The position numbers and the translations under genes are program-made. DNA of 64,000 nt. Source: Sphaerobacteraceae bacterium. GTDB taxonomy: Bacteria > Chloroflexota > Chloroflexia > Thermomicrobiales > Thermomicrobiaceae. The DNA lies in contig REEK01000112.1 in the NCBI GenBank assembly GCA_007695115.1, positions 1-64,000 on the forward strand, given 5' to 3'. This document shows, piece after piece, positions 1 to 64,000 of this stretch. The notes under the pieces are model-generated. The model saw only the letters and a program-made list of their open reading frames with translations. It had not been told where the DNA came from and searched no databases. Position 1 is the stretch's first letter; the number at the start of each line of letters is the position of its first letter.

Positions 1-36
1 CGCGCGCTAATCGGTTCTCACTATTCCGGAGTTGAA

Positions 37-1320
<1,284 letters not shown>

Positions 1321-1344
1321 ACCTGGGTTCCCCCGTATCCTCTT

Positions 1345-1962
1345 CTAGATTGCCGGCGCCTGATGCGGAGCAAGAACCTGGTCAACCAGGCCATAATCCC
1401 GCGCTTCTTCGGCCGACATGAAGTAGTCGCGTTCCGTATCCTGCTTGATGCGCTCGAATGTCTGCCCGGTATGATACGCCATGATCTCAGTCATCTTCGT
1501 GGTGAGACTGATCGTCTCACGAGCCTGGATCTCGATATCCGGCACCGATCCACGGAATCCGGAGCTTCCCTGATGAATCAGGATCCGGGAATGCGGCAGA
1601 GCAAAGCGCTTGCCTTTGGTGCCTGCGGCCAGCAATACAGCTCCCATGCTGGCACTGAGGCCGATGCAGTAGGTCTGCACATCGCAGCGAATCATCTGCA
1701 TCGTGTCGTAGATCGCCAGTCCAGCATAAACGAGGCCACCCGGGCTGTTGATATACAGCTTGATGTCCTGCTCCGGGCTCTCATAATCCAGGAAGATCAT
1801 CTGCGCGATGATCGCGTTGGCTACCTGATCATCCACCCCGGTCCCGAGGAAGATAATCCGGTCACGAAGCAGTCGAGAGTAAATGTCATAGGCGCGCTCA
1901 CCGCGGTTTGTCGTCTCGACAACATACGGAACAATCGCCTGCGGATGCATGTGATCATCCAT
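1345..1962 (-). CDS. clpP: ATP-dependent Clp protease proteolytic subunit ClpP
   Basis: ClpP is the serine peptidase chamber that degrades proteins unfolded by ClpX. The 205-residue product has the nucleophile motif SASMGAV, the catalytic histidine segment ILIHQ, and a C-terminal aspartate in the [11 protein letters not shown] region, completing the Ser-His-Asp triad. INSPGG is the conserved oxyanion-hole segment. Two in-frame ATGs (codons 1 and 5) could serve as start, so the propeptide length is uncertain by four residues. It lies between tig (40 nt upstream) and clpX (24 nt downstream), which is a common bacterial arrangement. Confidence 0.97.
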
Positions 1963-2002
1963 CTTGAGTGGTCATCCTTCCCCGCGGTTCACAGTTGCCT
2001 GA

Positions 2003-3487
2003 CTATTCGCCAGGCTTCTGTTCAGCCTCATCGTCACCGTCTCCGGCAGATTCGGCTTCCGCGGCTTGTTCTTCGTCGCTGTCAGCGTCTGCGTTCTCGG
2101 ATGAATCGTCATCAGACGATCCCTCGACTTCGGTCGACTCGGCGATCGCGCTCGACGACTGCTCATCCAGCAGGGCCTTGCCCTCACCGGTGATCGCGCC
2201 AACGCCACCACTGACGTGTTCAATCAGGTGTTCCGTAATCTTACGATTCTCAAGCTGGCTGCGAAGCATATTCTTGAAGTAATCGCTCTGGTAGAGCTCC
2301 TTCATCTGCTCGGCCTGCTCGTTGTCACCGACCATCGTCTCGATCTCAGCGTTGATGTCTTCGTCGGTAACTTCGACACCTTCTGCTTCACCGAACGCTT
2401 CCAGCACCAGCGAGTTCCGGACCCGGTTGGCAACATCAGGCCGCATCTCGGACTGGATGTCACTCTCGGTCTTCTGGGTCATGCGCAGGTACTCGTCCAT
2501 GCTCATACCCTGCTGACCGAGACGTTCGCCGAGCTGCTGGTACTCACGTTCGAGCTCACGGTCGACCAGACCATCCGGAACCTCGAGGCTTGCCAGTTCA
2601 GCAAACTTCTCGAAGGCTTCGTCCAGGAATTCATCCCGGGACTGCTGAACTTTGTTCTGCAACAGATCCTTCCGAATGGCCTCCCGGAGATCCTCGATGG
2701 TCGAATATTCCTCGTTGATCGACTTCAGGAACTCTTCGTCGACCTCGGGAAGTTCCCGGGATTTGACTTCCTGCAGTTTGACTTTGTAGTGCAGGGTCTT
2801 GCCGCGGATCTGCTCCGGGACTTCTTCATCGTCTTCGTCGAAGTTGATATCGAATTCGGCGTCGGCACCGGGCTGCAGGAACTTGACAGCTTCTTCGATC
2901 TGCTTGAACAGCGGACCTTCGCCCAGCACGAAATCCGCACCGACAACCGGCTCGTGGAACTCTTCGTCACCCTCATAGACTTCGAAGTCCAGGATGACCT
3001 GATCTCCTTCGACCGGTGCCCGCGGTTCGTCTGGCTCAACCCAGGTGCTCTGCTGTTTGCGAAGATTCTGGATGACGTCTTCGACCTCTTCTTCGGTCGC
3101 ATTGACTTCGCGCGGCTCGACAGAGATTGTCGAGTAGTCTCCGAGATCGACCTTCGGATAAACCTGAATGGTCACCTTGAAGCCGACCGGCTCGTCCTGA
3201 TAGACGTCGACTTCCGGATCGGAAACCGGAACGATGTCTTCCTGTTCAAGCGCACGTCGATAGAGGTCATCCATGACCTCACGGTGGGCTTCCTGAACAA
3301 TCAAGTCACGGCCGACTCGCTGTTCCACGAGTTGCCGTGGTGCCTTACCAGGGCGGAACCCCGGAACGTTCACCAGTTCGTTCACGCGGCGAAACGCGCG
3401 ATTCACCGCCTGTTTGAACTCGTCATCATCAGCGACGATGTCGAGGATAACCGAACTCTTCGGCTGTTGTTCAACCGTGACTTTCAC
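2003..3487 (-). CDS. tig: Trigger factor, ribosome-associated chaperone
   Basis: Trigger factor binds ribosomal protein L23 at the exit tunnel and shields nascent chains. The ribosome-binding signature GFRPGKAP lies in the N-terminal domain. An FKBP-type prolyl isomerase domain follows, starting near VEGDQVILDF, and then the helical C-terminal chaperone domain. A GTG at 3487 preceded by AAGGTGGAG gives the typical family start MKVTVE and about 494 residues. The frame is open to a TTG at 3517, but that codon has no ribosome site. The last 60 or so residues are an acidic, Ser/Asp/Glu-rich tail not found in E. coli TF. An extended -10 at 3526-3531 probably drives the tig-clpP-clpX operon. Confidence 0.96.
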   Translation of the reverse strand: MKVTVEQQPKSSVILDIVADDDEFKQAVNRAFRRVNELVNVPGFRPGKAPRQLVEQRVGRDLIVQEAHREVMDDLYRRALEQEDIVPVSDPEVDVYQDEPVGFKVTIQVYPKVDLGDYSTISVEPREVNATEEEVEDVIQNLRKQQSTWVEPDEPRAPVEGDQVILDFEVYEGDEEFHEPVVGADFVLGEGPLFKQIEEAVKFLQPGADAEFDINFDEDDEEVPEQIRGKTLHYKVKLQEVKSRELPEVDEEFLKSINEEYSTIEDLREAIRKDLLQNKVQQSRDEFLDEAFEKFAELASLEVPDGLVDRELEREYQQLGERLGQQGMSMDEYLRMTQKTESDIQSEMRPDVANRVRNSLVLEAFGEAEGVEVTDEDINAEIETMVGDNEQAEQMKELYQSDYFKNMLRSQLENRKITEHLIEHVSGGVGAITGEGKALLDEQSSSAIAESTEVEGSSDDDSSENADADSDEEQAAEAESAGDGDDEAEQKPGE

Positions 3488-3525
3488 GCACTCCACCTTC
3501 TCGTCAACCAGATTCAACGAACGCG

Positions 3526-3531
3526 ATTATA
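3526..3531 (-). promoter_or_regulatory. Extended -10 promoter element upstream of tig
   Basis: On the minus strand the sequence reads TGCTATAAT, a perfect -10 with the TGn extension, about 39 nt before the tig GTG. Transcription would start near 3519. No good -35 is visible, which is tolerable for an extended -10 promoter. Confidence 0.6.
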
Positions 3532-3580
3532 GCAAAGCGTTCATCTATCAACCTAACGGCCATACTCTTTCTGACACACG

Positions 3581-3610
3581 ATCACCGGCAGCCGTCTGAC
3601 TGCCGGTGAT
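3581..3610 (-). terminator. Hairpin downstream of the IscA-like gene
   Basis: A perfect 11-bp inverted repeat (3581-3591 with 3600-3610, 8-nt loop) follows the stop of the small gene at 3644 and precedes the tig promoter. It lacks a clear U-run, so it may be a weak terminator or a transcript-end stabiliser. Confidence 0.4.
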
Positions 3611-3643
3611 CCAATTCGCACTTATCGTGATCGCTGGCCGCGC

Positions 3644-3943
3644 TTAGCTCTCTTCTGCGACCGGCTCGCCATCCTGGCGATCGAGCGTGAATCCCTGGTG
3701 CTCTTCATTCTCAACGTAGTCGAGCGTAATCCCCGCCAGCGGGTCCATCAGCGGCTGCGGCACAATAATGACCGGCTCACCGTTGCGCTCGATTACGTGA
3801 TCTTCTTCCTGCGGGTGCGCCAGGGCCAGGCCCAGCTCGCCATCTTCCTGAACGATCAGGGTAACACCCTGGCCGTCCTGCGGGCCGGATTCCTGCTTCA
3901 GAGTCTCCAGCTTATCGAGTGCCCGCTCAGTAACATCAAACAT
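3644..3943 (-). CDS. Small IscA/HesB-fold protein lacking cysteines
   Basis: The 99-residue acidic protein begins MFDVTERALDKL and contains VTLIVQEDGE and ITLDYVENEEHQGFTL. This pattern resembles the HesB/IscA/ErpA beta-fold family. The family's cluster-binding cysteines (one near mid-protein and a C-terminal CxC) are absent and the protein has no cysteine at all, so a role as Fe-S scaffold is unlikely. The start has a strong ribosome site (AAGGAGA, 9 nt upstream of ATG). It stands alone, upstream of tig and divergent from the gene at 4219. Function is unknown. The fold assignment is by pattern only. Confidence 0.75.
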   Translation of the reverse strand: MFDVTERALDKLETLKQESGPQDGQGVTLIVQEDGELGLALAHPQEEDHVIERNGEPVIIVPQPLMDPLAGITLDYVENEEHQGFTLDRQDGEPVAEES

Positions 3944-4012
3944 GTTTACAAGTCTCCTTCAAGATCAATCGTCAGACGGAAGCAAGACGCATTTAGCTCC
4001 CTGAACAAAGAA

Positions 4013-4038
4013 GTGAGCCGGACAAACGCCCGGCTCAC
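4013..4038 (-). terminator. Hairpin with U-rich tail in the leader of the IscA-like gene
   Basis: GTGAGCCGG at 4013-4021 pairs with CCGGCTCAC at 4030-4038 across an 8-nt loop. On the minus strand it is followed by TTCTTTGTT, so it has terminator form. It sits 70 nt upstream of the 3943 start, and no minus-strand gene lies between it and the divergent gene at 4219. It may therefore be a leader attenuator rather than the end of an upstream gene. Confidence 0.45.
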
Positions 4039-4123
4039 TGGCGTCAAGTCTATCGTGTCTGCACTCTATGTGCCACCGAGCACGTGTTGTGCTGCGCGAA
4101 ATGGTGGGAAAGCAGTGCAGAGC

Positions 4124-4145
4124 AACCTGCACATGCCGGCAGGTT
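4124..4145 (+). other. Short inverted repeat upstream of the 4219 gene
   Basis: AACCTGC at 4124-4130 pairs with GCAGGTT at 4139-4145, followed by TTGG on the plus strand. It lies in the divergent region between the IscA-like gene and the SCO1664-like gene. Its role is unclear: operator or hairpin. Confidence 0.25.
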
Positions 4146-4218
4146 TTGGCTACACTACTCCCAAGACACAACCATCCCGCCGGGTTCATCTCTTCGTCTG
4201 ACAAGGGCTTTCATCTTC

Positions 4219-5022
4219 ATGAGCTACCATCTCGAAAATACGCCCGACGAGGCTGAATCGACCGTTGAACTTCCGCTCCATGCCCGCTTCCTTACCACGG
4301 GAGAATCGCGAGCAGTTGACGAGCGCCGTGTGATCAGGGCCCTGAAACAGGCCGATATCCGCGACACACAGCTGGTGCCGTGGGGATCGAACTACACCTT
4401 CGCGGTCGCACTGCAAACGGACGATGCCGAGGAGTTCATCGCGATCTACAAACCGGAAATGGGAGAAGCCCCGCTCTGGGATTTCCCGATCGGCACACTC
4501 TTCCAGCGCGAGTACGCTGCATATGTTCTGAGCCGATTTCTTGGCTGGCGTTTCATCCCACCCACGATCATCCGCGAGGGACCGCACGGAATCGGAACAG
4601 TTCAGCTCTATATCGAACCGGAGCAATCCTACGACCGGTTCAATGAAGAAGCTGAATACCGGGAACAGCTGCAGCAAATGGCTCTATTCGACCTGATCGC
4701 CAACAATGCAGACCGCAAGGCGAGCCATCTTTTCCTTGGTCGCTACCAGCGCCAGATCTGGGGTATCGATCACGGGCTGACCTTCAATGTCGATCACAAG
4801 CTACGCACCGTGCTCTGGGAGTTCGGCGGTGAACCGTTGCCCGAACGCCTGTGCCGGCGTCTGTCACGGATCGAGCGCCTTCAGGAGCAAGTATTCGACC
4901 TGCTGGATCCATACCTGGCATCGGACGAGATCCTGATGATGCTGGTCCGTGCCGAGCACTTGCTACGCAGTGGCACCATGCCAGTGCTCACCAGCCGACG
5001 GAACATTCCGTTCGGATGGTAG
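4219..5022 (+). CDS. SCO1664-family / PI3/4-kinase-like protein
   Basis: The product is a 267-residue cytoplasmic protein resembling the SCO1664 family, which has a PI3/4-kinase or HipA-like fold. Two blocks support this: LWDFPIGTLFQREYAAY in the middle, and a catalytic-type NNADRK...H followed by GIDHGLTF, matching the kinase catalytic Asp and Mg-binding Asp. The ATG at 4219 (MSYHLEN) is preferred. The frame remains open to 4084, but that upstream stretch is cysteine/tryptophan-rich and does not look coded. The substrate is unknown. The gene appears monocistronic and precedes the cox cluster by 360 nt. Confidence 0.8.
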   Translation: MSYHLENTPDEAESTVELPLHARFLTTGESRAVDERRVIRALKQADIRDTQLVPWGSNYTFAVALQTDDAEEFIAIYKPEMGEAPLWDFPIGTLFQREYAAYVLSRFLGWRFIPPTIIREGPHGIGTVQLYIEPEQSYDRFNEEAEYREQLQQMALFDLIANNADRKASHLFLGRYQRQIWGIDHGLTFNVDHKLRTVLWEFGGEPLPERLCRRLSRIERLQEQVFDLLDPYLASDEILMMLVRAEHLLRSGTMPVLTSRRNIPFGW

Positions 5023-5381
5023 ATCGGGCAGGTGCGCAATTCAGCCCGGCTGAAGCAGAACGATTGACTGAATCGCTATTGACCAGCATTTCAGCACTGG
5101 TTAGGATGACGGAGACGGATACGGCAGACAATCGGCGATCTGAGAGTGAGCAGACGCCATCTCGTGTTGCAGCCGGTCGGCACGTTGCCTCCATTATGAG
5201 GCATGGGGCTGTCGGGCGCGCCGGAAATCCGGTAGCGTTGCATTAACGATCGTGGCCGGAGACGTGCGATAATTCGACACGTCACTGTGATACGAACCAG
5301 GACAAGGGATTGCCGAAGGATCCGACAAAGATCACGTTTTGAGGCCGGCACTCAACCGGCAAACGGAATCAAGGGGGAAGG
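5023..5381 (+). promoter_or_regulatory. Intergenic region with candidate cox promoter
   Basis: This 359-nt gap before coxG holds no convincing gene. The best promoter match is TTGACC (5079-5084), a 17-nt spacer and TAGGAT (5102-5107). A second possible -10, GATAAT, lies at 5268-5273 inside an imperfect palindrome (5263-5281, arms CGTG/CACG) that could be an operator. coxG has a strong ribosome site, AAGGGGGAAGG, directly before its ATG. Promoter assignment is by eye. Confidence 0.4.
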
Positions 5382-5825
5382 ATGAAGATCTCCGGTAGCT
5401 ATACGGTAAACGCCGACCGTCAGGCGGTCTGGAACCGATTGCTCGATCCAGATTCGCTGGCAAGCTGTCTGCCCGGCGTTGAAAAGCTGAACAAGACCGG
5501 CGAAAACGAATACGAAATGGCCATGACCGTCGGTGTCGGTATGATCAAGGGCACCTACGAAGGCAAAGTCCAGATTACGGACATCAACGAACCAACAGAC
5601 TACTCCATGTACGTAGAAGGCAGTGGCCGCCCGGGATTCGTCAAAGGAACCGGGGCAATTAAACTGGCGGACAACGGCGGTAGCACCGAGATCACCTATG
5701 AAGGTGACGTCGAAGTCGGTGGACCAGTTGGATCCGTGGCCCAGCGTATGATGGGCAGCGTGTCCAAGCGGATCGTCGATCAGTTCTTCAGCTGTATTGA
5801 AGAACAGATCAAGAAAGGTTCTTAG
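5382..5825 (+). CDS. coxG: CoxG, SRPBCC-family carbon monoxide dehydrogenase accessory protein
   Basis: CoxG-type SRPBCC proteins are linked to membrane recruitment of CO dehydrogenase and related molybdenum hydroxylases. The 147-residue protein shows the family start, [17 protein letters not shown], and the [15 protein letters not shown] segment typical of CoxG, then a glycine-rich [10 protein letters not shown] near the C-terminus that forms the long hydrophobic helix. It is first in the cluster, 79 nt before coxS. The assignment to the CoxG family is strong. The precise function is known only in a few relatives. Confidence 0.93.
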
Positions 5826-5904
5826 GGAAGATGAGGTCGGTACATCGGGGTGCCGATTTCGGTGTCATGGTCAATCATGGCAAAACCACGAAGGGAGACG
5901 CGCC

Positions 5905-6390
<486 letters not shown>

Positions 6391-6391
6391 G

Positions 6392-6532
6392 CTCACTGGC
6401 GCAGGTGTCACGGGGACGAGTGCCTCGACACCAGCGGTAGTTAATGCGATTATCGATGCATTGAACCCTCTCGGCGTTGAACACATCGATATGCCGCTGA
6501 CGTCTCAGCGGATCTGGCAGGTCATTGAGGAA
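6392..6532 (+). pseudogene. 3' remnant of a second coxL between coxS and coxM
   Basis: The frame beginning just after the coxS stop encodes a peptide ending VVNAIIDALNPLGVEHIDMP and then LTSQRIWQVIEE. Aligned to the C-terminus of the intact CoxL at 12221-14515 (ALVNAALDALKPFGVTHLDM and onward), I count 20 identities in 34 positions. The rest of CoxL, about 720 residues, is missing here, there is no stop at the expected end, and the frame runs out of phase into coxM. This is direct evidence of a deleted coxL copy. Its age and mechanism are inference. Confidence 0.85.
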
Positions 6533-6549
6533 CGGAAAGGGAGACAAAT

Positions 6550-7389
6550 ATGTATCCAGCTGAATTTGATTATCATCGTCCAGGGAGTGTCGCTGACGCG
6601 ATTAAACTGCTCCAGGACAACCCGGAAGCAAAACTGCTGGCAGGTGGGCATAGCCTTCTGCCGGTCATGAAACTTCGCCTGGCTCAGCCAACCGCGCTGA
6701 TCGACATTTCCAGCCTTTCCGAACTCTCTGGCGTTTCGGAAGACGGTGACGCGCTTGTCATTGGGGCCAACACCACCTATCACGACCTGATGAACTCGAG
6801 CGTCATCAAGAACAAACTGCCAGTTCTGGCCGAGGCCTCCGACCTGGTCGGTGACGTACAGGTCCGGAACAAGGGCACGATTGGTGGCGCGGCGGCGCAC
6901 GCCGATCCAGCCTCTGACCTGCCGGCTGTGCTGCTGGCCCTGAACGCTGAGTTCAAGACCGTCGGCCCTAGTGGCGAAAAGACCCACAAAGCGACCGATT
7001 TCTTTGTGGACATGTTCACCACGACGCTGGAGCCGGAAGAAGTACTCACCGAAATCCGGATTCCTGATGTCAGCAACGTTGCCGGCGCAACCTATCTGAA
7101 GTTCGCGCATCCGGCATCCGGCTACGCGATCGTCGGAATCGCTGCGGTGAAGACCGCAAGTGGCGAAGTTCGCGCCGCCGTAACTGGCTCCGTGCCGATC
7201 GCCGTTCGCCTGAGCGCGGTTGAATCAGAGATCAGTGGCAAGGATCTGTCAGACGACAACATCGCCGCGGCCGCCGAGAAGGCGACCGAAGGCATGGACT
7301 TCGTCGGCGATATCCACGCATCAGATGAGTATCGCGCACACCTGACGAAGGTTTACACCAAGCGCGCACTGAAGAAGATCGCCGGCTAA
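6550..7389 (+). CDS. coxM: CoxM, FAD-binding medium subunit of molybdenum hydroxylase
   Basis: CoxM holds FAD and delivers electrons to the respiratory chain. The 279-residue product starts MYPAEFDYHRPGS and contains both FAD pyrophosphate-binding motifs, AGGHSLL (near residue 33) and TIGGAAAHADPASD (near residue 110), followed by the CO_deh_flav_C domain. The ribosome site is AAAGGGAG 6 nt before ATG. It lies after the coxL remnant, and a hairpin at 7423-7451 ends this part of the cluster. Confidence 0.95.
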   Translation: MYPAEFDYHRPGSVADAIKLLQDNPEAKLLAGGHSLLPVMKLRLAQPTALIDISSLSELSGVSEDGDALVIGANTTYHDLMNSSVIKNKLPVLAEASDLVGDVQVRNKGTIGGAAAHADPASDLPAVLLALNAEFKTVGPSGEKTHKATDFFVDMFTTTLEPEEVLTEIRIPDVSNVAGATYLKFAHPASGYAIVGIAAVKTASGEVRAAVTGSVPIAVRLSAVESEISGKDLSDDNIAAAAEKATEGMDFVGDIHASDEYRAHLTKVYTKRALKKIAG

Positions 7390-7422
7390 GTTTCGCTGGT
7401 CGACGTTCCAACGATACGCACT

Positions 7423-7451
7423 ACCGGGCGGCACCCAGTGTGTCGCCCGGT
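7423..7451 (+). terminator. Terminator after coxM
   Basis: ACCGGGCGGCAC pairs with GTGTCGCCCGGT (12 bp with one G-U pair, 5-nt loop) and is followed by TTTCATGTCT. It separates coxG-coxS-coxM from the coxD-to-coxL half of the cluster. The U-run is short. Confidence 0.6.
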
Positions 7452-7533
7452 TTCATGTCTGGCAGATTCGGCGGCGATCTTCCCGCCGAGTGACCAATCG
7501 CGGAATGCGAGCGGACGTTTACGGGTTATTTGC

Positions 7534-7539
7534 TATGAT
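7534..7539 (+). promoter_or_regulatory. Extended -10 element upstream of coxD
   Basis: TGCTATGAT, an extended -10 (TGn-TATGAT), lies about 70-80 nt before coxD and after the coxM terminator. It fits a second promoter for the downstream cox genes. No clear -35 is seen. Confidence 0.4.
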
Positions 7540-7614
7540 TGGCGAGTGTGCCTGAACACAACGAAACCGCGTAAGAATCGCAGAACCCGGATTTAACGAT
7601 GAGAGGTGGACCGG

Positions 7615-8523
7615 TTGGATCTCAATACAGTCGAGAGCGTGCAGGACGCATTGCAGTCCGAGCGGTATGTCAGTGAACGCAGCCTGGCAACCGCAATTTA
7701 CCTGTCGCTCAAGCTCCCGAAGCCGCTTCTGCTCGAAGGTGAAGCCGGCGTCGGCAAGACCGAAGTCGCCAAGACACTGGCAACGATCATGGATACCGAT
7801 CTGATCCGACTCCAGTGCTACGAGGGTCTCGATGTTAGCCATGCCGTCTATGAGTGGAACTATCCTCGCCAGATGCTGGCAATCCGCGTTATGGAGGATC
7901 GCGACCTGAGCGATCGCCAGGCGATGGAGCAGATTTTCAGTTCTGACTACCTTATCGAGCGACCACTGCTCCAGGCGGTTCGTGCCAAGGGCAAACCACC
8001 AGTACTCCTGATCGACGAGATCGACCGGGCGGACGAGGAGTTCGAAGCGTTCCTGCTGGAGCTGCTCTCCGATTTCCAGGTCACTATTCCGGAACTCGGC
8101 ACCATCAAGGCAGAGTATCCACCGATCGTCATCATCACCTCGAACCGGACCCGTGAGCTGCATGACGCGCTGAAGCGCCGTTGTCTCTATCACTGGATCG
8201 ACTATCCAGACGTCCAGAAAGAGCTGGATATCATCACCCAGAAGATCGAGGGCATCTCCGAGCGTCTGGCCCTTCAGGTCGCGACGTTCATTCACGAGTT
8301 GCGCCGTGAAGATCTCTACAAGCTCCCGGGTGTCGCCGAGACACTCGACTGGGCAAGCGCTCTGCTGGCGCTGAACACCACGGAGCTCAACGAAGAGATG
8401 GCCGAAGCGACACTCGGGGCTATTCTCAAGCACCAGGAAGATGTGCATGAGGTTCGCACCAAGAAACTCGGCGAACTGGTCAGTACCGCGTCGGCGAGCA
8501 GCCCGGGCACGTCGGACAACTAG
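7615..8523 (+). CDS. coxD: CoxD, MoxR-family AAA+ ATPase
   Basis: CoxD is a MoxR-type AAA+ chaperone. In Oligotropha it works with CoxE to insert sulfur and copper into the CO dehydrogenase active site. The roughly 302-residue protein has Walker A GEAGVGKTE, Walker B VLLIDEIDRAD and the sensor region IITSNRTREL. A TTG at 7615 is well placed 8 nt after GAGAGG. A GTG at 7606 in the same frame overlaps that ribosome site and is less likely. It is followed 11 nt later by coxE, its usual partner. Confidence 0.93.
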   Translation: MDLNTVESVQDALQSERYVSERSLATAIYLSLKLPKPLLLEGEAGVGKTEVAKTLATIMDTDLIRLQCYEGLDVSHAVYEWNYPRQMLAIRVMEDRDLSDRQAMEQIFSSDYLIERPLLQAVRAKGKPPVLLIDEIDRADEEFEAFLLELLSDFQVTIPELGTIKAEYPPIVIITSNRTRELHDALKRRCLYHWIDYPDVQKELDIITQKIEGISERLALQVATFIHELRREDLYKLPGVAETLDWASALLALNTTELNEEMAEATLGAILKHQEDVHEVRTKKLGELVSTASASSPGTSDN

Positions 8524-8534
8524 CGAGGGAGCGA

Positions 8535-9812
8535 ATGGCCAGAACCGAGCAATTCGTCAATCGCGCCGTCCGATTCGGTCGCAGACTTCGTCGGGCCGGC
8601 GTCAACGTCACCTCTGGACAGGTCATGGACTTCGTCCAGTCGGTCGAGCACATCGATATCGGCAATCGCGATATCTTCCGCGAAGCCGGCCGGGCGTGCT
8701 TTGTGACCACAAAAGAGGAAGTACCGGTCTTCGATCGAGTCTTCGAATCATTCTGGCGCGGCAAAGCCGAGTACGCCGATGATCCGATGGCCGATCCCGG
8801 CGACGACACTCAGCCCGGAATGGACGGTGATTCAGAACTCGATGCCGATGGTGGCGAAGAGGGTGACGAGTCGTCCGATGAGTCCGGCACGCAGAAGACC
8901 AAATCCCGAACCGAGATGATCGAATCTCAGGAAGTCGATGGAGACGGCGAAGAAGAGGAAGGCGATGCAGACGACGTCCTCAGCTTCAGCTCATCCGAGG
9001 TCCTGCGTGAGAAAGACTTCGCCGATCTGACCGACTCCGAGATGGAGCAGACCCGGCGATTCATGGAGCAGCTCGAATGGAGCATCGGCAAACGACGTTC
9101 TCGCCGGAAGGTTTCAGCGCGAAAAGGTCGATTCTGGGATGCCCGTAAGACCATGCGAAAGAGCCTGCAGACCGGTGGCGTACCGATTAATATTTCCCGC
9201 CGGAAACTCAAGGACAAGCCACGCCAGCTCGTGGTGATCTGCGATGTCTCTGGTTCGATGGACCGGTACTCGCGGATCCTGCTTCAGTTCGTCTACGCCA
9301 TCGAAAAAGGCATGGCGAACGTCGAGTCGTTCGTGTTCGGCACCCGGCTGACGCGAATCACCCGGTTGTTGCGGAACCGCTCGATCGATAGCGCCATGGA
9401 GCGCGTCGCTGAGCAGGTCCACGACTGGTCCGGTGGGACCCGGATCGGGCAGTCACTGCAGGTCTTCAACACAAACTGGGCCCGCCGCGTGTTGCGCAAC
9501 GGCGCCGTCGTCCTGGTGATCAGTGATGGCTGGGACCGCGGGGATCCAGATCTGCTGGGTCAGGAGATGGCCCGGTTGCAACGCAGCAGCTATCGAATGA
9601 TCTGGCTGAACCCACTACTGGGATCGCCGAGATATGAACCGTTGACCCGGGGAATGCAGGCGGCCATACCGTTCATCGACGACTTCATGCCGGTACACAA
9701 CCTGGCGAGTCTCGAAGCGCTAGCCGAGCATCTGGGCAATATCGACGAATACCGGCCGGTTCGACGACAGAATCCACTGGACCTGTCCCCACCGAAGCCG
9801 CGCGTCGCCTGA
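8535..9812 (+). CDS. coxE: CoxE, VWA-domain protein
   Basis: CoxE-type VWA proteins pair with MoxR ATPases in metallo-enzyme maturation. The 425-residue product has a C-terminal von Willebrand A domain with the MIDAS motif DVSGS near residue 238 and a downstream GGTRIG threonine motif. Between residues about 85 and 150 lies an Asp/Glu-rich low-complexity linker. It starts 11 nt after coxD, so translation is probably coupled. The context makes the CoxE assignment firm. Confidence 0.92.
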   Translation: MARTEQFVNRAVRFGRRLRRAGVNVTSGQVMDFVQSVEHIDIGNRDIFREAGRACFVTTKEEVPVFDRVFESFWRGKAEYADDPMADPGDDTQPGMDGDSELDADGGEEGDESSDESGTQKTKSRTEMIESQEVDGDGEEEEGDADDVLSFSSSEVLREKDFADLTDSEMEQTRRFMEQLEWSIGKRRSRRKVSARKGRFWDARKTMRKSLQTGGVPINISRRKLKDKPRQLVVICDVSGSMDRYSRILLQFVYAIEKGMANVESFVFGTRLTRITRLLRNRSIDSAMERVAEQVHDWSGGTRIGQSLQVFNTNWARRVLRNGAVVLVISDGWDRGDPDLLGQEMARLQRSSYRMIWLNPLLGSPRYEPLTRGMQAAIPFIDDFMPVHNLASLEALAEHLGNIDEYRPVRRQNPLDLSPPKPRVA

Positions 9813-9846
9813 TACCGATCCGAACGAAGCACAAGGGAGCGCGAAC

Positions 9847-10164
9847 ATGCGAGACATATTGCAGGACATACGTGAATGGCAATCCGCAGGTGAAGAGATC
9901 GCCCTCGCAACCGTCGTGAAAGCGTCGGGTTCGGCTCCCCGTCAGGCCGGAGCCAAGCTGGCCGTCACCCGCTCCGGCAAGATGGTGGGCTCGGTCAGCG
10001 GTGGCTGTGTCGAGGGCGCTGTCTTCGAAAAGGCGATGAGCGTGCTCGACTCCGGAAGCCCAGAGGTCGTGCACTACGGCATCAGTGATGAACTCGCCTG
10101 GGATGTCGGCTTGAGCTGTGGCGGCCAGATCGACGTCTTTGTCGAACCATTCGAGGATCGGTAA
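9847..10164 (+). CDS. XdhC/CoxI family protein, N-terminal domain as a separate gene
   Basis: XdhC/CoxF proteins bind molybdenum cofactor and help sulfurate and insert it into xanthine-dehydrogenase-type enzymes. This 105-residue protein covers only the N-terminal XdhC_CoxI domain, with the characteristic VVKASGSAPRQAGAK and SVSGGCVEGAV segments and a conserved cysteine in LSCGGQIDVFVEP. The C-terminal Rossmann domain is the next gene, which overlaps it at TAATG. The two products probably act together. Confidence 0.9.
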   Translation: MRDILQDIREWQSAGEEIALATVVKASGSAPRQAGAKLAVTRSGKMVGSVSGGCVEGAVFEKAMSVLDSGSPEVVHYGISDELAWDVGLSCGGQIDVFVEPFEDR

Positions 10165-10937
10165 TGTCCGGGATCCACGATCAGCTACTCGCCGCAATCG
10201 AACAGGAACAGGGTGCGCTGCTGGCGACTCAGATGTCTGGCGACAAGCCGGGAGCGAAACTGCTGCTCCTCGATGACGGGACATCTCAAGGGAAGCTCGC
10301 TCCGGCAGCGCTCGATCAGCAGGTCCGGGCTGATGGTCAGTCGATGTTGAACTCCGGTGAGGCAACCAGCCGGAGCTACGAGGTCGATGGCGCGACGGTC
10401 GATGTCTATCTCGAGAGCCATCTTCCCCCGCGCAGAATGGTGATCGTCGGCGCAGTCCACACGGCGATTCACCTGGTGGCATTCGCCAGGGAGTTCGGCT
10501 GCCACACCACGGTCGTCGACGCCCGGGAGATGTTCGCCACTCGAGAGCGGTTCCCGCACGCCGATGAATTGCTCATTGGCTGGCCGGACGAGATCATGCC
10601 GGATCTCAACCTTGGACCGCAGACGGACATCGTCATGCTGGCGCATGATCCGAAATTCGAGGATCCAGCAATGGAAGTTGCCCTGAAAAGCCGGGCAGGC
10701 TACATCGGAGCCATGGGCAGCAAGAACACCAGCGCTGCCCGCGATGAGCGTCTGAAAGCTCGCGGATTCACCGACGAACAGATTTCCCGGATTCACGGGC
10801 CAGTCGGCCTCAACCTCGGCGGCAAAACACCACCAGAGATCGCGATCAGCATCATGGCGGAGATTGTAGCCGTGCGACGAGGTAAAGACCCACGCGCGTC
10901 TTCCTCACCGCTGCAGCCGGCGAAGTCGGATCAGTAA
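10164..10937 (+). CDS. XdhC family protein with Rossmann domain
   Basis: The 257-residue product carries the C-terminal XdhC Rossmann domain: RMVIVGAVHTAIHLVAFARE, the DAREMFATRERFPHAD segment, and the family signature GYIGAMGSK...RLHGPVGLNLGG-like region (here IHGPVGLNLGGKTPPEIAISI). Its N-terminal 80 residues resemble a degenerate XdhC_CoxI domain. The start codon overlaps the stop of the preceding gene by one base. A role in Moco sulfuration or insertion for CoxL is inferred from family and position. Confidence 0.9.
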   Translation: MSGIHDQLLAAIEQEQGALLATQMSGDKPGAKLLLLDDGTSQGKLAPAALDQQVRADGQSMLNSGEATSRSYEVDGATVDVYLESHLPPRRMVIVGAVHTAIHLVAFAREFGCHTTVVDAREMFATRERFPHADELLIGWPDEIMPDLNLGPQTDIVMLAHDPKFEDPAMEVALKSRAGYIGAMGSKNTSAARDERLKARGFTDEQISRIHGPVGLNLGGKTPPEIAISIMAEIVAVRRGKDPRASSSPLQPAKSDQ

Positions 10938-10944
10938 CCGGCAT

Positions 10945-11571
10945 ATGTCGAATGAATGCCGGATCGCTGCGGTCGTCCTTGCCGCCGGTGGATCGACCCG
11001 TCTGGGACATCCAAAACAACTGCTGCAACTCGGGGAGCGTGTACTTATCGATCACACGCTGAGTGCCGTGCGTCGGGCCGGGCACATCGACGACTACTTC
11101 ATCATCCTCGGCCATGCAGAAGATGACATTCGTGCGCAATCTGATCTCACAGGCTTTACACAGATCAGCAATTCCACCTACAGTGAAGGCCAGAGCACCA
11201 GCGTGCGAATCGCGATCGAGCAGATTCCTGAGGCGATCGACGCGGCTGTTTTTGTGCTAGCCGATCAACCGCTCCAGGTACCGGACGTTATCGAGCGGCT
11301 CGCCGCCAGCTATCGGGAGAATCCGGCGCCGATCATTCAGCCGGTTTACGCCGACGGACCGGGCAACCCGGTGCTCATCTCCCGGGATGTCTTCCCGGAT
11401 CTCGCGCATCTGACCGGCGATACCGGCGCCAGGCCAGTGCTGAAGCGTCGGAAAGCAGAAATCAGAAAGATTGACTGCTCCGAGTGGAGCCGCCCGCTGG
11501 ACGTCGATACAGTCGAGGACTACGAACGTATCAAGCAACAGTACGAACTGGGAGAACTGGACCAGTCATGA
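10945..11571 (+). CDS. mocA: MobA-like NTP transferase / molybdenum cofactor cytidylyltransferase
   Basis: MocA-type enzymes convert Moco to the cytidine dinucleotide form (MCD) used by CO dehydrogenase-class enzymes. The 208-residue protein starts with the nucleotidyltransferase signature VVLAAGGSTRLGHPKQLL and has the metal-binding VLADQPLQVP segment and NPVLISRDVFPDL. Seven bases separate it from xdhC, and its stop overlaps the next start (ATGA). MCD rather than MGD is inferred from the cox context. Confidence 0.9.
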   Translation: MSNECRIAAVVLAAGGSTRLGHPKQLLQLGERVLIDHTLSAVRRAGHIDDYFIILGHAEDDIRAQSDLTGFTQISNSTYSEGQSTSVRIAIEQIPEAIDAAVFVLADQPLQVPDVIERLAASYRENPAPIIQPVYADGPGNPVLISRDVFPDLAHLTGDTGARPVLKRRKAEIRKIDCSEWSRPLDVDTVEDYERIKQQYELGELDQS

Positions 11572-12104
11572 GCTATAACTTCGGCCAGCCGATTGTCTAT
11601 TGCCCCCACTGTGCCACCACGGTCGATTTCCGGGAGATCGCCGGTCGACAGCGGCCGTTCTGTGCGGCATGTGAGACCGCCTTCTTCGAAGATCCCAAGC
11701 TCGCCGTGGCTGTCGTCATCGAACAGGATGGCAAAGTCGCGTTGCAACGGAGAACCATCGACCCCGGCAAAGGCCTCTGGACATTTCCCTCCGGGTTCGT
11801 CGATCGTGGCGAGCCAATCGAAGAGGCAGCCGTTCGCGAAGCCTGGGAAGAGGTTGGGTTGACTGTGCAGCTTGATCGCTTGCTCGGGGTATATTCCAGC
11901 CCGGGGGAGACGGTAGTTCTGTCCGTGTTCGTGGCCACTCCGCAGGCGGGTCGGCTGCAATCGCTCGATGAAAATGACGCGGTTGGCTTCTTCGCCCCGA
12001 ACGAACTGCCAGACCTCGCCTTCCCCAATGATCAGGCGATCATCGAGACCTGGCGCTCCGGGACAGTTCGACCAATCGAGACGCCGCATCTCGATTTCTC
12101 CTGA
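11568..12104 (+). CDS. NUDIX hydrolase with N-terminal zinc ribbon
   Basis: The 178-residue protein has an N-terminal zinc ribbon (CPHC...CAAC) followed by a NUDIX fold. The NUDIX box is complete: GFVDRGEPIEEAAVREAWEEVG, with the REAWEEVG core. The ATG at 11568 overlaps the mocA stop, so translation is coupled. The zinc-ribbon arrangement resembles NudC/ADP-ribose pyrophosphatase-type enzymes. The substrate is unknown. Its place in the cox operon suggests clearance of a nucleotide by-product such as a dinucleotide cofactor, which is speculation. Confidence 0.88.
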   Translation: MSYNFGQPIVYCPHCATTVDFREIAGRQRPFCAACETAFFEDPKLAVAVVIEQDGKVALQRRTIDPGKGLWTFPSGFVDRGEPIEEAAVREAWEEVGLTVQLDRLLGVYSSPGETVVLSVFVATPQAGRLQSLDENDAVGFFAPNELPDLAFPNDQAIIETWRSGTVRPIETPHLDFS

Positions 12105-12220
12105 ACACCGCCACTACCGCGAGATTCGCGGTAAGGTAGCGGAATGATCCAGTTTTCATTCGTCTGACTCATTAGCCAGGACACCCATCTCAGGCGACAC
12201 CATCATGAGAGGAGCGCACC

Positions 12221-14515
12221 ATGAGCGCGATTCCCGGACTTTCAGGCCGTTACACCGGCAAATCAGTTCGCCGGGTCGATGATCGACGGCTGGTCACCGG
12301 AGCCGGGCAGTTCGTCGACGATGTCCACATCCACGGCACGCTCCACGCTGCGTTCGTCCGCAGTCCATACGCACATGCACATATTCGAGACATCGACGCC
12401 AGTGCCGCTCTGGACATGGATGGCGTGGTGACGGTGATCACCGGACGGGATCTGCCCGCGTTGATGCCGCCGATCATCAGTCGCCCGGATTTGCCACCGG
12501 ATCGAACGCTGGAACGCTATCCCATCACCCCGGACAAGGCACGCTTTGCTGGAGATGCCGTTGCCGTGGTCATCGCCGAGCGCGAGGACCTGGCGCGTGA
12601 TGCCGCAACGATGGTGAAGGTCGAATACGAGCAGATCGAAGCAGTTACCGATCCCCGCAAAGCGCTGGAAGATAGCGCTCCCCGGCTCTATGAGCACTGG
12701 GATAGCAATCTCGCGTTTCTCTGGGAAGTCGAACATGGAGATCTGGCCGGCGCGTTCGAGTCCGCTGAGCACGAAGTGTCGATCGAGCTCTACAACCAGC
12801 GCGTCCATGTCACGTTCATCGAACCGCGCTGCGTGCTGGCGAACTGGGTACCTGACACTGAGGAGATGACCGTCTGGGCTTCGACCCAGGTCCCCCACAC
12901 CGTTCGCGGGGGCATTGCAGCCTCGCTCGACCTGGCCGAGTATCAGGTACGTGTTATCGCGCCGGACGTTGGTGGAGCCTTCGGGGCGAAGGGCGGGATC
13001 TATCCGGAGTACCTGCTCTTCCCGGCCATCGCCAAACATCTTGGCAAACCCGTTCACTGGGCCGAGACGCGCACCGAGTGCTTCCAGGCAACCAATCACG
13101 GTCGAGATCAGACGCAGCTTCTCCGGGCAGCCGTGGACAACGACGGCAAGGTACAGGGGCTGGAAGTCAACATCTACGGCAACGTCGGCGCCTACAATGC
13201 GGCGCCAGTGCCGACCCGAAGTGGCGTTATGTCCACCGGTCCGTACCACATCAGGAATTTGCACACGCGCGTCTACGGTGTCATGACCAACACCACCCAG
13301 ATCGGGGCTTACCGGGGTGCCGGCCGTCCAGAGGCCGCCTATATGCTGGAGCGGTTGATGAACGCGATCGCCGATCAGCTCGATCTCGATCCGGTCGATG
13401 TGCGCCGTCGCAACTTCATTCCACCGGAAGCCTTCCCATACATGGGCGCCACCGGTGCCGAGTACGATAGTGGCGACTACGCGAACACGCTCGATGAGGC
13501 ATTGAAGATCGTCGACTACCCGACATTCCGGGCTGAACAACAGGCCGCCCGGGCTGAAGGTCGATACCTCGGGATCGGATTCGGCGTCTACTGTGAGTTC
13601 GCCGGACCGGGCTGGGACAGCGCCTCGGTACGGGTACATCCGTCCGGAGCCGTATCGGCAACCACCGGAACCTCACCCCACGGGCAGGGGCAGGAAACGA
13701 GCCTGGCGCAGATCGTTGCCGACGTGCTGGGGGTTGACATCGAAGCGGTACGAGTTCGTGCCAGCGACACGTCGATCACTCCACAGGGAGTTGGCACCTT
13801 CGGAAGCCGTGGAACATCGATCGGCGGGTCGGCAATGTTCGCCGCATCCCAGAAGGTTCTGGAGAAGGCGAAGAAGATCGCCGCTGGTCAACTCGAAGCG
13901 GCTGTGGAAGACATCGAGCAAGCAGATGACGTGTTCTCGGTGCGCGGTGCGCCCGATCGGAAAATCACGTTCAAGGAAATTGCCAGGGCTGCCTATACCC
14001 CGGGTCTCCCGGACGGCCTGGAGCTTGGCCTCGACGAGACCGGGTTCTTCACGCCAAAGGGACGGACCTTCCCGTTCGGTGTCCACGTTGCAATCGTGGA
14101 GATTGATAAGGAGAGTGGCGAGCTGGAGGTCAAGCGGTACGTCGCAGTTGACGATTGCGGGCCGATGATCAACCCCAAACTTGTCGAAGACCAGGTTGTT
14201 GGCGGTCTGGCTCAGGGATTTGGACAGGCTCTGCAGGAGCAGATTGTCTATGACGAGGGTGGCCAGCTTCTCACGGCCACGCTGATGGACTACGCTCCAC
14301 CGCGAGCCCACCAGTTGCCGAACTTCGAGACCGCTCACACCGTCACCCCGAGCCCGTTCAATCCGCTCGGTGTCAAAGGCGTTGGCGAGGCCGGAACAAC
14401 AGGTGCACCACCAGCACTGGTGAATGCGGCGCTCGATGCGCTGAAGCCGTTCGGCGTGACGCATCTGGATATGCCACTCACCCCGGAGCGACTCTGGCGA
14501 GCGATCAACGATTAA
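12221..14515 (+). CDS. coxL: Molybdopterin-binding large subunit CoxL, form II
   Basis: This is the 764-residue catalytic subunit that binds the Mo-molybdopterin cytosine dinucleotide. The active-site loop reads AYRGAGRPEAAY, the signature of form II (putative CO dehydrogenase) rather than AYRCSFR of the proven form I enzymes, so CO oxidation is not assured. Other cofactor segments are GGAFGAKGG, GQGQET and the C-terminal GVGEAGTTGAPPAL. The start is an ATG with GAGAGGAG upstream. It is last in the cluster, 116 nt after the NUDIX gene, and a strong hairpin at 14556-14582 follows. Confidence 0.95.
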   Translation: MSAIPGLSGRYTGKSVRRVDDRRLVTGAGQFVDDVHIHGTLHAAFVRSPYAHAHIRDIDASAALDMDGVVTVITGRDLPALMPPIISRPDLPPDRTLERYPITPDKARFAGDAVAVVIAEREDLARDAATMVKVEYEQIEAVTDPRKALEDSAPRLYEHWDSNLAFLWEVEHGDLAGAFESAEHEVSIELYNQRVHVTFIEPRCVLANWVPDTEEMTVWASTQVPHTVRGGIAASLDLAEYQVRVIAPDVGGAFGAKGGIYPEYLLFPAIAKHLGKPVHWAETRTECFQATNHGRDQTQLLRAAVDNDGKVQGLEVNIYGNVGAYNAAPVPTRSGVMSTGPYHIRNLHTRVYGVMTNTTQIGAYRGAGRPEAAYMLERLMNAIADQLDLDPVDVRRRNFIPPEAFPYMGATGAEYDSGDYANTLDEALKIVDYPTFRAEQQAARAEGRYLGIGFGVYCEFAGPGWDSASVRVHPSGAVSATTGTSPHGQGQETSLAQIVADVLGVDIEAVRVRASDTSITPQGVGTFGSRGTSIGGSAMFAASQKVLEKAKKIAAGQLEAAVEDIEQADDVFSVRGAPDRKITFKEIARAAYTPGLPDGLELGLDETGFFTPKGRTFPFGVHVAIVEIDKESGELEVKRYVAVDDCGPMINPKLVEDQVVGGLAQGFGQALQEQIVYDEGGQLLTATLMDYAPPRAHQLPNFETAHTVTPSPFNPLGVKGVGEAGTTGAPPALVNAALDALKPFGVTHLDMPLTPERLWRAIND

Positions 14516-14555
14516 CAGAGGCTCAGGACAAGTCCCAGACTCACGTTGAACGAAA

Positions 14556-14582
14556 AACGGGAGGGCGCAGGGCCCTCCCGTT
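14556..14582. terminator. Shared terminator between coxL and ccmD
   Basis: A perfect 11-bp stem (AACGGGAGGGC with GCCCTCCCGTT, 5-nt loop) sits between convergent coxL and ccmD. On the minus strand it is followed by TTTTTCG, so it is a classic intrinsic terminator for the ccm operon. It probably also stops coxL transcripts. Confidence 0.85.
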
Positions 14583-14606
14583 CCTCATCCGTTGTGCGAA
14601 TCGAGG

Positions 14607-14753
14607 CTAGCGGTCCTCGGGGTGCTCTTCCACCTTGATTGCTTTCACCTCTTCGGTCAGGCTCTGCGCCTGGCTATTGATCGACCAGAGGTAGACCGCA
14701 AACACTAGCCAGCTGATACCGAATGCCAGGAAGAGATAGGTTTCGTTATCCAT
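14607..14753 (-). CDS. ccmD: CcmD, small heme exporter subunit
   Basis: CcmD stabilises the CcmABC-CcmE complex that releases holo-CcmE. The 48-residue product starts MDNETYLFLAFGISWLVFAV, a single membrane helix, followed by a charged cytoplasmic tail (EEVKAIKVEEHPEDR). This is the usual CcmD topology and size. Its ATG overlaps the ccmC TAA by one base (TAATG). It is too short for most automatic calls, but the position directly after ccmC makes it convincing. Confidence 0.85.
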   Translation of the reverse strand: MDNETYLFLAFGISWLVFAVYLWSINSQAQSLTEEVKAIKVEEHPEDR

Positions 14754-15529
14754 TACGCGGTAACTCCCTTCGTCGACTTCTCGTCGGCGTGTTGTTGGAT
14801 CGCTTGATTCGTTCTGGCGTCGGCCTCGGCATCAGCCATCGCCAGACTGTAGTCGGCCAGCTCGTCCTTCGCCTGCTCGATGAGCATTTTCTGATAAACC
14901 AGATAGAAGAAGAACAGCGTGAAGGCGAGCATCGACACGCTCAGCGTGTAGATCATCGAATCCGGCATCGCCGGGCCACCACTCTGCGTGACGATCGGTT
15001 CTGGGTGAAGCGTCCGCCACCAGCGGACCGACATGTGAATGATCGGAACATCGATAAAGCCGATGATACCGACAACCGCGGCGTACCGCATTGCGCGTTC
15101 CTGGTCAGAGATATAGGCCCGGATCATGAAATAGCCGAGATAGATGAACCAGAGAATGAGCGTTGTGGTCAGGCGAGCATCCCACTCCCAGAACGTTCCC
15201 CAGATCGGTCGACCCCAGAGTGATCCGGTGATGATCACCAGCGTGGTGAACACCAGACCGACTTCCGCCGACGAACGGGCGATCTGATCCCATCTTCGAT
15301 TCCGCTTCACCAGATAGGCAATGCTGGCAACGAATACGATGAAGAATGCGAGATAGGCGATCCACGCCATTGGGAGATGCAGGTAAAAGACACGCTGAAC
15401 GGGTCCCTGCATCGAGTCCTGAGGCGCATACAGGAACATCATGTACAGGGCAACAATCATCGTTACACCTGTGCCGATCGCCAGCCCGATCCCTGTCAGG
15501 CTTCCCCCAAATCGTCCACCTGGTGACAT
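14753..15529 (-). CDS. ccmC: Heme exporter / cytochrome c biogenesis protein CcmC
   Basis: CcmC presents heme to CcmE on the periplasmic face. The 258-residue protein has six predicted membrane helices and the tryptophan-rich heme-binding motif WGTFWEWDARLT. Flanking histidines appear in FYLHLPMAW and IIHMSVRWWR. It follows ccmB by 2 nt and overlaps ccmD. The C-terminal 40 residues are a charged, soluble extension. Confidence 0.95.
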   Translation of the reverse strand: MSPGGRFGGSLTGIGLAIGTGVTMIVALYMMFLYAPQDSMQGPVQRVFYLHLPMAWIAYLAFFIVFVASIAYLVKRNRRWDQIARSSAEVGLVFTTLVIITGSLWGRPIWGTFWEWDARLTTTLILWFIYLGYFMIRAYISDQERAMRYAAVVGIIGFIDVPIIHMSVRWWRTLHPEPIVTQSGGPAMPDSMIYTLSVSMLAFTLFFFYLVYQKMLIEQAKDELADYSLAMADAEADARTNQAIQQHADEKSTKGVTA

Positions 15530-15531
15530 AG

Positions 15532-16200
15532 CTAGTCCTCCACAACCCGGTCGAACACCAGAAACGCGATTGTTAAAAATATTGCGTCAAACGCAGCCAG
15601 CAGATTCACCCACTGCATCAACGACTCGGTTCGATCAGTCAGCACCAGCGTCGTTGCGCGAACCGTGCTGATCACCACCGGCAATGCGACGGGAAACAGC
15701 AGAACCGGCAGCATCACCTCTCGAGCGCGTGTGCTCGCCGCCATTATCGAGAACAGTGTACCCAGCCCGGCAATTCCCAGTGTTCCCAGAAACAGCACCA
15801 CGAACAGCATCGGCTGGTACACCGGCAAATCGAAGAGTGCGCCAAACACCGGAATCGTTACCAGTTGCACCGCAGTAATGAAGATGACGTTCCCCAGCAG
15901 CTTGCCGAGATAGATCATCCCCCGGTCCACCGGCACCAGCAGCAGGCCATCGAACGACCCTTTGTCGCGCTCCAGCGCGACTGCTCTGCCAAGCCCCAGC
16001 AAGCTGGCGAATATGAATGCCACCCATAGCGCCCCGGCACCACTCGGCGCCCGCTCGACGCCTGTCAGATCGAACGCGAAATTAAACGTCACGATCGTCA
16101 GCATAGAAAAGACGAGCATACCGATGACAAGCTCGCGCGATCGAACCTCTGTCAGCAAGTCCTTCCAGACGATCGCCAGAATCTTGTCGACATTACGCAC
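15532..16200 (-). CDS. ccmB: Heme exporter membrane subunit CcmB
   Basis: CcmB is the permease of the CcmAB ABC module. Starting from the GTG at 16200 gives 222 residues (MRNVDKILAIVWKDLL), the normal family length with about six membrane helices. An ATG at 16275 would add 25 basic residues deep inside ccmA and is unlikely. The chosen start overlaps the ccmA stop by 8 nt. The ERDKGSFDGLLL segment is typical of CcmB. Confidence 0.93.
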   Translation of the reverse strand: MRNVDKILAIVWKDLLTEVRSRELVIGMLVFSMLTIVTFNFAFDLTGVERAPSGAGALWVAFIFASLLGLGRAVALERDKGSFDGLLLVPVDRGMIYLGKLLGNVIFITAVQLVTIPVFGALFDLPVYQPMLFVVLFLGTLGIAGLGTLFSIMAASTRAREVMLPVLLFPVALPVVISTVRATTLVLTDRTESLMQWVNLLAAFDAIFLTIAFLVFDRVVED

Positions 16201-16951
16201 CTGGCGCCCCCATATGGGCTTCGACTTCGTTCGCCGTGATGTCAGCTGACGGGCGATCAACACTGATCTGCCCATTGACCATTACCAGCACCCGATCAGC
16301 CACCCGGATACCGAAAGCCAGGTCGTGCGTCGTCATCAACAGTGCCCCACCGGCCTGGCAATGCTCCGCAAGTATCCGCTCCAGCACCCGGACACTCGCC
16401 GGATCGAGCCCTGTATCCGGCTCATCGAACAGCAGGATCGCCGGCTTGTGCAGGATGGCCCGGGCCAGGGCGATTCGCTGGAGCATTCCGCGTGAGAACG
16501 TCCCCACCTGATCGTCCGCCCGCTCGAACAGCTCGACCTGCTGCAGAACTGCGTCGATACGCTGTTCTGCGTCTTCGACCTCGAACATTCGGGCGAAGAA
16601 TTGCAGGTTTTCCCGCGCAGTCAGCGAATCATAGACATACGGCTGATGCGCCAGCACACCAATCTGACCCCGCACGATGATCGCATCGGCTTCGGAGTCA
16701 CGTCCGTTGATCATCAGAGAGCCACGCTGAGGCCGGGAGAGCGTTGAGAGCACGCGGAGCAGTGTCGTCTTGCCTGCACCGTTCGGGCCGAACAGAACGA
16801 CCGCTTCGCCAGCCGGAATGTCGAGGCTCAAATCCCGGAGAACCGTGCGGCGCTCGTAGCGCTTGGTCAGCTTCCGTGCCTGAATCCGGAGCGCGGGAAC
16901 TTCTGCACCCTTGTCCGCATCCGGGTCATTCTTCGTTGCACTTACCGTCAC
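16193..16951 (-). CDS. ccmA: Heme ABC transporter ATP-binding protein CcmA
   Basis: CcmA powers release of holo-CcmE from CcmCD. The 252-residue ATPase has Walker A FGPNGAGKTTL, the ABC signature region FSRGMLQRIALARA, Walker B ILLFDEPDTGLD and the switch histidine in MTTHDLAF. The ABC signature is degenerate (FSRGM), as is common in CcmA. It overlaps the CcmI-like gene by 4 nt. Confidence 0.95.
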   Translation of the reverse strand: MTVSATKNDPDADKGAEVPALRIQARKLTKRYERRTVLRDLSLDIPAGEAVVLFGPNGAGKTTLLRVLSTLSRPQRGSLMINGRDSEADAIIVRGQIGVLAHQPYVYDSLTARENLQFFARMFEVEDAEQRIDAVLQQVELFERADDQVGTFSRGMLQRIALARAILHKPAILLFDEPDTGLDPASVRVLERILAEHCQAGGALLMTTHDLAFGIRVADRVLVMVNGQISVDRPSADITANEVEAHMGAPGA

Positions 16952-17313
16952 GTTGCCTCAGACGGGCGTTCCTGCTCTGCGCTCTGGTGGCGAGCAGCTT
17001 CGCGAAGCTCGGCAATCTCTCGTTCGATATCGGTATCAATGCGGTCCTGCATCTGATCCAGCTGTCGCTGAACCTCTGCAGCCTCCCGTAGATACGATTT
17101 GCGGGTCTCCTCGTAGTGTTCCTGTTCCGCCTTGCCGGTCGCGTAGTCCAGCTCGACGTCCCGGAGCGCTTCGAGCAAATACGTTCGCCGAGCTCTCAGA
17201 TCATTCAACGTGTTCTGCGGTGGCGGCGTATATCGACGTCGCGCTTCGAGAAGCGGCTGCAGCACCAGCGCGAAGATGATCAGTGAGATTCCGACCAGGA
17301 GGATATAGATCAT
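16948..17313 (-). CDS. CcmI-like membrane coiled-coil protein
   Basis: The 121-residue protein has one N-terminal membrane helix (YILLVGISLIIFALVL) followed by a long charged helix predicted to be a coiled coil. This matches the N-terminal part of CcmI/CycH, which recruits apocytochrome to the ligation complex, but the TPR part is absent. Its position between ccmH and ccmA, with 4-nt overlaps on both sides, supports a role in the Ccm machinery. Confidence 0.75.
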   Translation of the reverse strand: MIYILLVGISLIIFALVLQPLLEARRRYTPPPQNTLNDLRARRTYLLEALRDVELDYATGKAEQEHYEETRKSYLREAAEVQRQLDQMQDRIDTDIEREIAELREAARHQSAEQERPSEAT

Positions 17314-17831
17314 CGATCGCTACGCTCATTCCGGTACGAGTCATTGTCATCGAGGTCCTGCAGGATCCGCGCCTCATACTCGGAGAGATCGTCACTCTGA
17401 TCATCGTCTGGGGTGGAACTCTCGCTGCTCGCCTTCTGGCTCGTTGATGGCTTCTTGCGCTGCGTCAGGAAGGTACCCAGCACCAGCGCGCCAATGGCAA
17501 TTCCGACGACCGGCGCCCACCACAACGTCAGGAAGAATCCCGATCGCGGTGGATTCCGGAGAATACCAACGCCATAGCGGTCGACGAAGTAATCGTAGAC
17601 TTCGTCCTCAGTGTAGCCCTCATCGAGACGCTCCTGAACAATTCGCCGCATATCACGGGCGAGCTGCGCATTCGAGTCCCGGACGCTCTGGCCTTCGCAG
17701 ACTGGACAGTTCAGGTTATTGGAGATCTCCAGGGCTTTCGGCGACATCTGCACGTCATCGGCGAGCGCCGACAGCGGAATCAGCGTCACGACCATTCCGA
17801 GCAGTATGCCCATGATCAGCTTACGCTTCAC
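17310..17831 (-). CDS. ccmH: Cytochrome c-type biogenesis protein CcmH/CcmL
   Basis: CcmH is the thioredoxin-like reductant of apocytochrome c heme-binding cysteines. The sequence has a signal peptide (KRKLIMGILLGMVVTLIPLSALA), the redox motif NCPVCEGQS, and a membrane helix after RSGFFLTLWWAPVVG, then an acidic C-terminal tail. The GTG at 17831, preceded by GAGAGGCGG, gives a natural signal-peptide start. It overlaps the ccmF 3' end by 11 nt. Confidence 0.92.
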   Translation of the reverse strand: MKRKLIMGILLGMVVTLIPLSALADDVQMSPKALEISNNLNCPVCEGQSVRDSNAQLARDMRRIVQERLDEGYTEDEVYDYFVDRYGVGILRNPPRSGFFLTLWWAPVVGIAIGALVLGTFLTQRKKPSTSQKASSESSTPDDDQSDDLSEYEARILQDLDDNDSYRNERSDR

Positions 17832-19809
17832 GAAGCACCGCCTCTCGTGCCGGGCCTCTGGCACGTGCACGACTTGGCTTCGGATCGGGCCAGAACAACG
17901 TCAGCATACCGACAACGAACACGCCTCCACCGATCCAGATCCAGCTAACCATCGGATTGATGAACACACGCAGACCCACTGTGCCGGAGTCCTCCCAGCG
18001 ATCGAGTACAACGTAGACGTCATCGATGCCGATCGTCATCACACCCATCTCGGCCGTCGGCTGGTCCTCGAAGTTGCGATAGAAGAAGCGATACGCTTCC
18101 ACCGTTCCCCGGTACTCCCCGTTACGGGCAACAGCGACCGGAGCGGCAATCACACTGGCATCTGCAGTCTCTCGGTTCTCGATGCCCTGGAACGTCACCT
18201 GGTAGTTGCCGATCTCGGCGGTATCACCCGGCTCCATGACGAACTGTCGCTCAGTCTGGAAGAAGTGCGATCCAATGACACCGAGCGCCATGATCGCCAC
18301 CGAAAGATGCACGATATACCCACCATATCGGCGGGAGTTCTTGCGAACCAGCATCCCGAGCGCAACCGGGTACATCTCCCCGGTGCTGCGTCGTCGAGCC
18401 CGGACACCCCGGAAATACTCCAGGATGATCGTGCCTACGGCGAAGATCGTGGCCCCGATCGCAACAGAAGCGAGGATATGCTCGAGCATAATGATCGATG
18501 CCACGGTCGCCAGGACACCAGCTACACCGGGCCAGAGAAGGTTTCGATAGAGCAACGTTGGCGAAGACCGGCGCCAGGCCAGCAGCGGCCCGATACCCAT
18601 CAGAATAATCAGTGCCAGCAGAATCGGACCATTAACCTGATCGTAGAACGGCGGGCCAACCATCAGTTTGGTATCGCGGAAGAGTTCGCTGACGATCGGG
18701 AACACGGTGCCCCAGAACGTTGCGAACGCCATCGCCGTGAAGAGCAGATTATTGAAGAGGAAGCCGCCCTCACGGGAGACGACCGACTCAAGCTGCCGTT
18801 CACTCTGCAGGCCGGGGAGTCGATAGATCAACAGGCCGACGGAGCCGACCATGAGAATGCTCAGGAAGCCCAGGAACCAGGGCCCGACCTCGGATGTCGC
18901 GAATGAGTGGACTGAAGACAGCAAGCCGCTACGCACCACAAAGGTCGCGAACACAGCCAGGAGGAACGACGCCACAATCAGCGACATGTTCCAGATTTTG
19001 AGCATGCCGCGGCGTTCCTGAACGATCACCGAATGGATGAAGGCTGTCGCCGTAAGCCACGGAAGCAGCGCCACGTTCTCAACCGGATCCCATCCCCAGT
19101 AACCGCCCCAGCCGAGCACATGGTATGCCCACCAGGCGCCGATCAGCAGACCCAGGCCAAGCACGCCCCAGGCGATCAACGCCCAGTGACGGATCGCGCG
19201 GATCCAGTCATCCCCCAGCCGGCCGGTAATCAACGCAGCAATGGCGAAAGAGAACGGAATAGCGAAGGCCGCAAACCCACCGAGCAACAACGGTGGATGG
19301 ATCATCATCCCCGGATCACGCAGCAATGGGTTCAGCCCCATGCCCTCATCCGGAACATTGGCCCGGACGGTGAATGGACTGGTGACCATGGTGAGCATGA
19401 CGAGGAAGAAGATGTTGATGGCAAACGATGTTGCCACCACATACGGGATCAGGCTGCGGTCCCGCTTCCGGTGCATCGTGATAGCGATAGCCGAAAGAAC
19501 GGTAGATACCATCGCCCAGTAGAGCAGGCTACCTTCCTGGCCACCCCAGAACGCAGACAGCACGTAGCCCATCGGCATATCGGTGCTGGATCGGCCAGCA
19601 ACGTAGTCCAGACTGAAATCATGGGTAATGAAGGCGTAGAGTAGTGCTCCGGATGCAATCACGACCAGCACAGCCACACCCCACGTGGCGCGGATCGAGC
19701 TGTCTACCAGTTCGGGAATGTTGCGACGAACGCCAATGAGTGCAACAGCGAACCCGTAGATTGAGAGCAGGAGCGCTACTATGAGGACGCCGGAACCAAG
19801 CTCCGCCAC
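17821..19809 (-). CDS. ccmF: Heme lyase CcmF
   Basis: CcmF joins heme to apocytochrome c. The 662-residue polytopic membrane protein has the WWD domain GGYWGWDPVENVALLPW and conserved periplasmic-facing histidines in IHPPLLLGG and VHSFATSEVG. Length and topology match the family. It follows ccmE by 19 nt in the operon. Confidence 0.95.
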   Translation of the reverse strand: MAELGSGVLIVALLLSIYGFAVALIGVRRNIPELVDSSIRATWGVAVLVVIASGALLYAFITHDFSLDYVAGRSSTDMPMGYVLSAFWGGQEGSLLYWAMVSTVLSAIAITMHRKRDRSLIPYVVATSFAINIFFLVMLTMVTSPFTVRANVPDEGMGLNPLLRDPGMMIHPPLLLGGFAAFAIPFSFAIAALITGRLGDDWIRAIRHWALIAWGVLGLGLLIGAWWAYHVLGWGGYWGWDPVENVALLPWLTATAFIHSVIVQERRGMLKIWNMSLIVASFLLAVFATFVVRSGLLSSVHSFATSEVGPWFLGFLSILMVGSVGLLIYRLPGLQSERQLESVVSREGGFLFNNLLFTAMAFATFWGTVFPIVSELFRDTKLMVGPPFYDQVNGPILLALIILMGIGPLLAWRRSSPTLLYRNLLWPGVAGVLATVASIIMLEHILASVAIGATIFAVGTIILEYFRGVRARRRSTGEMYPVALGMLVRKNSRRYGGYIVHLSVAIMALGVIGSHFFQTERQFVMEPGDTAEIGNYQVTFQGIENRETADASVIAAPVAVARNGEYRGTVEAYRFFYRNFEDQPTAEMGVMTIGIDDVYVVLDRWEDSGTVGLRVFINPMVSWIWIGGGVFVVGMLTLFWPDPKPSRARARGPAREAVLREA

Positions 19810-19828
19810 TCCGAAAGGCCTCTCTTAA

Positions 19829-20317
19829 TTAGTCGTTCGAAGAAGTTTCGGACTCGTAATCTGAGTCATCGTGATGCTTGTCATAGTCGTAATCGTCGTA
19901 TTCGCCGTCCTCATGTGCTTCCTCGAAGCGAGACGGGCACTTGGTCAGCACCGTGTCAGCCTGGAAAATCCCATCGGCATGGTAAGTGCCTTCGACAACA
20001 GCCTGAATGTGCTCGTCGAAGATGTCTGGAACCTGCCCATCATAGGCAACTGCGAGGGTCGACTCCCCATCGGAGATCTCGAAATAAACCGGGCCAGCGA
20101 CACCGTCGAACTCGATTGAGTTCTGCACGACATCTCCACCAACACGCACCAGTTCACCATCAATGGAGTCAGAACGAGCCTCGAGCTCACTCACCGTATC
20201 GAAGAACGAAGCCGACGTGCTCTGTGCGCTGGTGAACATCAGGTACCCAACGGCCAGAACCAGAACTCCGGCGGCGATTGCAAATTTCGGATTGAACCAG
20301 GCTCGCTGTGCAGTCAC
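19829..20317 (-). CDS. ccmE: Heme chaperone CcmE, cysteine-type
   Basis: CcmE carries heme covalently from CcmC to CcmF. The 162-residue protein has an N-terminal anchor (FAIAAGVLVLAVGYLMF) and an OB-fold. At the heme site the usual HxxxY is replaced by KCPSRF, so cysteine takes the place of histidine, as in archaeal and Desulfovibrio-type CcmE, and the tyrosine is phenylalanine. The C-terminal tail is rich in Asp, Tyr and His. The start is GTG after GGAGGAG. Confidence 0.9.
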   Translation of the reverse strand: MTAQRAWFNPKFAIAAGVLVLAVGYLMFTSAQSTSASFFDTVSELEARSDSIDGELVRVGGDVVQNSIEFDGVAGPVYFEISDGESTLAVAYDGQVPDIFDEHIQAVVEGTYHADGIFQADTVLTKCPSRFEEAHEDGEYDDYDYDKHHDDSDYESETSSND

Positions 20318-20415
20318 CCTTACTCCTCCAGTCCTCGGCAGTTCCCAACTGCCCTCACCGAATCTCGGCCAATGGTATCAGCCAAGGCCAATTCCGGCTG
20401 TAGTGGTTTTCCTGT

Positions 20416-20883
20416 CTACCCAAGGTCAGCCGGGTAGATTGTCGTCAGTAGTGCGCCGATCAGAAATGCGGCCGCGCTAAGCCCCAGAATCATCCAGGCG
20501 GTATCGAACGTTCCCGAGCGAACTCGAGCCTTTCGTGCGCCACGGCTCGGTGGTCTGAGTACCCCTGCCATCCAGAACGCGGCTACTGCGGCGACGATCT
20601 TGATCACCAGCAACGCCACGTAGACGGTCGTTCCCTGGCCTCCGGATAGCCGTTCGAACATCAGGATCACGCCGGACGCGATCATGACGATGGTGGCGAC
20701 AGACGCCCATTCACCAAACTCACGCTGTATCGATGCTCCGAACTCCTTCGATCGCTCATCGCCGTCTGATCGGACCTTCGGCCGAACCGCCAGAACGTAG
20801 TACGCGCCTCCCCCTACCCAGACTGCCGCGGCGAGGCCGTGCGCCAATCGCAGAATCACCTGTCCTGCCTCGGCAATGTCCAA
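20416..20883 (-). CDS. CopD-like four-helix membrane protein
   Basis: The 155-residue protein has four hydrophobic helices. Helix 1 carries RLAHGLAAAVWVGGGAYY, which resembles the HxxxxxxWxGG pattern of CopD and other small heme/copper membrane proteins. Its position between tlpA and ccmE suggests a role in redox or heme handling. The function is inferred only from this resemblance and context. Confidence 0.7.
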   Translation of the reverse strand: MDIAEAGQVILRLAHGLAAAVWVGGGAYYVLAVRPKVRSDGDERSKEFGASIQREFGEWASVATIVMIASGVILMFERLSGGQGTTVYVALLVIKIVAAVAAFWMAGVLRPPSRGARKARVRSGTFDTAWMILGLSAAAFLIGALLTTIYPADLG

Positions 20884-20961
20884 GCGTCCTCCGTTTTATC
20901 AACGTCATGTGAGCGTGGAGAATGCCTGCCCAGCGAGATGATCGCTCACATATCGACTGAT

Positions 20962-21651
20962 CTATTGACTCGCTTGCCGATTCGCCTCGGCCGCGAACTC
21001 TTCCTTCAGTTCATGGATATGATCAGCCGACTCCAGTGGACCGCGGAACTTCCCATTCAGGGTTCCGTCCGGACCTATGAAATAGGTCTCTGGCACACCG
21101 TAGACGCCGTAGTCGATCAGCACGGACCCTCGTTGATCGGAGAGATTGGTGAAGCTGAGGTTGTACTGTCGCATGAAATCAAGAGAATCTTCAGGTCGAT
21201 CCCAGACCGCAACGCCAATCAGAATGACGTCATCCGAGTCCTGGGTTGCTTCATGGAACTGGTTGAGCATTGGAGCTTCGTCACGGCATGGTGGGCACCA
21301 GGACGACCAGAAGTTAATGACCACCGACTTTCCCTCGAGGTCCTCCAGCGATACAGTCTCGCCATCAAACGTTTCGAGTGTGAAATCCGGGGCCATACGG
21401 TCGCCGATGTAGACCTTGCTGCCCGTCGCGTTGACCCGACCGCCAGCCCCGAGGCTGGAGCTGGTTGGCGTGTAGAGGGTATACGCGAACACGCCGATCA
21501 GAATCACCACAACACCGAGTGCGCTGAAAGGAATGATCCGATCACGCAGCGAGACCTGTATATCAGGTGCGTCAGTCTCGTCATGCATGGGAACTGAATC
21601 TTCATCATTGTCCGGGCTCGGAGGCGTGTTCTGATGCTGATCAGACGACAT
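20962..21651 (-). CDS. TlpA/ResA-family membrane-anchored thiol-disulfide oxidoreductase
   Basis: TlpA/ResA (CcmG-type) proteins reduce apocytochrome or other periplasmic disulfides. The product has an N-terminal cytoplasmic stretch, one membrane helix ([19 protein letters not shown]), and a thioredoxin fold with active site WCPPC and cis-proline region [10 protein letters not shown]. The ATG at 21651 is preferred because AAGGAG lies 5 nt upstream. The frame extends to 21702 without such a site. It precedes the ccm operon, which lacks a separate ccmG, so it is the likely reductant for CcmH. Confidence 0.9.
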
Positions 21652-21730
21652 TGCAGCTCCTTTGGGACGCAGCATCACGTAGCTTGCACAATTATGAACC
21701 AAGCGCCCACTTCACTGCCACTATCAGCTA

Positions 21731-21765
21731 CGCCCGGCTCGTCGGGAAATCTCCGACTCCGGGCG
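21731..21765 (-). other. Hairpin after murA
   Basis: CGCCCGG (21731-21737) pairs with CCGGGCG (21759-21765), with an inner GTCGG/CCGAC stem. It follows the murA stop and precedes tlpA. There is no U-run, so it is only a possible terminator. Confidence 0.35.
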
Positions 21766-21772
21766 TGCGAAA

Positions 21773-23059
21773 TCAGGATTCGGCCGGGAGATAGTCGATT
21801 TGCGCCCCGATCGATGCCAGCTTGCCGACAATATCCTCATGGCCGCGCCGGAGATGCTGAATCTCTCGAACCCGGGTCTCACCCTCGGCAACGAGACCGG
21901 CCAGCACCAGGCAGGCGCCACTCCGGATGTCCAGTGCTCGTACATCGGCACCAACTAGCTTGCTCGGTCCATAAATGACCGCCTGCTGCTTGTCGATCAG
22001 TTCTATATTGGCACCCATCGTCTGAAGTTCAGCAACATAGCGCAGTCGATCATTGAAGACGCGCTCATAGATCCGGCTCTGGCCGTGCGCCTGCGTCATC
22101 AGAACGGCAAATGGCGCCTGAAGATCAGTCGGGAAACCCGGAAACGGAAGAGCCTGAATATCGGTCGGCTTCAACGGGCCGTTTCCGCGGACCATCATCT
22201 CGTGCTCACTCCACCAGACTTCACCGCCCGCTTCACGAATCTTGTGGGTCAGCGGCAGCATATCTGGTTCCGACACGCGCTCCAGCACCACTTCACCACC
22301 GGTGATCACTGCGGCGATCGCGAAGGCGCCAGCTTCCAGTCGGTCAGGAAGAATCGCCGCACGGTATCCCCGGAGCCGATCGACTCCCTGAACGGAGATG
22401 TGTGGCGTTCCGACGCCGGAGATCCTGGCACCCATGTCCATCAGGATCGAACCCAGTGACACGATCTCCGGCTCTGATGCGGCATTGATGATCCGGGTGT
22501 TTCCCCGGGCCAGCGTGGCCGCCATCAGGAGGTTCTCGGTGCCGGTGTGGCTCGGATAGTCCATATAGATGTCGTTACCGTAGAGTCTGGACGCGCTCAG
22601 ATGGTATCCATTCTCGCCCTGTTCAACCTTCGCCCCCATCCGGTGCAGGCCCCGAACATCGACATCGACCGGTCGGCTGCCGAGTTTGCATCCACCGGGA
22701 GTTGTCGAGTGAACATCACCGAATCGGGCCAGCAGGGGACCGGTAACAAGGAAGGATGCACGCATTCGCTCCACAAGCTCCTGTGGGGCCTCTCGCCGAT
22801 GAATGTTCGCGGCACAGATGCGCACTCGCCCGTTCTCCTGATCGAACTCGACATCGGCGCCGAGCCAGCGAAGGAGATCAGCCATCACGAAGATGTCTTC
22901 GAGTGCCGGTACATTCTCCAGCAAGCACTCTTCGTCGGTCAGCAATGCAGCCGCCATAACTGGCAGCGCGGCGTTCTTGGCTCCGGAGACGGAAACGCGT
23001 CCGGCGAGCCGCTGCCCACCCTGGATCCGGATTGTTGCGGTGTCGACACTCGTCTGCAT
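21773..23059 (-). CDS. murA: UDP-N-acetylglucosamine 1-carboxyvinyltransferase MurA
   Basis: MurA transfers enolpyruvate from PEP to UDP-GlcNAc, the first committed step of peptidoglycan synthesis. The 428-residue protein has the N-terminal GAKNAALPVMAA substrate-binding segment and the catalytic cysteine in the loop GGCKLGSRPVD. The C-terminal ADVRALDIRSGACLVLAGL is also typical. It lies 174 nt after atpC, the same arrangement seen in many Gram-positive and Chloroflexota genomes. Confidence 0.96.
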   Translation of the reverse strand: MQTSVDTATIRIQGGQRLAGRVSVSGAKNAALPVMAAALLTDEECLLENVPALEDIFVMADLLRWLGADVEFDQENGRVRICAANIHRREAPQELVERMRASFLVTGPLLARFGDVHSTTPGGCKLGSRPVDVDVRGLHRMGAKVEQGENGYHLSASRLYGNDIYMDYPSHTGTENLLMAATLARGNTRIINAASEPEIVSLGSILMDMGARISGVGTPHISVQGVDRLRGYRAAILPDRLEAGAFAIAAVITGGEVVLERVSEPDMLPLTHKIREAGGEVWWSEHEMMVRGNGPLKPTDIQALPFPGFPTDLQAPFAVLMTQAHGQSRIYERVFNDRLRYVAELQTMGANIELIDKQQAVIYGPSKLVGADVRALDIRSGACLVLAGLVAEGETRVREIQHLRRGHEDIVGKLASIGAQIDYLPAES

Positions 23060-23233
23060 GTTCGCTCCCTTGGCGGAGATTCTGGACTGGTGGCATTTGC
23101 CATCTCGGTCAGGCTTGATTGTGTCTCTTAGTCTAGACGATTCATCAACGAAATGCTGTTCTCACAAGAGAGCACCGGCCAGAACAGTGTTCCAGCCGGT
23201 GCTTCAGGGTGCGCAAATACGGCGATCGGTCGC

Positions 23234-23686
23234 CTAGTTTGGACTCTGTGCGGACGATCCGCCCCCGCCCTGACGGCCTTGCCGACGGCGAGAAATCTTG
23301 AGTCGGACCATCGAGCGTCGCATCGCGAGCTCGGCTCGCATCATGTCCTCGGTTGCGCTGGTTCCCTCAGACTTGCGGGATACCGCACGCTCGCGGGCAA
23401 CCTCGGCACGATCCACATCGATCTCTTCGGCGCGTTCTGCCGCGTCCGCAAGAATCCGGATGTGATCGTCTGCAATCTCCAGAAATCCTCCGAAGACCGC
23501 CAGCGATTGTTCTTCACCGCTCTTGATCACGCGCATCTCGCCAAGCGAGAGGAGCGTGAACAATGGCGCGTGACTCGGAAGCAGACCGAGCGCGCCATCG
23601 GCGCCCGGAGCAACGACCATGTCGACGTCTGACTCTTCGTAGACGACACGCTCTCCGGTAATGATTTCGACACTGAGCTTTGCCAT
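23234..23686 (-). CDS. atpC: ATP synthase epsilon subunit
   Basis: The epsilon subunit is part of the central stalk and inhibits ATP hydrolysis. The 150-residue protein shows the family start KLSVEIITGERVVY and the LGLLPSHAPLFTLL beta-sandwich signature. A C-terminal helical domain follows, with an extra basic tail. It is last of the atp operon, 63 nt after atpD. Confidence 0.95.
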   Translation of the reverse strand: MAKLSVEIITGERVVYEESDVDMVVAPGADGALGLLPSHAPLFTLLSLGEMRVIKSGEEQSLAVFGGFLEIADDHIRILADAAERAEEIDVDRAEVARERAVSRKSEGTSATEDMMRAELAMRRSMVRLKISRRRQGRQGGGGSSAQSPN

Positions 23687-23749
23687 TCAGTTCTCCATCT
23701 TCCGGAAGGCTAGCTACCTGCCGGACTAGGACCAGGATGCGATGTCGCG

Positions 23750-25186
<1,437 letters not shown>

Positions 25187-25229
25187 CTAATCGATCGCGG
25201 GAACTCGTACAGAGCCCCCATGCCTGTCG

Positions 25230-26102
25230 CTACCGCTGCTGGGCAACGGCTCCCGCGGCGATCTCAGACACCTCGGCGGTGATCTGCGCCTGCCGCGCTT
25301 TGTTGTAAGTCATCGTCAGTTCGTCTTGAATTTCTTTTGCGTTATCCGTGGCGTTCCGCATAGCTACCATTCGAGCGCTGTGCTCGGAGGCGACTGATTC
25401 CAGCAGTGTCTGGTAGATCTGCACCTCGATATAGCGTGGCAGCAGTGCGTTCAACACAGTCGTCGGATCTGGCTCGAAAATGTAGTCGCGTGCTTCGCCA
25501 GTGTCTTCCGGTGGTTCGATCGGAAGAATCTGAAGTACACGTGGTTCCTGACGGAGTGTGTTGATGAACTGCGTATAGACCGCGTAGACCGCATCCACCT
25601 TGCCGGCGATGAAGTCTTCTGACGCGATCTGGATCATCGGCCGAACATCGTCGATGGACAGCCGATCGGGCATGTTGGTGAAGTCTGCGACCAGAGGCTG
25701 TCCGAACCGCGTCATGAAGTCCCGGCCCTTGCGGCCGATGGCAACCATGTCGATGTTCTCGAAACCCTCTTCGCGCTCTCGCATGAACTGCAAGCCGTGT
25801 CGAATCACGTTCGAGTTGAACGCACCGGCCAGACCACGATCAGCGGTGATGAGCATGACCTGAGACCGCTTGATCTCGCGACGTTCGAGGAGCGGAAACT
25901 CAGCTTGCTCCTCGGCACCGGCGGCCATTGCCGCGAGGTCACCAATCATCAGACGCAGCCGCTCAGAGTACGGTCGAGACGCCGTCACTGCCTGCTGCGC
26001 ACGCCGCATCTTCGATGCGGCGACCATCTCCATCGCGCGCGTGATCTGGGAGGTATTTTTGATACTCGAAATCCTGCGTCGGATCTCACGTGGTGTAGGC
26101 AA
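25230..26102 (-). CDS. atpG: ATP synthase gamma subunit
   Basis: The gamma subunit is the rotor shaft. The 290-residue protein begins with the typical long helix (REIRRRISSIKNTSQITRAM) and has the conserved ITADRGLAGAFN segment and the C-terminal helix ARMVAMRNATDNA. Length and position between atpA and atpD are canonical. Confidence 0.97.
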   Translation of the reverse strand: MPTPREIRRRISSIKNTSQITRAMEMVAASKMRRAQQAVTASRPYSERLRLMIGDLAAMAAGAEEQAEFPLLERREIKRSQVMLITADRGLAGAFNSNVIRHGLQFMREREEGFENIDMVAIGRKGRDFMTRFGQPLVADFTNMPDRLSIDDVRPMIQIASEDFIAGKVDAVYAVYTQFINTLRQEPRVLQILPIEPPEDTGEARDYIFEPDPTTVLNALLPRYIEVQIYQTLLESVASEHSARMVAMRNATDNAKEIQDELTMTYNKARQAQITAEVSEIAAGAVAQQR

Positions 26103-26154
26103 TGGTCTCGACCTCCCTGAATCTGAACCTGCTCACGTTCGTTCGCACCGACTC

Positions 26155-27663
26155 TTACGACCAGACGTTCTTCTTGAAGTCATCGGCCGCACTCTTGATC
26201 GATTCCATCATGTCATCTTCCAGGCGGCCCTGATCAACAATCGCCTTCAGCAGATCAGCGTGCGATGTTCGCATGTGCTCCAGGAACGCTGCTTCACATT
26301 CGCCGACTCGTTCCACCGGAACATCATCCATGAATCCGTTGGTAATGAAGAAGATCGAAACAACCTGTTCCTCAACCGGCATCGGCTGATACTGTGGCTG
26401 CTTGAGAATCTCCGTCAAACGGGAACCACGGTCGATCTGCCGGCGAGTTGCCGGGTCGAGGTCAGACGCAAACTGAGCAAACGCTGCCAGCTCACGGAAC
26501 TGAGCCAGTTCCAGCTTCATCTTGCCGGCCACCTGGCGCATAGCGCGAATCTGGGCGTCACCACCCACACGCGAAACCGACAGACCTGCGTTCACCGCTG
26601 GTCGAACACCAGCGTAGAAGAGGTCGGTTTCCAGGAAGATCTGGCCATCAGTAATCGAAATAACATTGGTCGGAATGTACGCCGAAACGTCGTTACCCTG
26701 CGTCTCAATAATCGGAAGGGCCGTCAGGCTGCCGCCGCCGAGATCGTCACGCAGACGGGCTGCGCGCTCGAGCAGACGGGAGTGCAGGTAGAAGACGTCG
26801 CCAGGATAGGCTTCACGTCCTGGTGGGCGGCGCATGAGCAGTGAGACCTGACGATAGGCCCAGGCGTGCTTGGAGAGGTCGTCATAGATCACCAGCGCGT
26901 GTCCGCCGTTCTCCATGAATTCCTCGCCCATCGAACATCCGGCATACGGAGCGATGAACTGCATGGGTGCCGGGTCAGCTGCGGAAGCGACAACGACAAT
27001 GGTGTTATCCATTGCGCCGTGGCGCTCAAGGATAGCCACCGTCTGTGCGACCTGTGCGCGCTTCTGGCCAATTGCTACGTAAATCGAGACGACATCAGTG
27101 CCCTTCTGATTGATAATCGTGTCAATCGCGATGGCACTCTTACCAGTCTGGCGGTCGCCAATGATCAGCTCACGCTGGCCCCGGCCGATCGGAATAATGG
27201 AGTCAATTGCCTTGACCCCGGTCTGCAGGGCGGTATCCACGTCCTGCCGGACGATAACGCCAGGTGCAATACGCTCAACCGGTCGGAACTTGTCCGATTC
27301 GATCGGGCCTTTGCCATCAAGCGGCTCACCGAGCGCGTTGACAACGCGGCCGACCAGCGCTTGTCCAACTGGCACCTGAATAATCCGGCCAGTTGCCTTG
27401 ACTTCGTCGCCCTCTTCGATGTCGGTGTACTCACCCATGATGATCACACCAACGGAGTCCTCCTCGAGGTTGAACGCCATTCCCATGACGCCCGTGGAGA
27501 ACTGAACTAGTTCGTTGGCCATGACATCCCGCAGTCCGTGGACCTGGGCAATACCGTCACCGACCTCCACGACATAGCCAACGTTCGTCACCGATAGCTC
27601 GGTGCCGAACGATTCAATCTGCTGCTTCAGAATGTCGCGTATCTCAGTCGATCGTGCGACCAT
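26155..27663 (-). CDS. atpA: ATP synthase alpha subunit
   Basis: This is the regulatory nucleotide-binding F1 subunit. The 502-residue protein has the P-loop GDRQTGKSA, the [14 protein letters not shown] segment, and the signature [14 protein letters not shown]. It lies between atpH and atpG with short spacers. Confidence 0.98.
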
Positions 27664-27757
27664 GACTCCTCCAGAATCTCGAAATTGGCCACTCGCCCAT
27701 CCGGGATCATGCGCCTGTCATTGCTACTGTGATCAATCAGGCAACGCTCGCCTGCGT

Positions 27758-28291
27758 CTAGTTGGCTAGACGCCGCTTCAGCGATGCCAGTTGGGAGCGG
27801 ACACTTCCATCGAACAGATCATCACCGATCTGCGCAACAATTCCGCCAATAATCTCCGGGTTGACTTGCGGAACGATCTCGATCTGCTTGTTCAGGATCG
27901 TACTTAGCCGCCCCCGAACCATCTCGAGCTCTTCCTCTGTCAGTTCGACCGCAGTGGCCACGCGAGCCACGGCGATTCCGCGTTCTTCCAGCACCAGTGA
28001 CTGGAAAACGGCGACAACGTCCTGAATCTGATGAAAACGTCGCCGTTCGAGCAAGAGGAGAAGAAGATTGCGCAACAGCACCTGGCTCTCGTCGGGAAGC
28101 ATACTGGTCAGGGCTTCCACCTTGGCGCTGCGCCGAACCGCAGGACTCTGAAAGTAGTCCATTGTCCCGGGGTCACTGAGAACGTCAGAGATCATAAGGA
28201 AGTCTAGCTCCCACTGATCGACCAGACCGTGTTCTCTGGCAACGTCAAACGCAGCCTGTCCATAGCGCTTTGCGGCACCAGCGACTGCCAT
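27758..28291 (-). CDS. atpH: ATP synthase delta subunit
   Basis: The delta subunit joins the peripheral stalk to F1. The 177-residue protein has an N-terminal helical bundle (RYGQAAFDVAREHG) and the conserved C-terminal signature PEIIGGIVAQIGDDLFDGSV. It is in the standard position between atpF and atpA. Confidence 0.95.
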   Translation of the reverse strand: MAVAGAAKRYGQAAFDVAREHGLVDQWELDFLMISDVLSDPGTMDYFQSPAVRRSAKVEALTSMLPDESQVLLRNLLLLLLERRRFHQIQDVVAVFQSLVLEERGIAVARVATAVELTEEELEMVRGRLSTILNKQIEIVPQVNPEIIGGIVAQIGDDLFDGSVRSQLASLKRRLAN

Positions 28292-28365
28292 TTCGTGCTC
28301 CCCCTCTTGCTGCGCGTACCGTTAATCGTATCAAGTGTGCTACATCCGGAAGACGTAGCCGTGTT

Positions 28366-28869
28366 CTAGTCCTGCGGCTGCTGCGCCTCGGCCTCTGCCA
28401 GTGTTTCGCGAATCAGCTCAGCGTGCTTCTCGCGATCCAGCTCCTGCCGGACGATCTTGGTTGCCGCGGTGATCGCCAGGTCGGCGACCTCTCCGCGCAG
28501 CTCATCCCATGCCTGCTTGCGCTCGGCCGCGATAGTGGCCTGCGCCTTGTCGATCATCTGATCAGCCTGGGTCTGGGATTGCTCACGAGCGCGGGTAAGA
28601 ATCTGCTCACTGTTCTCACGGGCGGTGGAGAGAATCTCCTGTGCTTCGCGCCGTGCTTCAGCGAGGACTTCTTCATTCTTAGCCTGCGTGGCGGCGAGCT
28701 CTTGCTCCATCCGCTCAGCGGCTTCCATGCTTTCGCGGATACGCTCCTGGCGTTGATCCAGCATATTCGTGATCGGTCCCAGTGCGAACTTCCAGAAGAT
28801 CGCAATGAAGAACACGAACGAAAGGAGCTGGATGAGAAGCGTGGTTAAGTCTATACCGAGCGCGTCCAT
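28366..28869 (-). CDS. atpF: ATP synthase b subunit
   Basis: The b subunit forms the peripheral stalk. It has one N-terminal membrane helix (LLIQLLSFVFFIAIFWKFAL) followed by a long charged coiled-coil helix with repeated Ala/Glu/Gln. I chose the ATG at 28869 (MDALGIDL), which has GAGGAAG 7-8 nt upstream. The frame continues to 28905 without a good site. The length is 167 residues. Confidence 0.93.
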   Translation of the reverse strand: MDALGIDLTTLLIQLLSFVFFIAIFWKFALGPITNMLDQRQERIRESMEAAERMEQELAATQAKNEEVLAEARREAQEILSTARENSEQILTRAREQSQTQADQMIDKAQATIAAERKQAWDELRGEVADLAITAATKIVRQELDREKHAELIRETLAEAEAQQPQD

Positions 28870-29029
28870 TGACACTTCCTCATCGTCAACCTCGGACCAT
28901 CGCAAGCGGATCGAGCCTTGCCTGGCCTACTGCCAGACCGCTCAGTTCCCGCCTGCGGACCAACGAAAACGCGACGTTGCAGCGCCCGCAAGCAAAAACT
29001 ACTCGCGGGCGCCCAATTCGTGCGAACGT

Positions 29030-29323
<294 letters not shown>

Positions 29324-29375
29324 CTAACTAGGCGATCTTCGAACCCGACCCCCGGGCGATCGCTCACAACTACTA

Positions 29376-30242
29376 CTAGTCCCCGCTAGCCGATGCAGGC
29401 GAGGTCGTTCCCTTTTGTGCCTCCGACTCTGAATCCCCGTGATGAGATTCCGCATCTCCGTGATCATCATCATGCGCCGCAGCCAGAACAATGTAGATCA
29501 TTGTCAGAAGCGCAAACACGAGTGCCTGAATTGCACCGAAGAGAACTTCCACATAAATGAAGATGACCGGAATTACCAACCCGATAACGCTGATCTTGAT
29601 GGCATTTGTGATGGTGTACATGACACCGAGAAGAACTTCACCCGCGAAGATGTTTCCGAAAAGACGGAAGGAGAGCGAAACAATGCGGGAGAGCTCACTG
29701 ACAACTTCGATAAGGAAGAGCAACCAGGCCAGCCACCACGGGCCCGTGGCCATGTGCTTCAATCGGCCGCCAACGCCATGGCTGGATACACCAGCAACCT
29801 GGACCGCAAAGAACGTCACCAGCGCCATCGCCAGTGTCATGTTCAGATCGGCCGTCGGCGCCCGGAACAGCAACACACCTTCGCGGTCGCCGCTGAAACC
29901 TTCGAAGTAGACTGTCTTCATTCCTGGAAGAAGACCGGAATAGTTAGCAAAGAGGATAAAGAGGAACGCGCCGCCAATGAGGGGGAAGATCTTGCGTGCG
30001 TATGACTTCCCTGCCGCGCTCTCTACGATGTTCAGGAGGAACTCGACGATCACCTCGAAACAGGCCTGCAAGTGGTTTGGCACGAGTGTTGCTCTACGAA
30101 CAATCATCACGCCGCCGATGAGCATTACGCCCATTACCAGAATCATGGTAAGGAAGGAGTTCGTGAATATAATCGCGAGGTCGGTACCCGGAATGGACAC
30201 TCTGCCCAGTTCCCCGGGGGCGACGTAAACATTCAAGTCCAT
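29376..30242 (-). CDS. atpB: ATP synthase a subunit
   Basis: The a subunit forms the proton half-channels. The 288-residue membrane protein carries the essential arginine in SLSFRLFGNIFAGE and the C-terminal ALVFALLTMIYIVLAAAHD. An unusual hydrophilic His/Asp/Ser-rich tail of about 30 residues follows the last helix. It lies between atpI and atpE. Confidence 0.96.
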   Translation of the reverse strand: MDLNVYVAPGELGRVSIPGTDLAIIFTNSFLTMILVMGVMLIGGVMIVRRATLVPNHLQACFEVIVEFLLNIVESAAGKSYARKIFPLIGGAFLFILFANYSGLLPGMKTVYFEGFSGDREGVLLFRAPTADLNMTLAMALVTFFAVQVAGVSSHGVGGRLKHMATGPWWLAWLLFLIEVVSELSRIVSLSFRLFGNIFAGEVLLGVMYTITNAIKISVIGLVIPVIFIYVEVLFGAIQALVFALLTMIYIVLAAAHDDDHGDAESHHGDSESEAQKGTTSPASASGD

Positions 30243-30317
30243 CGAAGCTCCTTGCCGTAAACCGTCGGCAGCCGACTGATTTCACCACGTTCTGCGCAAA
30301 CCTGCAAGCGCAATTTT

Positions 30318-30548
30318 TCAACGTCCTGCGGTGGCCAGGCGATACAACTGGGCTCCTGCTGCCAGGATCCCCGCCAGCACGCCAGCCAGCGTAAAGATGG
30401 GGGTGGTGTCGAGCCATCGATCGAGAAGGATGCCCCCAAGGACACATATGATGAGACCGGCAACTACTGAGCAACCCAATCCCACTGCAAGGCCGGCGGC
30501 CCTGAGCTGCTGCCTGTCTCCGAGCGGGCTCTCATTCGGGTCCCGCAA
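30318..30548 (-). CDS. AtpI/AtpZ-family small membrane protein
   Basis: The 76-residue protein has two hydrophobic helices joined by GGILLDRWLDTTPIF, the hallmark of AtpZ/AtpI proteins encoded upstream of F-ATPase genes. These assist c-ring assembly or Mg/Ca import. The start is a TTG, and the ribosome site is weak. It leads the atp operon. Confidence 0.85.
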   Translation of the reverse strand: MRDPNESPLGDRQQLRAAGLAVGLGCSVVAGLIICVLGGILLDRWLDTTPIFTLAGVLAGILAAGAQLYRLATAGR

Positions 30549-30557
30549 CGATTGCGA

Positions 30558-30586
30558 ATCCTATCACAATGCCTCTACGCCCACAA
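30558..30586 (-). promoter_or_regulatory. Candidate atp operon promoter
   Basis: On the minus strand TTGTGG (30586-30581), a 17-nt spacer and TAGGAT (30563-30558) precede atpI. Transcription would start only a few bases before the atpI TTG, giving a very short leader. The call is by eye. Confidence 0.3.
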
Positions 30587-30590
30587 CGAA

Positions 30591-32291
<1,701 letters not shown>

Positions 32292-32353
32292 TCACCGCGC
32301 GAACGCGAATCTGGCCTGTCCAGTCTCATCCGATTGATCAATACAAAGTGAGA

Positions 32354-32382
32354 AGCCGGTTCAGGTTACCCCGCAACCGGCT
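32354..32382 (-). terminator. Hairpin at the 3' end of the MBL-fold gene
   Basis: AGCCGGTT (32354-32361) pairs with AACCGGCT (32375-32382), spanning the stop codon of the MBL-fold gene at 32366. On the minus strand it is followed by TCTCACTTTGTATT, only moderately U-rich. It probably separates that gene from pyrG. Confidence 0.45.
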
Positions 32383-33010
32383 CCAGCACCACGATTCGTA
32401 CCGTTTCTCCGACGTCAGACTTCCGAACTCGCAATTTCGGAAGAACTTCGTGTTCCGACGACGCCAGCTCCTTGAGGAACCCGTCGACCGGCTCTCGCTC
32501 CAGATCTCCGAACTCGGTCCGATACTGCATCGGGATAACAATTCCAGGTTCGACCTGAGCAATGATCTCCGCCGCTTGCGCCGGAGAGATCGTCGGGCCT
32601 CCGCCAGCCGGAACAAGCAGGACATCCACCGAACTGATCATCTCAGCCTGCTGTTCGGTCAATACATGTCCGATATCGCCGAGATGGCAGATAACCAGAT
32701 CCTCGACCTCGACCAGGTAGACGGTGTTCTTTCCGTACTGTTTGCCCCGCTCGCCATCGTGATAGGTCTGTATACCGTCGATCAGGACATCCTGAATTTC
32801 GTACTCGCCCGGGCCGTTTATAAGCCGGTAGCCTTCGCTGACCTGATCGAGCGCGGAGTGTCCCGAATGGTCATGGCTGACGGTCACGATATCTGGCGAC
32901 GAATTCCCGATATTGAACCCCAGAGAACTCGGAACCGGGTCCATCAGTACCGTCACGTCCCGGCTTGTAATCGTAAAACAGGCATGACCGTGCCAGGTGA
33001 TTTCTGCCAT
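32366..33010 (-). CDS. MBL-fold metal-dependent hydrolase (UlaG-like)
   Basis: The roughly 214-residue protein has a metallo-beta-lactamase fold of the UlaG/UPF0173 type. It starts MAEITWHGHACFTI, with the metal-site variant VSHDHSGHSALDQ, a later CHLGDIGH histidine, and a conserved IPMQYRTEF close to the end. The ATG at 33010 gives the family start. It lies 138 nt after recX. The substrate is unknown. Confidence 0.88.
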   Translation of the reverse strand: MAEITWHGHACFTITSRDVTVLMDPVPSSLGFNIGNSSPDIVTVSHDHSGHSALDQVSEGYRLINGPGEYEIQDVLIDGIQTYHDGERGKQYGKNTVYLVEVEDLVICHLGDIGHVLTEQQAEMISSVDVLLVPAGGGPTISPAQAAEIIAQVEPGIVIPMQYRTEFGDLEREPVDGFLKELASSEHEVLPKLRVRKSDVGETVRIVVLEPVAG

Positions 33011-33148
33011 CCACGCCATCCAACACATATGATCCAGCGATTGTTCAAGTGGGCTCGAAAAAGGAAAGGAATTCCAGCGGCCTATGAGAGTATAGCAACC
33101 GTCAGGATGGACTCCAACATCGCAGCGTCCACCAGGCGATGGCGAACC

Positions 33149-33805
33149 TCAGCCATCATCGTCGTTCCGTTCCAGTTCATCAAGCACCTGCCGGACTACA
33201 TTCCAACCGTATCCCCGGCGCTGCAAGAACCCGGCCATGCGTCGACGCCAGACGTCGGGCTCCAGTCCCCGGTACCGATCCATCTGCTTTATTGCCAGTT
33301 CCCGCGCTGCTCCGTACTCATCAATGTCCGCTTCATCGATAGCCTGATCGATCAGATCTGGCGAGACACCCCGTTGCCGGAGTTCGCTCTCGAGCATACG
33401 TCGCCCACGTGGTCGATGCTGTTGCCGGTTCTCGACCCAGAACCTGGCAAAGTCCTGATCGTCGACATAGCCGTACTCGACCATCCGCTCGATGGCCGAC
33501 TGAATCGCTGGCTCCGAAAATCCGTTGCGGCGCAACCGCGATGAGATCTCGGAGCTGGATCGGGGTCGATAACCAAGCAGGCGCAGTGTCTGGTTTATGG
33601 CCCGACTGGCCTCGTCGACAGACTCGAGTTCGGCAAGGTCTTCTTCGGTCAGGATCTGGCCAATCCGGAGATTCCGCTCCGCTACCGCGATTCTGGGCAG
33701 GCCTATCCGGAACTCTCCATCAATGAACAGGCTGACCCGTTCAGGATCTCGCACCTGATCCCGTATCTCGGTTATCCTTCCAGGGTGGCTTGTTTCATCT
33801 TTCAT
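33149..33805 (-). CDS. recX: Regulatory protein RecX
   Basis: RecX binds and restrains RecA filaments. The 218-residue protein has the family pattern: a start region ending VSLFIDGEFRIGL, then three-helix repeats with RPRSSSEISSRLRRNGF and GYVDDQDFARFWVENR. The start ATG at 33805 gives the usual N-terminus but has little ribosome site. No recA is in the window. Confidence 0.92.
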   Translation of the reverse strand: MKDETSHPGRITEIRDQVRDPERVSLFIDGEFRIGLPRIAVAERNLRIGQILTEEDLAELESVDEASRAINQTLRLLGYRPRSSSEISSRLRRNGFSEPAIQSAIERMVEYGYVDDQDFARFWVENRQQHRPRGRRMLESELRQRGVSPDLIDQAIDEADIDEYGAARELAIKQMDRYRGLEPDVWRRRMAGFLQRRGYGWNVVRQVLDELERNDDDG

Positions 33806-34085
33806 GGAAGATGAGTATGCCAGTCCGCCGTCCCGAGGTCATTAGTCGAACAGGCCTGGAACAATTCCACCCCAGCACCGCCGTCAAAACCAGGACTACC
33901 CCCGTCGCTCTCTTGAGAGCGGGAATCGAAAACGAGCGGCCTCCTCCGGATTCGGCAGGGCGGTTCGCTGGTTCATCATACTCAGTGTTCTCTTCGTCTT
34001 CGGTGGTGTCATTTTTCTTGGAGTCATCGGCTTCGCGGTCGTCAATCAGGCCCGTCAGGATGAAGCCGCGCCGGCAGATGCCATT

Positions 34086-34550
34086 GTGGTGCTCGGCACA
34101 GCCCAGTGGGATGGACAGCCATCGACCACCTTCCGCGCCCGGCTCGATCATGCACATTCGCTCTATGAGCAGGGCTACGCTCAGTTCATTGTGCTTACCG
34201 GTGGCGTGGCGCCGGGGGATGTCTACTCCGAAGCCGACGTCGGACACTCCTACCTGCAGAATCGCGGAGTTCCGCCCGAGAATCTTCTCTCGGTGCCGAT
34301 CGGCCTGAATTCCCGGGAGAGTCTGGAAGCGGCCGCAGAGCAACTTATCGCACGCGACCAGCGCTCCGTCATTCTGGTGAGCGACCCATTCCACATGTTC
34401 CGGGTCAAGCAGATTGCCGGCAATCTCGACCTCTCCGCAAAGGGTTCACCGACCACGACGAGCCCCATCAGGCCAGGAACTCCTGCGGAACAACACTACG
34501 TGATTCGTGAGGTTTTCGCCTACGTCAACTACCTGTTTTTCGATTCCTGA
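34086..34550 (+). CDS. DUF218/YdcF-like ElyC-fold protein with damaged or unconventional 5' end
   Basis: The coded part from GTG 34086 carries the DUF218 fold: DAIVVLGTAQWDG, the LTGGVAPGDVYSEAD motif, and VILVSDPFHMFRVKQI. These proteins are linked to envelope or vancomycin-sensitivity functions. In the same frame, 33846-34085 encodes a basic stretch and a clear membrane helix (WFIILSVLFVFGGVIFLGVI) that family members need. That stretch has no ATG, GTG, TTG or CTG, and an in-frame TAG at 33843 separates it from the ATG at 33804. The true start is unresolved. Confidence 0.75.
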   Translation: MVLGTAQWDGQPSTTFRARLDHAHSLYEQGYAQFIVLTGGVAPGDVYSEADVGHSYLQNRGVPPENLLSVPIGLNSRESLEAAAEQLIARDQRSVILVSDPFHMFRVKQIAGNLDLSAKGSPTTTSPIRPGTPAEQHYVIREVFAYVNYLFFDS

Positions 34551-34584
34551 CCCTCTCGATGCCCCACGATTGCCGATTCCGTCC

Positions 34585-34590
34585 TATAAT
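34585..34590 (+). promoter_or_regulatory. -10 element upstream of the HpcH/HpaI gene
   Basis: A perfect TATAAT lies 46 nt before the ATG at 34636. No convincing -35 is seen at the right distance. A GGAGAGGA ribosome site precedes the gene. Confidence 0.35.
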
Positions 34591-34635
34591 CGACAAACGT
34601 GATCAAAAACCGTACTCAATGGAGAGGACTCAACG

Positions 34636-35466
34636 ATGCGCGCCAATCATGCGAAACGCCGTCTTCAGGCCGGAGAACCATCAATTGGAACCTGGCTGTC
34701 GATTCCCAGTCCGGAATCCGCAGAATTCCTCGGACGATTGCCGTTCGACTGGCTCACCGTCGATGCCGAACACAACCCGGTCGACATCCGGACGCTTGCC
34801 CAGATGTTTGCCGCAATCGGCTCTGGCGGCACCGCTCCGATGGTACGGATTCCCTGGAACGAACCGGAAAACTTCAAGCGCGTGCTCGATGCTGGCGCCT
34901 GGGGCATCGTTGTTCCAATGGTAAACACACGCGAGGAAGCGGAGATGGCCGTTGAAGCCGCCCGCTATTACCCGATGGGCAACCGCAGCGTTGGTGGTGG
35001 CCGTCACGCACTGAGTTTCAACACCGGCGGCAAGACCTACTATGAGAACGCCAACGAGAACACCCTGCTGGTGCTCCAGATTGAGCACATTGATGGTGTC
35101 AACAACATCGACGAGATCATGAGCGTTCCCGGATTCGATGCGACTTTCATCGGTCCGAACGATCTGGCCGCATCAATGGGACTCGGTCTCGGTGTTTCGC
35201 TGGAGAGCGATATTCCCGAGCTGGTCGATGCGATCAAGACGATCCGTGAGACGGCAAAGGCTCATGGCATCGCACCGGGTATCCACACCTCTGGCCCGGA
35301 AGGCCTCAAGCAGCGCCTCGCTGAAGGCTTCCAGTACTGTGCCCTGGCCAGTGAGATGAAGTTCATGCTCGAAGGACTGACGAACGCCATCAAGGAAACC
35401 GGATGGCAGTCATCCGAACTGGCGAACATCGATACCGCAGTGGCAGGCGAAGCAGTCCGCTACTAG
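34636..35466 (+). CDS. HpcH/HpaI aldolase family protein
   Basis: These class II, metal-dependent aldolases cleave or form 4-hydroxy-2-oxo acids. The 276-residue TIM-barrel protein has the family segments TVDAEHNPVDI, MVRIPWNEP, WGIVVPMVNT, LQIEHIDGV (metal-ligand Glu) and FIGPNDLAASMG (metal-ligand Asp). The substrate cannot be told from sequence; 2,4-dihydroxyhept-2-ene-1,7-dioate is the name usually inherited. The gene appears monocistronic. Confidence 0.9.
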   Translation: MRANHAKRRLQAGEPSIGTWLSIPSPESAEFLGRLPFDWLTVDAEHNPVDIRTLAQMFAAIGSGGTAPMVRIPWNEPENFKRVLDAGAWGIVVPMVNTREEAEMAVEAARYYPMGNRSVGGGRHALSFNTGGKTYYENANENTLLVLQIEHIDGVNNIDEIMSVPGFDATFIGPNDLAASMGLGLGVSLESDIPELVDAIKTIRETAKAHGIAPGIHTSGPEGLKQRLAEGFQYCALASEMKFMLEGLTNAIKETGWQSSELANIDTAVAGEAVRY

Positions 35467-35499
35467 GCCGGATCGAGAGCTCGGATACAGGCTATGGCA

Positions 35500-35520
35500 G
35501 GGAGGGGCATGTCCCCTCCC
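35500..35520. terminator. Hairpin between convergent aldolase and aminotransferase genes
   Basis: GGGAGGGG pairs with CCCCTCCC across CATGT. It lies between convergent stops at 35466 and 35544, so it probably serves both. There is no strong U-run on either strand. Confidence 0.5.
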
Positions 35521-35543
35521 GACCGGTATTAAACGAGACCAGG

Positions 35544-36692
35544 CTACCGGTTTCGCACGCCCCGCTCGCTGGCGACGCGCTCGATGTAGTTGCCAGCAAC
35601 GTCCATACCCTCCCGGAAGCGCTCCGGTTCCGCACCGAATCCGATCCGCAGATGATGTTCATGGCCGAACGCCGATCCCGGAGCCAGCATGACGCTCGCA
35701 TCACGGGCCAGATCATCGGCGAGCTCTGCCGACGGAATATCCATCTGGTATCGCAGCAGGCCGAGCAATCCACCCTGCGGTCGAACCCATTCAATCAGGC
35801 CCTCACGCTCTCGAATCCATTGCTCAACCAGCGCAAGATTGCCACTGGCGATCGAACGGGTTCGCTCCATCAATGTGGTTCGATGCTCCAGAACGATCTG
35901 CGCCAGCCGATCATTGAGATACCCGGGGCTCAGCGAAATGTAGTCCCGGAATGACCAGCACTGCTTCACCACATCTGCCGGGGCCACCATCCAGCCGATC
36001 CGCAATCCGGGCAGCCCGAATGGCTTGGACAACGTACCGACCGAGAGTCCCGAGTCGCCCCGATCTCGTGCGGGGCCTGCACAGGTCGGCTGATCCGGCA
36101 GTGACAGCCAGCGGTAGGCCTCATCGCTCAACACCCAGGCGCCAACCGATTCCGCCATTGCATAGACCTGATCGAGCTCCTCGTCGGTCAGAATCGCTCC
36201 ACTTGGATTGTGTGGCGAATTGATCACGATCATGCGCGTCCGCGGTGAGATCAGAGTTTGCAGCTCATCGAGCTGATAGCGAAACCCGTTCTCTGGTGTC
36301 AGGCTCCAGGGCTTCACGATGCAGCCGAGCGCCTTCGGGACACTGGCGAGCTGCTGATAGCACGGATCAACCACGATCACTTCATCGCCCTGAACCAGCA
36401 GCGTGTTGAAGAGCAGGAAATTCGCCTCGATCGCACCGGTGGTCACCAGCACGTTGTCCGGGTCCGTATTCTCATACAGCCCGGCGATAATCTCCCGGAG
36501 TTGAATCGTCCCGCACGCCTCGCTGTAGAGCAATGGCTCATCGAGAATACTGGCGATCCGGTCCTGCTCTCCGGTCAGGGCTCCCAGCTGGTTGACACTC
36601 ATCGGCTGAATTCCAGACTCGGCCAGATCGTAGGAAACCACTGTCTCCCAGGTTGTCATCCAGCGCTCGAGTTCGAACGATTCGATTCGCAT
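35544..36692 (-). CDS. PLP-dependent aminotransferase class I/II
   Basis: The 382-residue fold-type I aminotransferase has NSPHNPSGAIL (the PLP-interacting Asn), LSDEAYRWL (Asp that pairs with the pyridine N), and the PLP lysine in VGTLSKPFGLPGLRIGW with the phosphate-binding Arg. The C-terminal LRIGFGAEPERF carries the carboxylate-binding Arg. The substrate is unknown. Its ATG overlaps the udk stop (TGATG), so the two are translationally coupled. Confidence 0.9.
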   Translation of the reverse strand: MRIESFELERWMTTWETVVSYDLAESGIQPMSVNQLGALTGEQDRIASILDEPLLYSEACGTIQLREIIAGLYENTDPDNVLVTTGAIEANFLLFNTLLVQGDEVIVVDPCYQQLASVPKALGCIVKPWSLTPENGFRYQLDELQTLISPRTRMIVINSPHNPSGAILTDEELDQVYAMAESVGAWVLSDEAYRWLSLPDQPTCAGPARDRGDSGLSVGTLSKPFGLPGLRIGWMVAPADVVKQCWSFRDYISLSPGYLNDRLAQIVLEHRTTLMERTRSIASGNLALVEQWIREREGLIEWVRPQGGLLGLLRYQMDIPSAELADDLARDASVMLAPGSAFGHEHHLRIGFGAEPERFREGMDVAGNYIERVASERGVRNR

Positions 36693-37384
36693 CAGGCGTT
36701 ATCCTCTCTCTGACTCCGACCGTGATCGGCCATTGCCCGAATCTGGGCACAGATCATCTCGATTGCCCGAATGTTATGTCCACCTTCCGGAACGATAATG
36801 TCAGCATGCCGCCGACTCGGCCGGACAAACTGGATGTGCATTGGACGCACGGTGGTCAGATACTGATCGATTACCGACTCCATCGACCGGCCGCGCTCGT
36901 GAACGTCTCGATGCAGCCGGCGAATGAAGCGGACATCGTCATCAGTATCGACATAGATGCACAGCGCTGATCGGCTTCGCAGGCTCTCCTCGACGAGTGA
37001 CAGCACGCCTTCCACCAGGATTATCTCCCGGGGTACGGCCTGCACAGTATCGGCGAGTCGGCGATGCTCGACAAAATCGTAGATAGGGATATCAACCGGG
37101 TTCCCAGTCGACAACTGATCAAGATGCTGAACAAGAAGCTCGGTTTCGAGGCTCTCCGGGTGATCGAAGTTGAGGTTGGCGCGTTCGGCTGCCGAGAGAT
37201 CGGGCCGATCGCGGTAGTAGGAATCGTGAGAGATCAGCGTCACACGGTCAGCGCCGACGACCGACTCGATTGCCGCGGCAATCGTCGTCTTTCCTGAGCC
37301 GGTGCCCCCGGCGATCGTGATGACCGGAATATGGCCGGGCGGCCGATCGATCGACCCGCCCGGCTCCACATGATTGCTGCTCAT
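36692..37384 (-). CDS. udk: Uridine kinase
   Basis: Udk phosphorylates uridine or cytidine in pyrimidine salvage. The 230-residue P-loop protein has AGGTGSGKTTIA, the substrate segment ISHDSYYRD and FDHPESLETELL, and the lid region RRLHRDVHERGRSMESV. It overlaps the downstream aminotransferase and follows leuS by 7 nt, probably in one transcript. Confidence 0.92.
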   Translation of the reverse strand: MSSNHVEPGGSIDRPPGHIPVITIAGGTGSGKTTIAAAIESVVGADRVTLISHDSYYRDRPDLSAAERANLNFDHPESLETELLVQHLDQLSTGNPVDIPIYDFVEHRRLADTVQAVPREIILVEGVLSLVEESLRSRSALCIYVDTDDDVRFIRRLHRDVHERGRSMESVIDQYLTTVRPMHIQFVRPSRRHADIIVPEGGHNIRAIEMICAQIRAMADHGRSQREDNA

Positions 37385-37391
37385 CGACAGA

Positions 37392-39875
37392 CTAGCCGAC
37401 GACGATGTTCAGGATTCGACCAGGCACGTAGATCACCTTGCGAACTTGCTTGTCGCCGATACCGTCCTGAACCCGGCTGCTCGCCATCGCCATTGCCAAG
37501 ACCGTCTCTTCGTCGGCATCCACGGCGGTCTCGAGGCGATCCCGGACTTTTCCGTTGATCTGCACCGCCAGTTCGACCGTTGCCTCGACCGTCAACCCCG
37601 GATCGAAGGATGGCCAGGCCTGCTGGTGAACACTGAACTCGCCACCCAGGCGATGCCAGAGTTCTTCGGCCAGATGCGGAGCACTCGGGGCCAGCATCAA
37701 TGCCAGCGACTCGAGCGATTCCCGCCAGGCGGGCGAGCTCGTGGCTCCGCGCTCACGCAGCTGGTAGAGCTCGTTCACAAACTCCATCAAACGGGCCAGC
37801 ATCGTGTTGAACTCGAAATCGCCGATGTCATCTCCGACGACCTGAATTGCCTTATTCAGCGCCTTGCGGAGTTGAAGATCGACGTCCGGGTCGACGTCGT
37901 CATCAGCTGGCAGGTCCGCAGTCTCATCGGTGATCGCCCAGGCTCGGCGGACGAACCGTTCGATCCCGGAAATGCCTCGAGAATTCCAGGGGCCGCCCTG
38001 ATCCCAGGGAGCAATGAACATCAGGTACAGGCGGACGACATCGGCACCCTGCTCGCTGACCAGTTCATCCGGGTCAACCACGTTCCCACGGCTCTTGGAC
38101 ATCTTCTCGTTGTCCTCACCGAGGATAATCCCCTGGTTGTAGAGGCGGGTGAATGGTTCGTCGATCGTCAGCAAGCCGATGTCCCGCATCGCTTTGGCGA
38201 AAAATCGCGCGTAGAGCAGGTGCATCGTGGCGTGTTCGATCCCGCCGGTGTACTGATCAACCGGCAGCCATTCTGCGGCCTTGTCCGGATCAACCGGCCC
38301 GTCAACATAGTGCGGATTAAGGAACCGATACTGATACCAGGATGAATCAACGAACGTATCCAGCGTATCGGTTTCACGCTTCGCGGCAGCACCACAACTC
38401 GGGCATATCGTGTTGACGAAGCCTTCGTGGGTCTTGAGCGGCGATTCCCCGGTCGGCTTGAATTCGGCATCTTCCGGCAGAACAACCGGCAGATCTTCCT
38501 CTGGCACCGGGACCGTTCCGCAGGAATCGCAGTAGATGATCGGGATCGGCGTACCCCAGTAGCGCTGGCGAGATACCAGCCAGTCCCGGAATCGATAATT
38601 GATCTCACCCGAGCCGCGTCCCTGCTCGTCCAGCCATTCGATGACTTGGGAAACGGCCTCGCCATCGGCAGTCGGGGTGCCGTCGAAGTGAGCCGAATTC
38701 ACCATCACGCCTTCGCCGGCGTAGGCTTCGGTAATCGTTTCGTCGGAGAGATCAGAATCTTCTGGACGAATCACGACGCGCACTGGCAGATCGAACTTCC
38801 GGGCGAACTCGAAGTCACGCTCATCGTGGGCAGGCACCGCCATGATGGCACCAGTGCCGTATCCCATCAGCACGTAATCAGCGATCCAGATCGGAACTCG
38901 CTCACCGTTCACCGGGTTCACTGCGTGGGCTCCAATGAACACACCGGTCTTTTCATTCTCCGTGTTTGTTCGCTGAATCTCGGTCTGTCGCCGGGCCTGC
39001 CGGACATAGGCTTCGACATCGTCACGCTGTTCGTCGGTCGTCAATTTTTCGACCAGCGGATGCTCCGGAGCCAGCACCATGAAGGTGGCTCCCCACAGCG
39101 TGTCGGGGCGTGTCGTGAAGACCTCGATCGAGTCATCCTGCTCACTGGTGAAGACAACCCGGGCACCTTCCGAACGGCCGATCCAGTTGGTCTGCATCGT
39201 GACAACGCGATCGGGCCAGTCGATCTTGCTGAAATCGAGCAGTTCTTCGGCGTATTTCGTAATCCGGAAGAACCATTGGGTCAGGTCCCGACGGGAGACT
39301 TCCGAATGACAGCGCTCACACTCTCCCTCGACAACTTGCTCGTTCGCCAGCACGGTCTGGCACTTCGGACACCACCAGACCGGAGCCTTGGCCTGATAGG
39401 CCAGCCCGGCCTTCATGAATTGCAGGAAGAGCCACTGGTTCCACTGGTAGTAATCGGGAAGACAGGTGATGACCTCACGGTCCCAGTCGAACATTGCGCC
39501 CATCGAGCGCATCTGTTTCCGCATGTTCTCGATGTTGGCCATTGTCCAGGTATGGGGATGGATGTTTCGCTGGATCGCCGCATTCTCCGCTGGCAGACCG
39601 AAAGCGTCGAAACCCATCGGAAAGAGGACGTTGTAGCCGCACATGCGCTTGAACCTGGCAGCGGAATCGGACGGAGCCATTGCATACCAGTGTCCGATGT
39701 GCAGATCCCCTGAGGGATAGGGATACATCGTCAGGGCATACCACTTGGGGCGTTCGGAGTGATCCGGCGTTTTCGCGAGCTGTGCTTCTTCCCAGGCTTT
39801 CTGCCATTTGGCTTCAACCTGGCTGGCATTGTATTGACGCGCCCGAGCGCGAGATTGCGTTTCAGTCGTTGCCAC
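37392..39875 (-). CDS. leuS: Leucyl-tRNA synthetase
   Basis: LeuS charges tRNA-Leu. The 827-residue protein has the HIGH motif in SGDLHIGHWYAM, the CP1 editing domain, and KMSKS in NEKMSKSRGNV. The GTG at 39875 is chosen because GGAGGA lies 7 nt upstream. The frame stays open through the leader into the tRNA gene but that part is regulatory RNA. A T-box leader with an embedded tRNA-Ala precedes it. udk and an aminotransferase follow. Confidence 0.97.
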   Translation of the reverse strand: MATTETQSRARARQYNASQVEAKWQKAWEEAQLAKTPDHSERPKWYALTMYPYPSGDLHIGHWYAMAPSDSAARFKRMCGYNVLFPMGFDAFGLPAENAAIQRNIHPHTWTMANIENMRKQMRSMGAMFDWDREVITCLPDYYQWNQWLFLQFMKAGLAYQAKAPVWWCPKCQTVLANEQVVEGECERCHSEVSRRDLTQWFFRITKYAEELLDFSKIDWPDRVVTMQTNWIGRSEGARVVFTSEQDDSIEVFTTRPDTLWGATFMVLAPEHPLVEKLTTDEQRDDVEAYVRQARRQTEIQRTNTENEKTGVFIGAHAVNPVNGERVPIWIADYVLMGYGTGAIMAVPAHDERDFEFARKFDLPVRVVIRPEDSDLSDETITEAYAGEGVMVNSAHFDGTPTADGEAVSQVIEWLDEQGRGSGEINYRFRDWLVSRQRYWGTPIPIIYCDSCGTVPVPEEDLPVVLPEDAEFKPTGESPLKTHEGFVNTICPSCGAAAKRETDTLDTFVDSSWYQYRFLNPHYVDGPVDPDKAAEWLPVDQYTGGIEHATMHLLYARFFAKAMRDIGLLTIDEPFTRLYNQGIILGEDNEKMSKSRGNVVDPDELVSEQGADVVRLYLMFIAPWDQGGPWNSRGISGIERFVRRAWAITDETADLPADDDVDPDVDLQLRKALNKAIQVVGDDIGDFEFNTMLARLMEFVNELYQLRERGATSSPAWRESLESLALMLAPSAPHLAEELWHRLGGEFSVHQQAWPSFDPGLTVEATVELAVQINGKVRDRLETAVDADEETVLAMAMASSRVQDGIGDKQVRKVIYVPGRILNIVVG

Positions 39876-39929
39876 CGGGATCCTCCTGCCGTATGAACTG
39901 CGCGATCCGCCAAATGAGACCCGGACACG

Positions 39930-39966
39930 AAAAAAGCCCTCCATCCCCCTGGCAGGGACGAAAGGC
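39930..39966 (-). terminator. Regulated terminator of the leuS T-box
   Basis: The arm from 39966 (GCCTTTCGTCCC) pairs with GGGGATGGAGGGC over 13 bp with several G-U pairs and a 5-nt loop, followed by six T at 39935-39930. It overlaps the region that would pair in the antiterminator, as expected of a T-box switch. Confidence 0.85.
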
Positions 39967-40010
39967 CAGTTCCGCGGTACCACCCTGGTTGGTAGACCTG
40001 ATTCTAAACG

Positions 40011-40083
40011 TGGAGCTGAGGGGACTCGAACCCCTGACCCCAACACTGCCAGTGTTGTGCTCTCCCAGCTGAGCTACAGCCCC
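40011..40083 (-). tRNA. tRNA-Ala (GGC)
   Basis: A full 73-nt cloverleaf is visible. The acceptor stem GGGGCTG/CAGCTCC includes the G3:U70 wobble that identifies alanine tRNAs. D arm GCTC-AGCTGGGA-GAGC, anticodon arm CAACA-CTGGCAG-TGTTG with anticodon GGC, T arm AGGGG-TTCGAGT-CCCCT and discriminator A73 are all standard. CCA is not encoded (next bases CGT). It lies inside the leuS T-box leader on the same strand, 5 nt after one Stem III arm and 13 nt before the other. Confidence 0.97.
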
Positions 40084-40298
40084 GTGGTGTCTACCCACTC
40101 GGTAACCCGATATCGGAGGTTATCCGGTTTCGGCTATCTATTTCACCGAAACAGCTCCCGGACGAGTTCGCTCGTCATTTCCCGGTGTTGCCTTGCACCA
40201 GCCGGCAACTCTCTGGATCGAGATGACGATCTACTACTTCCGATCATCGCCAGAATATGCGGTTCACTGGCTAGCGATCACGCCGACCAGCAAGCAAG

Positions 40299-40327
40299 AT
40301 GTTAGCACAGCGACGTGGTGCAGTCAA
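40299..40327 (-). promoter_or_regulatory. Promoter of the tRNA-Ala / leuS leader
   Basis: On the minus strand TTGACT (40327-40322), a 17-nt spacer and TAACAT (40304-40299) form a near-consensus housekeeping promoter. The start near 40292 places it about 35 nt before T-box Stem I and 210 nt before the tRNA. It is the only good promoter seen, so tRNA-Ala and leuS probably share it. Confidence 0.75.
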
Positions 40328-40457
40328 TAAACGCAGCTCGCCCAGACTGGCGCCGCCGACCACAACCCGATGGTGACCGGACACCCCCAATCGGTTACCA
40401 TTGAGCGAAGTTGAAATACCCCCACATGATCCGGGGAAACACGGGAAGGCCGTGCTG

Positions 40458-41834
40458 ATGACAACGGCAAACGGAGACAGGTCAACCGCCGGCTGGCAAC
40501 GAATACATCGTGCCGGTCTGCTGGCGCTGGCTGCAATCATCCTCACGGCCGGTTTGCTCATCATCCCATCCAGCGACTCCAGCGCTCAGCAATCCCGTGT
40601 GTACATCGCCGAACTGAACGGCATCTTCAGCGAATTGACCGCCGATCACACTATCCGGGTTCTGGAACGTGCCGAGAGCCAGGATGCCGATGCGCTCCTG
40701 CTCAAGGTGAACTCACCCGGCGGTCTCGACCGGGCTGTACGCCGGCTAAATCAGGCGATCCTCGGGAGCGAAGTTCCGGTGATCGCGTTCGTGGGGCCGG
40801 AGCCAGAAGCTCAGGCACTTGCCGGAGCGTTTCTGATTACGCTGTCCGCAAACAAGACGATTATTCACCCGGATGCCACAATCGGTTCCTCTCCCCCACC
40901 CGGAATGACGGACCTGATCGGACCAGAAGAACGAGAAGCCAGAATCGAGTTTGGCTCGGCAATCGCCAACCGAACGGCGATGATTCGCGGTCGTGACGCT
41001 GATCAGGTTGAAACGATCATTCAGGACCAGGTGATCTTCACTGCGGAAGAGGCGAACGAAGCTGGCGTTGTCGACGGAATCGGTGAAACGTATCAGGACG
41101 CACTGGCGATCGTTCACGGAGAGACCGTCCAGACCACGATGGGGCCAGTCGATCTGAACACTGAAGGAGCCCGGCTGATCGAGATATCCCTTACCTGGTG
41201 GGAAATCACACTTCGGGCGATTACCCATGCGTCAGTTGCTTACGCCCTGCTCAGCGCCGGACTCTTGTTGCTGATCGTCGAGCTGTTCACTCCCGGAAGA
41301 CTCATCGCTGGCATTCCTGCCGTCGTCTGCCTTGCGCTGGCATTCGTCGCACTGGGAAATCTCCCGGTCTCCTGGTTCGGGCTTGCCCTGATCTTTCTCG
41401 CGGCCATTCTCTTTATCGCGGAACTCCGGACACCGTGGATCGGTGTTGCGGGCGCTTTCGGCCTGGTCGCCTACGTCGCCGGATCACTGTCGCTCTATCG
41501 CCCATGGGGCGCTATGTCTGCCTTCGCCCCGGACGTCAGTGTGAATGCCTGGGTTATCGTTGGTACGATGGTGGGCTGGGTGATCGTGCTGCTGATAACG
41601 CTCCGGGCGGTCTTCCGGGTGCGGCAGAGCCAGCTTGAGGGGCAACCACCCGATCTTGCCGGTCAGACTGGCTTCGTGATCGAACCGCTCAACCCTCGCG
41701 GTGTCGTGAGAATTCACGAGCAGGAGTGGTCGGCGGTGTCGGCGGCTGGAAATATTGAAACCGGCACAGAGGTACTCGTTGAAGAGATGAACATGGGGAT
41801 TCTGCACGTTTCTCCCAGCGAGACACGGGAATAG
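40458..41834 (+). CDS. NfeD-like ClpP-class membrane protein, catalytic serine apparently lost
   Basis: The protein is a long-type NfeD homologue (about 458 residues). It has a signal/anchor helix, a ClpP-class serine protease domain (LLLKVNSPGGLDRAVRRLN), four membrane helices and a C-terminal OB-fold NfeD domain (GQTGFVIEPLNPRGVVRI). These partner with SPFH/stomatin proteins in membrane quality control. The nucleophile block usually reads ASAG, but here it is QALAGAF, so serine is replaced by leucine. ATG 40458 is chosen because GGGAAGG lies 8 nt upstream. Confidence 0.88.
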   Translation: MTTANGDRSTAGWQRIHRAGLLALAAIILTAGLLIIPSSDSSAQQSRVYIAELNGIFSELTADHTIRVLERAESQDADALLLKVNSPGGLDRAVRRLNQAILGSEVPVIAFVGPEPEAQALAGAFLITLSANKTIIHPDATIGSSPPPGMTDLIGPEEREARIEFGSAIANRTAMIRGRDADQVETIIQDQVIFTAEEANEAGVVDGIGETYQDALAIVHGETVQTTMGPVDLNTEGARLIEISLTWWEITLRAITHASVAYALLSAGLLLLIVELFTPGRLIAGIPAVVCLALAFVALGNLPVSWFGLALIFLAAILFIAELRTPWIGVAGAFGLVAYVAGSLSLYRPWGAMSAFAPDVSVNAWVIVGTMVGWVIVLLITLRAVFRVRQSQLEGQPPDLAGQTGFVIEPLNPRGVVRIHEQEWSAVSAAGNIETGTEVLVEEMNMGILHVSPSETRE

Positions 41835-41893
41835 GCTGGAGCCACCTCATCGAGGTGACAGAAAACGACAGGTACAGAGAAAGGACGCATTGA

Positions 41894-42385
41894 ATGGCAT
41901 CGACAAACTCATTCGATATCGTTTCTGATTTTGATCAGCAGGAACTCACGAACGCAGTCGATCAGACCGAACGCGAAGTTCGCACCCGCTTCGATCTCAA
42001 GAGCACACCGACAGAGATCGAACGCAACGACAATGAAATCGTCATCACCACGGACACTGATTTCACACTCGCTGCCGTTACCGATATTCTGGAGAGCCGG
42101 GTTATCCGGCGGGGCCTCTCGCTGAAGGTTCTCGACTATCAGAAGCAGGAGACTGCCAGCGGCGGCAAAGTGCGGCAGGAGATCAAGCTAAAGCGCGGTA
42201 TTCCAGAAGAAATCGCCAAGCAGATCAGCAAGCAGATCCGGTCTGATTTCAAGAAGGTAACCGCCCAGATTCAAGGCGATGAGGTCCGGGTGTCATCCAA
42301 GAACAAGGATGATCTTCAGGCGGTCATGCAGGCGATGAAGGAATCCGACTATCCGGTCGCGCTGCAGTTTACGAACTTCCGCTAG
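41894..42385 (+). CDS. YajQ/UPF0234 family nucleotide-binding protein
   Basis: The 163-residue protein belongs to the YajQ family of small two-RRM-like-domain proteins, some of which bind cyclic-di-GMP. It starts MASTNSFDIVSDFDQQEL, with TRFDLKST and the late GDEVRVSSKNKDDLQAVM segment, and ends with the conserved LQFTNFR. Its 3' end overlaps the convergent acyltransferase gene by 17 nt. Confidence 0.95.
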   Translation: MASTNSFDIVSDFDQQELTNAVDQTEREVRTRFDLKSTPTEIERNDNEIVITTDTDFTLAAVTDILESRVIRRGLSLKVLDYQKQETASGGKVRQEIKLKRGIPEEIAKQISKQIRSDFKKVTAQIQGDEVRVSSKNKDDLQAVMQAMKESDYPVALQFTNFR

Positions 42386-43508
42386 AGTCCGGGCGCGCAG
42401 TATTCGGGTAGTGTCCAATTGATGGATTCGATGATCGTGGCTCGTCCTCCTGGACGGGCCGCGCCTGTTTTTCACCTTCGTGGCTGGCCCACCGATCACG
42501 TTCCTCGCTGGATGGCCCAAGAATCTTCCCATCGAGCGGAGAGCCAACCGGGAAAACGCGGATCGCCTGCTGTGGCGCTGCGGTCCAGACACGCTGGAAC
42601 ATAACCCACTGATCGGGGGCAGATCGGAGCTGGCGCTCAAATACCTCGACGAGCTGTGCCAGTCCCTTCCGAATGTCTTCCTCCGCGTTGTCGGTCTTCT
42701 CCACGAAGAATGGTTCCTCGACGTGCATGTAGTATCCACCACGCTCCCGCCGGGCAAACGTCGGGATGATCGGGGCGCCAGAATCTCTGGCAATCCGGAT
42801 CGGCCCGGGTGGCAGCGTGGTCTCGGTGCCGAAAAACGTGACCGGCTTCCCGTTCTGGAAGAAGTCGCGGTCGGCAACGATCCCAATCAGTTGCCCGCGC
42901 TTCAACGCAGTCAGAACACGCCGGACGCCACCTGGAGTGGCCGGCTCCATTCTGGCGCCACGCGAGCCCCGCAGGTACGTTACTGCCGCATCGATGAACT
43001 CCGGCACCGTTCGGGCGGTCAGCAGGGTCAACTCATAACCACGCAACCAGAGGATCTGCCCGACATAGTCGAAGGCGCCGAAGTGCGCGGTGACCAGTAC
43101 CCCGCCCTTGCCGCTGGCAACCACTTGCTCGAGGCCTTCGATTCCCTCGGGATTCGTGCGCACGGAAGCGAGCAATTGCTCTGGTGAGAGGCGTGGAACA
43201 CGAGTGAGATCGGCGAAATTCCGGGCACTGGTGCGGAACACGTTCCGCGTCGCGCGTCGGAGTTCCCGGTCTGATGCCTCTGGCCCCAGAACATGGGAAA
43301 GGTTCGAGCGGACGTTGTTGCGATACGTCGGGAACAGGAGATAGAACAGCAATCCCCCGATATCGGACAGAAGGTAGAGGACACGACGATTGAGCAGCCA
43401 GAAAAGGCGGCTAACCGCTCGTGCCAGCCAGATCGCCAGTCGCAGCTTGAATGGATCTTTCGGAATCTGATTCTGTCCCGCCACCCGGCTCTCCCTGTTC
43501 GCGGCCAT
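42369..43508 (-). CDS. Lysophospholipid / PatA-LpxL-type acyltransferase
   Basis: The 379-residue membrane-associated protein belongs to the LpxL/HtrB/PatA family. It has an N-terminal hydrophobic segment, the catalytic HxxxxD motif in VTAHFGAFDYVG, GIVADRDFF and the substrate-binding GTETTLPPGPIRIA. With the CDP-alcohol transferase two genes upstream, it probably acylates a phosphoglycolipid. A PIM-like acyltransferase is possible because of the operon form. Its ATG overlaps the HAD stop (TGATG). Confidence 0.88.
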   Translation of the reverse strand: MAANRESRVAGQNQIPKDPFKLRLAIWLARAVSRLFWLLNRRVLYLLSDIGGLLFYLLFPTYRNNVRSNLSHVLGPEASDRELRRATRNVFRTSARNFADLTRVPRLSPEQLLASVRTNPEGIEGLEQVVASGKGGVLVTAHFGAFDYVGQILWLRGYELTLLTARTVPEFIDAAVTYLRGSRGARMEPATPGGVRRVLTALKRGQLIGIVADRDFFQNGKPVTFFGTETTLPPGPIRIARDSGAPIIPTFARRERGGYYMHVEEPFFVEKTDNAEEDIRKGLAQLVEVFERQLRSAPDQWVMFQRVWTAAPQQAIRVFPVGSPLDGKILGPSSEERDRWASHEGEKQARPVQEDEPRSSNPSIGHYPNTARPDSSGSS

Positions 43509-44158
43509 CAGGTAAATGACTCGATGCGCCAGCCGTTTGTCTGGGCGATTCCGCGCAAACGATCAGACGGATTCACGCAGATTGACTCCTCGAACAATTG
43601 CAGGAGCGGCTCGTCGGTATGATCGTCGGCGTAGCAGTAGGACTTATCCAGATCGAGTTGCTGCTCCTGCGCCAGATCCAGCATCAATTCTGCCTTGGCC
43701 GCACCGTACGGGTGTGCCGCCGCAAGCTTGCCAGTCAGGCGCCGATTCGACAGTTCCATCTGACTCGAAATGACATGATCGACGCCCAGACGATCACCGA
43801 GTGGTTCCACCACATACGGAAGCGACCCCGAGAGCAACACGATACGATGCCCCTGATCGCGATGCCACAGGAGGTGATCGATACCTCGCTGGGACAGCGC
43901 TGGCAGAATCCGCTCGAACGCGCAGCGTCTCCCGTGCAGGCGGAGTGCCGCATCATGCATTCCCGTAAGGTATGGGCGCTCAGCGCGAATCTGCTGGGCA
44001 ATGCTTCCCTGGTTCGATCCCTGGATCGCCGCCCGGACGGTCTTCACTAGCGAACCAGCACCGAGCAAGCGCCTCTCCAGCAGATATCGCAGGAAGATGC
44101 GTTCGGCTGTCGTTTTCGGTAACAGTGTTCGATCAAGATCGAATACAGCAGCAATCAT
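43508..44158 (-). CDS. HAD-IB family phosphatase
   Basis: The 216-residue protein is a HAD subfamily IB hydrolase (SerB-like). It has motif I FDLDRTLL at the N-terminus, motif II region VLLSGSLPYVVEP, and motif III/IV CYADDHTDEPLL. Because it sits between a CDP-alcohol phosphatidyltransferase and an acyltransferase with overlaps on both sides, it is a candidate phosphatidylglycerophosphate phosphatase. That role is inference from context. Confidence 0.88.
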   Translation of the reverse strand: MIAAVFDLDRTLLPKTTAERIFLRYLLERRLLGAGSLVKTVRAAIQGSNQGSIAQQIRAERPYLTGMHDAALRLHGRRCAFERILPALSQRGIDHLLWHRDQGHRIVLLSGSLPYVVEPLGDRLGVDHVISSQMELSNRRLTGKLAAAHPYGAAKAELMLDLAQEQQLDLDKSYCYADDHTDEPLLQLFEESICVNPSDRLRGIAQTNGWRIESFT

Positions 44159-44793
44159 CGAGATGACGTGGACTCCTCTTTGAGATAACTCATTGAATCT
44201 AAGAGCACCGGAATTCCCCGGATGACCGTGAGCGCAAGCGACGCATACACCATGAACCAGCCGAAGATCAGCATCGGCAATGAGTCGATGATCGTTGCGT
44301 ACAGCGTACCTTCGGCATCCGGCAAACGTGCGGCAAACAGAGCCGTCAGAAAGACGAACGCGATACCTTTCGCCGCTCCGTAGAACGCGCGCATGAATCG
44401 AGACGCCGTCAGGAAATGGGTGATCGGAGATCGGGCCATCGTGTTATCCCCGAACGCCGTCTTGCCCTTCGTATAGGCGACACCCCGCATCGTGTCGACG
44501 AAAAACCCTCGCGTCATCACCAGTAGTGGAGCCCAGACCCCGATCAACCCGAGATGGGCAAACACGATCCACAGGGCATTTTCGACAACCCGGTCTCCGG
44601 CGATATCGAGTACCGCACCGAATTCACTGGTCGAGCCCTGCCTCCGGGCGATAAATCCATCCAGCGCATCGCTAATGAAGACCACAAAGATCATAAACGC
44701 CATCACCGCCACCAGCGGAAATGATCGCGTATAGATCAGGGCAATCGTGAGAAAGAGGAGACCAAGGCGACCGATCGTAATGAAATTGGCCAT
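44155..44793 (-). CDS. CDP-alcohol phosphatidyltransferase
   Basis: The roughly 212-residue membrane protein transfers a phosphatidyl group from CDP-diacylglycerol to an alcohol. The family motif is complete: SDALDGFIARR, then EFGAVLDIAGD (DGxxAR...GxxxDxxxD). The ATG at 44793 (MANFITIG) follows GGGAGG. The frame extends 14 codons more without a site. The acceptor (glycerol-3-phosphate or inositol phosphate) cannot be told. It leads a three-gene lipid operon. Confidence 0.92.
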   Translation of the reverse strand: MANFITIGRLGLLFLTIALIYTRSFPLVAVMAFMIFVVFISDALDGFIARRQGSTSEFGAVLDIAGDRVVENALWIVFAHLGLIGVWAPLLVMTRGFFVDTMRGVAYTKGKTAFGDNTMARSPITHFLTASRFMRAFYGAAKGIAFVFLTALFAARLPDAEGTLYATIIDSLPMLIFGWFMVYASLALTVIRGIPVLLDSMSYLKEESTSSR

Positions 44794-44893
44794 ACGCCTC
44801 CCGCTCAGCCGTTTCGTCACGACGGTAGCCAGCAAAATCCAGCTACGCTCCCCTGCAATCTCCCCCGCAGCAATGCGATGCGAGGGCTGTGCG

Positions 44894-44899
44894 ATTATA
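44894..44899 (-). promoter_or_regulatory. Extended -10 promoter of the lipid operon
   Basis: TGCTATAAT on the minus strand is an extended -10, about 100 nt before the CDP-alcohol transferase start and just after the DUF3048 stop. Transcription would begin near 44887. Confidence 0.55.
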
Positions 44900-44910
44900 G
44901 CAGAGGGTCT

Positions 44911-46068
44911 CTAATCGACCGCCTGAGCGGACATATCGAGCGGCAAGAGATTGATCCACGTCTTGCCTTCGGCCAGCGAGATCTCTTCTCCAGATGACTG
45001 ATCATAAAAACGGAATGGATCCGACTGTTCATCGCGCCGCCACTCGACTTCGTAGCGTTCGCCATTGCGCAGAACCCAGGCATTCCCACTGCCGTACAGA
45101 TCGACGTCATTGGAGACCTCTCCGCGCGTGTTTGGAGCGATATCGCCCACGAAGAACGGCGCCCAGATCACTACCACGTTACGGGGTGAGACGATCTCAT
45201 CCGTCACCGCGTCACGAGCCTCGACTCCGCCAACGATTCGATCATACGAATCGGTCTCTTCATTGAAGCGGAACTCCACTGAACCCGAGGCGAAGGGAAT
45301 ATCAACTCCTGCACCCGCGACACCGCCGTCCGGAGTATCACCGAACGTGAACGGTGTATTCTCGGCCAGTCGATTCCAACCCTGGCTGTCCGCAACTTCG
45401 CGGAGCGCCGGGATCGAGGTGAACAGGTTGTGCGGGGCAGAGCGGCTGTTGTCCCGCCAGGCTGCCGAGCTGGCGTTCCCTTCAAGAACCAGCAGCGGCA
45501 AGCCTCGCTGCCAGAGCCGGTCCTGAACCCCGATCGACGCCCCGGAATAGGCAAGTGCGGCGTCGTGCATCGGAGCAACATCCACATCCATCAACCGGGC
45601 ACTACGAGCCGGCCCAACGACCTCGGGTGCAGAGGTCTGATACAGCGCCAGGAATCGTGTAATTCCGGCTTCGGTCGGAGACTCGTAGATGAGGTCCGCC
45701 TCGACCAGTCCAGTGTGCGGTCGGGCCTGTGGAGAGTTGTCGATCCGCACCGCAATCGGTCGGAGCGGTGGTTCGTCTACTGGTTCACCGGTCAGCGTCG
45801 AACGATGCTCGGACTCCGGTGTTGGTTCAGGCGTTGGCTCAACCGTCGCGGTTGGCTCCGGCGTGGGCTCGGGCGTAGCGGTCGCGGTCGCTGTGGCGGT
45901 CGGCTCAGGGGATGGTGTCGGTTCCGGTGTCGCCGTTGGTTCAGGCGTCAACGTCACAACCGCAGTTGGCGTGGGTTCGATTTCAACGTCGTCGTCATCG
46001 TTGCTCGAACAGGCAACGACAGTGATCGTCAGCGCGAACGAGATAATTGCGAGGACCAGGATTCGCAC
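44911..46068 (-). CDS. DUF3048 (YerB-like) lipoprotein
   Basis: The protein has a lipoprotein signal (LVLAIISFALTITVVAC) with lipobox VVAC. A low-complexity Thr-Pro-Glu linker of about 60 residues follows, then a DUF3048 domain (RPIAVRIDNSPQARPHTGL, YEMP-like LIYESPTEAGITRFLALY). The GTG at 46068 is chosen because GGAGG lies 8-9 nt upstream. The linker probably spans the cell wall. YerB-type proteins have no proven function. Length is 385 residues. Confidence 0.88.
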   Translation of the reverse strand: MRILVLAIISFALTITVVACSSNDDDDVEIEPTPTAVVTLTPEPTATPEPTPSPEPTATATATATPEPTPEPTATVEPTPEPTPESEHRSTLTGEPVDEPPLRPIAVRIDNSPQARPHTGLVEADLIYESPTEAGITRFLALYQTSAPEVVGPARSARLMDVDVAPMHDAALAYSGASIGVQDRLWQRGLPLLVLEGNASSAAWRDNSRSAPHNLFTSIPALREVADSQGWNRLAENTPFTFGDTPDGGVAGAGVDIPFASGSVEFRFNEETDSYDRIVGGVEARDAVTDEIVSPRNVVVIWAPFFVGDIAPNTRGEVSNDVDLYGSGNAWVLRNGERYEVEWRRDEQSDPFRFYDQSSGEEISLAEGKTWINLLPLDMSAQAVD

Positions 46069-46234
46069 GGGGAAGTTCCTCCAGCCAGCCATCCAGATCG
46101 GAAGGCAAGGCGGTGTGAATGAGTACGGGATGTTCGCTCGTCGGGGAGATCGTTTCGCCGCTCCGTGTCCATCAATGACGAACAACCGGGATTCTAACGC
46201 GTCACGGCATGTTCGGCCACGTTCAGGGAGCGGA

Positions 46235-48259
46235 TTAATTAAGAAGCATAATGAGTGCGAGCCACGTTACGAGGTGAACAAGCAATGTAGAACTGACCAG
46301 CAATCGGGCCGCAAAACGGTCGAACTGGGCGATACTCCAGGCCAGTCCAACATTGGCGATCAGTACCAACCCGGCAATCACCGGAAGAATCCAGATTTCC
46401 CGCGGCTCGCCGATCCGGCCGGGAAGTCCATCAACGTTCCAGTGCAACGTCAGTGAGGGCGGGATATCGTCGTACTGAATCATGATATAGCCAACCATCG
46501 CGACCGTGGTCAGCACCCCGATGCCCGCAACAGCCAGAGAAAATCGATCCCGATGCAACATCGGACGAAGCGCCGGGCTGGTTGGGTCGGGCTCCTGACG
46601 ATAGACCCGGGTCAACGGTTGCAACACCTCCCGTCGCGGCCTGCCAGACGGAGCCAGCACTGGTTCCGGAGCCGTAAACGGGATAGGTGATCGGAGTCCT
46701 GATCGAACTGGCTCCTGCTCCGGCACATAGGGAATCTCTTCTTCAGACTCCGACGGCGGATCCGGAAACCAGACTTCATACGGGGCGGTCGGTGCCTCGG
46801 ACGCCGGATCGATCTCGGGTTCCGGCAGTGGCTCCAGTTCCACATGGACCGGAATGCCGAACGCGGGAGCAACATCCGGGGCAGACGCCCCGAATCGCTG
46901 GCCACTAGCCGGGTCGTGATCAGCTGGAAACGATGTGCCAAATACCGGCCCCGGTGGAGGTGGTGGTGGTGGTGCCGCTGGCTGCGGTATCGGCTCGTCC
47001 GCAGGCGTCTGCGCATCTGAAGCCGGATCAGGCCGCTCAGGGGCTGCAATCGGCTGATCCGCGGGCGTCTGCGAATCCACCGGCGGCGCTTCGGATCGCA
47101 CCGGTTGCGGAGGCACCGACGAAGGAGGCTCCTCCGGATCCTGATGTCCGAATGACGCGTCCGATGGTGCGGGTGCTGGTGGCGACTCCGGTTCCGGAGG
47201 TCGTCGCTGTTCTCCGGTTTCTGGTGACGAATCCCGGCGCTCGGCGGGCGGGGCAACAGGTGACTCACCCGCCCGTTGCTGATGTCCGAATGACGCGTCC
47301 GATGGCGCTGGCTCAGGTGGCGACTCCGGTTCCGGAGGTCGTCGCTGTTCTCCGGTTTCTGGTGACGAATCCCGGCGCTCGGCGGGCGGTCCAGCCGGGG
47401 CAGCAGGTGGCTCCCCGGACGATTGTTGATATCCGAATGACGGTTCCGATGGAGCGGAAGACGATGGCGCAGGTGGTGATGCTGTTGGCGACTCCGGTTC
47501 CGGAGGCCGGCGCTGTTCTCGGGCTTCCTGTGCTGAAACCATGCGCTCGACGGGCGGGGCAGCCGGTGCGACAGGGGGCGCCGGCGGTAGCTCTAACGGG
47601 GCATTCTGCTCCTGAGAAGGTTGCGGTTGCGGTAGTTGCTGGCGTGGCTGCTCCTGATCCCGGTATCGCTGCGGCGGCTGTTCAGGCTGTGGAGGCGATT
47701 CAGCGTCGGGCGCCGCTTCATGAAACATACGATGCCAGCGGATTAGTTCCTCAGTGAAGAGTAATGGGCGCTCGGGTGAAATCGCGAAGATCTCTCCATC
47801 GGATCGAACGACCAGCAACTGACGGCGCGGTGGAAGTGTTGCCGCAACCTGGATGTCGCCGACATCTGTCTTGCGTGTCCCGACATAGTATCCGGGCCAG
47901 AAAAGCTGCCAGCCCATGTCCTGTTCACCGAGAACGTCGGCCGCGGACTCGACCGCTTCGATCTCATCGTAGGGGATCTTCTCGCGCCAGAGACCCCAGG
48001 CCATCGTCAGACCTTGAGAATCCAGCGTATAGCTGAACAGGATGTAACTGACTAACAGGTAAAGAAAGATGAGGCTGAAGAAAGCGGAGACGCCAAGAAG
48101 GACAGCGAGAACGGTCTGACTGATCTCGATCTGAACAATGTCCAGGATCGCCAGCGTTGATCCAGTGGCAACCAGCAGCGACAGAATCAGAAGGACGGCC
48201 GCAATCATCCCACCCGGGGAGGCTGCGGCACTCCATCGACTGGAATGATCCTCGAGCAT
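46235..48259 (-). CDS. Membrane protein with PH-like domain and long proline-rich repeat region
   Basis: The 674-residue product has two N-terminal membrane helices followed by a PH-like domain (YTLDSQGLTMAWGLWREKIPYDEIEAV), a roughly 350-residue Pro/Glu/Ser-rich region, and a C-terminal part with three membrane helices including DIPPSLTLHWNVDGLPGRIGEPR, which resembles DUF1648. In the middle, a segment around PPEPESPPEPAPSDASFGHQ is tandemly repeated. No enzymatic motif is seen. It may be an envelope scaffold, but the function is unknown. Confidence 0.8.
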   Translation of the reverse strand: MLEDHSSRWSAAASPGGMIAAVLLILSLLVATGSTLAILDIVQIEISQTVLAVLLGVSAFFSLIFLYLLVSYILFSYTLDSQGLTMAWGLWREKIPYDEIEAVESAADVLGEQDMGWQLFWPGYYVGTRKTDVGDIQVAATLPPRRQLLVVRSDGEIFAISPERPLLFTEELIRWHRMFHEAAPDAESPPQPEQPPQRYRDQEQPRQQLPQPQPSQEQNAPLELPPAPPVAPAAPPVERMVSAQEAREQRRPPEPESPTASPPAPSSSAPSEPSFGYQQSSGEPPAAPAGPPAERRDSSPETGEQRRPPEPESPPEPAPSDASFGHQQRAGESPVAPPAERRDSSPETGEQRRPPEPESPPAPAPSDASFGHQDPEEPPSSVPPQPVRSEAPPVDSQTPADQPIAAPERPDPASDAQTPADEPIPQPAAPPPPPPPGPVFGTSFPADHDPASGQRFGASAPDVAPAFGIPVHVELEPLPEPEIDPASEAPTAPYEVWFPDPPSESEEEIPYVPEQEPVRSGLRSPIPFTAPEPVLAPSGRPRREVLQPLTRVYRQEPDPTSPALRPMLHRDRFSLAVAGIGVLTTVAMVGYIMIQYDDIPPSLTLHWNVDGLPGRIGEPREIWILPVIAGLVLIANVGLAWSIAQFDRFAARLLVSSTLLVHLVTWLALIMLLN
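46935..47560 (-). repeat. In-frame tandem repeats in the proline-rich region
   Basis: Two near-identical blocks of roughly 110 nt start near 47141 and 47281 (shared runs include gatgtccgaatgacgcgtcc), with a third, more diverged copy near 47430. They are in frame within the 46235-48259 gene and encode Pro/Ser/Glu-rich peptide repeats. Recent duplication is likely. Confidence 0.75.
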
Positions 48260-48338
48260 GTTCCGATCCTCGTCTCAGAAACAACCTGCAGAACGCACCT
48301 GATCGCACAACTGTGTTATCGACTGGTGAGAAGTGTAC

Positions 48339-48371
48339 GGCATGAGTACGGTTGGTGTCCGTACTCATGCC
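48339..48371. other. Perfect 13-bp inverted repeat
   Basis: GGCATGAGTACGG (48339-48351) is followed by a 7-nt loop and its exact complement (48359-48371). It lies 12 nt after the parvulin-gene stop and 80 nt before the next start. No U-run follows on either strand, so it is a hairpin of unknown role: operator, processing site or Rho-independent-like end. Confidence 0.6.
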
Positions 48372-48383
48372 AGTATTCGACTG

Positions 48384-49931
48384 CTAGTTGTCGTCCTCGA
48401 CAGTATCGAAGGGATCATCGCCATCGAACAGGTCGTCCTGTTCATCGGGATCGATCTCTATTTCCTGCTGCATATCGACATCCGGCTGCATCTCCGGTTG
48501 CGGTGGCTGCGGGGCACCGGCCGGCGGCTCGAACTGGCCCGGTGGCGCCTGTTCCGGCGCGTCAGGAACCTCATAGTCAGTTTCGATATCCGCTTCCGCT
48601 CGCTTCTCTTCGAGCCAGTCCGAGAACATCTGGGATCTTCGCTGCTGGAGAAGCTGCAGATCGATCGGGCGATCGTCATCACGATCAGTCAGGAGAATCA
48701 CATGCCATCCGAAATCACTCTGGAACGGCTCGCTGATCTCATCGACATCGAGATCGAAGGCCACCTCGTCGAACTCCTCGACCATCACTCCACGCGGGAA
48801 CCACCCCAGCTCACCACCATTGGGCGCCGTCTGGGTGTCAGTGCTCTGCTCTTCCGCGACTTCGGCAAAGTCTGCGTCCTCTTCAGTCACCCGCTCGTAG
48901 ATGACCTGAGCCGCATCCTGCGTTGCCACCAGAATATGGGACGCCTCAACCTGTTCTTCACGGGTTGCCACGTCCTCGGCCAGATGGTTCTGGATCTTCT
49001 CTCGGGCGATATCCGGAATCAGGAACATCTCCACGAACTCATCGTGTGAGATCCCTGCCCGGTCGAGCAAAAACTCCTGATGATCTTCCTGATTCGCCTC
49101 TGCCGTCAGGCGGATCTCCGCTTCAGCTGGCGTCGGCTCGGGTTCTGGAGTCGGCTCGATCTCGGCATCATCGAGTTCGGCATCGTCAGCCGATTCATCA
49201 TCCGCAGTGGCGTCGTCAGCTGCGTCCGCGTCGTCAGTGGCGTCCGCATCATCAGTGGCTTCGGAATCGTCGGTTGCCTCGTCATCGGCCTCAGCCTCGG
49301 CTTCAGCTTCTTCCATCGCTTCCTGCTCGGCTTCCATCTCCGCTTCCTGTGCCTCGGCAGTCGCCGTTGCCCAGGCCTCGGCAGTTGGATCAGCCGATGG
49401 ACCGAGGTCGTCGTCAGCAATGGACATACCGGTGAAGAATTCGACTACACGGTTGTCGATCTCCTCATCAGTAATCTCCAGACCGAAATCATCGAGTGCG
49501 TCCATAAGAATCTTGTTGTTGATCATTTCATCGACGGTCATCGGATCGATCGATGCGTTCTCGACGTTACGGAACTCTTCATCAGCTTCAGCGGCCAGTT
49601 GCAGGTACTGCTGCCCCTGCTCGCCCTCCATGAACTGTGCGAACTGCTGGTACTGGTTGATCTGGTTCAACAGCTCGTAACGCCGAAAATCCCAGTAGTC
49701 TGATCGGGAAATTGACTCGCCATTGACCGCCGCCACAGACTGTCTCGGCAAGTGGACGTACTGGTAGTAGGCCCCGATCGCGAGAATCAGCACCAGCACC
49801 ACCGAGACAACACTGACGGTCAGAAGCATGAGCTGCCGCCGGTAGGCATCCAGCTCCGCCTGGGACAGGCGTTCGTTGTCAGTCTCGCCGGTCGTAATTC
49901 GCCGGTACTCGTTTCGGATGCGTTCCACCAT
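48384..49931 (-). CDS. SurA/PpiC-type peptidyl-prolyl isomerase with acidic insert
   Basis: The 515-residue protein has one N-terminal membrane anchor (LLTVSVVSVVLVLILAIGAYY), a SurA_N-like chaperone region, and a parvulin domain (ASHILVATQDAAQ ... GGELGWFPRGVMVEEFDEVAF ... GWHVILLTDR). Between them lies a strongly acidic, repeat-rich insert of about 80 residues (runs of DD, AT, AE). A Pro/Gln-rich tail ends the protein. It is probably an extracytoplasmic foldase. Confidence 0.9.
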   Translation of the reverse strand: MVERIRNEYRRITTGETDNERLSQAELDAYRRQLMLLTVSVVSVVLVLILAIGAYYQYVHLPRQSVAAVNGESISRSDYWDFRRYELLNQINQYQQFAQFMEGEQGQQYLQLAAEADEEFRNVENASIDPMTVDEMINNKILMDALDDFGLEITDEEIDNRVVEFFTGMSIADDDLGPSADPTAEAWATATAEAQEAEMEAEQEAMEEAEAEAEADDEATDDSEATDDADATDDADAADDATADDESADDAELDDAEIEPTPEPEPTPAEAEIRLTAEANQEDHQEFLLDRAGISHDEFVEMFLIPDIAREKIQNHLAEDVATREEQVEASHILVATQDAAQVIYERVTEEDADFAEVAEEQSTDTQTAPNGGELGWFPRGVMVEEFDEVAFDLDVDEISEPFQSDFGWHVILLTDRDDDRPIDLQLLQQRRSQMFSDWLEEKRAEADIETDYEVPDAPEQAPPGQFEPPAGAPQPPQPEMQPDVDMQQEIEIDPDEQDDLFDGDDPFDTVEDDN

Positions 49932-50077
49932 GAGTCAGTGTCCTCGGTTCTCTCTGCCGGCAAATGCAAATCGCGCCCGATGCTGTGAACCGGCCGGTCC
50001 GGCATCGCGCGCGATTGTCTGCACCGTTCAATTCGGGTCGGATGAACTCGCGCAATTGATCAGGATGCGGCCCGGGT

Positions 50078-50392
50078 CTACTGGCTGAACGGAATCAGCG
50101 CAACGTGACGGGCACGCTTGATTGCTCGGCCCAGCATCCGCTGGTGCTTGGCACAGGTACCGGACTGGCGCCGTGGCTCGATCTTTCCGCGATCGGAGAC
50201 ATAGCGACGAAGTCGGCCAATATCCTTGTAATCAACAACGCCGATGCCATCAATGCAGAAATGGCACACCTTGCGTCGTGGGAAATAGCGGTTTCCACCG
50301 CCTCCACCGCCGCCGAAACGACGACGCGGCGGTCCACCGCGTTCGCCACCACCACGCGAACCTGAGCCCCTGTTATCTCGTTCTTCTGACAC
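50078..50392 (-). CDS. rpsR: 30S ribosomal protein S18
   Basis: S18 binds the 30S platform with S6. The conserved core is PRRKVCHFC ... [17 protein letters not shown] and [22 protein letters not shown]. An N-terminal Gly/Arg-rich extension of about 45 residues, with a run of seven glycines, precedes it. The GTG at 50392 (MSEERDN) is chosen as start. It is last in the rpsF-ssb-rpsR operon. Confidence 0.95.
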
Positions 50393-50475
50393 GAAGCCTG
50401 TTCCTCTCCAGATTTGCTCGCAATGCAATCGTGTTCGTCTTCGTCTGGACAACCCTGCGTAGACGGTCTAATCGA

Positions 50476-50889
50476 TTAGAACGGCAGGTCGTCCAGCTCA
50501 TCGTCATTACTGTTCTGTCCACCGCGCTGCTGCTGACCTTCGCCCTGCGTATCACCGCGGGGGGTCAGGTTCATGATCTCATTGGCTACAATCTCAACGC
50601 TCTGCCGTTCCTGCCCATCATTTCCGGTGAACCGGTTGATCTGCAGTCGACCCTCAACGTAGACCCTGTTGCCTTTGCTGTAATACTTATCAGCCATCTC
50701 GGCAAGCTGCCCGAAACAAACGATGCGATACCAGTCTGGCGGAACTTCCTCGCCACCTTGCTGGTTTCGCGGTGTTCGGTTTACCGCGACCGTAAAGTTG
50801 GTCACAGCGGTCCCGCTCTGCGAAAATCGCATCTCGGGTTCCTGGCCAATGTTGCCGATAATGTGTGCCCGTGCTCGCCCAGTCGACAT
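50476..50889 (-). CDS. ssb: Single-stranded DNA-binding protein
   Basis: SSB coats single-stranded DNA during replication and repair. The 137-residue protein has the OB-fold segments IIGNIGQEPEMRFSQSG, WYRIVCFG, and KGNRVYVEGRLQ, and the C-terminal partner-binding tail DDLPF. It lies between rpsF and rpsR, the classic S6-SSB-S18 operon. Confidence 0.97.
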   Translation of the reverse strand: MSTGRARAHIIGNIGQEPEMRFSQSGTAVTNFTVAVNRTPRNQQGGEEVPPDWYRIVCFGQLAEMADKYYSKGNRVYVEGRLQINRFTGNDGQERQSVEIVANEIMNLTPRGDTQGEGQQQRGGQNSNDDELDDLPF

Positions 50890-50907
50890 TGCACGCTCCC
50901 TGCTGCG

Positions 50908-51435
50908 CTAAGCCTGTTCCTCGTCGGACCCGTCATCAGCCGGAGCCTCTTCGGTGGGCTCTGCAGCGTCATCCTCAGTACTGACCTCGTCACCACTGAC
51001 GTCGACGTTGTCACCGGTATCGGTGTCGCCTGCTTCGCCGTCGGGCGTCTGATCGTCGGATTCCGCGCCAACAGCCGGTTCATCGGCTTCTGGCTCCGGA
51101 TCGTCTTCCAGCGCCTGTGCCTTCTCCTGACGGATCAGAAGGTAGCGCATGACGTTGGTGTTGATCTTGAGGTCTCGCTCGAATGGATCGAGCGCACCCG
51201 GCTGGCTGGACAGTGAATATAGCACGTAAAACGCATCCTGATAATTGTGAATCGGATACGCCAGCCGGCGGCGACCCCACGGGGTCGTCGATTTCGACCG
51301 GATGATCTCGGCACCAGTGGCAGTAATCTGCCCCTCGATGCGTTCCATCTCAGCCTGAAGAGCCTCATCGCCGAGTTCCGGCGAGTAAAGGACCATCAAT
51401 TCATATTCGCGTGGATCAGGGGTATAGGTTGCCAA
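50908..51435 (-). CDS. rpsF: 30S ribosomal protein S6
   Basis: S6 forms a heterodimer with S18. From a TTG at 51435, preceded by GGAAGGAG, the protein begins MATYTPDPREYELMVLYSP and carries the conserved core GRRRLAYPIHNYQDAFYVLY. An acidic C-terminal tail of about 65 residues (Glu/Asp/Ala) is longer than usual. The ORF extends to 51546 but crosses the leader hairpin. Confidence 0.94.
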   Translation of the reverse strand: MATYTPDPREYELMVLYSPELGDEALQAEMERIEGQITATGAEIIRSKSTTPWGRRRLAYPIHNYQDAFYVLYSLSSQPGALDPFERDLKINTNVMRYLLIRQEKAQALEDDPEPEADEPAVGAESDDQTPDGEAGDTDTGDNVDVSGDEVSTEDDAAEPTEEAPADDGSDEEQA

Positions 51436-51458
51436 ACAGGTCTCCTTCCTTCGGAGCC

Positions 51459-51509
51459 GCATTACGGATATCACCCCGTCCCTGGCATTGTGCGGGGAGC
51501 TCGTAACGC
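51459..51509 (-). promoter_or_regulatory. Probable S6:S18 autoregulatory leader hairpin
   Basis: On the minus strand GCGTTACG pairs with CGTAATGC (8 bp). An asymmetric internal loop then leads to CCCCG/CGGGG (5 bp) and a 14-nt apical loop. This two-stem layout just before rpsF, with a CCG-containing bulge region, resembles the S6:S18-binding leader motif known from many bacteria. Its 3' arm ends 24 nt before the rpsF start. Confidence 0.55.
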
Positions 51510-51582
51510 AGAAAGGCATTTTCATGCGATTGTCATGATGCAGCACACGCTACATCGACCCAGAATCACAGGGCCAACGGGG

Positions 51583-51610
51583 ATTATACCAGCGCCGCTC
51601 GATCGTGCAA
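51583..51610 (-). promoter_or_regulatory. Promoter of the rpsF-ssb-rpsR operon
   Basis: TTGCAC (51610-51605), a 16-nt spacer and TATAAT (51588-51583) with a TGG extension lie 150 nt before rpsF. Transcription would begin near 51576, upstream of the S6:S18-type hairpin. Confidence 0.6.
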
Positions 51611-51733
51611 TTTCCAGCCTGGAGTCAACAACTCGCCAGCCAGATTCCTCACAACCGCCACGTAACTGTCCCTCGGGCGGTGGGAAATGAATAACCGGCG
51701 CACCTGGGCGAGCACCGATAGCAGAATCGCTAC

Positions 51734-52654
51734 CTATCCAGCATCAGCAAGAATCCCAGTGGGAGCGAGAATGTCCCCGCTATAGTATCGAGCATCAGCA
51801 GATGCAAGAAACACGAAACTCGGTGCTATCTCGGCTGGCTGTGCAGGGCGCTGCCACAGGGTGTCGGCGCCGAACTGCTCAACAAAATGTTCATCTCTCG
51901 TAGAAGGAATCAATGGAGTCCACACCGGACCAGGCGAAATCGCATTGACGCGAATTCCCTTCGGCGCAAGCTGAGCGGCAAGTGATTTCGTGAAGTTGTG
52001 GTCTGCAGCCTTAGTCGCTGCATAGTCTAACAGATACGGGTGACCAAGTTCGCCTAGCACGGACCCCACATTGATGATACTGTCGCCTCCTCGCATGTTT
52101 TTCACCGCTTCTTGGGCGACCAAAATGTAGGCGATAATGTTGGTTTGGAATGTCCGCTCGAGCTGTTCTACGGTGATCTCCGTGATGTCAGTGCTCTCGA
52201 TATGGAAGGCAGCGTTGTTGACGAGAATGTTGATGCTGCCCAATTCTTCAACAGTTCGTCTGACGATCGCTTTGCAATGTTCGGGATCACGCAGGTCGCC
52301 ATCCATCAGTACGACCTTGCGACCTGCTTCAGTTACCCATCTTGCAGTATCTTCTGCGTCGTCGTGCTCATTATAGTACGATATTGCAACATCGGCGCCC
52401 TCGCGGGCGAAGGCAATGGCCACAGCTCGACCAATACCGCTGTCTCCGCCTGTGATCAACGCTGTTCTTCCCTCAAGCTTGCCGCCGCCTTTGTACGATT
52501 CCTCCCCGTGATCCGCAGGCGGCTGCATCTCTCGATCGCTCCCTGGCCAATCTTGTACCTGAGGTGGAGGGCCGCCTTTTAGGCGCTCATCAGCTTGGGG
52601 ATCTGTAGTCGTGTTCAATCCCTGATGCATGTCCCGGCGATCTTTGCTTTGCAT
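51734..52654 (-). CDS. SDR-family oxidoreductase (GSP39/YhdF-like)
   Basis: The roughly 306-residue short-chain dehydrogenase resembles general stress protein 39 types. It has a Pro/Gln-rich N-terminal lead (PPPQVQDWPGSDREMQPPADH), the cofactor motif TGGDSGIGRAVA, NNAAFH, catalytic SVLG serine and YAATK. The substrate is unknown. I take the ATG at 52654. The frame runs on to 52801 through a cysteine-rich stretch that does not look coded. Base composition is lower in GC (hand counts of 53% and 48% in two 60-nt lines) than its neighbours (62%). Confidence 0.85.
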   Translation of the reverse strand: MQSKDRRDMHQGLNTTTDPQADERLKGGPPPQVQDWPGSDREMQPPADHGEESYKGGGKLEGRTALITGGDSGIGRAVAIAFAREGADVAISYYNEHDDAEDTARWVTEAGRKVVLMDGDLRDPEHCKAIVRRTVEELGSINILVNNAAFHIESTDITEITVEQLERTFQTNIIAYILVAQEAVKNMRGGDSIINVGSVLGELGHPYLLDYAATKAADHNFTKSLAAQLAPKGIRVNAISPGPVWTPLIPSTRDEHFVEQFGADTLWQRPAQPAEIAPSFVFLASADARYYSGDILAPTGILADAG

Positions 52655-53031
52655 AAGCCCATCAGCCTTCCCATTATCTGATCCACAGTTACAGCCGTTG
52701 AAGGTCAATGTAGTGGGGGCGCAAGAATCACACCATGCTAACGTCGCATAGCCAAAGAGCCAAGTTGATTCATATAGAAAGGTAAGCTCTGATTCCACCA
52801 TCTTCGATGAATACGATCTCTATGCTGCATTGCTATTGACCCTCCAACCCATCACGGCGCGCATCATGCCGTGCCTCGGCCACCGCACCGTGCAGGGTAG
52901 GGCCTCGTTTCCCGGCTGTAGCATCATGCCAATGGGTCAATTGACGCGTTTTCCAGACCGCCCGTATAATGAACATATTGTTTGCGTATTACTTAACATG
53001 AATGCGCTATCGCTCACCCGATCCGGGAGTA
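52655..53031. promoter_or_regulatory. Divergent region between SDR and substrate-binding protein genes
   Basis: No convincing gene is seen here. The region is AT-richer than the flanks. A strong promoter for the plus strand is inside it: TTGACG (52941-52946), an 18-nt spacer and TATAAT (52965-52970). Confidence 0.4.
52941..52970 (+). promoter_or_regulatory. Promoter of the substrate-binding protein gene
   Basis: TTGACG, an 18-nt spacer and a perfect TATAAT predict transcription from about 52977, roughly 55 nt before the ATG at 53032. Confidence 0.7.
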
Positions 53032-54828
53032 ATGATTCCACTCGTGACCGATCGTTCCAGCTCCACGCGACGTTGGTGGGGAACAGCGCTGGTTCTCAGC
53101 CTTTTCCTGCTCATAACAGCCTGCAACGGAGTGAGCCCGCTTCCTTCTGATGACTCCCCCGAACCCGATACCGATGCCCCGGCCGGAGCAGAGGAACCAG
53201 AAGAGGGCGGATCGCTGGTGGTTGCGATTCCCGAAGAGCCAGACTCACTCAATTTCAGCCTGACAACCAGTCCCAGCGCTCAATGGATCCTCAGCACGGT
53301 CGATGCTCGCATGATCCGGATTACCGCCGATGATTCCTACGAGCCTAGACTGCTTCGGGAAGTGCCCACCCTGGAAAACGGCGGCATCTCCGAGGATCGA
53401 CTGAGCTACACGATTCGCTTCCTTCCAGACATTACATGGTCTGACGGAGAGCCAATCGACGCACGAGACTTTGAGTTCACCTGGCAAACGCTCACCGCGA
53501 CAGACTACCCGGCTGCCGCACTTCGCGGCTGGAATCTCATCGAGGATGTCACCGTGAGTTCTGACAACCTCTCCGCCACCATCCGGCTGCGGAATCCATC
53601 CGCAGAGTTCATTAATCGGGTGCTGGCAGGTGGAAGCGGCGAGGGCGCCGGATTCCTGCTCCCCCGACACCGACTGGAAGACATCCCCAGCGGCGAAATC
53701 GCCACCCATGAATACGGCGCTGAAGAGCATGTTGGCTCAGGGCCGTTTCAGATCGTCGAGTGGGACCCGGGTGAGCATCTGACGGTGGAGCGCAATCCCG
53801 AATACTGGGGAGATCCGCCGCTGCTCGATCGTATCGTCTTCCGCTTTACTAGCTCGCCGCGAGATGCCATTTCTCAGGTAACCACTGGCGACGTGGACCT
53901 CGCTGTCGATTTGCCGGAGAGTACGCTACTCGACGCGATCGAGTCTGACGAGACTGAAGCGCTGATCACGGCTCGAGGCGGCGCAGTTAAAACCTACGCC
54001 TTCAACCTGCATGATCCAGGAAATCTCGATCTGGAACACCCAATCTTCCGGGATCAACAGGTACGTGAGGCGATCACCCTCGGATTCGATCGCTGGAGCG
54101 TTATCGAAATGCTCCTGCTGAACCAGACCGAAGTCCCCGGGACGCTACTGAGCAACACGCTCTGGGAACATTCCGGTCTGGAACCATTGCCGTTCGATCC
54201 TGATCTCGCCGCGGAATTACTGGATGACGCTGGCTGGGAACTGAACGAGGATGGCGTGCGCGAACGCGCCGGCACCCTGCTGGAGTTCACCGTCACGACC
54301 ACCGCGGGAGACGATCCCGATGCGGTGCTGAGACAGCGGGTACAGTCTGCGTTTATCGATGACATGGCCGAACTCGGTATCCAGGTTGAGGCGGTCAACT
54401 ACGACCCAGATCAGCTCTACGGCACTGTTGACGAGCCAGGCGTTCTTGCACAGCGAGACTTCGACCTCGTCGACGTTCCCTGGAACAATCGAACGACCCT
54501 GGACATGTTCGTCGAGCGACTCAGTGAGGCGTTCATCCCTTCCGAAGACTTCCCGGAGGGAGCCAACCTGATGGGCTACTCCAATGAGGATGTCAACCGG
54601 CTCCTGCGTGAGCAAAGCAATACGCTCGATCCCGACGAGCGGGCCGAGATTCTTTACGAAGTCCAGGAGATCTTCATGGGTGATCGTCCGGTGATTCTGG
54701 TCTACGAACACATCGAGATCGATGTGCTTCGCAACTACGTCCACGGCCTTGATCCCGGAACGGTTGCCGGCCTCTGGTGGAATGTAGAAGAGTGGTGGAT
54801 CAGTCCGGACGAGGTCGTCCTGAACTGA
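53032..54828 (+). CDS. Lipoprotein ABC transporter solute-binding protein (peptide/nickel family)
   Basis: The roughly 598-residue SBP_bac_5 protein has a lipoprotein signal (ALVLSLFLLITAC) and an acidic Pro-rich linker, then ETIRFLPDITWSDGEPIDARDFEFTWQ-type family segments, GSGPFQIVEWDPG, and VREAITLGFDRWSVIEMLL. It binds peptides or similar solutes outside the cell. No transporter gene is next to it; oppB and oppC lie 2.4 kb away on the other strand. ATG 53032 gives a normal signal peptide, but its GGGAG site is very close. ATG 53002 is an alternative. Confidence 0.88.
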   Translation: MIPLVTDRSSSTRRWWGTALVLSLFLLITACNGVSPLPSDDSPEPDTDAPAGAEEPEEGGSLVVAIPEEPDSLNFSLTTSPSAQWILSTVDARMIRITADDSYEPRLLREVPTLENGGISEDRLSYTIRFLPDITWSDGEPIDARDFEFTWQTLTATDYPAAALRGWNLIEDVTVSSDNLSATIRLRNPSAEFINRVLAGGSGEGAGFLLPRHRLEDIPSGEIATHEYGAEEHVGSGPFQIVEWDPGEHLTVERNPEYWGDPPLLDRIVFRFTSSPRDAISQVTTGDVDLAVDLPESTLLDAIESDETEALITARGGAVKTYAFNLHDPGNLDLEHPIFRDQQVREAITLGFDRWSVIEMLLLNQTEVPGTLLSNTLWEHSGLEPLPFDPDLAAELLDDAGWELNEDGVRERAGTLLEFTVTTTAGDDPDAVLRQRVQSAFIDDMAELGIQVEAVNYDPDQLYGTVDEPGVLAQRDFDLVDVPWNNRTTLDMFVERLSEAFIPSEDFPEGANLMGYSNEDVNRLLREQSNTLDPDERAEILYEVQEIFMGDRPVILVYEHIEIDVLRNYVHGLDPGTVAGLWWNVEEWWISPDEVVLN

Positions 54829-54836
54829 CGCCAGCT

Positions 54837-55748
54837 TCAGCCAATGCTCCGCTTCTTCAAGCCCAGGATCTGCGCACCAGCCGTATCGATCGTCACGACT
54901 TCAGCACTGCAATCAACGTCGTGTCGGTCTGCAGCATGCTTCATCGCCTCCGCAACAGTGGCCGACTTTCTGGGATGACAGAGCGCCAGGATCGTCGGTC
55001 CTGATCCGCTGAGGCTGGCACCATATGCCCCGGCCCCACGGGCAGCCGCAATCACCGAATCCATATGAGAGTAGAGCGCGGATCGGTATGGTTGATGCCA
55101 GCGATCCTGCATCGCATCACCGAGCAGTTCCGGGCATCCAGTAGACAACGCATGAACCAGCAGAGCACATCGGGACGCATTGTAGACCGCATCGGCGCGG
55201 TCAACCTGCGTGGGGACAACCGCCCGCGCATCAGTGGTAAAGCCGATCTGCTTCGGAATGAGCACCGCGGCGCTGAGTTCCATGTTGATGTCGAGTTCCA
55301 CGGTGATGTGGCCTGATGACACAGGTACGGCCAGTACCGCCCCACCGAACAGAGCAGCGGCCAGATTGTCGGCGTGTCCCTCAACGTGGGATGCCAGCTG
55401 GAGAAGCTCTTTGTTTCCCAGCGGCTCACCGAGCAATTGGTTGCCGGCCAGCATACCGCCGACCAGAGCGGCCGCTGAGCTTCCCATCCCACGGGCGACC
55501 GGAATGTCGCTACGGCTGCGGACACTGGCCGGTGGCAGCGTTCTGCCGACCGAGTCCGCCAGATACTGCATCGCATAGGTCACCATATCGCGACCGTCGG
55601 TCAGCTGGTCCTGCTGCGCGTTGGCCGAATCCCCATCGCTGCCAGGCTCCACAGTAATCGACATGTAGCGGGATAGCGCGATAGCCATCGAATCGAACCC
55701 GGGGCCCATATTCGCGCTGGATGCTGGAACAACAACTCTAAAGCTCAT
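54837..55748 (-). CDS. thrB: Homoserine kinase
   Basis: ThrB phosphorylates homoserine for threonine synthesis. The roughly 303-residue GHMP kinase has PASSANMGPGFD at the N-terminus and the ATP-binding PVARGMGSSAAALVGG. The C-terminal YGASLSGSGPTILAL is also conserved. ATG 55748 overlaps the thrC end by 11 nt, so translation is coupled. It faces the SBP gene end to end. Confidence 0.93.
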   Translation of the reverse strand: MSFRVVVPASSANMGPGFDSMAIALSRYMSITVEPGSDGDSANAQQDQLTDGRDMVTYAMQYLADSVGRTLPPASVRSRSDIPVARGMGSSAAALVGGMLAGNQLLGEPLGNKELLQLASHVEGHADNLAAALFGGAVLAVPVSSGHITVELDINMELSAAVLIPKQIGFTTDARAVVPTQVDRADAVYNASRCALLVHALSTGCPELLGDAMQDRWHQPYRSALYSHMDSVIAAARGAGAYGASLSGSGPTILALCHPRKSATVAEAMKHAADRHDVDCSAEVVTIDTAGAQILGLKKRSIG

Positions 55749-57000
55749 CTGCAAGCACACTCCGAAGCGCGTCGATTGTCGGGTCAATAACCACCGGGCG
55801 ATTGGCCAGTTCACGGCCCTTCGAGCCCTCGCCCAGGTGATACTCCATCACGGTCTCGGCATCCTTCATCACGTGGCCAGTGAGAATACCGGCAACCCGA
55901 TCGCCGGGCTTGATGACGCCCTGCTGAACGAGCTTCCGGATTCCGGCCACGGTAGCCGCGGATGCTGGCTCGCAGCCGATGCCGGACTGATCGACTCGTG
56001 CCTTGGCATCCAGAATCTCCGCATCGGCAACGGCTTCGACCACGCCATCGGTCAACTCGATGGCGCGACGAGCTTTGGGATAGCTGACCGGATTGCCAAT
56101 ACGGATCGCCGTGGCAACCGTATCGGCCTCCATCGGCTCGAACCCGCGGAACGAGGAGCGGTACGCCTCGTAAAACGGAGAAGCACCTTCTGCCTGGATA
56201 ACCGCCATGCGTGGCAGGGCATTCAGGATCCCCGCCATGCGGAGTTCCGAGAACGCTTTTCCCAGCGCGCTGGAGTTGCCCAAATTCCCCCCAGGCAACA
56301 CCACCCAGTCCGGCGGCTGCCAGTCGAGCTGATGAAGCAGTTCGAACAGGATCGATTTCTGGCCTTCCAGCCGATACGGATTGATCGAGTTCAGCAGGTA
56401 GATTCCGAGCTCCTGGCTCGCTTGCTGCACCAGCGTCATCGCCGCATCGAAATCTCCCCGGATCTGGATGATCTTCGCTCCGTAGGCGACCGTCTGGCCC
56501 AGCTTGGCCGCCGAGATCTTCCCGTCCGGAACGAATACGATCGCTGGAACACCTGCCGCGGCGGCGTACGAGGCCACCGACGCCGAGGTGTTACCCGTCG
56601 AGGCGCAGGCAACCATCTTCGCGCCGACCTTCATCGCATGAGATGTTGCAACCGTCATCCCGCGGTCTTTGAAGGATCCAGTCGGGTTCTCTCCTTCATG
56701 CTTCAGCCAGAGCTGATCGACACCCACCCACTGCGCAATCCCGGGTGCATCATAGAGATTCGTGCTGCCTTCCGGACGGCTAACGATGTGCTGATCGGCG
56801 AACTCCGGAAGGAGTTCTCGATAGCGCCACACGCCACTTGCGTCCGGCGTGCGCCAGCTGGTCATACGCTCAGTGAATACGTTCGTGTTGGAAAGCTGAG
56901 GAATCGGGAACGTTACGTCGAGCAGGCTCCCGCAGTCGCAGCGGGTTCGATCATCATCCGGATGGTACGTCAGCTCGCATTCGACACAGGTCAGTTTCAC
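55738..57000 (-). CDS. thrC: Threonine synthase
   Basis: ThrC converts O-phosphohomoserine to threonine with PLP. The roughly 420-residue protein has an N-terminal zinc ribbon (CVEC...CDCG), the PLP-lysine segment GSFKDRGMTVA, and the phosphate-binding GGNLGNSSALG. The GTG at 57000 (MKLTCVECE) gives the usual N-terminus. The frame extends to 57045. thrB follows with an 11-nt overlap. Confidence 0.94.
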   Translation of the reverse strand: MKLTCVECELTYHPDDDRTRCDCGSLLDVTFPIPQLSNTNVFTERMTSWRTPDASGVWRYRELLPEFADQHIVSRPEGSTNLYDAPGIAQWVGVDQLWLKHEGENPTGSFKDRGMTVATSHAMKVGAKMVACASTGNTSASVASYAAAAGVPAIVFVPDGKISAAKLGQTVAYGAKIIQIRGDFDAAMTLVQQASQELGIYLLNSINPYRLEGQKSILFELLHQLDWQPPDWVVLPGGNLGNSSALGKAFSELRMAGILNALPRMAVIQAEGASPFYEAYRSSFRGFEPMEADTVATAIRIGNPVSYPKARRAIELTDGVVEAVADAEILDAKARVDQSGIGCEPASAATVAGIRKLVQQGVIKPGDRVAGILTGHVMKDAETVMEYHLGEGSKGRELANRPVVIDPTIDALRSVLADEL

Positions 57001-57118
57001 AGCGCAACCCCGGTGTTCAGCCAGCGACCGCGGCCCGACGGCCACGGTCGCCGATCATCGGTCTCATCGTATCGCTGCCGTAGTATAGCAGTGTTGTTTT
57101 GCAACAGCGGCACGAAAA

Positions 57119-57148
57119 ACGGGGCCGGGTCTGTACGACCGGCCCCGT
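57119..57148 (-). terminator. Terminator after oppC
   Basis: ACGGGGCCGG pairs with CCGGCCCCGT (10 bp, 10-nt loop). On the minus strand TTTTT follows directly. It ends the oppB-oppC transcript before thrC. Confidence 0.85.
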
Positions 57149-57185
57149 CTTGTCTGGCTCGAGCAAAAGACTCCCGTTGCGCCGA

Positions 57186-58130
57186 TTACACCGTCCGGTG
57201 TGGATCGAGCGCGTCGCGGAGACCATCACCGACGTAGTTGATGCTCAACACCGTCAGGAAGATCGCCGCACCCGGGAAGATAACCATCACCGGATGGATG
57301 GCAACGAAGTCAGCAGCATCGTTCAGCATACGACCCCAGGTTGGAACGTCAGGCGGGAACCCGAGACCCAGGAACGAAAGCGTGGACTCCGTGATGATCG
57401 CCTGGGCGACGGCCAGCGTCGCGGCAACGATAATCGGGCTCATCACATTCGGCATGATATGGCGCAGCATGATCGATGACGTCTTGGCCCCGATGCAGTG
57501 AGCAGCCTCGATGTATTCCTTCTCCTTGATAGAGAGGAACGAGGCACGCACCAACCGGGCGACTGGCATCCATGCCAACGCTCCGATCACTACCACGATC
57601 AAAATGAAGTTACCCATTAAGATCCCGAAATTGTCCCGCATCGTGTCACGGAACAGGTAGATGATCAGCAGCAGCAGCGGAAGCACCGGCAGCGAGATGA
57701 ACAGGTCCGTAAACCGCATCAGTGCCGAGTCCACGAAACCACCGAAGTAACCAGCAGTTGCTCCGATAGTCGTGCCGATAGTGATACCGACAAGCATGGC
57801 GGCGATACCGACAGCAATCGAGATCCGGCCGCCCCACATGATACGCGCAAAGATATCGTGGCCTTCATGCGTTGTACCCATCGGGTACTGAAGGGACGGG
57901 CTCTCGTAACCGATCGAGAAGTCGATTCCTCGGATCGGGCCGCTGTAGAGCATTGGCCCGAAGATCACCATCAGAATGAAAGTGACGAGAACGATAGCCC
58001 CGGCCATCGCCAACTTGTGATGGCGGAACTGGCGGAATGCGTCACTCCAGAGTGAGCGAGGCTTCTTGGCCCTGAGCGTGCCCAGATCCTTGAGGCTCCC
58101 GCCCTCAGCGGTGGTACTGGCTTCAGACAT
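57186..58130 (-). CDS. ABC transporter permease, OppC/DppC type
   Basis: The 314-residue permease has six predicted helices and the BPD_transp_1 EAA loop segment EYIEAAHCIGAKTSSIMLRHIMPN. The N-terminal cytoplasmic segment RSLWSDAFRQFRHHKLA is typical of OppC. It pairs with the OppB gene 36 nt upstream for peptide or nickel-type solutes. No ATPase genes adjoin. Confidence 0.92.
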   Translation of the reverse strand: MSEASTTAEGGSLKDLGTLRAKKPRSLWSDAFRQFRHHKLAMAGAIVLVTFILMVIFGPMLYSGPIRGIDFSIGYESPSLQYPMGTTHEGHDIFARIMWGGRISIAVGIAAMLVGITIGTTIGATAGYFGGFVDSALMRFTDLFISLPVLPLLLLIIYLFRDTMRDNFGILMGNFILIVVVIGALAWMPVARLVRASFLSIKEKEYIEAAHCIGAKTSSIMLRHIMPNVMSPIIVAATLAVAQAIITESTLSFLGLGFPPDVPTWGRMLNDAADFVAIHPVMVIFPGAAIFLTVLSINYVGDGLRDALDPHRTV

Positions 58131-58166
58131 ACGTTGATTCCTCCCCCATCATAGACGATTAGTGGA

Positions 58167-59141
58167 CTATTCGTACTTGATGCGCGGATCGAGCACGCCA
58201 TACATGATGTCCGCAATCAGATTGAAAAAGACCACCAGAATCGAGAATATGAAGGTAATCGCCATAACCACCGGCGTGTCGTTGTTCTGGATCGACGTGA
58301 TCAACAGCGCCCCGATCCCCGGAACCCGGAAGATCTGCTCAGTGACCACTGCGCCGGTGAAGATCGTTGGAATTCCCAGCGCGATGATCGTCACCACGGG
58401 AATCAGCGCGTTCCGGAGTGCGTGGCGGAAGACCACCACCCGGCTACTCAGGCCTTTAGCGCGAGCGGTTCGCACATAATCCTGATGGATCGTCTCGAGC
58501 ATGGCCGCACGAGTGTACCTGGTCAGCACCGCCGCCTGGAACATCCCGAGCACCGCGATCGGCATGATCATCATCCGAACACGGTTCCAGAGCGCTTCCA
58601 GCCCCTCACCATCGACGGTACTCCGATAGACCGAGGGTAATGTTGGTAAGCCCCAGTCCCCGAACTTCACGCTGAACAAAAGAATGAACAGCAGCCCGGT
58701 AAAGAATGTCGGCAACGAGAATCCGACGAACGCGAGCGTTGTCGCCACGTTATCGAACACCGAATACTGTTTGACCGACGAGATCACACCAATCGGAATT
58801 GCGATCAGAACCGCAACTATATAGGCAGACCCCACCACCATAATCGTTGTCGGTAACCGTTGAACCAACAGGTCACTGACTGGCGATCGTGTCTGGAACG
58901 AGTAACCGAAGTCACCCTGTGCCAGTGACGATGCCCAGCGCACATATCGCACCGGAACCGGATCGTCTAGCCCCATACTCGCTCGCAACCGCTGCTGAAC
59001 TTCCGGCGGAACTGCCGGGTTCAATGCAAGGTCCGAAAGCGGATCGCCGGGGGCAAGCGCGAGAATCGTAAAGATGACCAGACTGATCGCGATCAATGTC
59101 GGGATCGCGATCAGCAGGCGCCGTACGATATACCTTGTCAT
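58167..59141 (-). CDS. ABC transporter permease, OppB/DppB type
   Basis: The 324-residue permease begins with the OppB-type MTRYIVRRLLIAIPTLI and has the GDFGYSFQTRSPV segment and an EAA-type loop around DYVRTARAKGLSSRVVVFRHALRN. Its ATG shares an ATGA with the stop of a possible 19-codon leader ORF and has only a weak ribosome site of its own. Confidence 0.92.
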   Translation of the reverse strand: MTRYIVRRLLIAIPTLIAISLVIFTILALAPGDPLSDLALNPAVPPEVQQRLRASMGLDDPVPVRYVRWASSLAQGDFGYSFQTRSPVSDLLVQRLPTTIMVVGSAYIVAVLIAIPIGVISSVKQYSVFDNVATTLAFVGFSLPTFFTGLLFILLFSVKFGDWGLPTLPSVYRSTVDGEGLEALWNRVRMMIMPIAVLGMFQAAVLTRYTRAAMLETIHQDYVRTARAKGLSSRVVVFRHALRNALIPVVTIIALGIPTIFTGAVVTEQIFRVPGIGALLITSIQNNDTPVVMAITFIFSILVVFFNLIADIMYGVLDPRIKYE

Positions 59142-59197
59142 TGGGCCTGCTTCCCAGGTTCACCGTGTGTGTCCCAATTTGCACACCACACCACCAC
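59138..59197 (-). CDS. Possible leader peptide translationally coupled to oppB
   Basis: A GTG at 59197 follows GGAGGAGGT, the strongest ribosome site in the region. The frame codes for 19 residues, MVVWCANWDTHGEPGKQAQ, and its TGA overlaps the oppB ATG (ATGA). It has two tryptophans and a cysteine, but no obvious homologue is known to me. It may only be chance, but it would explain how oppB, with a weak site, is translated. Confidence 0.3.
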   Translation of the reverse strand: MVVWCANWDTHGEPGKQAQ

Positions 59198-59479
59198 CGA
59201 TACCTCCTCCGCGAGTCTTTACGCTCCTGTAAACCGCTTGCAAATCAGTTCGTTTAATCGTCTCAACACACACACTCCACACCGTGTGAGTGCCGTTCTG
59301 ATTCGCTTTACAGAGTCTCTGTCCTCGCGTTGCGGGGATAATACTTGAAAGGCGGTGAGTCCGTCCACCTTCTGAACACGATTCCGGCAAATCCATTGAC
59401 TGTAAGGAAAGCGCGAGGTAGCTGGAGCGTCGATGGCTCAGGCACAACGCGCTCGCGGACGATCCACCAGTAACCCCGG
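59198..59479 (-). promoter_or_regulatory. Region upstream of oppB
   Basis: No gene is seen here apart from the possible leader peptide that follows. A candidate -10 (TATTAT on the minus strand, near 59339-59344) lies about 140 nt before the leader ORF. CACCGTGTG occurs as a direct repeat near 59160 and 59278. The promoter is uncertain. Confidence 0.3.
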
Positions 59480-61180
59480 CTACTCTCGCAACTTCGCCGT
59501 GGCATCTGTGTCGACTTCGAGTGTTTTCGGGTCGATCACAACACCGTATCGATCTCTGGCAGCTTCCACGCTCACCAATCCATCGACCACGTCCTCGGCA
59601 ACCGCCTCCGGGTCGCGCTCCGCTGGAGAGAAGAAACCACCACCACCCGGAAGTCCGAGCGAAATCCGCATATCAGGGGGGAACTCACGCATCCCTTTCT
59701 GATCGATCACAGTGCCATCACTCAGCTCGATATGAGCTAGTGCCCCCGGCTCTCCCCCGGCATAGCCAGCGGCCGGATATCGTGTCCGATCGAACAGGGC
59801 CGAGAACGTCCAGGGATGGCCGTTGGTCACGCCGACGTCCATAGTCTGTCCGAGGCCACCACGGAACTTGCCGGGACCTCCTGAATCCGTACGATACTCG
59901 CGCTTGAATATATGAATTGGTGCAAGCGATTCGATCACCTCGGCGGGCACGCCAGAGATACCACTGGGGAATGCTGTCGAGCTGATCCCGTCGGTTGTCG
60001 GACGGGCACCGGTTCCTCCGGTCGAAAACCAGACATAGGTCCAGAGCGAGCCATCATCCTGCTTACCAGACAGCTGCATACTCCAGATATTGGCAGCGCC
60101 TTCGGCCAGCACTCGCTCGGGAAGCGCTTCAGCCAGTGCCCCGAAAATCGCACCGGGCAGAAAATGGCCCAGAATGTGACGTCCACAAACCGGCGCAGGA
60201 TGCTGGGCATTGAGAATCGATCGCTCTGGCGCCACCACGCGAACCGGTCGAAAGCTGCCTTCGTTGTTGGGTACTTCGGGAGCCAGCGCGCATTTCAGGG
60301 CGTAGGTGGTGTATGCGTGGGTGTAATTCAGGACCACATTGATCCCGTAGCCACTCTCGGGAGAGCTCCCCGCCCAGTCGACTTCCAGCTCGTCGCCCCG
60401 TTTGCGGATGGTCACTGCCAGTTTGACCGGAGCCTCGTAGCCATCCGAAAAGACTTCGTTTGAGTAATCGCCATCCGGGAGTTTAGCAATCGCTTCCCGC
60501 ATCGCGTTCTCCGACCGGCTGATGATCTCGTCAGCCAGTGGTTCGAGCGTCTCGAGCTCGAACTCCTCCATGAACTGGAGCAGATACTGTCCACCGACGT
60601 CGTTGGCGACAACCTGTGCGTGGATGTCCCCGATCACCGGCTCCGGAGCCCGACAGTTGGCGGCGATGAGCTTGAACAACTCCCGGTTCTCTTCGCCAGC
60701 CATGTAGAGTCTGGTGATCGGCACGAAGAGCCCCTCTTCGTAGACCGAACGGGCATCGGTGCCCATACCTCGACCACCGATATCGAGCGCATGACAGGTG
60801 TTCCCGAAGAACCCCACGAGTAGTCCGTCACCGCTGAAGATCGGCGTGATAACGGTGAAATCATGCAGGTGACCAGACGTCTTCTGCGGGTCGTTGGTGA
60901 TCAGCACATCGCCCGGCTGGAGTGTGTCGGCCGGGTACTCCGCCAGAAAGTAGTGAATGCAGGTCGCCATCGCGTTGATGTGCCCCGGAGTTCCGGTCAC
61001 TGCCTGAGCGATCATATTCCCGCGGGTATCGAACACCCCGGCGGAGAGATCACCTGACTCCCGAACGATGGTCGTGAATGATGTGCGCATCAGCGCTGCG
61101 GCCTGTTCGTTGACCACGGCAATCAGCCGGTTCCAGAGAATTTCGAGTGTGATCGGATCGAGCTTAGTGGTCTTGCTCAC
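59480..61180 (-). CDS. hyuB: Hydantoinase B / oxoprolinase family protein
   Basis: HyuB proteins form ATP-dependent hydantoinases, oxoprolinases or acetone-carboxylase-like enzymes with HyuA. The 566-residue protein has the family start DPITLEILWNRLIAVV, VRESGDLSAGVFD, GDVLITNDPQKTSGHLHDF, and the glycine-rich TGGTGARPTTDG and GGPGKFRGGLGQ. The GTG at 61180 follows AAAGGGTGG. The substrate is not defined by sequence. hyuA lies upstream, with one gene in between. Confidence 0.92.
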   Translation of the reverse strand: MSKTTKLDPITLEILWNRLIAVVNEQAAALMRTSFTTIVRESGDLSAGVFDTRGNMIAQAVTGTPGHINAMATCIHYFLAEYPADTLQPGDVLITNDPQKTSGHLHDFTVITPIFSGDGLLVGFFGNTCHALDIGGRGMGTDARSVYEEGLFVPITRLYMAGEENRELFKLIAANCRAPEPVIGDIHAQVVANDVGGQYLLQFMEEFELETLEPLADEIISRSENAMREAIAKLPDGDYSNEVFSDGYEAPVKLAVTIRKRGDELEVDWAGSSPESGYGINVVLNYTHAYTTYALKCALAPEVPNNEGSFRPVRVVAPERSILNAQHPAPVCGRHILGHFLPGAIFGALAEALPERVLAEGAANIWSMQLSGKQDDGSLWTYVWFSTGGTGARPTTDGISSTAFPSGISGVPAEVIESLAPIHIFKREYRTDSGGPGKFRGGLGQTMDVGVTNGHPWTFSALFDRTRYPAAGYAGGEPGALAHIELSDGTVIDQKGMREFPPDMRISLGLPGGGGFFSPAERDPEAVAEDVVDGLVSVEAARDRYGVVIDPKTLEVDTDATAKLRE

Positions 61181-61271
61181 GCGGCCACCCTTTCTCACCT
61201 TTTCAGCAGACGAGCTCCCAGAGAGAGCCGGTTCATGCTACCGGTTTGAGCGATCACAGGCAACAAAAGAA

Positions 61272-61303
61272 CGTCCGGCGAACTCCGCAGAGCGCACCGG
61301 ACG
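61272..61303 (-). terminator. Terminator after the PNPOx-like gene
   Basis: CGTCCGG pairs with CCGGACG (7 bp plus inner pairs). On the minus strand it is followed by TTCTTTTGTT. It lies between the PNPOx gene stop (61440) and the hyuB start, in a 259-nt gap that otherwise holds only a GC-rich GCCGCC/GGCGGC repeat near 61317. Confidence 0.55.
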
Positions 61304-61439
61304 GACGAGGTGGGTTGCCGCCGCGGGGGACGGCGGCTCAGGTGGTGGAATGAACATTGATCTAGCCGAAGCAGAATCAGATCATCTGTTCGGATTGTAG
61401 CGAATACTGGGCCTTCGGAAAACTGTACCGAGGGACAGT

Positions 61440-61913
61440 TCAGGCAGATCGTTGGTCGTGAATCCGGGCAACCCAGCTCCCAGCGCGCATGACCTGTCGA
61501 TCCTGCAGTTCATCCGGGTTTCGCCACGTCTGGATTTGATCGGGCGTCAGAGAGATGAGCGAGTAGAAGCCGGCCGGTTGCCGCGCGTCGAACCCGCAAC
61601 TCTCTGCGTGGGCGTCCCAGATCGGGTCGTCATCTAGTGGTGCCGGCATCTCCACCGGGCCTTCAACGATGGCAACGTCTCTGGTCGGGCCAATGGCGAT
61701 CCGAGCCCAGCCGGCTCTGCGGAGATTCCGTGCGGTCACGCTATTCCCGGGCAACGCCATGATGAACACCGCTCCGGTCCAGTAGAACGAGAGCGGCACC
61801 AGATGAGCCTTGCCATCGGCGCTGGCAGAGGCGACCCAGGCATCCTCCTGGGTGTCGAACAACTCCAGGACATCACGAATGCGCTGCTCGGCCGAGCGAA
61901 CTGACGAACTCAC
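61440..61913 (-). CDS. Pyridoxamine 5'-phosphate oxidase-like flavin/F420-binding protein
   Basis: The 157-residue protein has the split-barrel flavin/F420-binding fold. It contains AWVASASADGKAHLVPLSFYW, NSVTARNLRRAGWARIAIGPTRD, and a late WRNPDEL segment. Members reduce or oxidise small substrates with FMN or F420. Its place between hyuA and hyuB may reflect a linked pathway, or only chance. Confidence 0.82.
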   Translation of the reverse strand: MSSSVRSAEQRIRDVLELFDTQEDAWVASASADGKAHLVPLSFYWTGAVFIMALPGNSVTARNLRRAGWARIAIGPTRDVAIVEGPVEMPAPLDDDPIWDAHAESCGFDARQPAGFYSLISLTPDQIQTWRNPDELQDRQVMRAGSWVARIHDQRSA

Positions 61914-62017
61914 GATGACTCCGATCGACTCACGGCAATCTCACGCTGCCTGAGACGATATCAACGCTCTTGCGCGCAGACTATACGAAGAATGTCGTAT
62001 TTTTTTCCGCGCCAAGC

Positions 62018-64000
62018 TCAATTGTCGGAGATTCGCAAGTTCCGCAACCGATCGATCTCGATCAATGCCTCCGTGTTCACGACTGCGGTCGACTCCCGCT
62101 CCTCGATAATTGCCGGGCCAGCAAACGACATCCCGGGGCCGAGTCGATACCGATCGAAGACCGGCACCTCGCGGAAACCCTTCTCCTGCGGGAGATAGAT
62201 CTCCCGGGTCCCCTTCTGCGCCTGCTCCACCGAAGCCGCTGGCTCGACGGTTGAAAGCAGTTCGAGCGGCACCGTTGGTGCCGGCCCGGACACCAGAACA
62301 CGCCAGTTCACCGCTTCGATCGGATTTCCCGGGGCCGAACGCTGGAACAATCGCCGGTACTCGGCATCGAACCGGGCTTCGATATCTGCCCTTGTCTCCC
62401 GGGACGGTCGATCCGGACCAAGATCGACCGAGATCTCGTGTCCCTGCCCGGCGTAGCGGAGTTCAGCCACGCGAGTGAAGATCATCTGATCTTCCGGGAT
62501 TCCGGCATCGGAGAGAATCTGGCGTCCTTCGTCTTCCATCTCCAGCACCAGACGCTGAAGCTCCTGCCAGTCGATATCATCCAGCAACCCATTGAGGCTG
62601 CGAACGAAGTCGAACGCCAGTGGAGCGGAGAGGAACCCGACGGTCGAGAGAACCCCGGCACCGATCGGAACGATCACTTCTGGTGCGTTGAGAATCTGCG
62701 CGACGCCCCAGGCATGCACCGGACCAGCTCCACCGAATGCGAACACCGGGTAGGCCCGCGGGTCCTTGCCCTGTTCGACGGCGTGGACCCGGGCCGCGTT
62801 GGCCATGTTTTCGTTGACGACTTTGTGGATGCCCCAGGCCGCCTCGATCGCGTCAATACCCAAGTGGTCAGCCACCTCATGCTGAATCGCCTGGCGTGTT
62901 TGCGATAGATCGAGCGCCATCGATCCACCAAGGAAGAAATCCGGATCGAGATAGCCGAGCAACAGATCGGCGTCGGTGACCGTCGGCTGGATACCGCCTC
63001 GCCCATAGCAGACAGGTCCCGGATCCGAACCGGCACTCTGAGGCCCGACTTTCAGCAATCCGAGGGAGTCGATTGAAGCGATGCTTCCCCCGCCAGCCCC
63101 GATCTCGATCATCTCGATGACCGGTACCTTGACCGGCAAACCGCTGCCCTTCTTGAATCGATAGACGCGGCTTACCTCGAACTCGGTCGAGATGGTCGGC
63201 TCGCCGTTGTCGATCAGACAGGCTTTTGCAGTGGTCCCGCCCATATCGAACGAGAGAAGATCGGAGAGCCCCAGTTCGTTTCCATACCGGGATGCGGCCA
63301 GCGCGCCAGCTGCCGGGCCGGACTCCACCAGACGAATCGGATAGCTGCGGGCCGTCTCGACGGTACAGATACCACCCGACGACAGCATGATCAGCAACTC
63401 TGCTTCGATCCCCTGCTCCCGGAGCACATCGCTGAGCAGAGCCAGATACCGATCAATCACCGGCCGCACATACACGTTCGCCAGCGTGGTGGAGACCCGC
63501 TCGTATTCCCGGATCTCGGGAGCAACACTCGATGAGAGCGAGACCGTCATCTCCGGCGCAATTTCCGCGAGGATCTCACCGACTCGCTGCTCGTTTTCAG
63601 GGTTTCGATAGCTGTGCAGCAGTGCAACACCGACCGCATCGATGCCTGCACCGCGAAGCTCCTCGACGAGCGCCGCCACGTCGTCCGGGTCGACATTCTT
63701 CAGGACCGTGCCATCGGCAGCAGTCCGTTCGTCGAGCTCCAGCCGCCAGCGCCGGCGAACCAGTGGCTCCGGCATCTCGAGGAAGATATCGTAGAGATCG
63801 TAGCGATGCTCACGCCCCATCTGCACGGCATCACGGAACCCACGCGTGGTAATCAGCGCCGTGGGCGAACCCCGGCGCTCGATCAGTGCATTCGTCACCA
63901 GGGTTGTGCCGTGAATAACTCGATCGACGTCGCGTCCTTCGTGCTCTCCTGCCGAGAGCACCGCTTCGACGCCGTCACCGACTGCCAGAGAAGGCTCGTC
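62018..64000 (-). CDS. hyuA: Hydantoinase A / oxoprolinase family protein, 5' end outside window
   Basis: The visible 660 codons belong to HyuA. They have VIHGTTLVTNALIERRG, the ATP-binding LLSFDMGGTTAKACLI, and IGAGGGSIASIDSLG. The frame is still open at the window edge (upstream residues DEPSLAVGDGVEAVL), so the N-terminal GGTFTD region lies outside the window. It pairs with hyuB downstream. Confidence 0.93.
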   Translation of the reverse strand, partial: DEPSLAVGDGVEAVLSAGEHEGRDVDRVIHGTTLVTNALIERRGSPTALITTRGFRDAVQMGREHRYDLYDIFLEMPEPLVRRRWRLELDERTAADGTVLKNVDPDDVAALVEELRGAGIDAVGVALLHSYRNPENEQRVGEILAEIAPEMTVSLSSSVAPEIREYERVSTTLANVYVRPVIDRYLALLSDVLREQGIEAELLIMLSSGGICTVETARSYPIRLVESGPAAGALAASRYGNELGLSDLLSFDMGGTTAKACLIDNGEPTISTEFEVSRVYRFKKGSGLPVKVPVIEMIEIGAGGGSIASIDSLGLLKVGPQSAGSDPGPVCYGRGGIQPTVTDADLLLGYLDPDFFLGGSMALDLSQTRQAIQHEVADHLGIDAIEAAWGIHKVVNENMANAARVHAVEQGKDPRAYPVFAFGGAGPVHAWGVAQILNAPEVIVPIGAGVLSTVGFLSAPLAFDFVRSLNGLLDDIDWQELQRLVLEMEDEGRQILSDAGIPEDQMIFTRVAELRYAGQGHEISVDLGPDRPSRETRADIEARFDAEYRRLFQRSAPGNPIEAVNWRVLVSGPAPTVPLELLSTVEPAASVEQAQKGTREIYLPQEKGFREVPVFDRYRLGPGMSFAGPAIIEERESTAVVNTEALIEIDRLRNLRISDN

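Follow-up and report, generated by a model that had tools for sequence, protein, structure and literature searches.

The window analysed here is a 64,000-nucleotide stretch of a contig from a Sphaerobacteraceae bacterium (REEK01000112.1), and all of the features described at the locus lie on its minus strand. The leuS gene, coding for leucyl-tRNA synthetase, occupies positions 37392-39875, with a GTG start at 39875. It is preceded by a leader which contains, in order, a promoter, Stem I of a T-box with a CUC specifier, Stem II, the 5' arm of Stem III, a tRNA-Ala(GGC) gene, the 3' arm of Stem III, an antiterminator and a terminator. The sigma-70-like promoter (TTGACT-17-TAACAT, 40299-40327) was located by a consensus scan with a shuffle control. 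Alignment to the Rfam T-box family RF00230 places Stem I at 40155-40256, the Leu specifier codon CUC at 40164-40166 and the segment between Stem I and the RRRxG motif at 40101-40154. The RRRxG motif itself (GAGUG, 40096-40100), which precedes Stem III, and the AA motif on its 3' side (39989-39990) were assigned from the sequence and the published motif, and the Stem III arms GGUAGAC (40089-40095) and GUCUACC (39991-39997) from the alignment and covariation. Between the arms lies the tRNA-Ala(GGC) gene (40011-40083; ARAGORN and RF00005), with G3-U70 and discriminator base A73 but no encoded CCA. The antiterminator, AGGGUGGUACCGCG...CGUCCCU, extends over 39954-39986 in the RF00230 alignment, with its UGGU bulge at 39982-39979, and a terminator scan identified an intrinsic terminator at 39930-39967, composed of a 14-bp stem and a T-run. 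All of the elements listed in the original prediction were thereby recovered at their minus-strand places.

The covariance match to RF00230 extends from 40256 to 39951 and covers the full model (1-219), Stem I included; it scores 109.5 bits, where the cut-off is 93 (E value 2.7e-23). A 91-nt insert in this match sits exactly in the Stem III loop, and within the insert RF00005 matches at 40083-40011 with 64.8 bits, in agreement with the ARAGORN call of tRNA-Ala(GGC). In the DNA, the arms GGTAGAC (40095-40089) and GTCTACC (39997-39991) are perfect complements. The arrangement GAGUG-GGUAGAC...GUCUACC-AA corresponds to RRRxG-Stem III-AA, the motif that has been reported for the T-box discriminator (PMC7583486, PMC7778990). 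The UGGU bulge, both antiterminator segments (AGGGUGGUACCGCG and CGUCCCU) and the overlapping 14-bp terminator are all present, the CUC in the specifier loop agrees with the leuS gene downstream, and a tRNA-Leu(GAG) that matches this specifier is encoded in the genome. The composite is thereby confirmed at the level of sequence: a complete Leu T-box with a tRNA-Ala(GGC) gene nested in its Stem III loop.

Between positions 39850 and 40700, the sigma-70 consensus scan returned a single promoter-like site, that at 40327-40299 (shuffle mean, 0.2). The same scan gave no candidate for a separate tRNA promoter inside the leader, and an independent promoter of this kind was rejected. The single terminator-like site in the scanned region is on the same strand as the promoter-like site, and the pair brackets both the tRNA and the T-box.

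Pairing of the Stem III arms across the tRNA was assessed in aligned loci, in which the arms were anchored by sequence motifs and not by complementarity. In 119 distinct unselected rows, 558 of 714 positions are paired, whereas 2000 shuffles gave 393 on average and never more than 438, and the AA stands at its fixed place in 103 of the 119. A smaller set of 76 rows was drawn from the first 100, and several clearly mis-anchored rows were dropped by eye in the process, which favours the result; here 85.3% of the cells are paired versus 60.0 +/- 1.5% when shuffled, both sides have changed in 184 cells versus 61.8, and pairing falls to 44% or 31% when the arms are slid by one column. This excess of pairing and covariation over the shuffles indicates that the arms pair across the tRNA. 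Minimum free energy folding of the window's discriminator and tRNA did not yield Stem III together with the cloverleaf, and among the 119 loci it recovered both Stem III and the acceptor stem of the tRNA in only 45; the structural support therefore rests on covariation.

The distribution of the arrangement was assessed by scanning GTDB contigs with a pattern composed of a T-arm, 24-54 nt and GGGTGGNACCGCG, with the tRNA in the orientation of the T-box. At least 120 loci matched, at least 105 of which carry tRNA-Ala(GGC) just 5' of a T-box antiterminator. Among the matches listed, leuS lies downstream on the same strand in 100 of the 100 nested loci with enough sequence, and in 85 of these it is within 300 nt; in the other five nested loci listed, the stored sequence stops 63-1139 nt further on, with no LeuS match. 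By their labels, the nested loci listed comprise at least 56 Bacillota, at least 32 Chloroflexota, at least 10 Thermomicrobiota and at least 2 Armatimonadota, and the few remaining loci carry other taxon labels and may be misassigned metagenome bins. An ARAGORN tRNA is absent from 14 of the (at least) 120 loci listed. Among the matches listed, in the T-box orientation, no nested tRNA other than tRNA-Ala(GGC) was found before a confirmed T-box. A tRNA-Arg in Blastococcus (L195) was considered as a nested case and rejected: it does not precede leuS, and a T-box is not established there.

The frequency of nesting differs among the groups sampled. In the class of Syntrophomonas wolfei the pattern matches 43 of 63 genomes, and in an even sample of the window's own phylum 32 of 400, with tRNA-Ala(GGC) in 22 of the 30 retrieved. 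Sixty leuS loci surveyed from each of two phyla included 13 and 11 nested ones, respectively, and three more (L328, L349 and L358) in which the nested tRNA and T-box are followed by an apparent extra stretch or gene between the terminator and leuS. Most of the Thermomicrobiales among 61 genomes searched have tRNA-Ala(GGC) about 15-60 nt before the T-box motif, and the LeuS of the window is 98.7% identical to that of a 'Thermomicrobiaceae bacterium' bin (L147). Six distant nested loci, from Desulfofundulus, S. wolfei, Symbiobacterium, Ktedonobacter and two more, align to RF00230 over its full length at 93.7-119.7 bits, with Stem III inserts of 76-98 nt and, as in the window, a CUC specifier; the specifier evidence consists of these seven alignments. 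The search of relatives for a tRNA inside a T-box, which the original prediction had called for, has thus shown that nesting recurs in more than 100 genomes and at least two phyla, cultured bacteria such as S. wolfei and Desulfofundulus included. Chance or an assembly artefact is rejected on the grounds of more than 100 independent genomes, isolates among them, and the covarying arms.

The nested tRNAs look like real alanine tRNAs, as judged by features outside the selection of the search pattern: all 98 distinct nested tRNAs combine A73 and a full acceptor stem with G3-U70, the principal identity element for alanine. The tRNA of the window likewise has a cloverleaf, a GGC anticodon and both of these identity features. 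It is the only copy of tRNA-Ala(GGC) among the 43 tRNA genes found in this genome (98.5% complete), so that a functional role is likely, and the commonest Ala codon in six genes of the window is GCC. In 12 other nested genomes, an anticodon-arm pattern gave one match each in six and no match in the remaining six. Neither tRNA-Ala(TGC) nor tRNA-Ile(GAT) was found in the assembly; both are usually located in the rRNA operon, and an rRNA operon that carries them may be missing from this assembly.

Other T-boxes of this genome precede leuA, trpE, thrS, pheS, ileS, metX-like and lysX-like genes (named by protein resemblance). They belong to the same family as the nested leuS T-box but are without an internal tRNA, and their Stem III loops are short, except for an insert in that of trpE. 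The leuA T-box shares the CUC specifier as well, and its Stem III loop is of the ordinary short kind; nesting is therefore not needed for Leu sensing. This bears on the proposal that the folded tRNA is a structural cap which the discriminator needs. Short linkers between Stem III and the tRNA, seen in many loci, would suit such a role, but the leuA T-box does without a cap, and the survey of leuS loci showed that leuS T-boxes with no nested tRNA are common, so we regard the proposal as very improbable. As a separate observation, the T-box of the trpE-like gene (L004 1501-1836, C180:100092-100427) has about 57 additional nt in its Stem III loop, which do not form a tRNA.

The reading that we favour, and consider likely, is that of a Leu T-box whose Stem III carries a functional tRNA-Ala(GGC) gene as its cap and whose terminated leader is a pre-tRNA. 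It is built on the anatomy, conservation, covariation and tRNA identity features observed, from which expression, processing and timing are predicted. One promoter would give one RNA, along which the polymerase would produce, in turn, Stems I and II (which would read tRNA-Leu via CUC), the whole tRNA-Ala, the 3' arm of Stem III and the antiterminator/terminator region. Binding of uncharged tRNA-Leu would let the antiterminator form and leuS be transcribed, whereas with charged tRNA-Leu the transcript would end at the terminator. In both outcomes the tRNA-Ala would be complete before the terminator, and both products would contain it. RNase P would then cut at the 5' end of the tRNA and 3' processing enzymes at the other, with CCA added afterwards, such that the terminated leader, normally waste, would serve as a pre-tRNA. 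Stem III presumably tolerates a tRNA because the flanking purines and the base of the helix matter to the discriminator while the loop is free. The claim that the tRNA is made regardless of leuS is borne out as to position, one promoter standing before both genes and the terminator after the tRNA; because of this position, transcription of the tRNA is expected in either outcome of the switch, and that of leuS only upon antitermination. The switch decision would fall about 75 nt after completion of the tRNA; sensing would probably precede cleavage, with the two functions separated in time.

The original prediction also suggested that processing and sensing compete, since an RNase P cut at 40084/40083 would leave Stem I and the antiterminator on separate pieces. 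The leuS response would then be set or limited by how fast tRNA-Ala matures, with the Stem III leader-trailer helix delaying processing until the decision has been taken. The cleavage site does lie between the specifier domain and the discriminator, and the Stem III pairing across the tRNA is conserved. Furthermore, 67 of the 98 nested tRNAs have U at position -1, the nucleotide reported to suit RNase P best. RNase P is slowed where the leader is paired close to the cleavage site, and the E. coli enzyme also where the leader pairs with the tRNA 3' end (PMC9433436); competition is conceivable because Stem III is such a pairing, 5 nt away here. On the other hand, that distance also means that Stem III is not continuous with the acceptor stem; the polymerase would need a few seconds at most to reach the decision point; a conserved Stem III is expected in any T-box; and one family has both nested and non-nested leuS T-boxes. 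We think competition unlikely. A broader version, that of a widespread two-function RNA in which tRNA-Ala maturation and the leucine-sensing decision are mechanistically linked, strikes us as equally doubtful: Stem III would be at once part of the discriminator and a leader-trailer helix that sets the timing of RNase P and of 3' processing, and tRNA-Ala processing and LeuRS expression would tune each other.

The association of the tRNA with the T-box is not fixed, since in some relatives the tRNA lies upstream of Stem I or the T-box is missing. Three genera (g3, g4 and g6) of the same family as the window have an intact leuS T-box with tRNA-Ala(GGC) upstream of its Stem I, and in three genomes (G034, G011 and G016) this tRNA was not found within 900 nt upstream of leuS. 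Elsewhere tRNA-Ala(GGC) precedes leuS with no recognised T-box (e.g., L311, L312 and L350) or precedes an intact T-box (L353, L354 and L362, as well as three Thermomicrobiales genera). The loci in which the tRNA adjoins the T-box show that neither of the two requires nesting. Clearly separate tRNA and T-box units in relatives had been named in advance as evidence against the nested interpretation; such units do occur in some genera, but they show separability and do not undo the nesting in the window. A strict coupling of tRNA-Ala supply to LeuRS expression is disfavoured both by the close relatives with an upstream tRNA and by the leuA T-box. Some Chloroflexota (L353, L354 and L362, and also L143, L145, L171 and L174) have a tRNA-Ala(CGC) on the 5' side of the leuS T-box, with tRNA-Ala(GGC) either adjoining that tRNA or nested. 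At one further locus (L417), CTCGTCCCTAG and a terminator, with no Stem I, lie between tRNA-Ala(GGC) and leuS, and CTCGTCCCTAG looks like what is left of a T-box terminator.

In a LeuS tree (175 rows) whose two main clades divide Bacillota from Chloroflexota for the most part, nesting occurs in both clades and is clustered, with 27 changes versus a shuffled mean of 56.7; the 'no T-box' class on this tree is motif-based and may include diverged T-boxes. The sameness of tRNA, loop, orientation and gene points, in our view, to a single origin followed by many losses, or to joint spread of the leader and leuS, and speaks against numerous separate insertions, although the tree by itself cannot separate loss from gain. 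The same sameness across the deep LeuS split weighs against a neutral account, in which an old tRNA-Ala(GGC)-leuS pair became nested by chance and was kept only because a single tRNA gene cannot be lost, with no gain from the shared transcript. So does the fact that no other nested tRNA occurs among the matches listed, even though the pattern fits many tRNAs. The loci in which tRNA-Ala(GGC) precedes leuS without a recognised T-box, or stands upstream of an intact one, speak for it, and it is compatible with the transcript anatomy of the reading that we favour, from which it differs only on benefit; we hold it to be possible but somewhat improbable.

Like an ordinary Leu T-box (RF00230) before leuS, the locus contains Stem I with CUC, Stem II, RRRxG-Stem III-AA, a UGGU bulge, an antiterminator, a terminator and a cognate synthetase gene; unlike it, there is a complete gene for a non-cognate tRNA, tRNA-Ala, in the loop of Stem III. 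Transcripts shared by tRNA genes and mRNAs are familiar from E. coli metY-nusA and the tufB operon. There, as is predicted here, the tRNA is released by processing from an mRNA-containing transcript, but it lies beside reading frames, whereas here it lies within a ligand-sensing switch, before the terminator of that switch. Of known composites, GOLLD RNA comes closest; in some cases it carries tRNAs in a linker region (PMC12286853). In both, a tRNA is embedded in a large structured noncoding RNA, but GOLLD RNA is phage-borne and of unknown function, with no riboswitch and no tRNA-sensing. A description of a tRNA gene inside a T-box was not found in the literature searched, which did not extend to the main comparative surveys (Vitreschak 2008, Gutierrez-Preciado 2009); within that literature, the earlier statement that no such T-box had been described agrees with our own search. 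Judged from its sequence, in which all of the testable defining features are present, the locus is a T-box of a new architectural variant. As far as we searched, no riboswitch has been described that senses one tRNA while carrying the gene of another, and one RNA appears to be both a leucine switch and the precursor of an alanine tRNA. The arrangement shows that a large folded RNA can be accommodated in Stem III of a T-box, and it suggests that a terminated riboswitch leader need not be waste. It also offers a clean system for asking how a single transcript accommodates both tRNA processing and co-transcriptional sensing. Annotation pipelines for tRNAs and for T-boxes can each catch their own half of such a locus and miss the composite.

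Two other leaders of this genome have neighbouring RNA elements. A tRNA-Val(GAC) lies about 67 nt 5' of Stem I, on the same strand, at the T-box of the thrS-like gene (L006, C98:9367-9757), and is another non-cognate tRNA that adjoins a synthetase T-box. Before the metX-like gene (L005 1339-1752, C22), the T-box (81.3 bits) has a SAM riboswitch (84.2 bits) about 60 nt ahead of it, in an apparent tandem.
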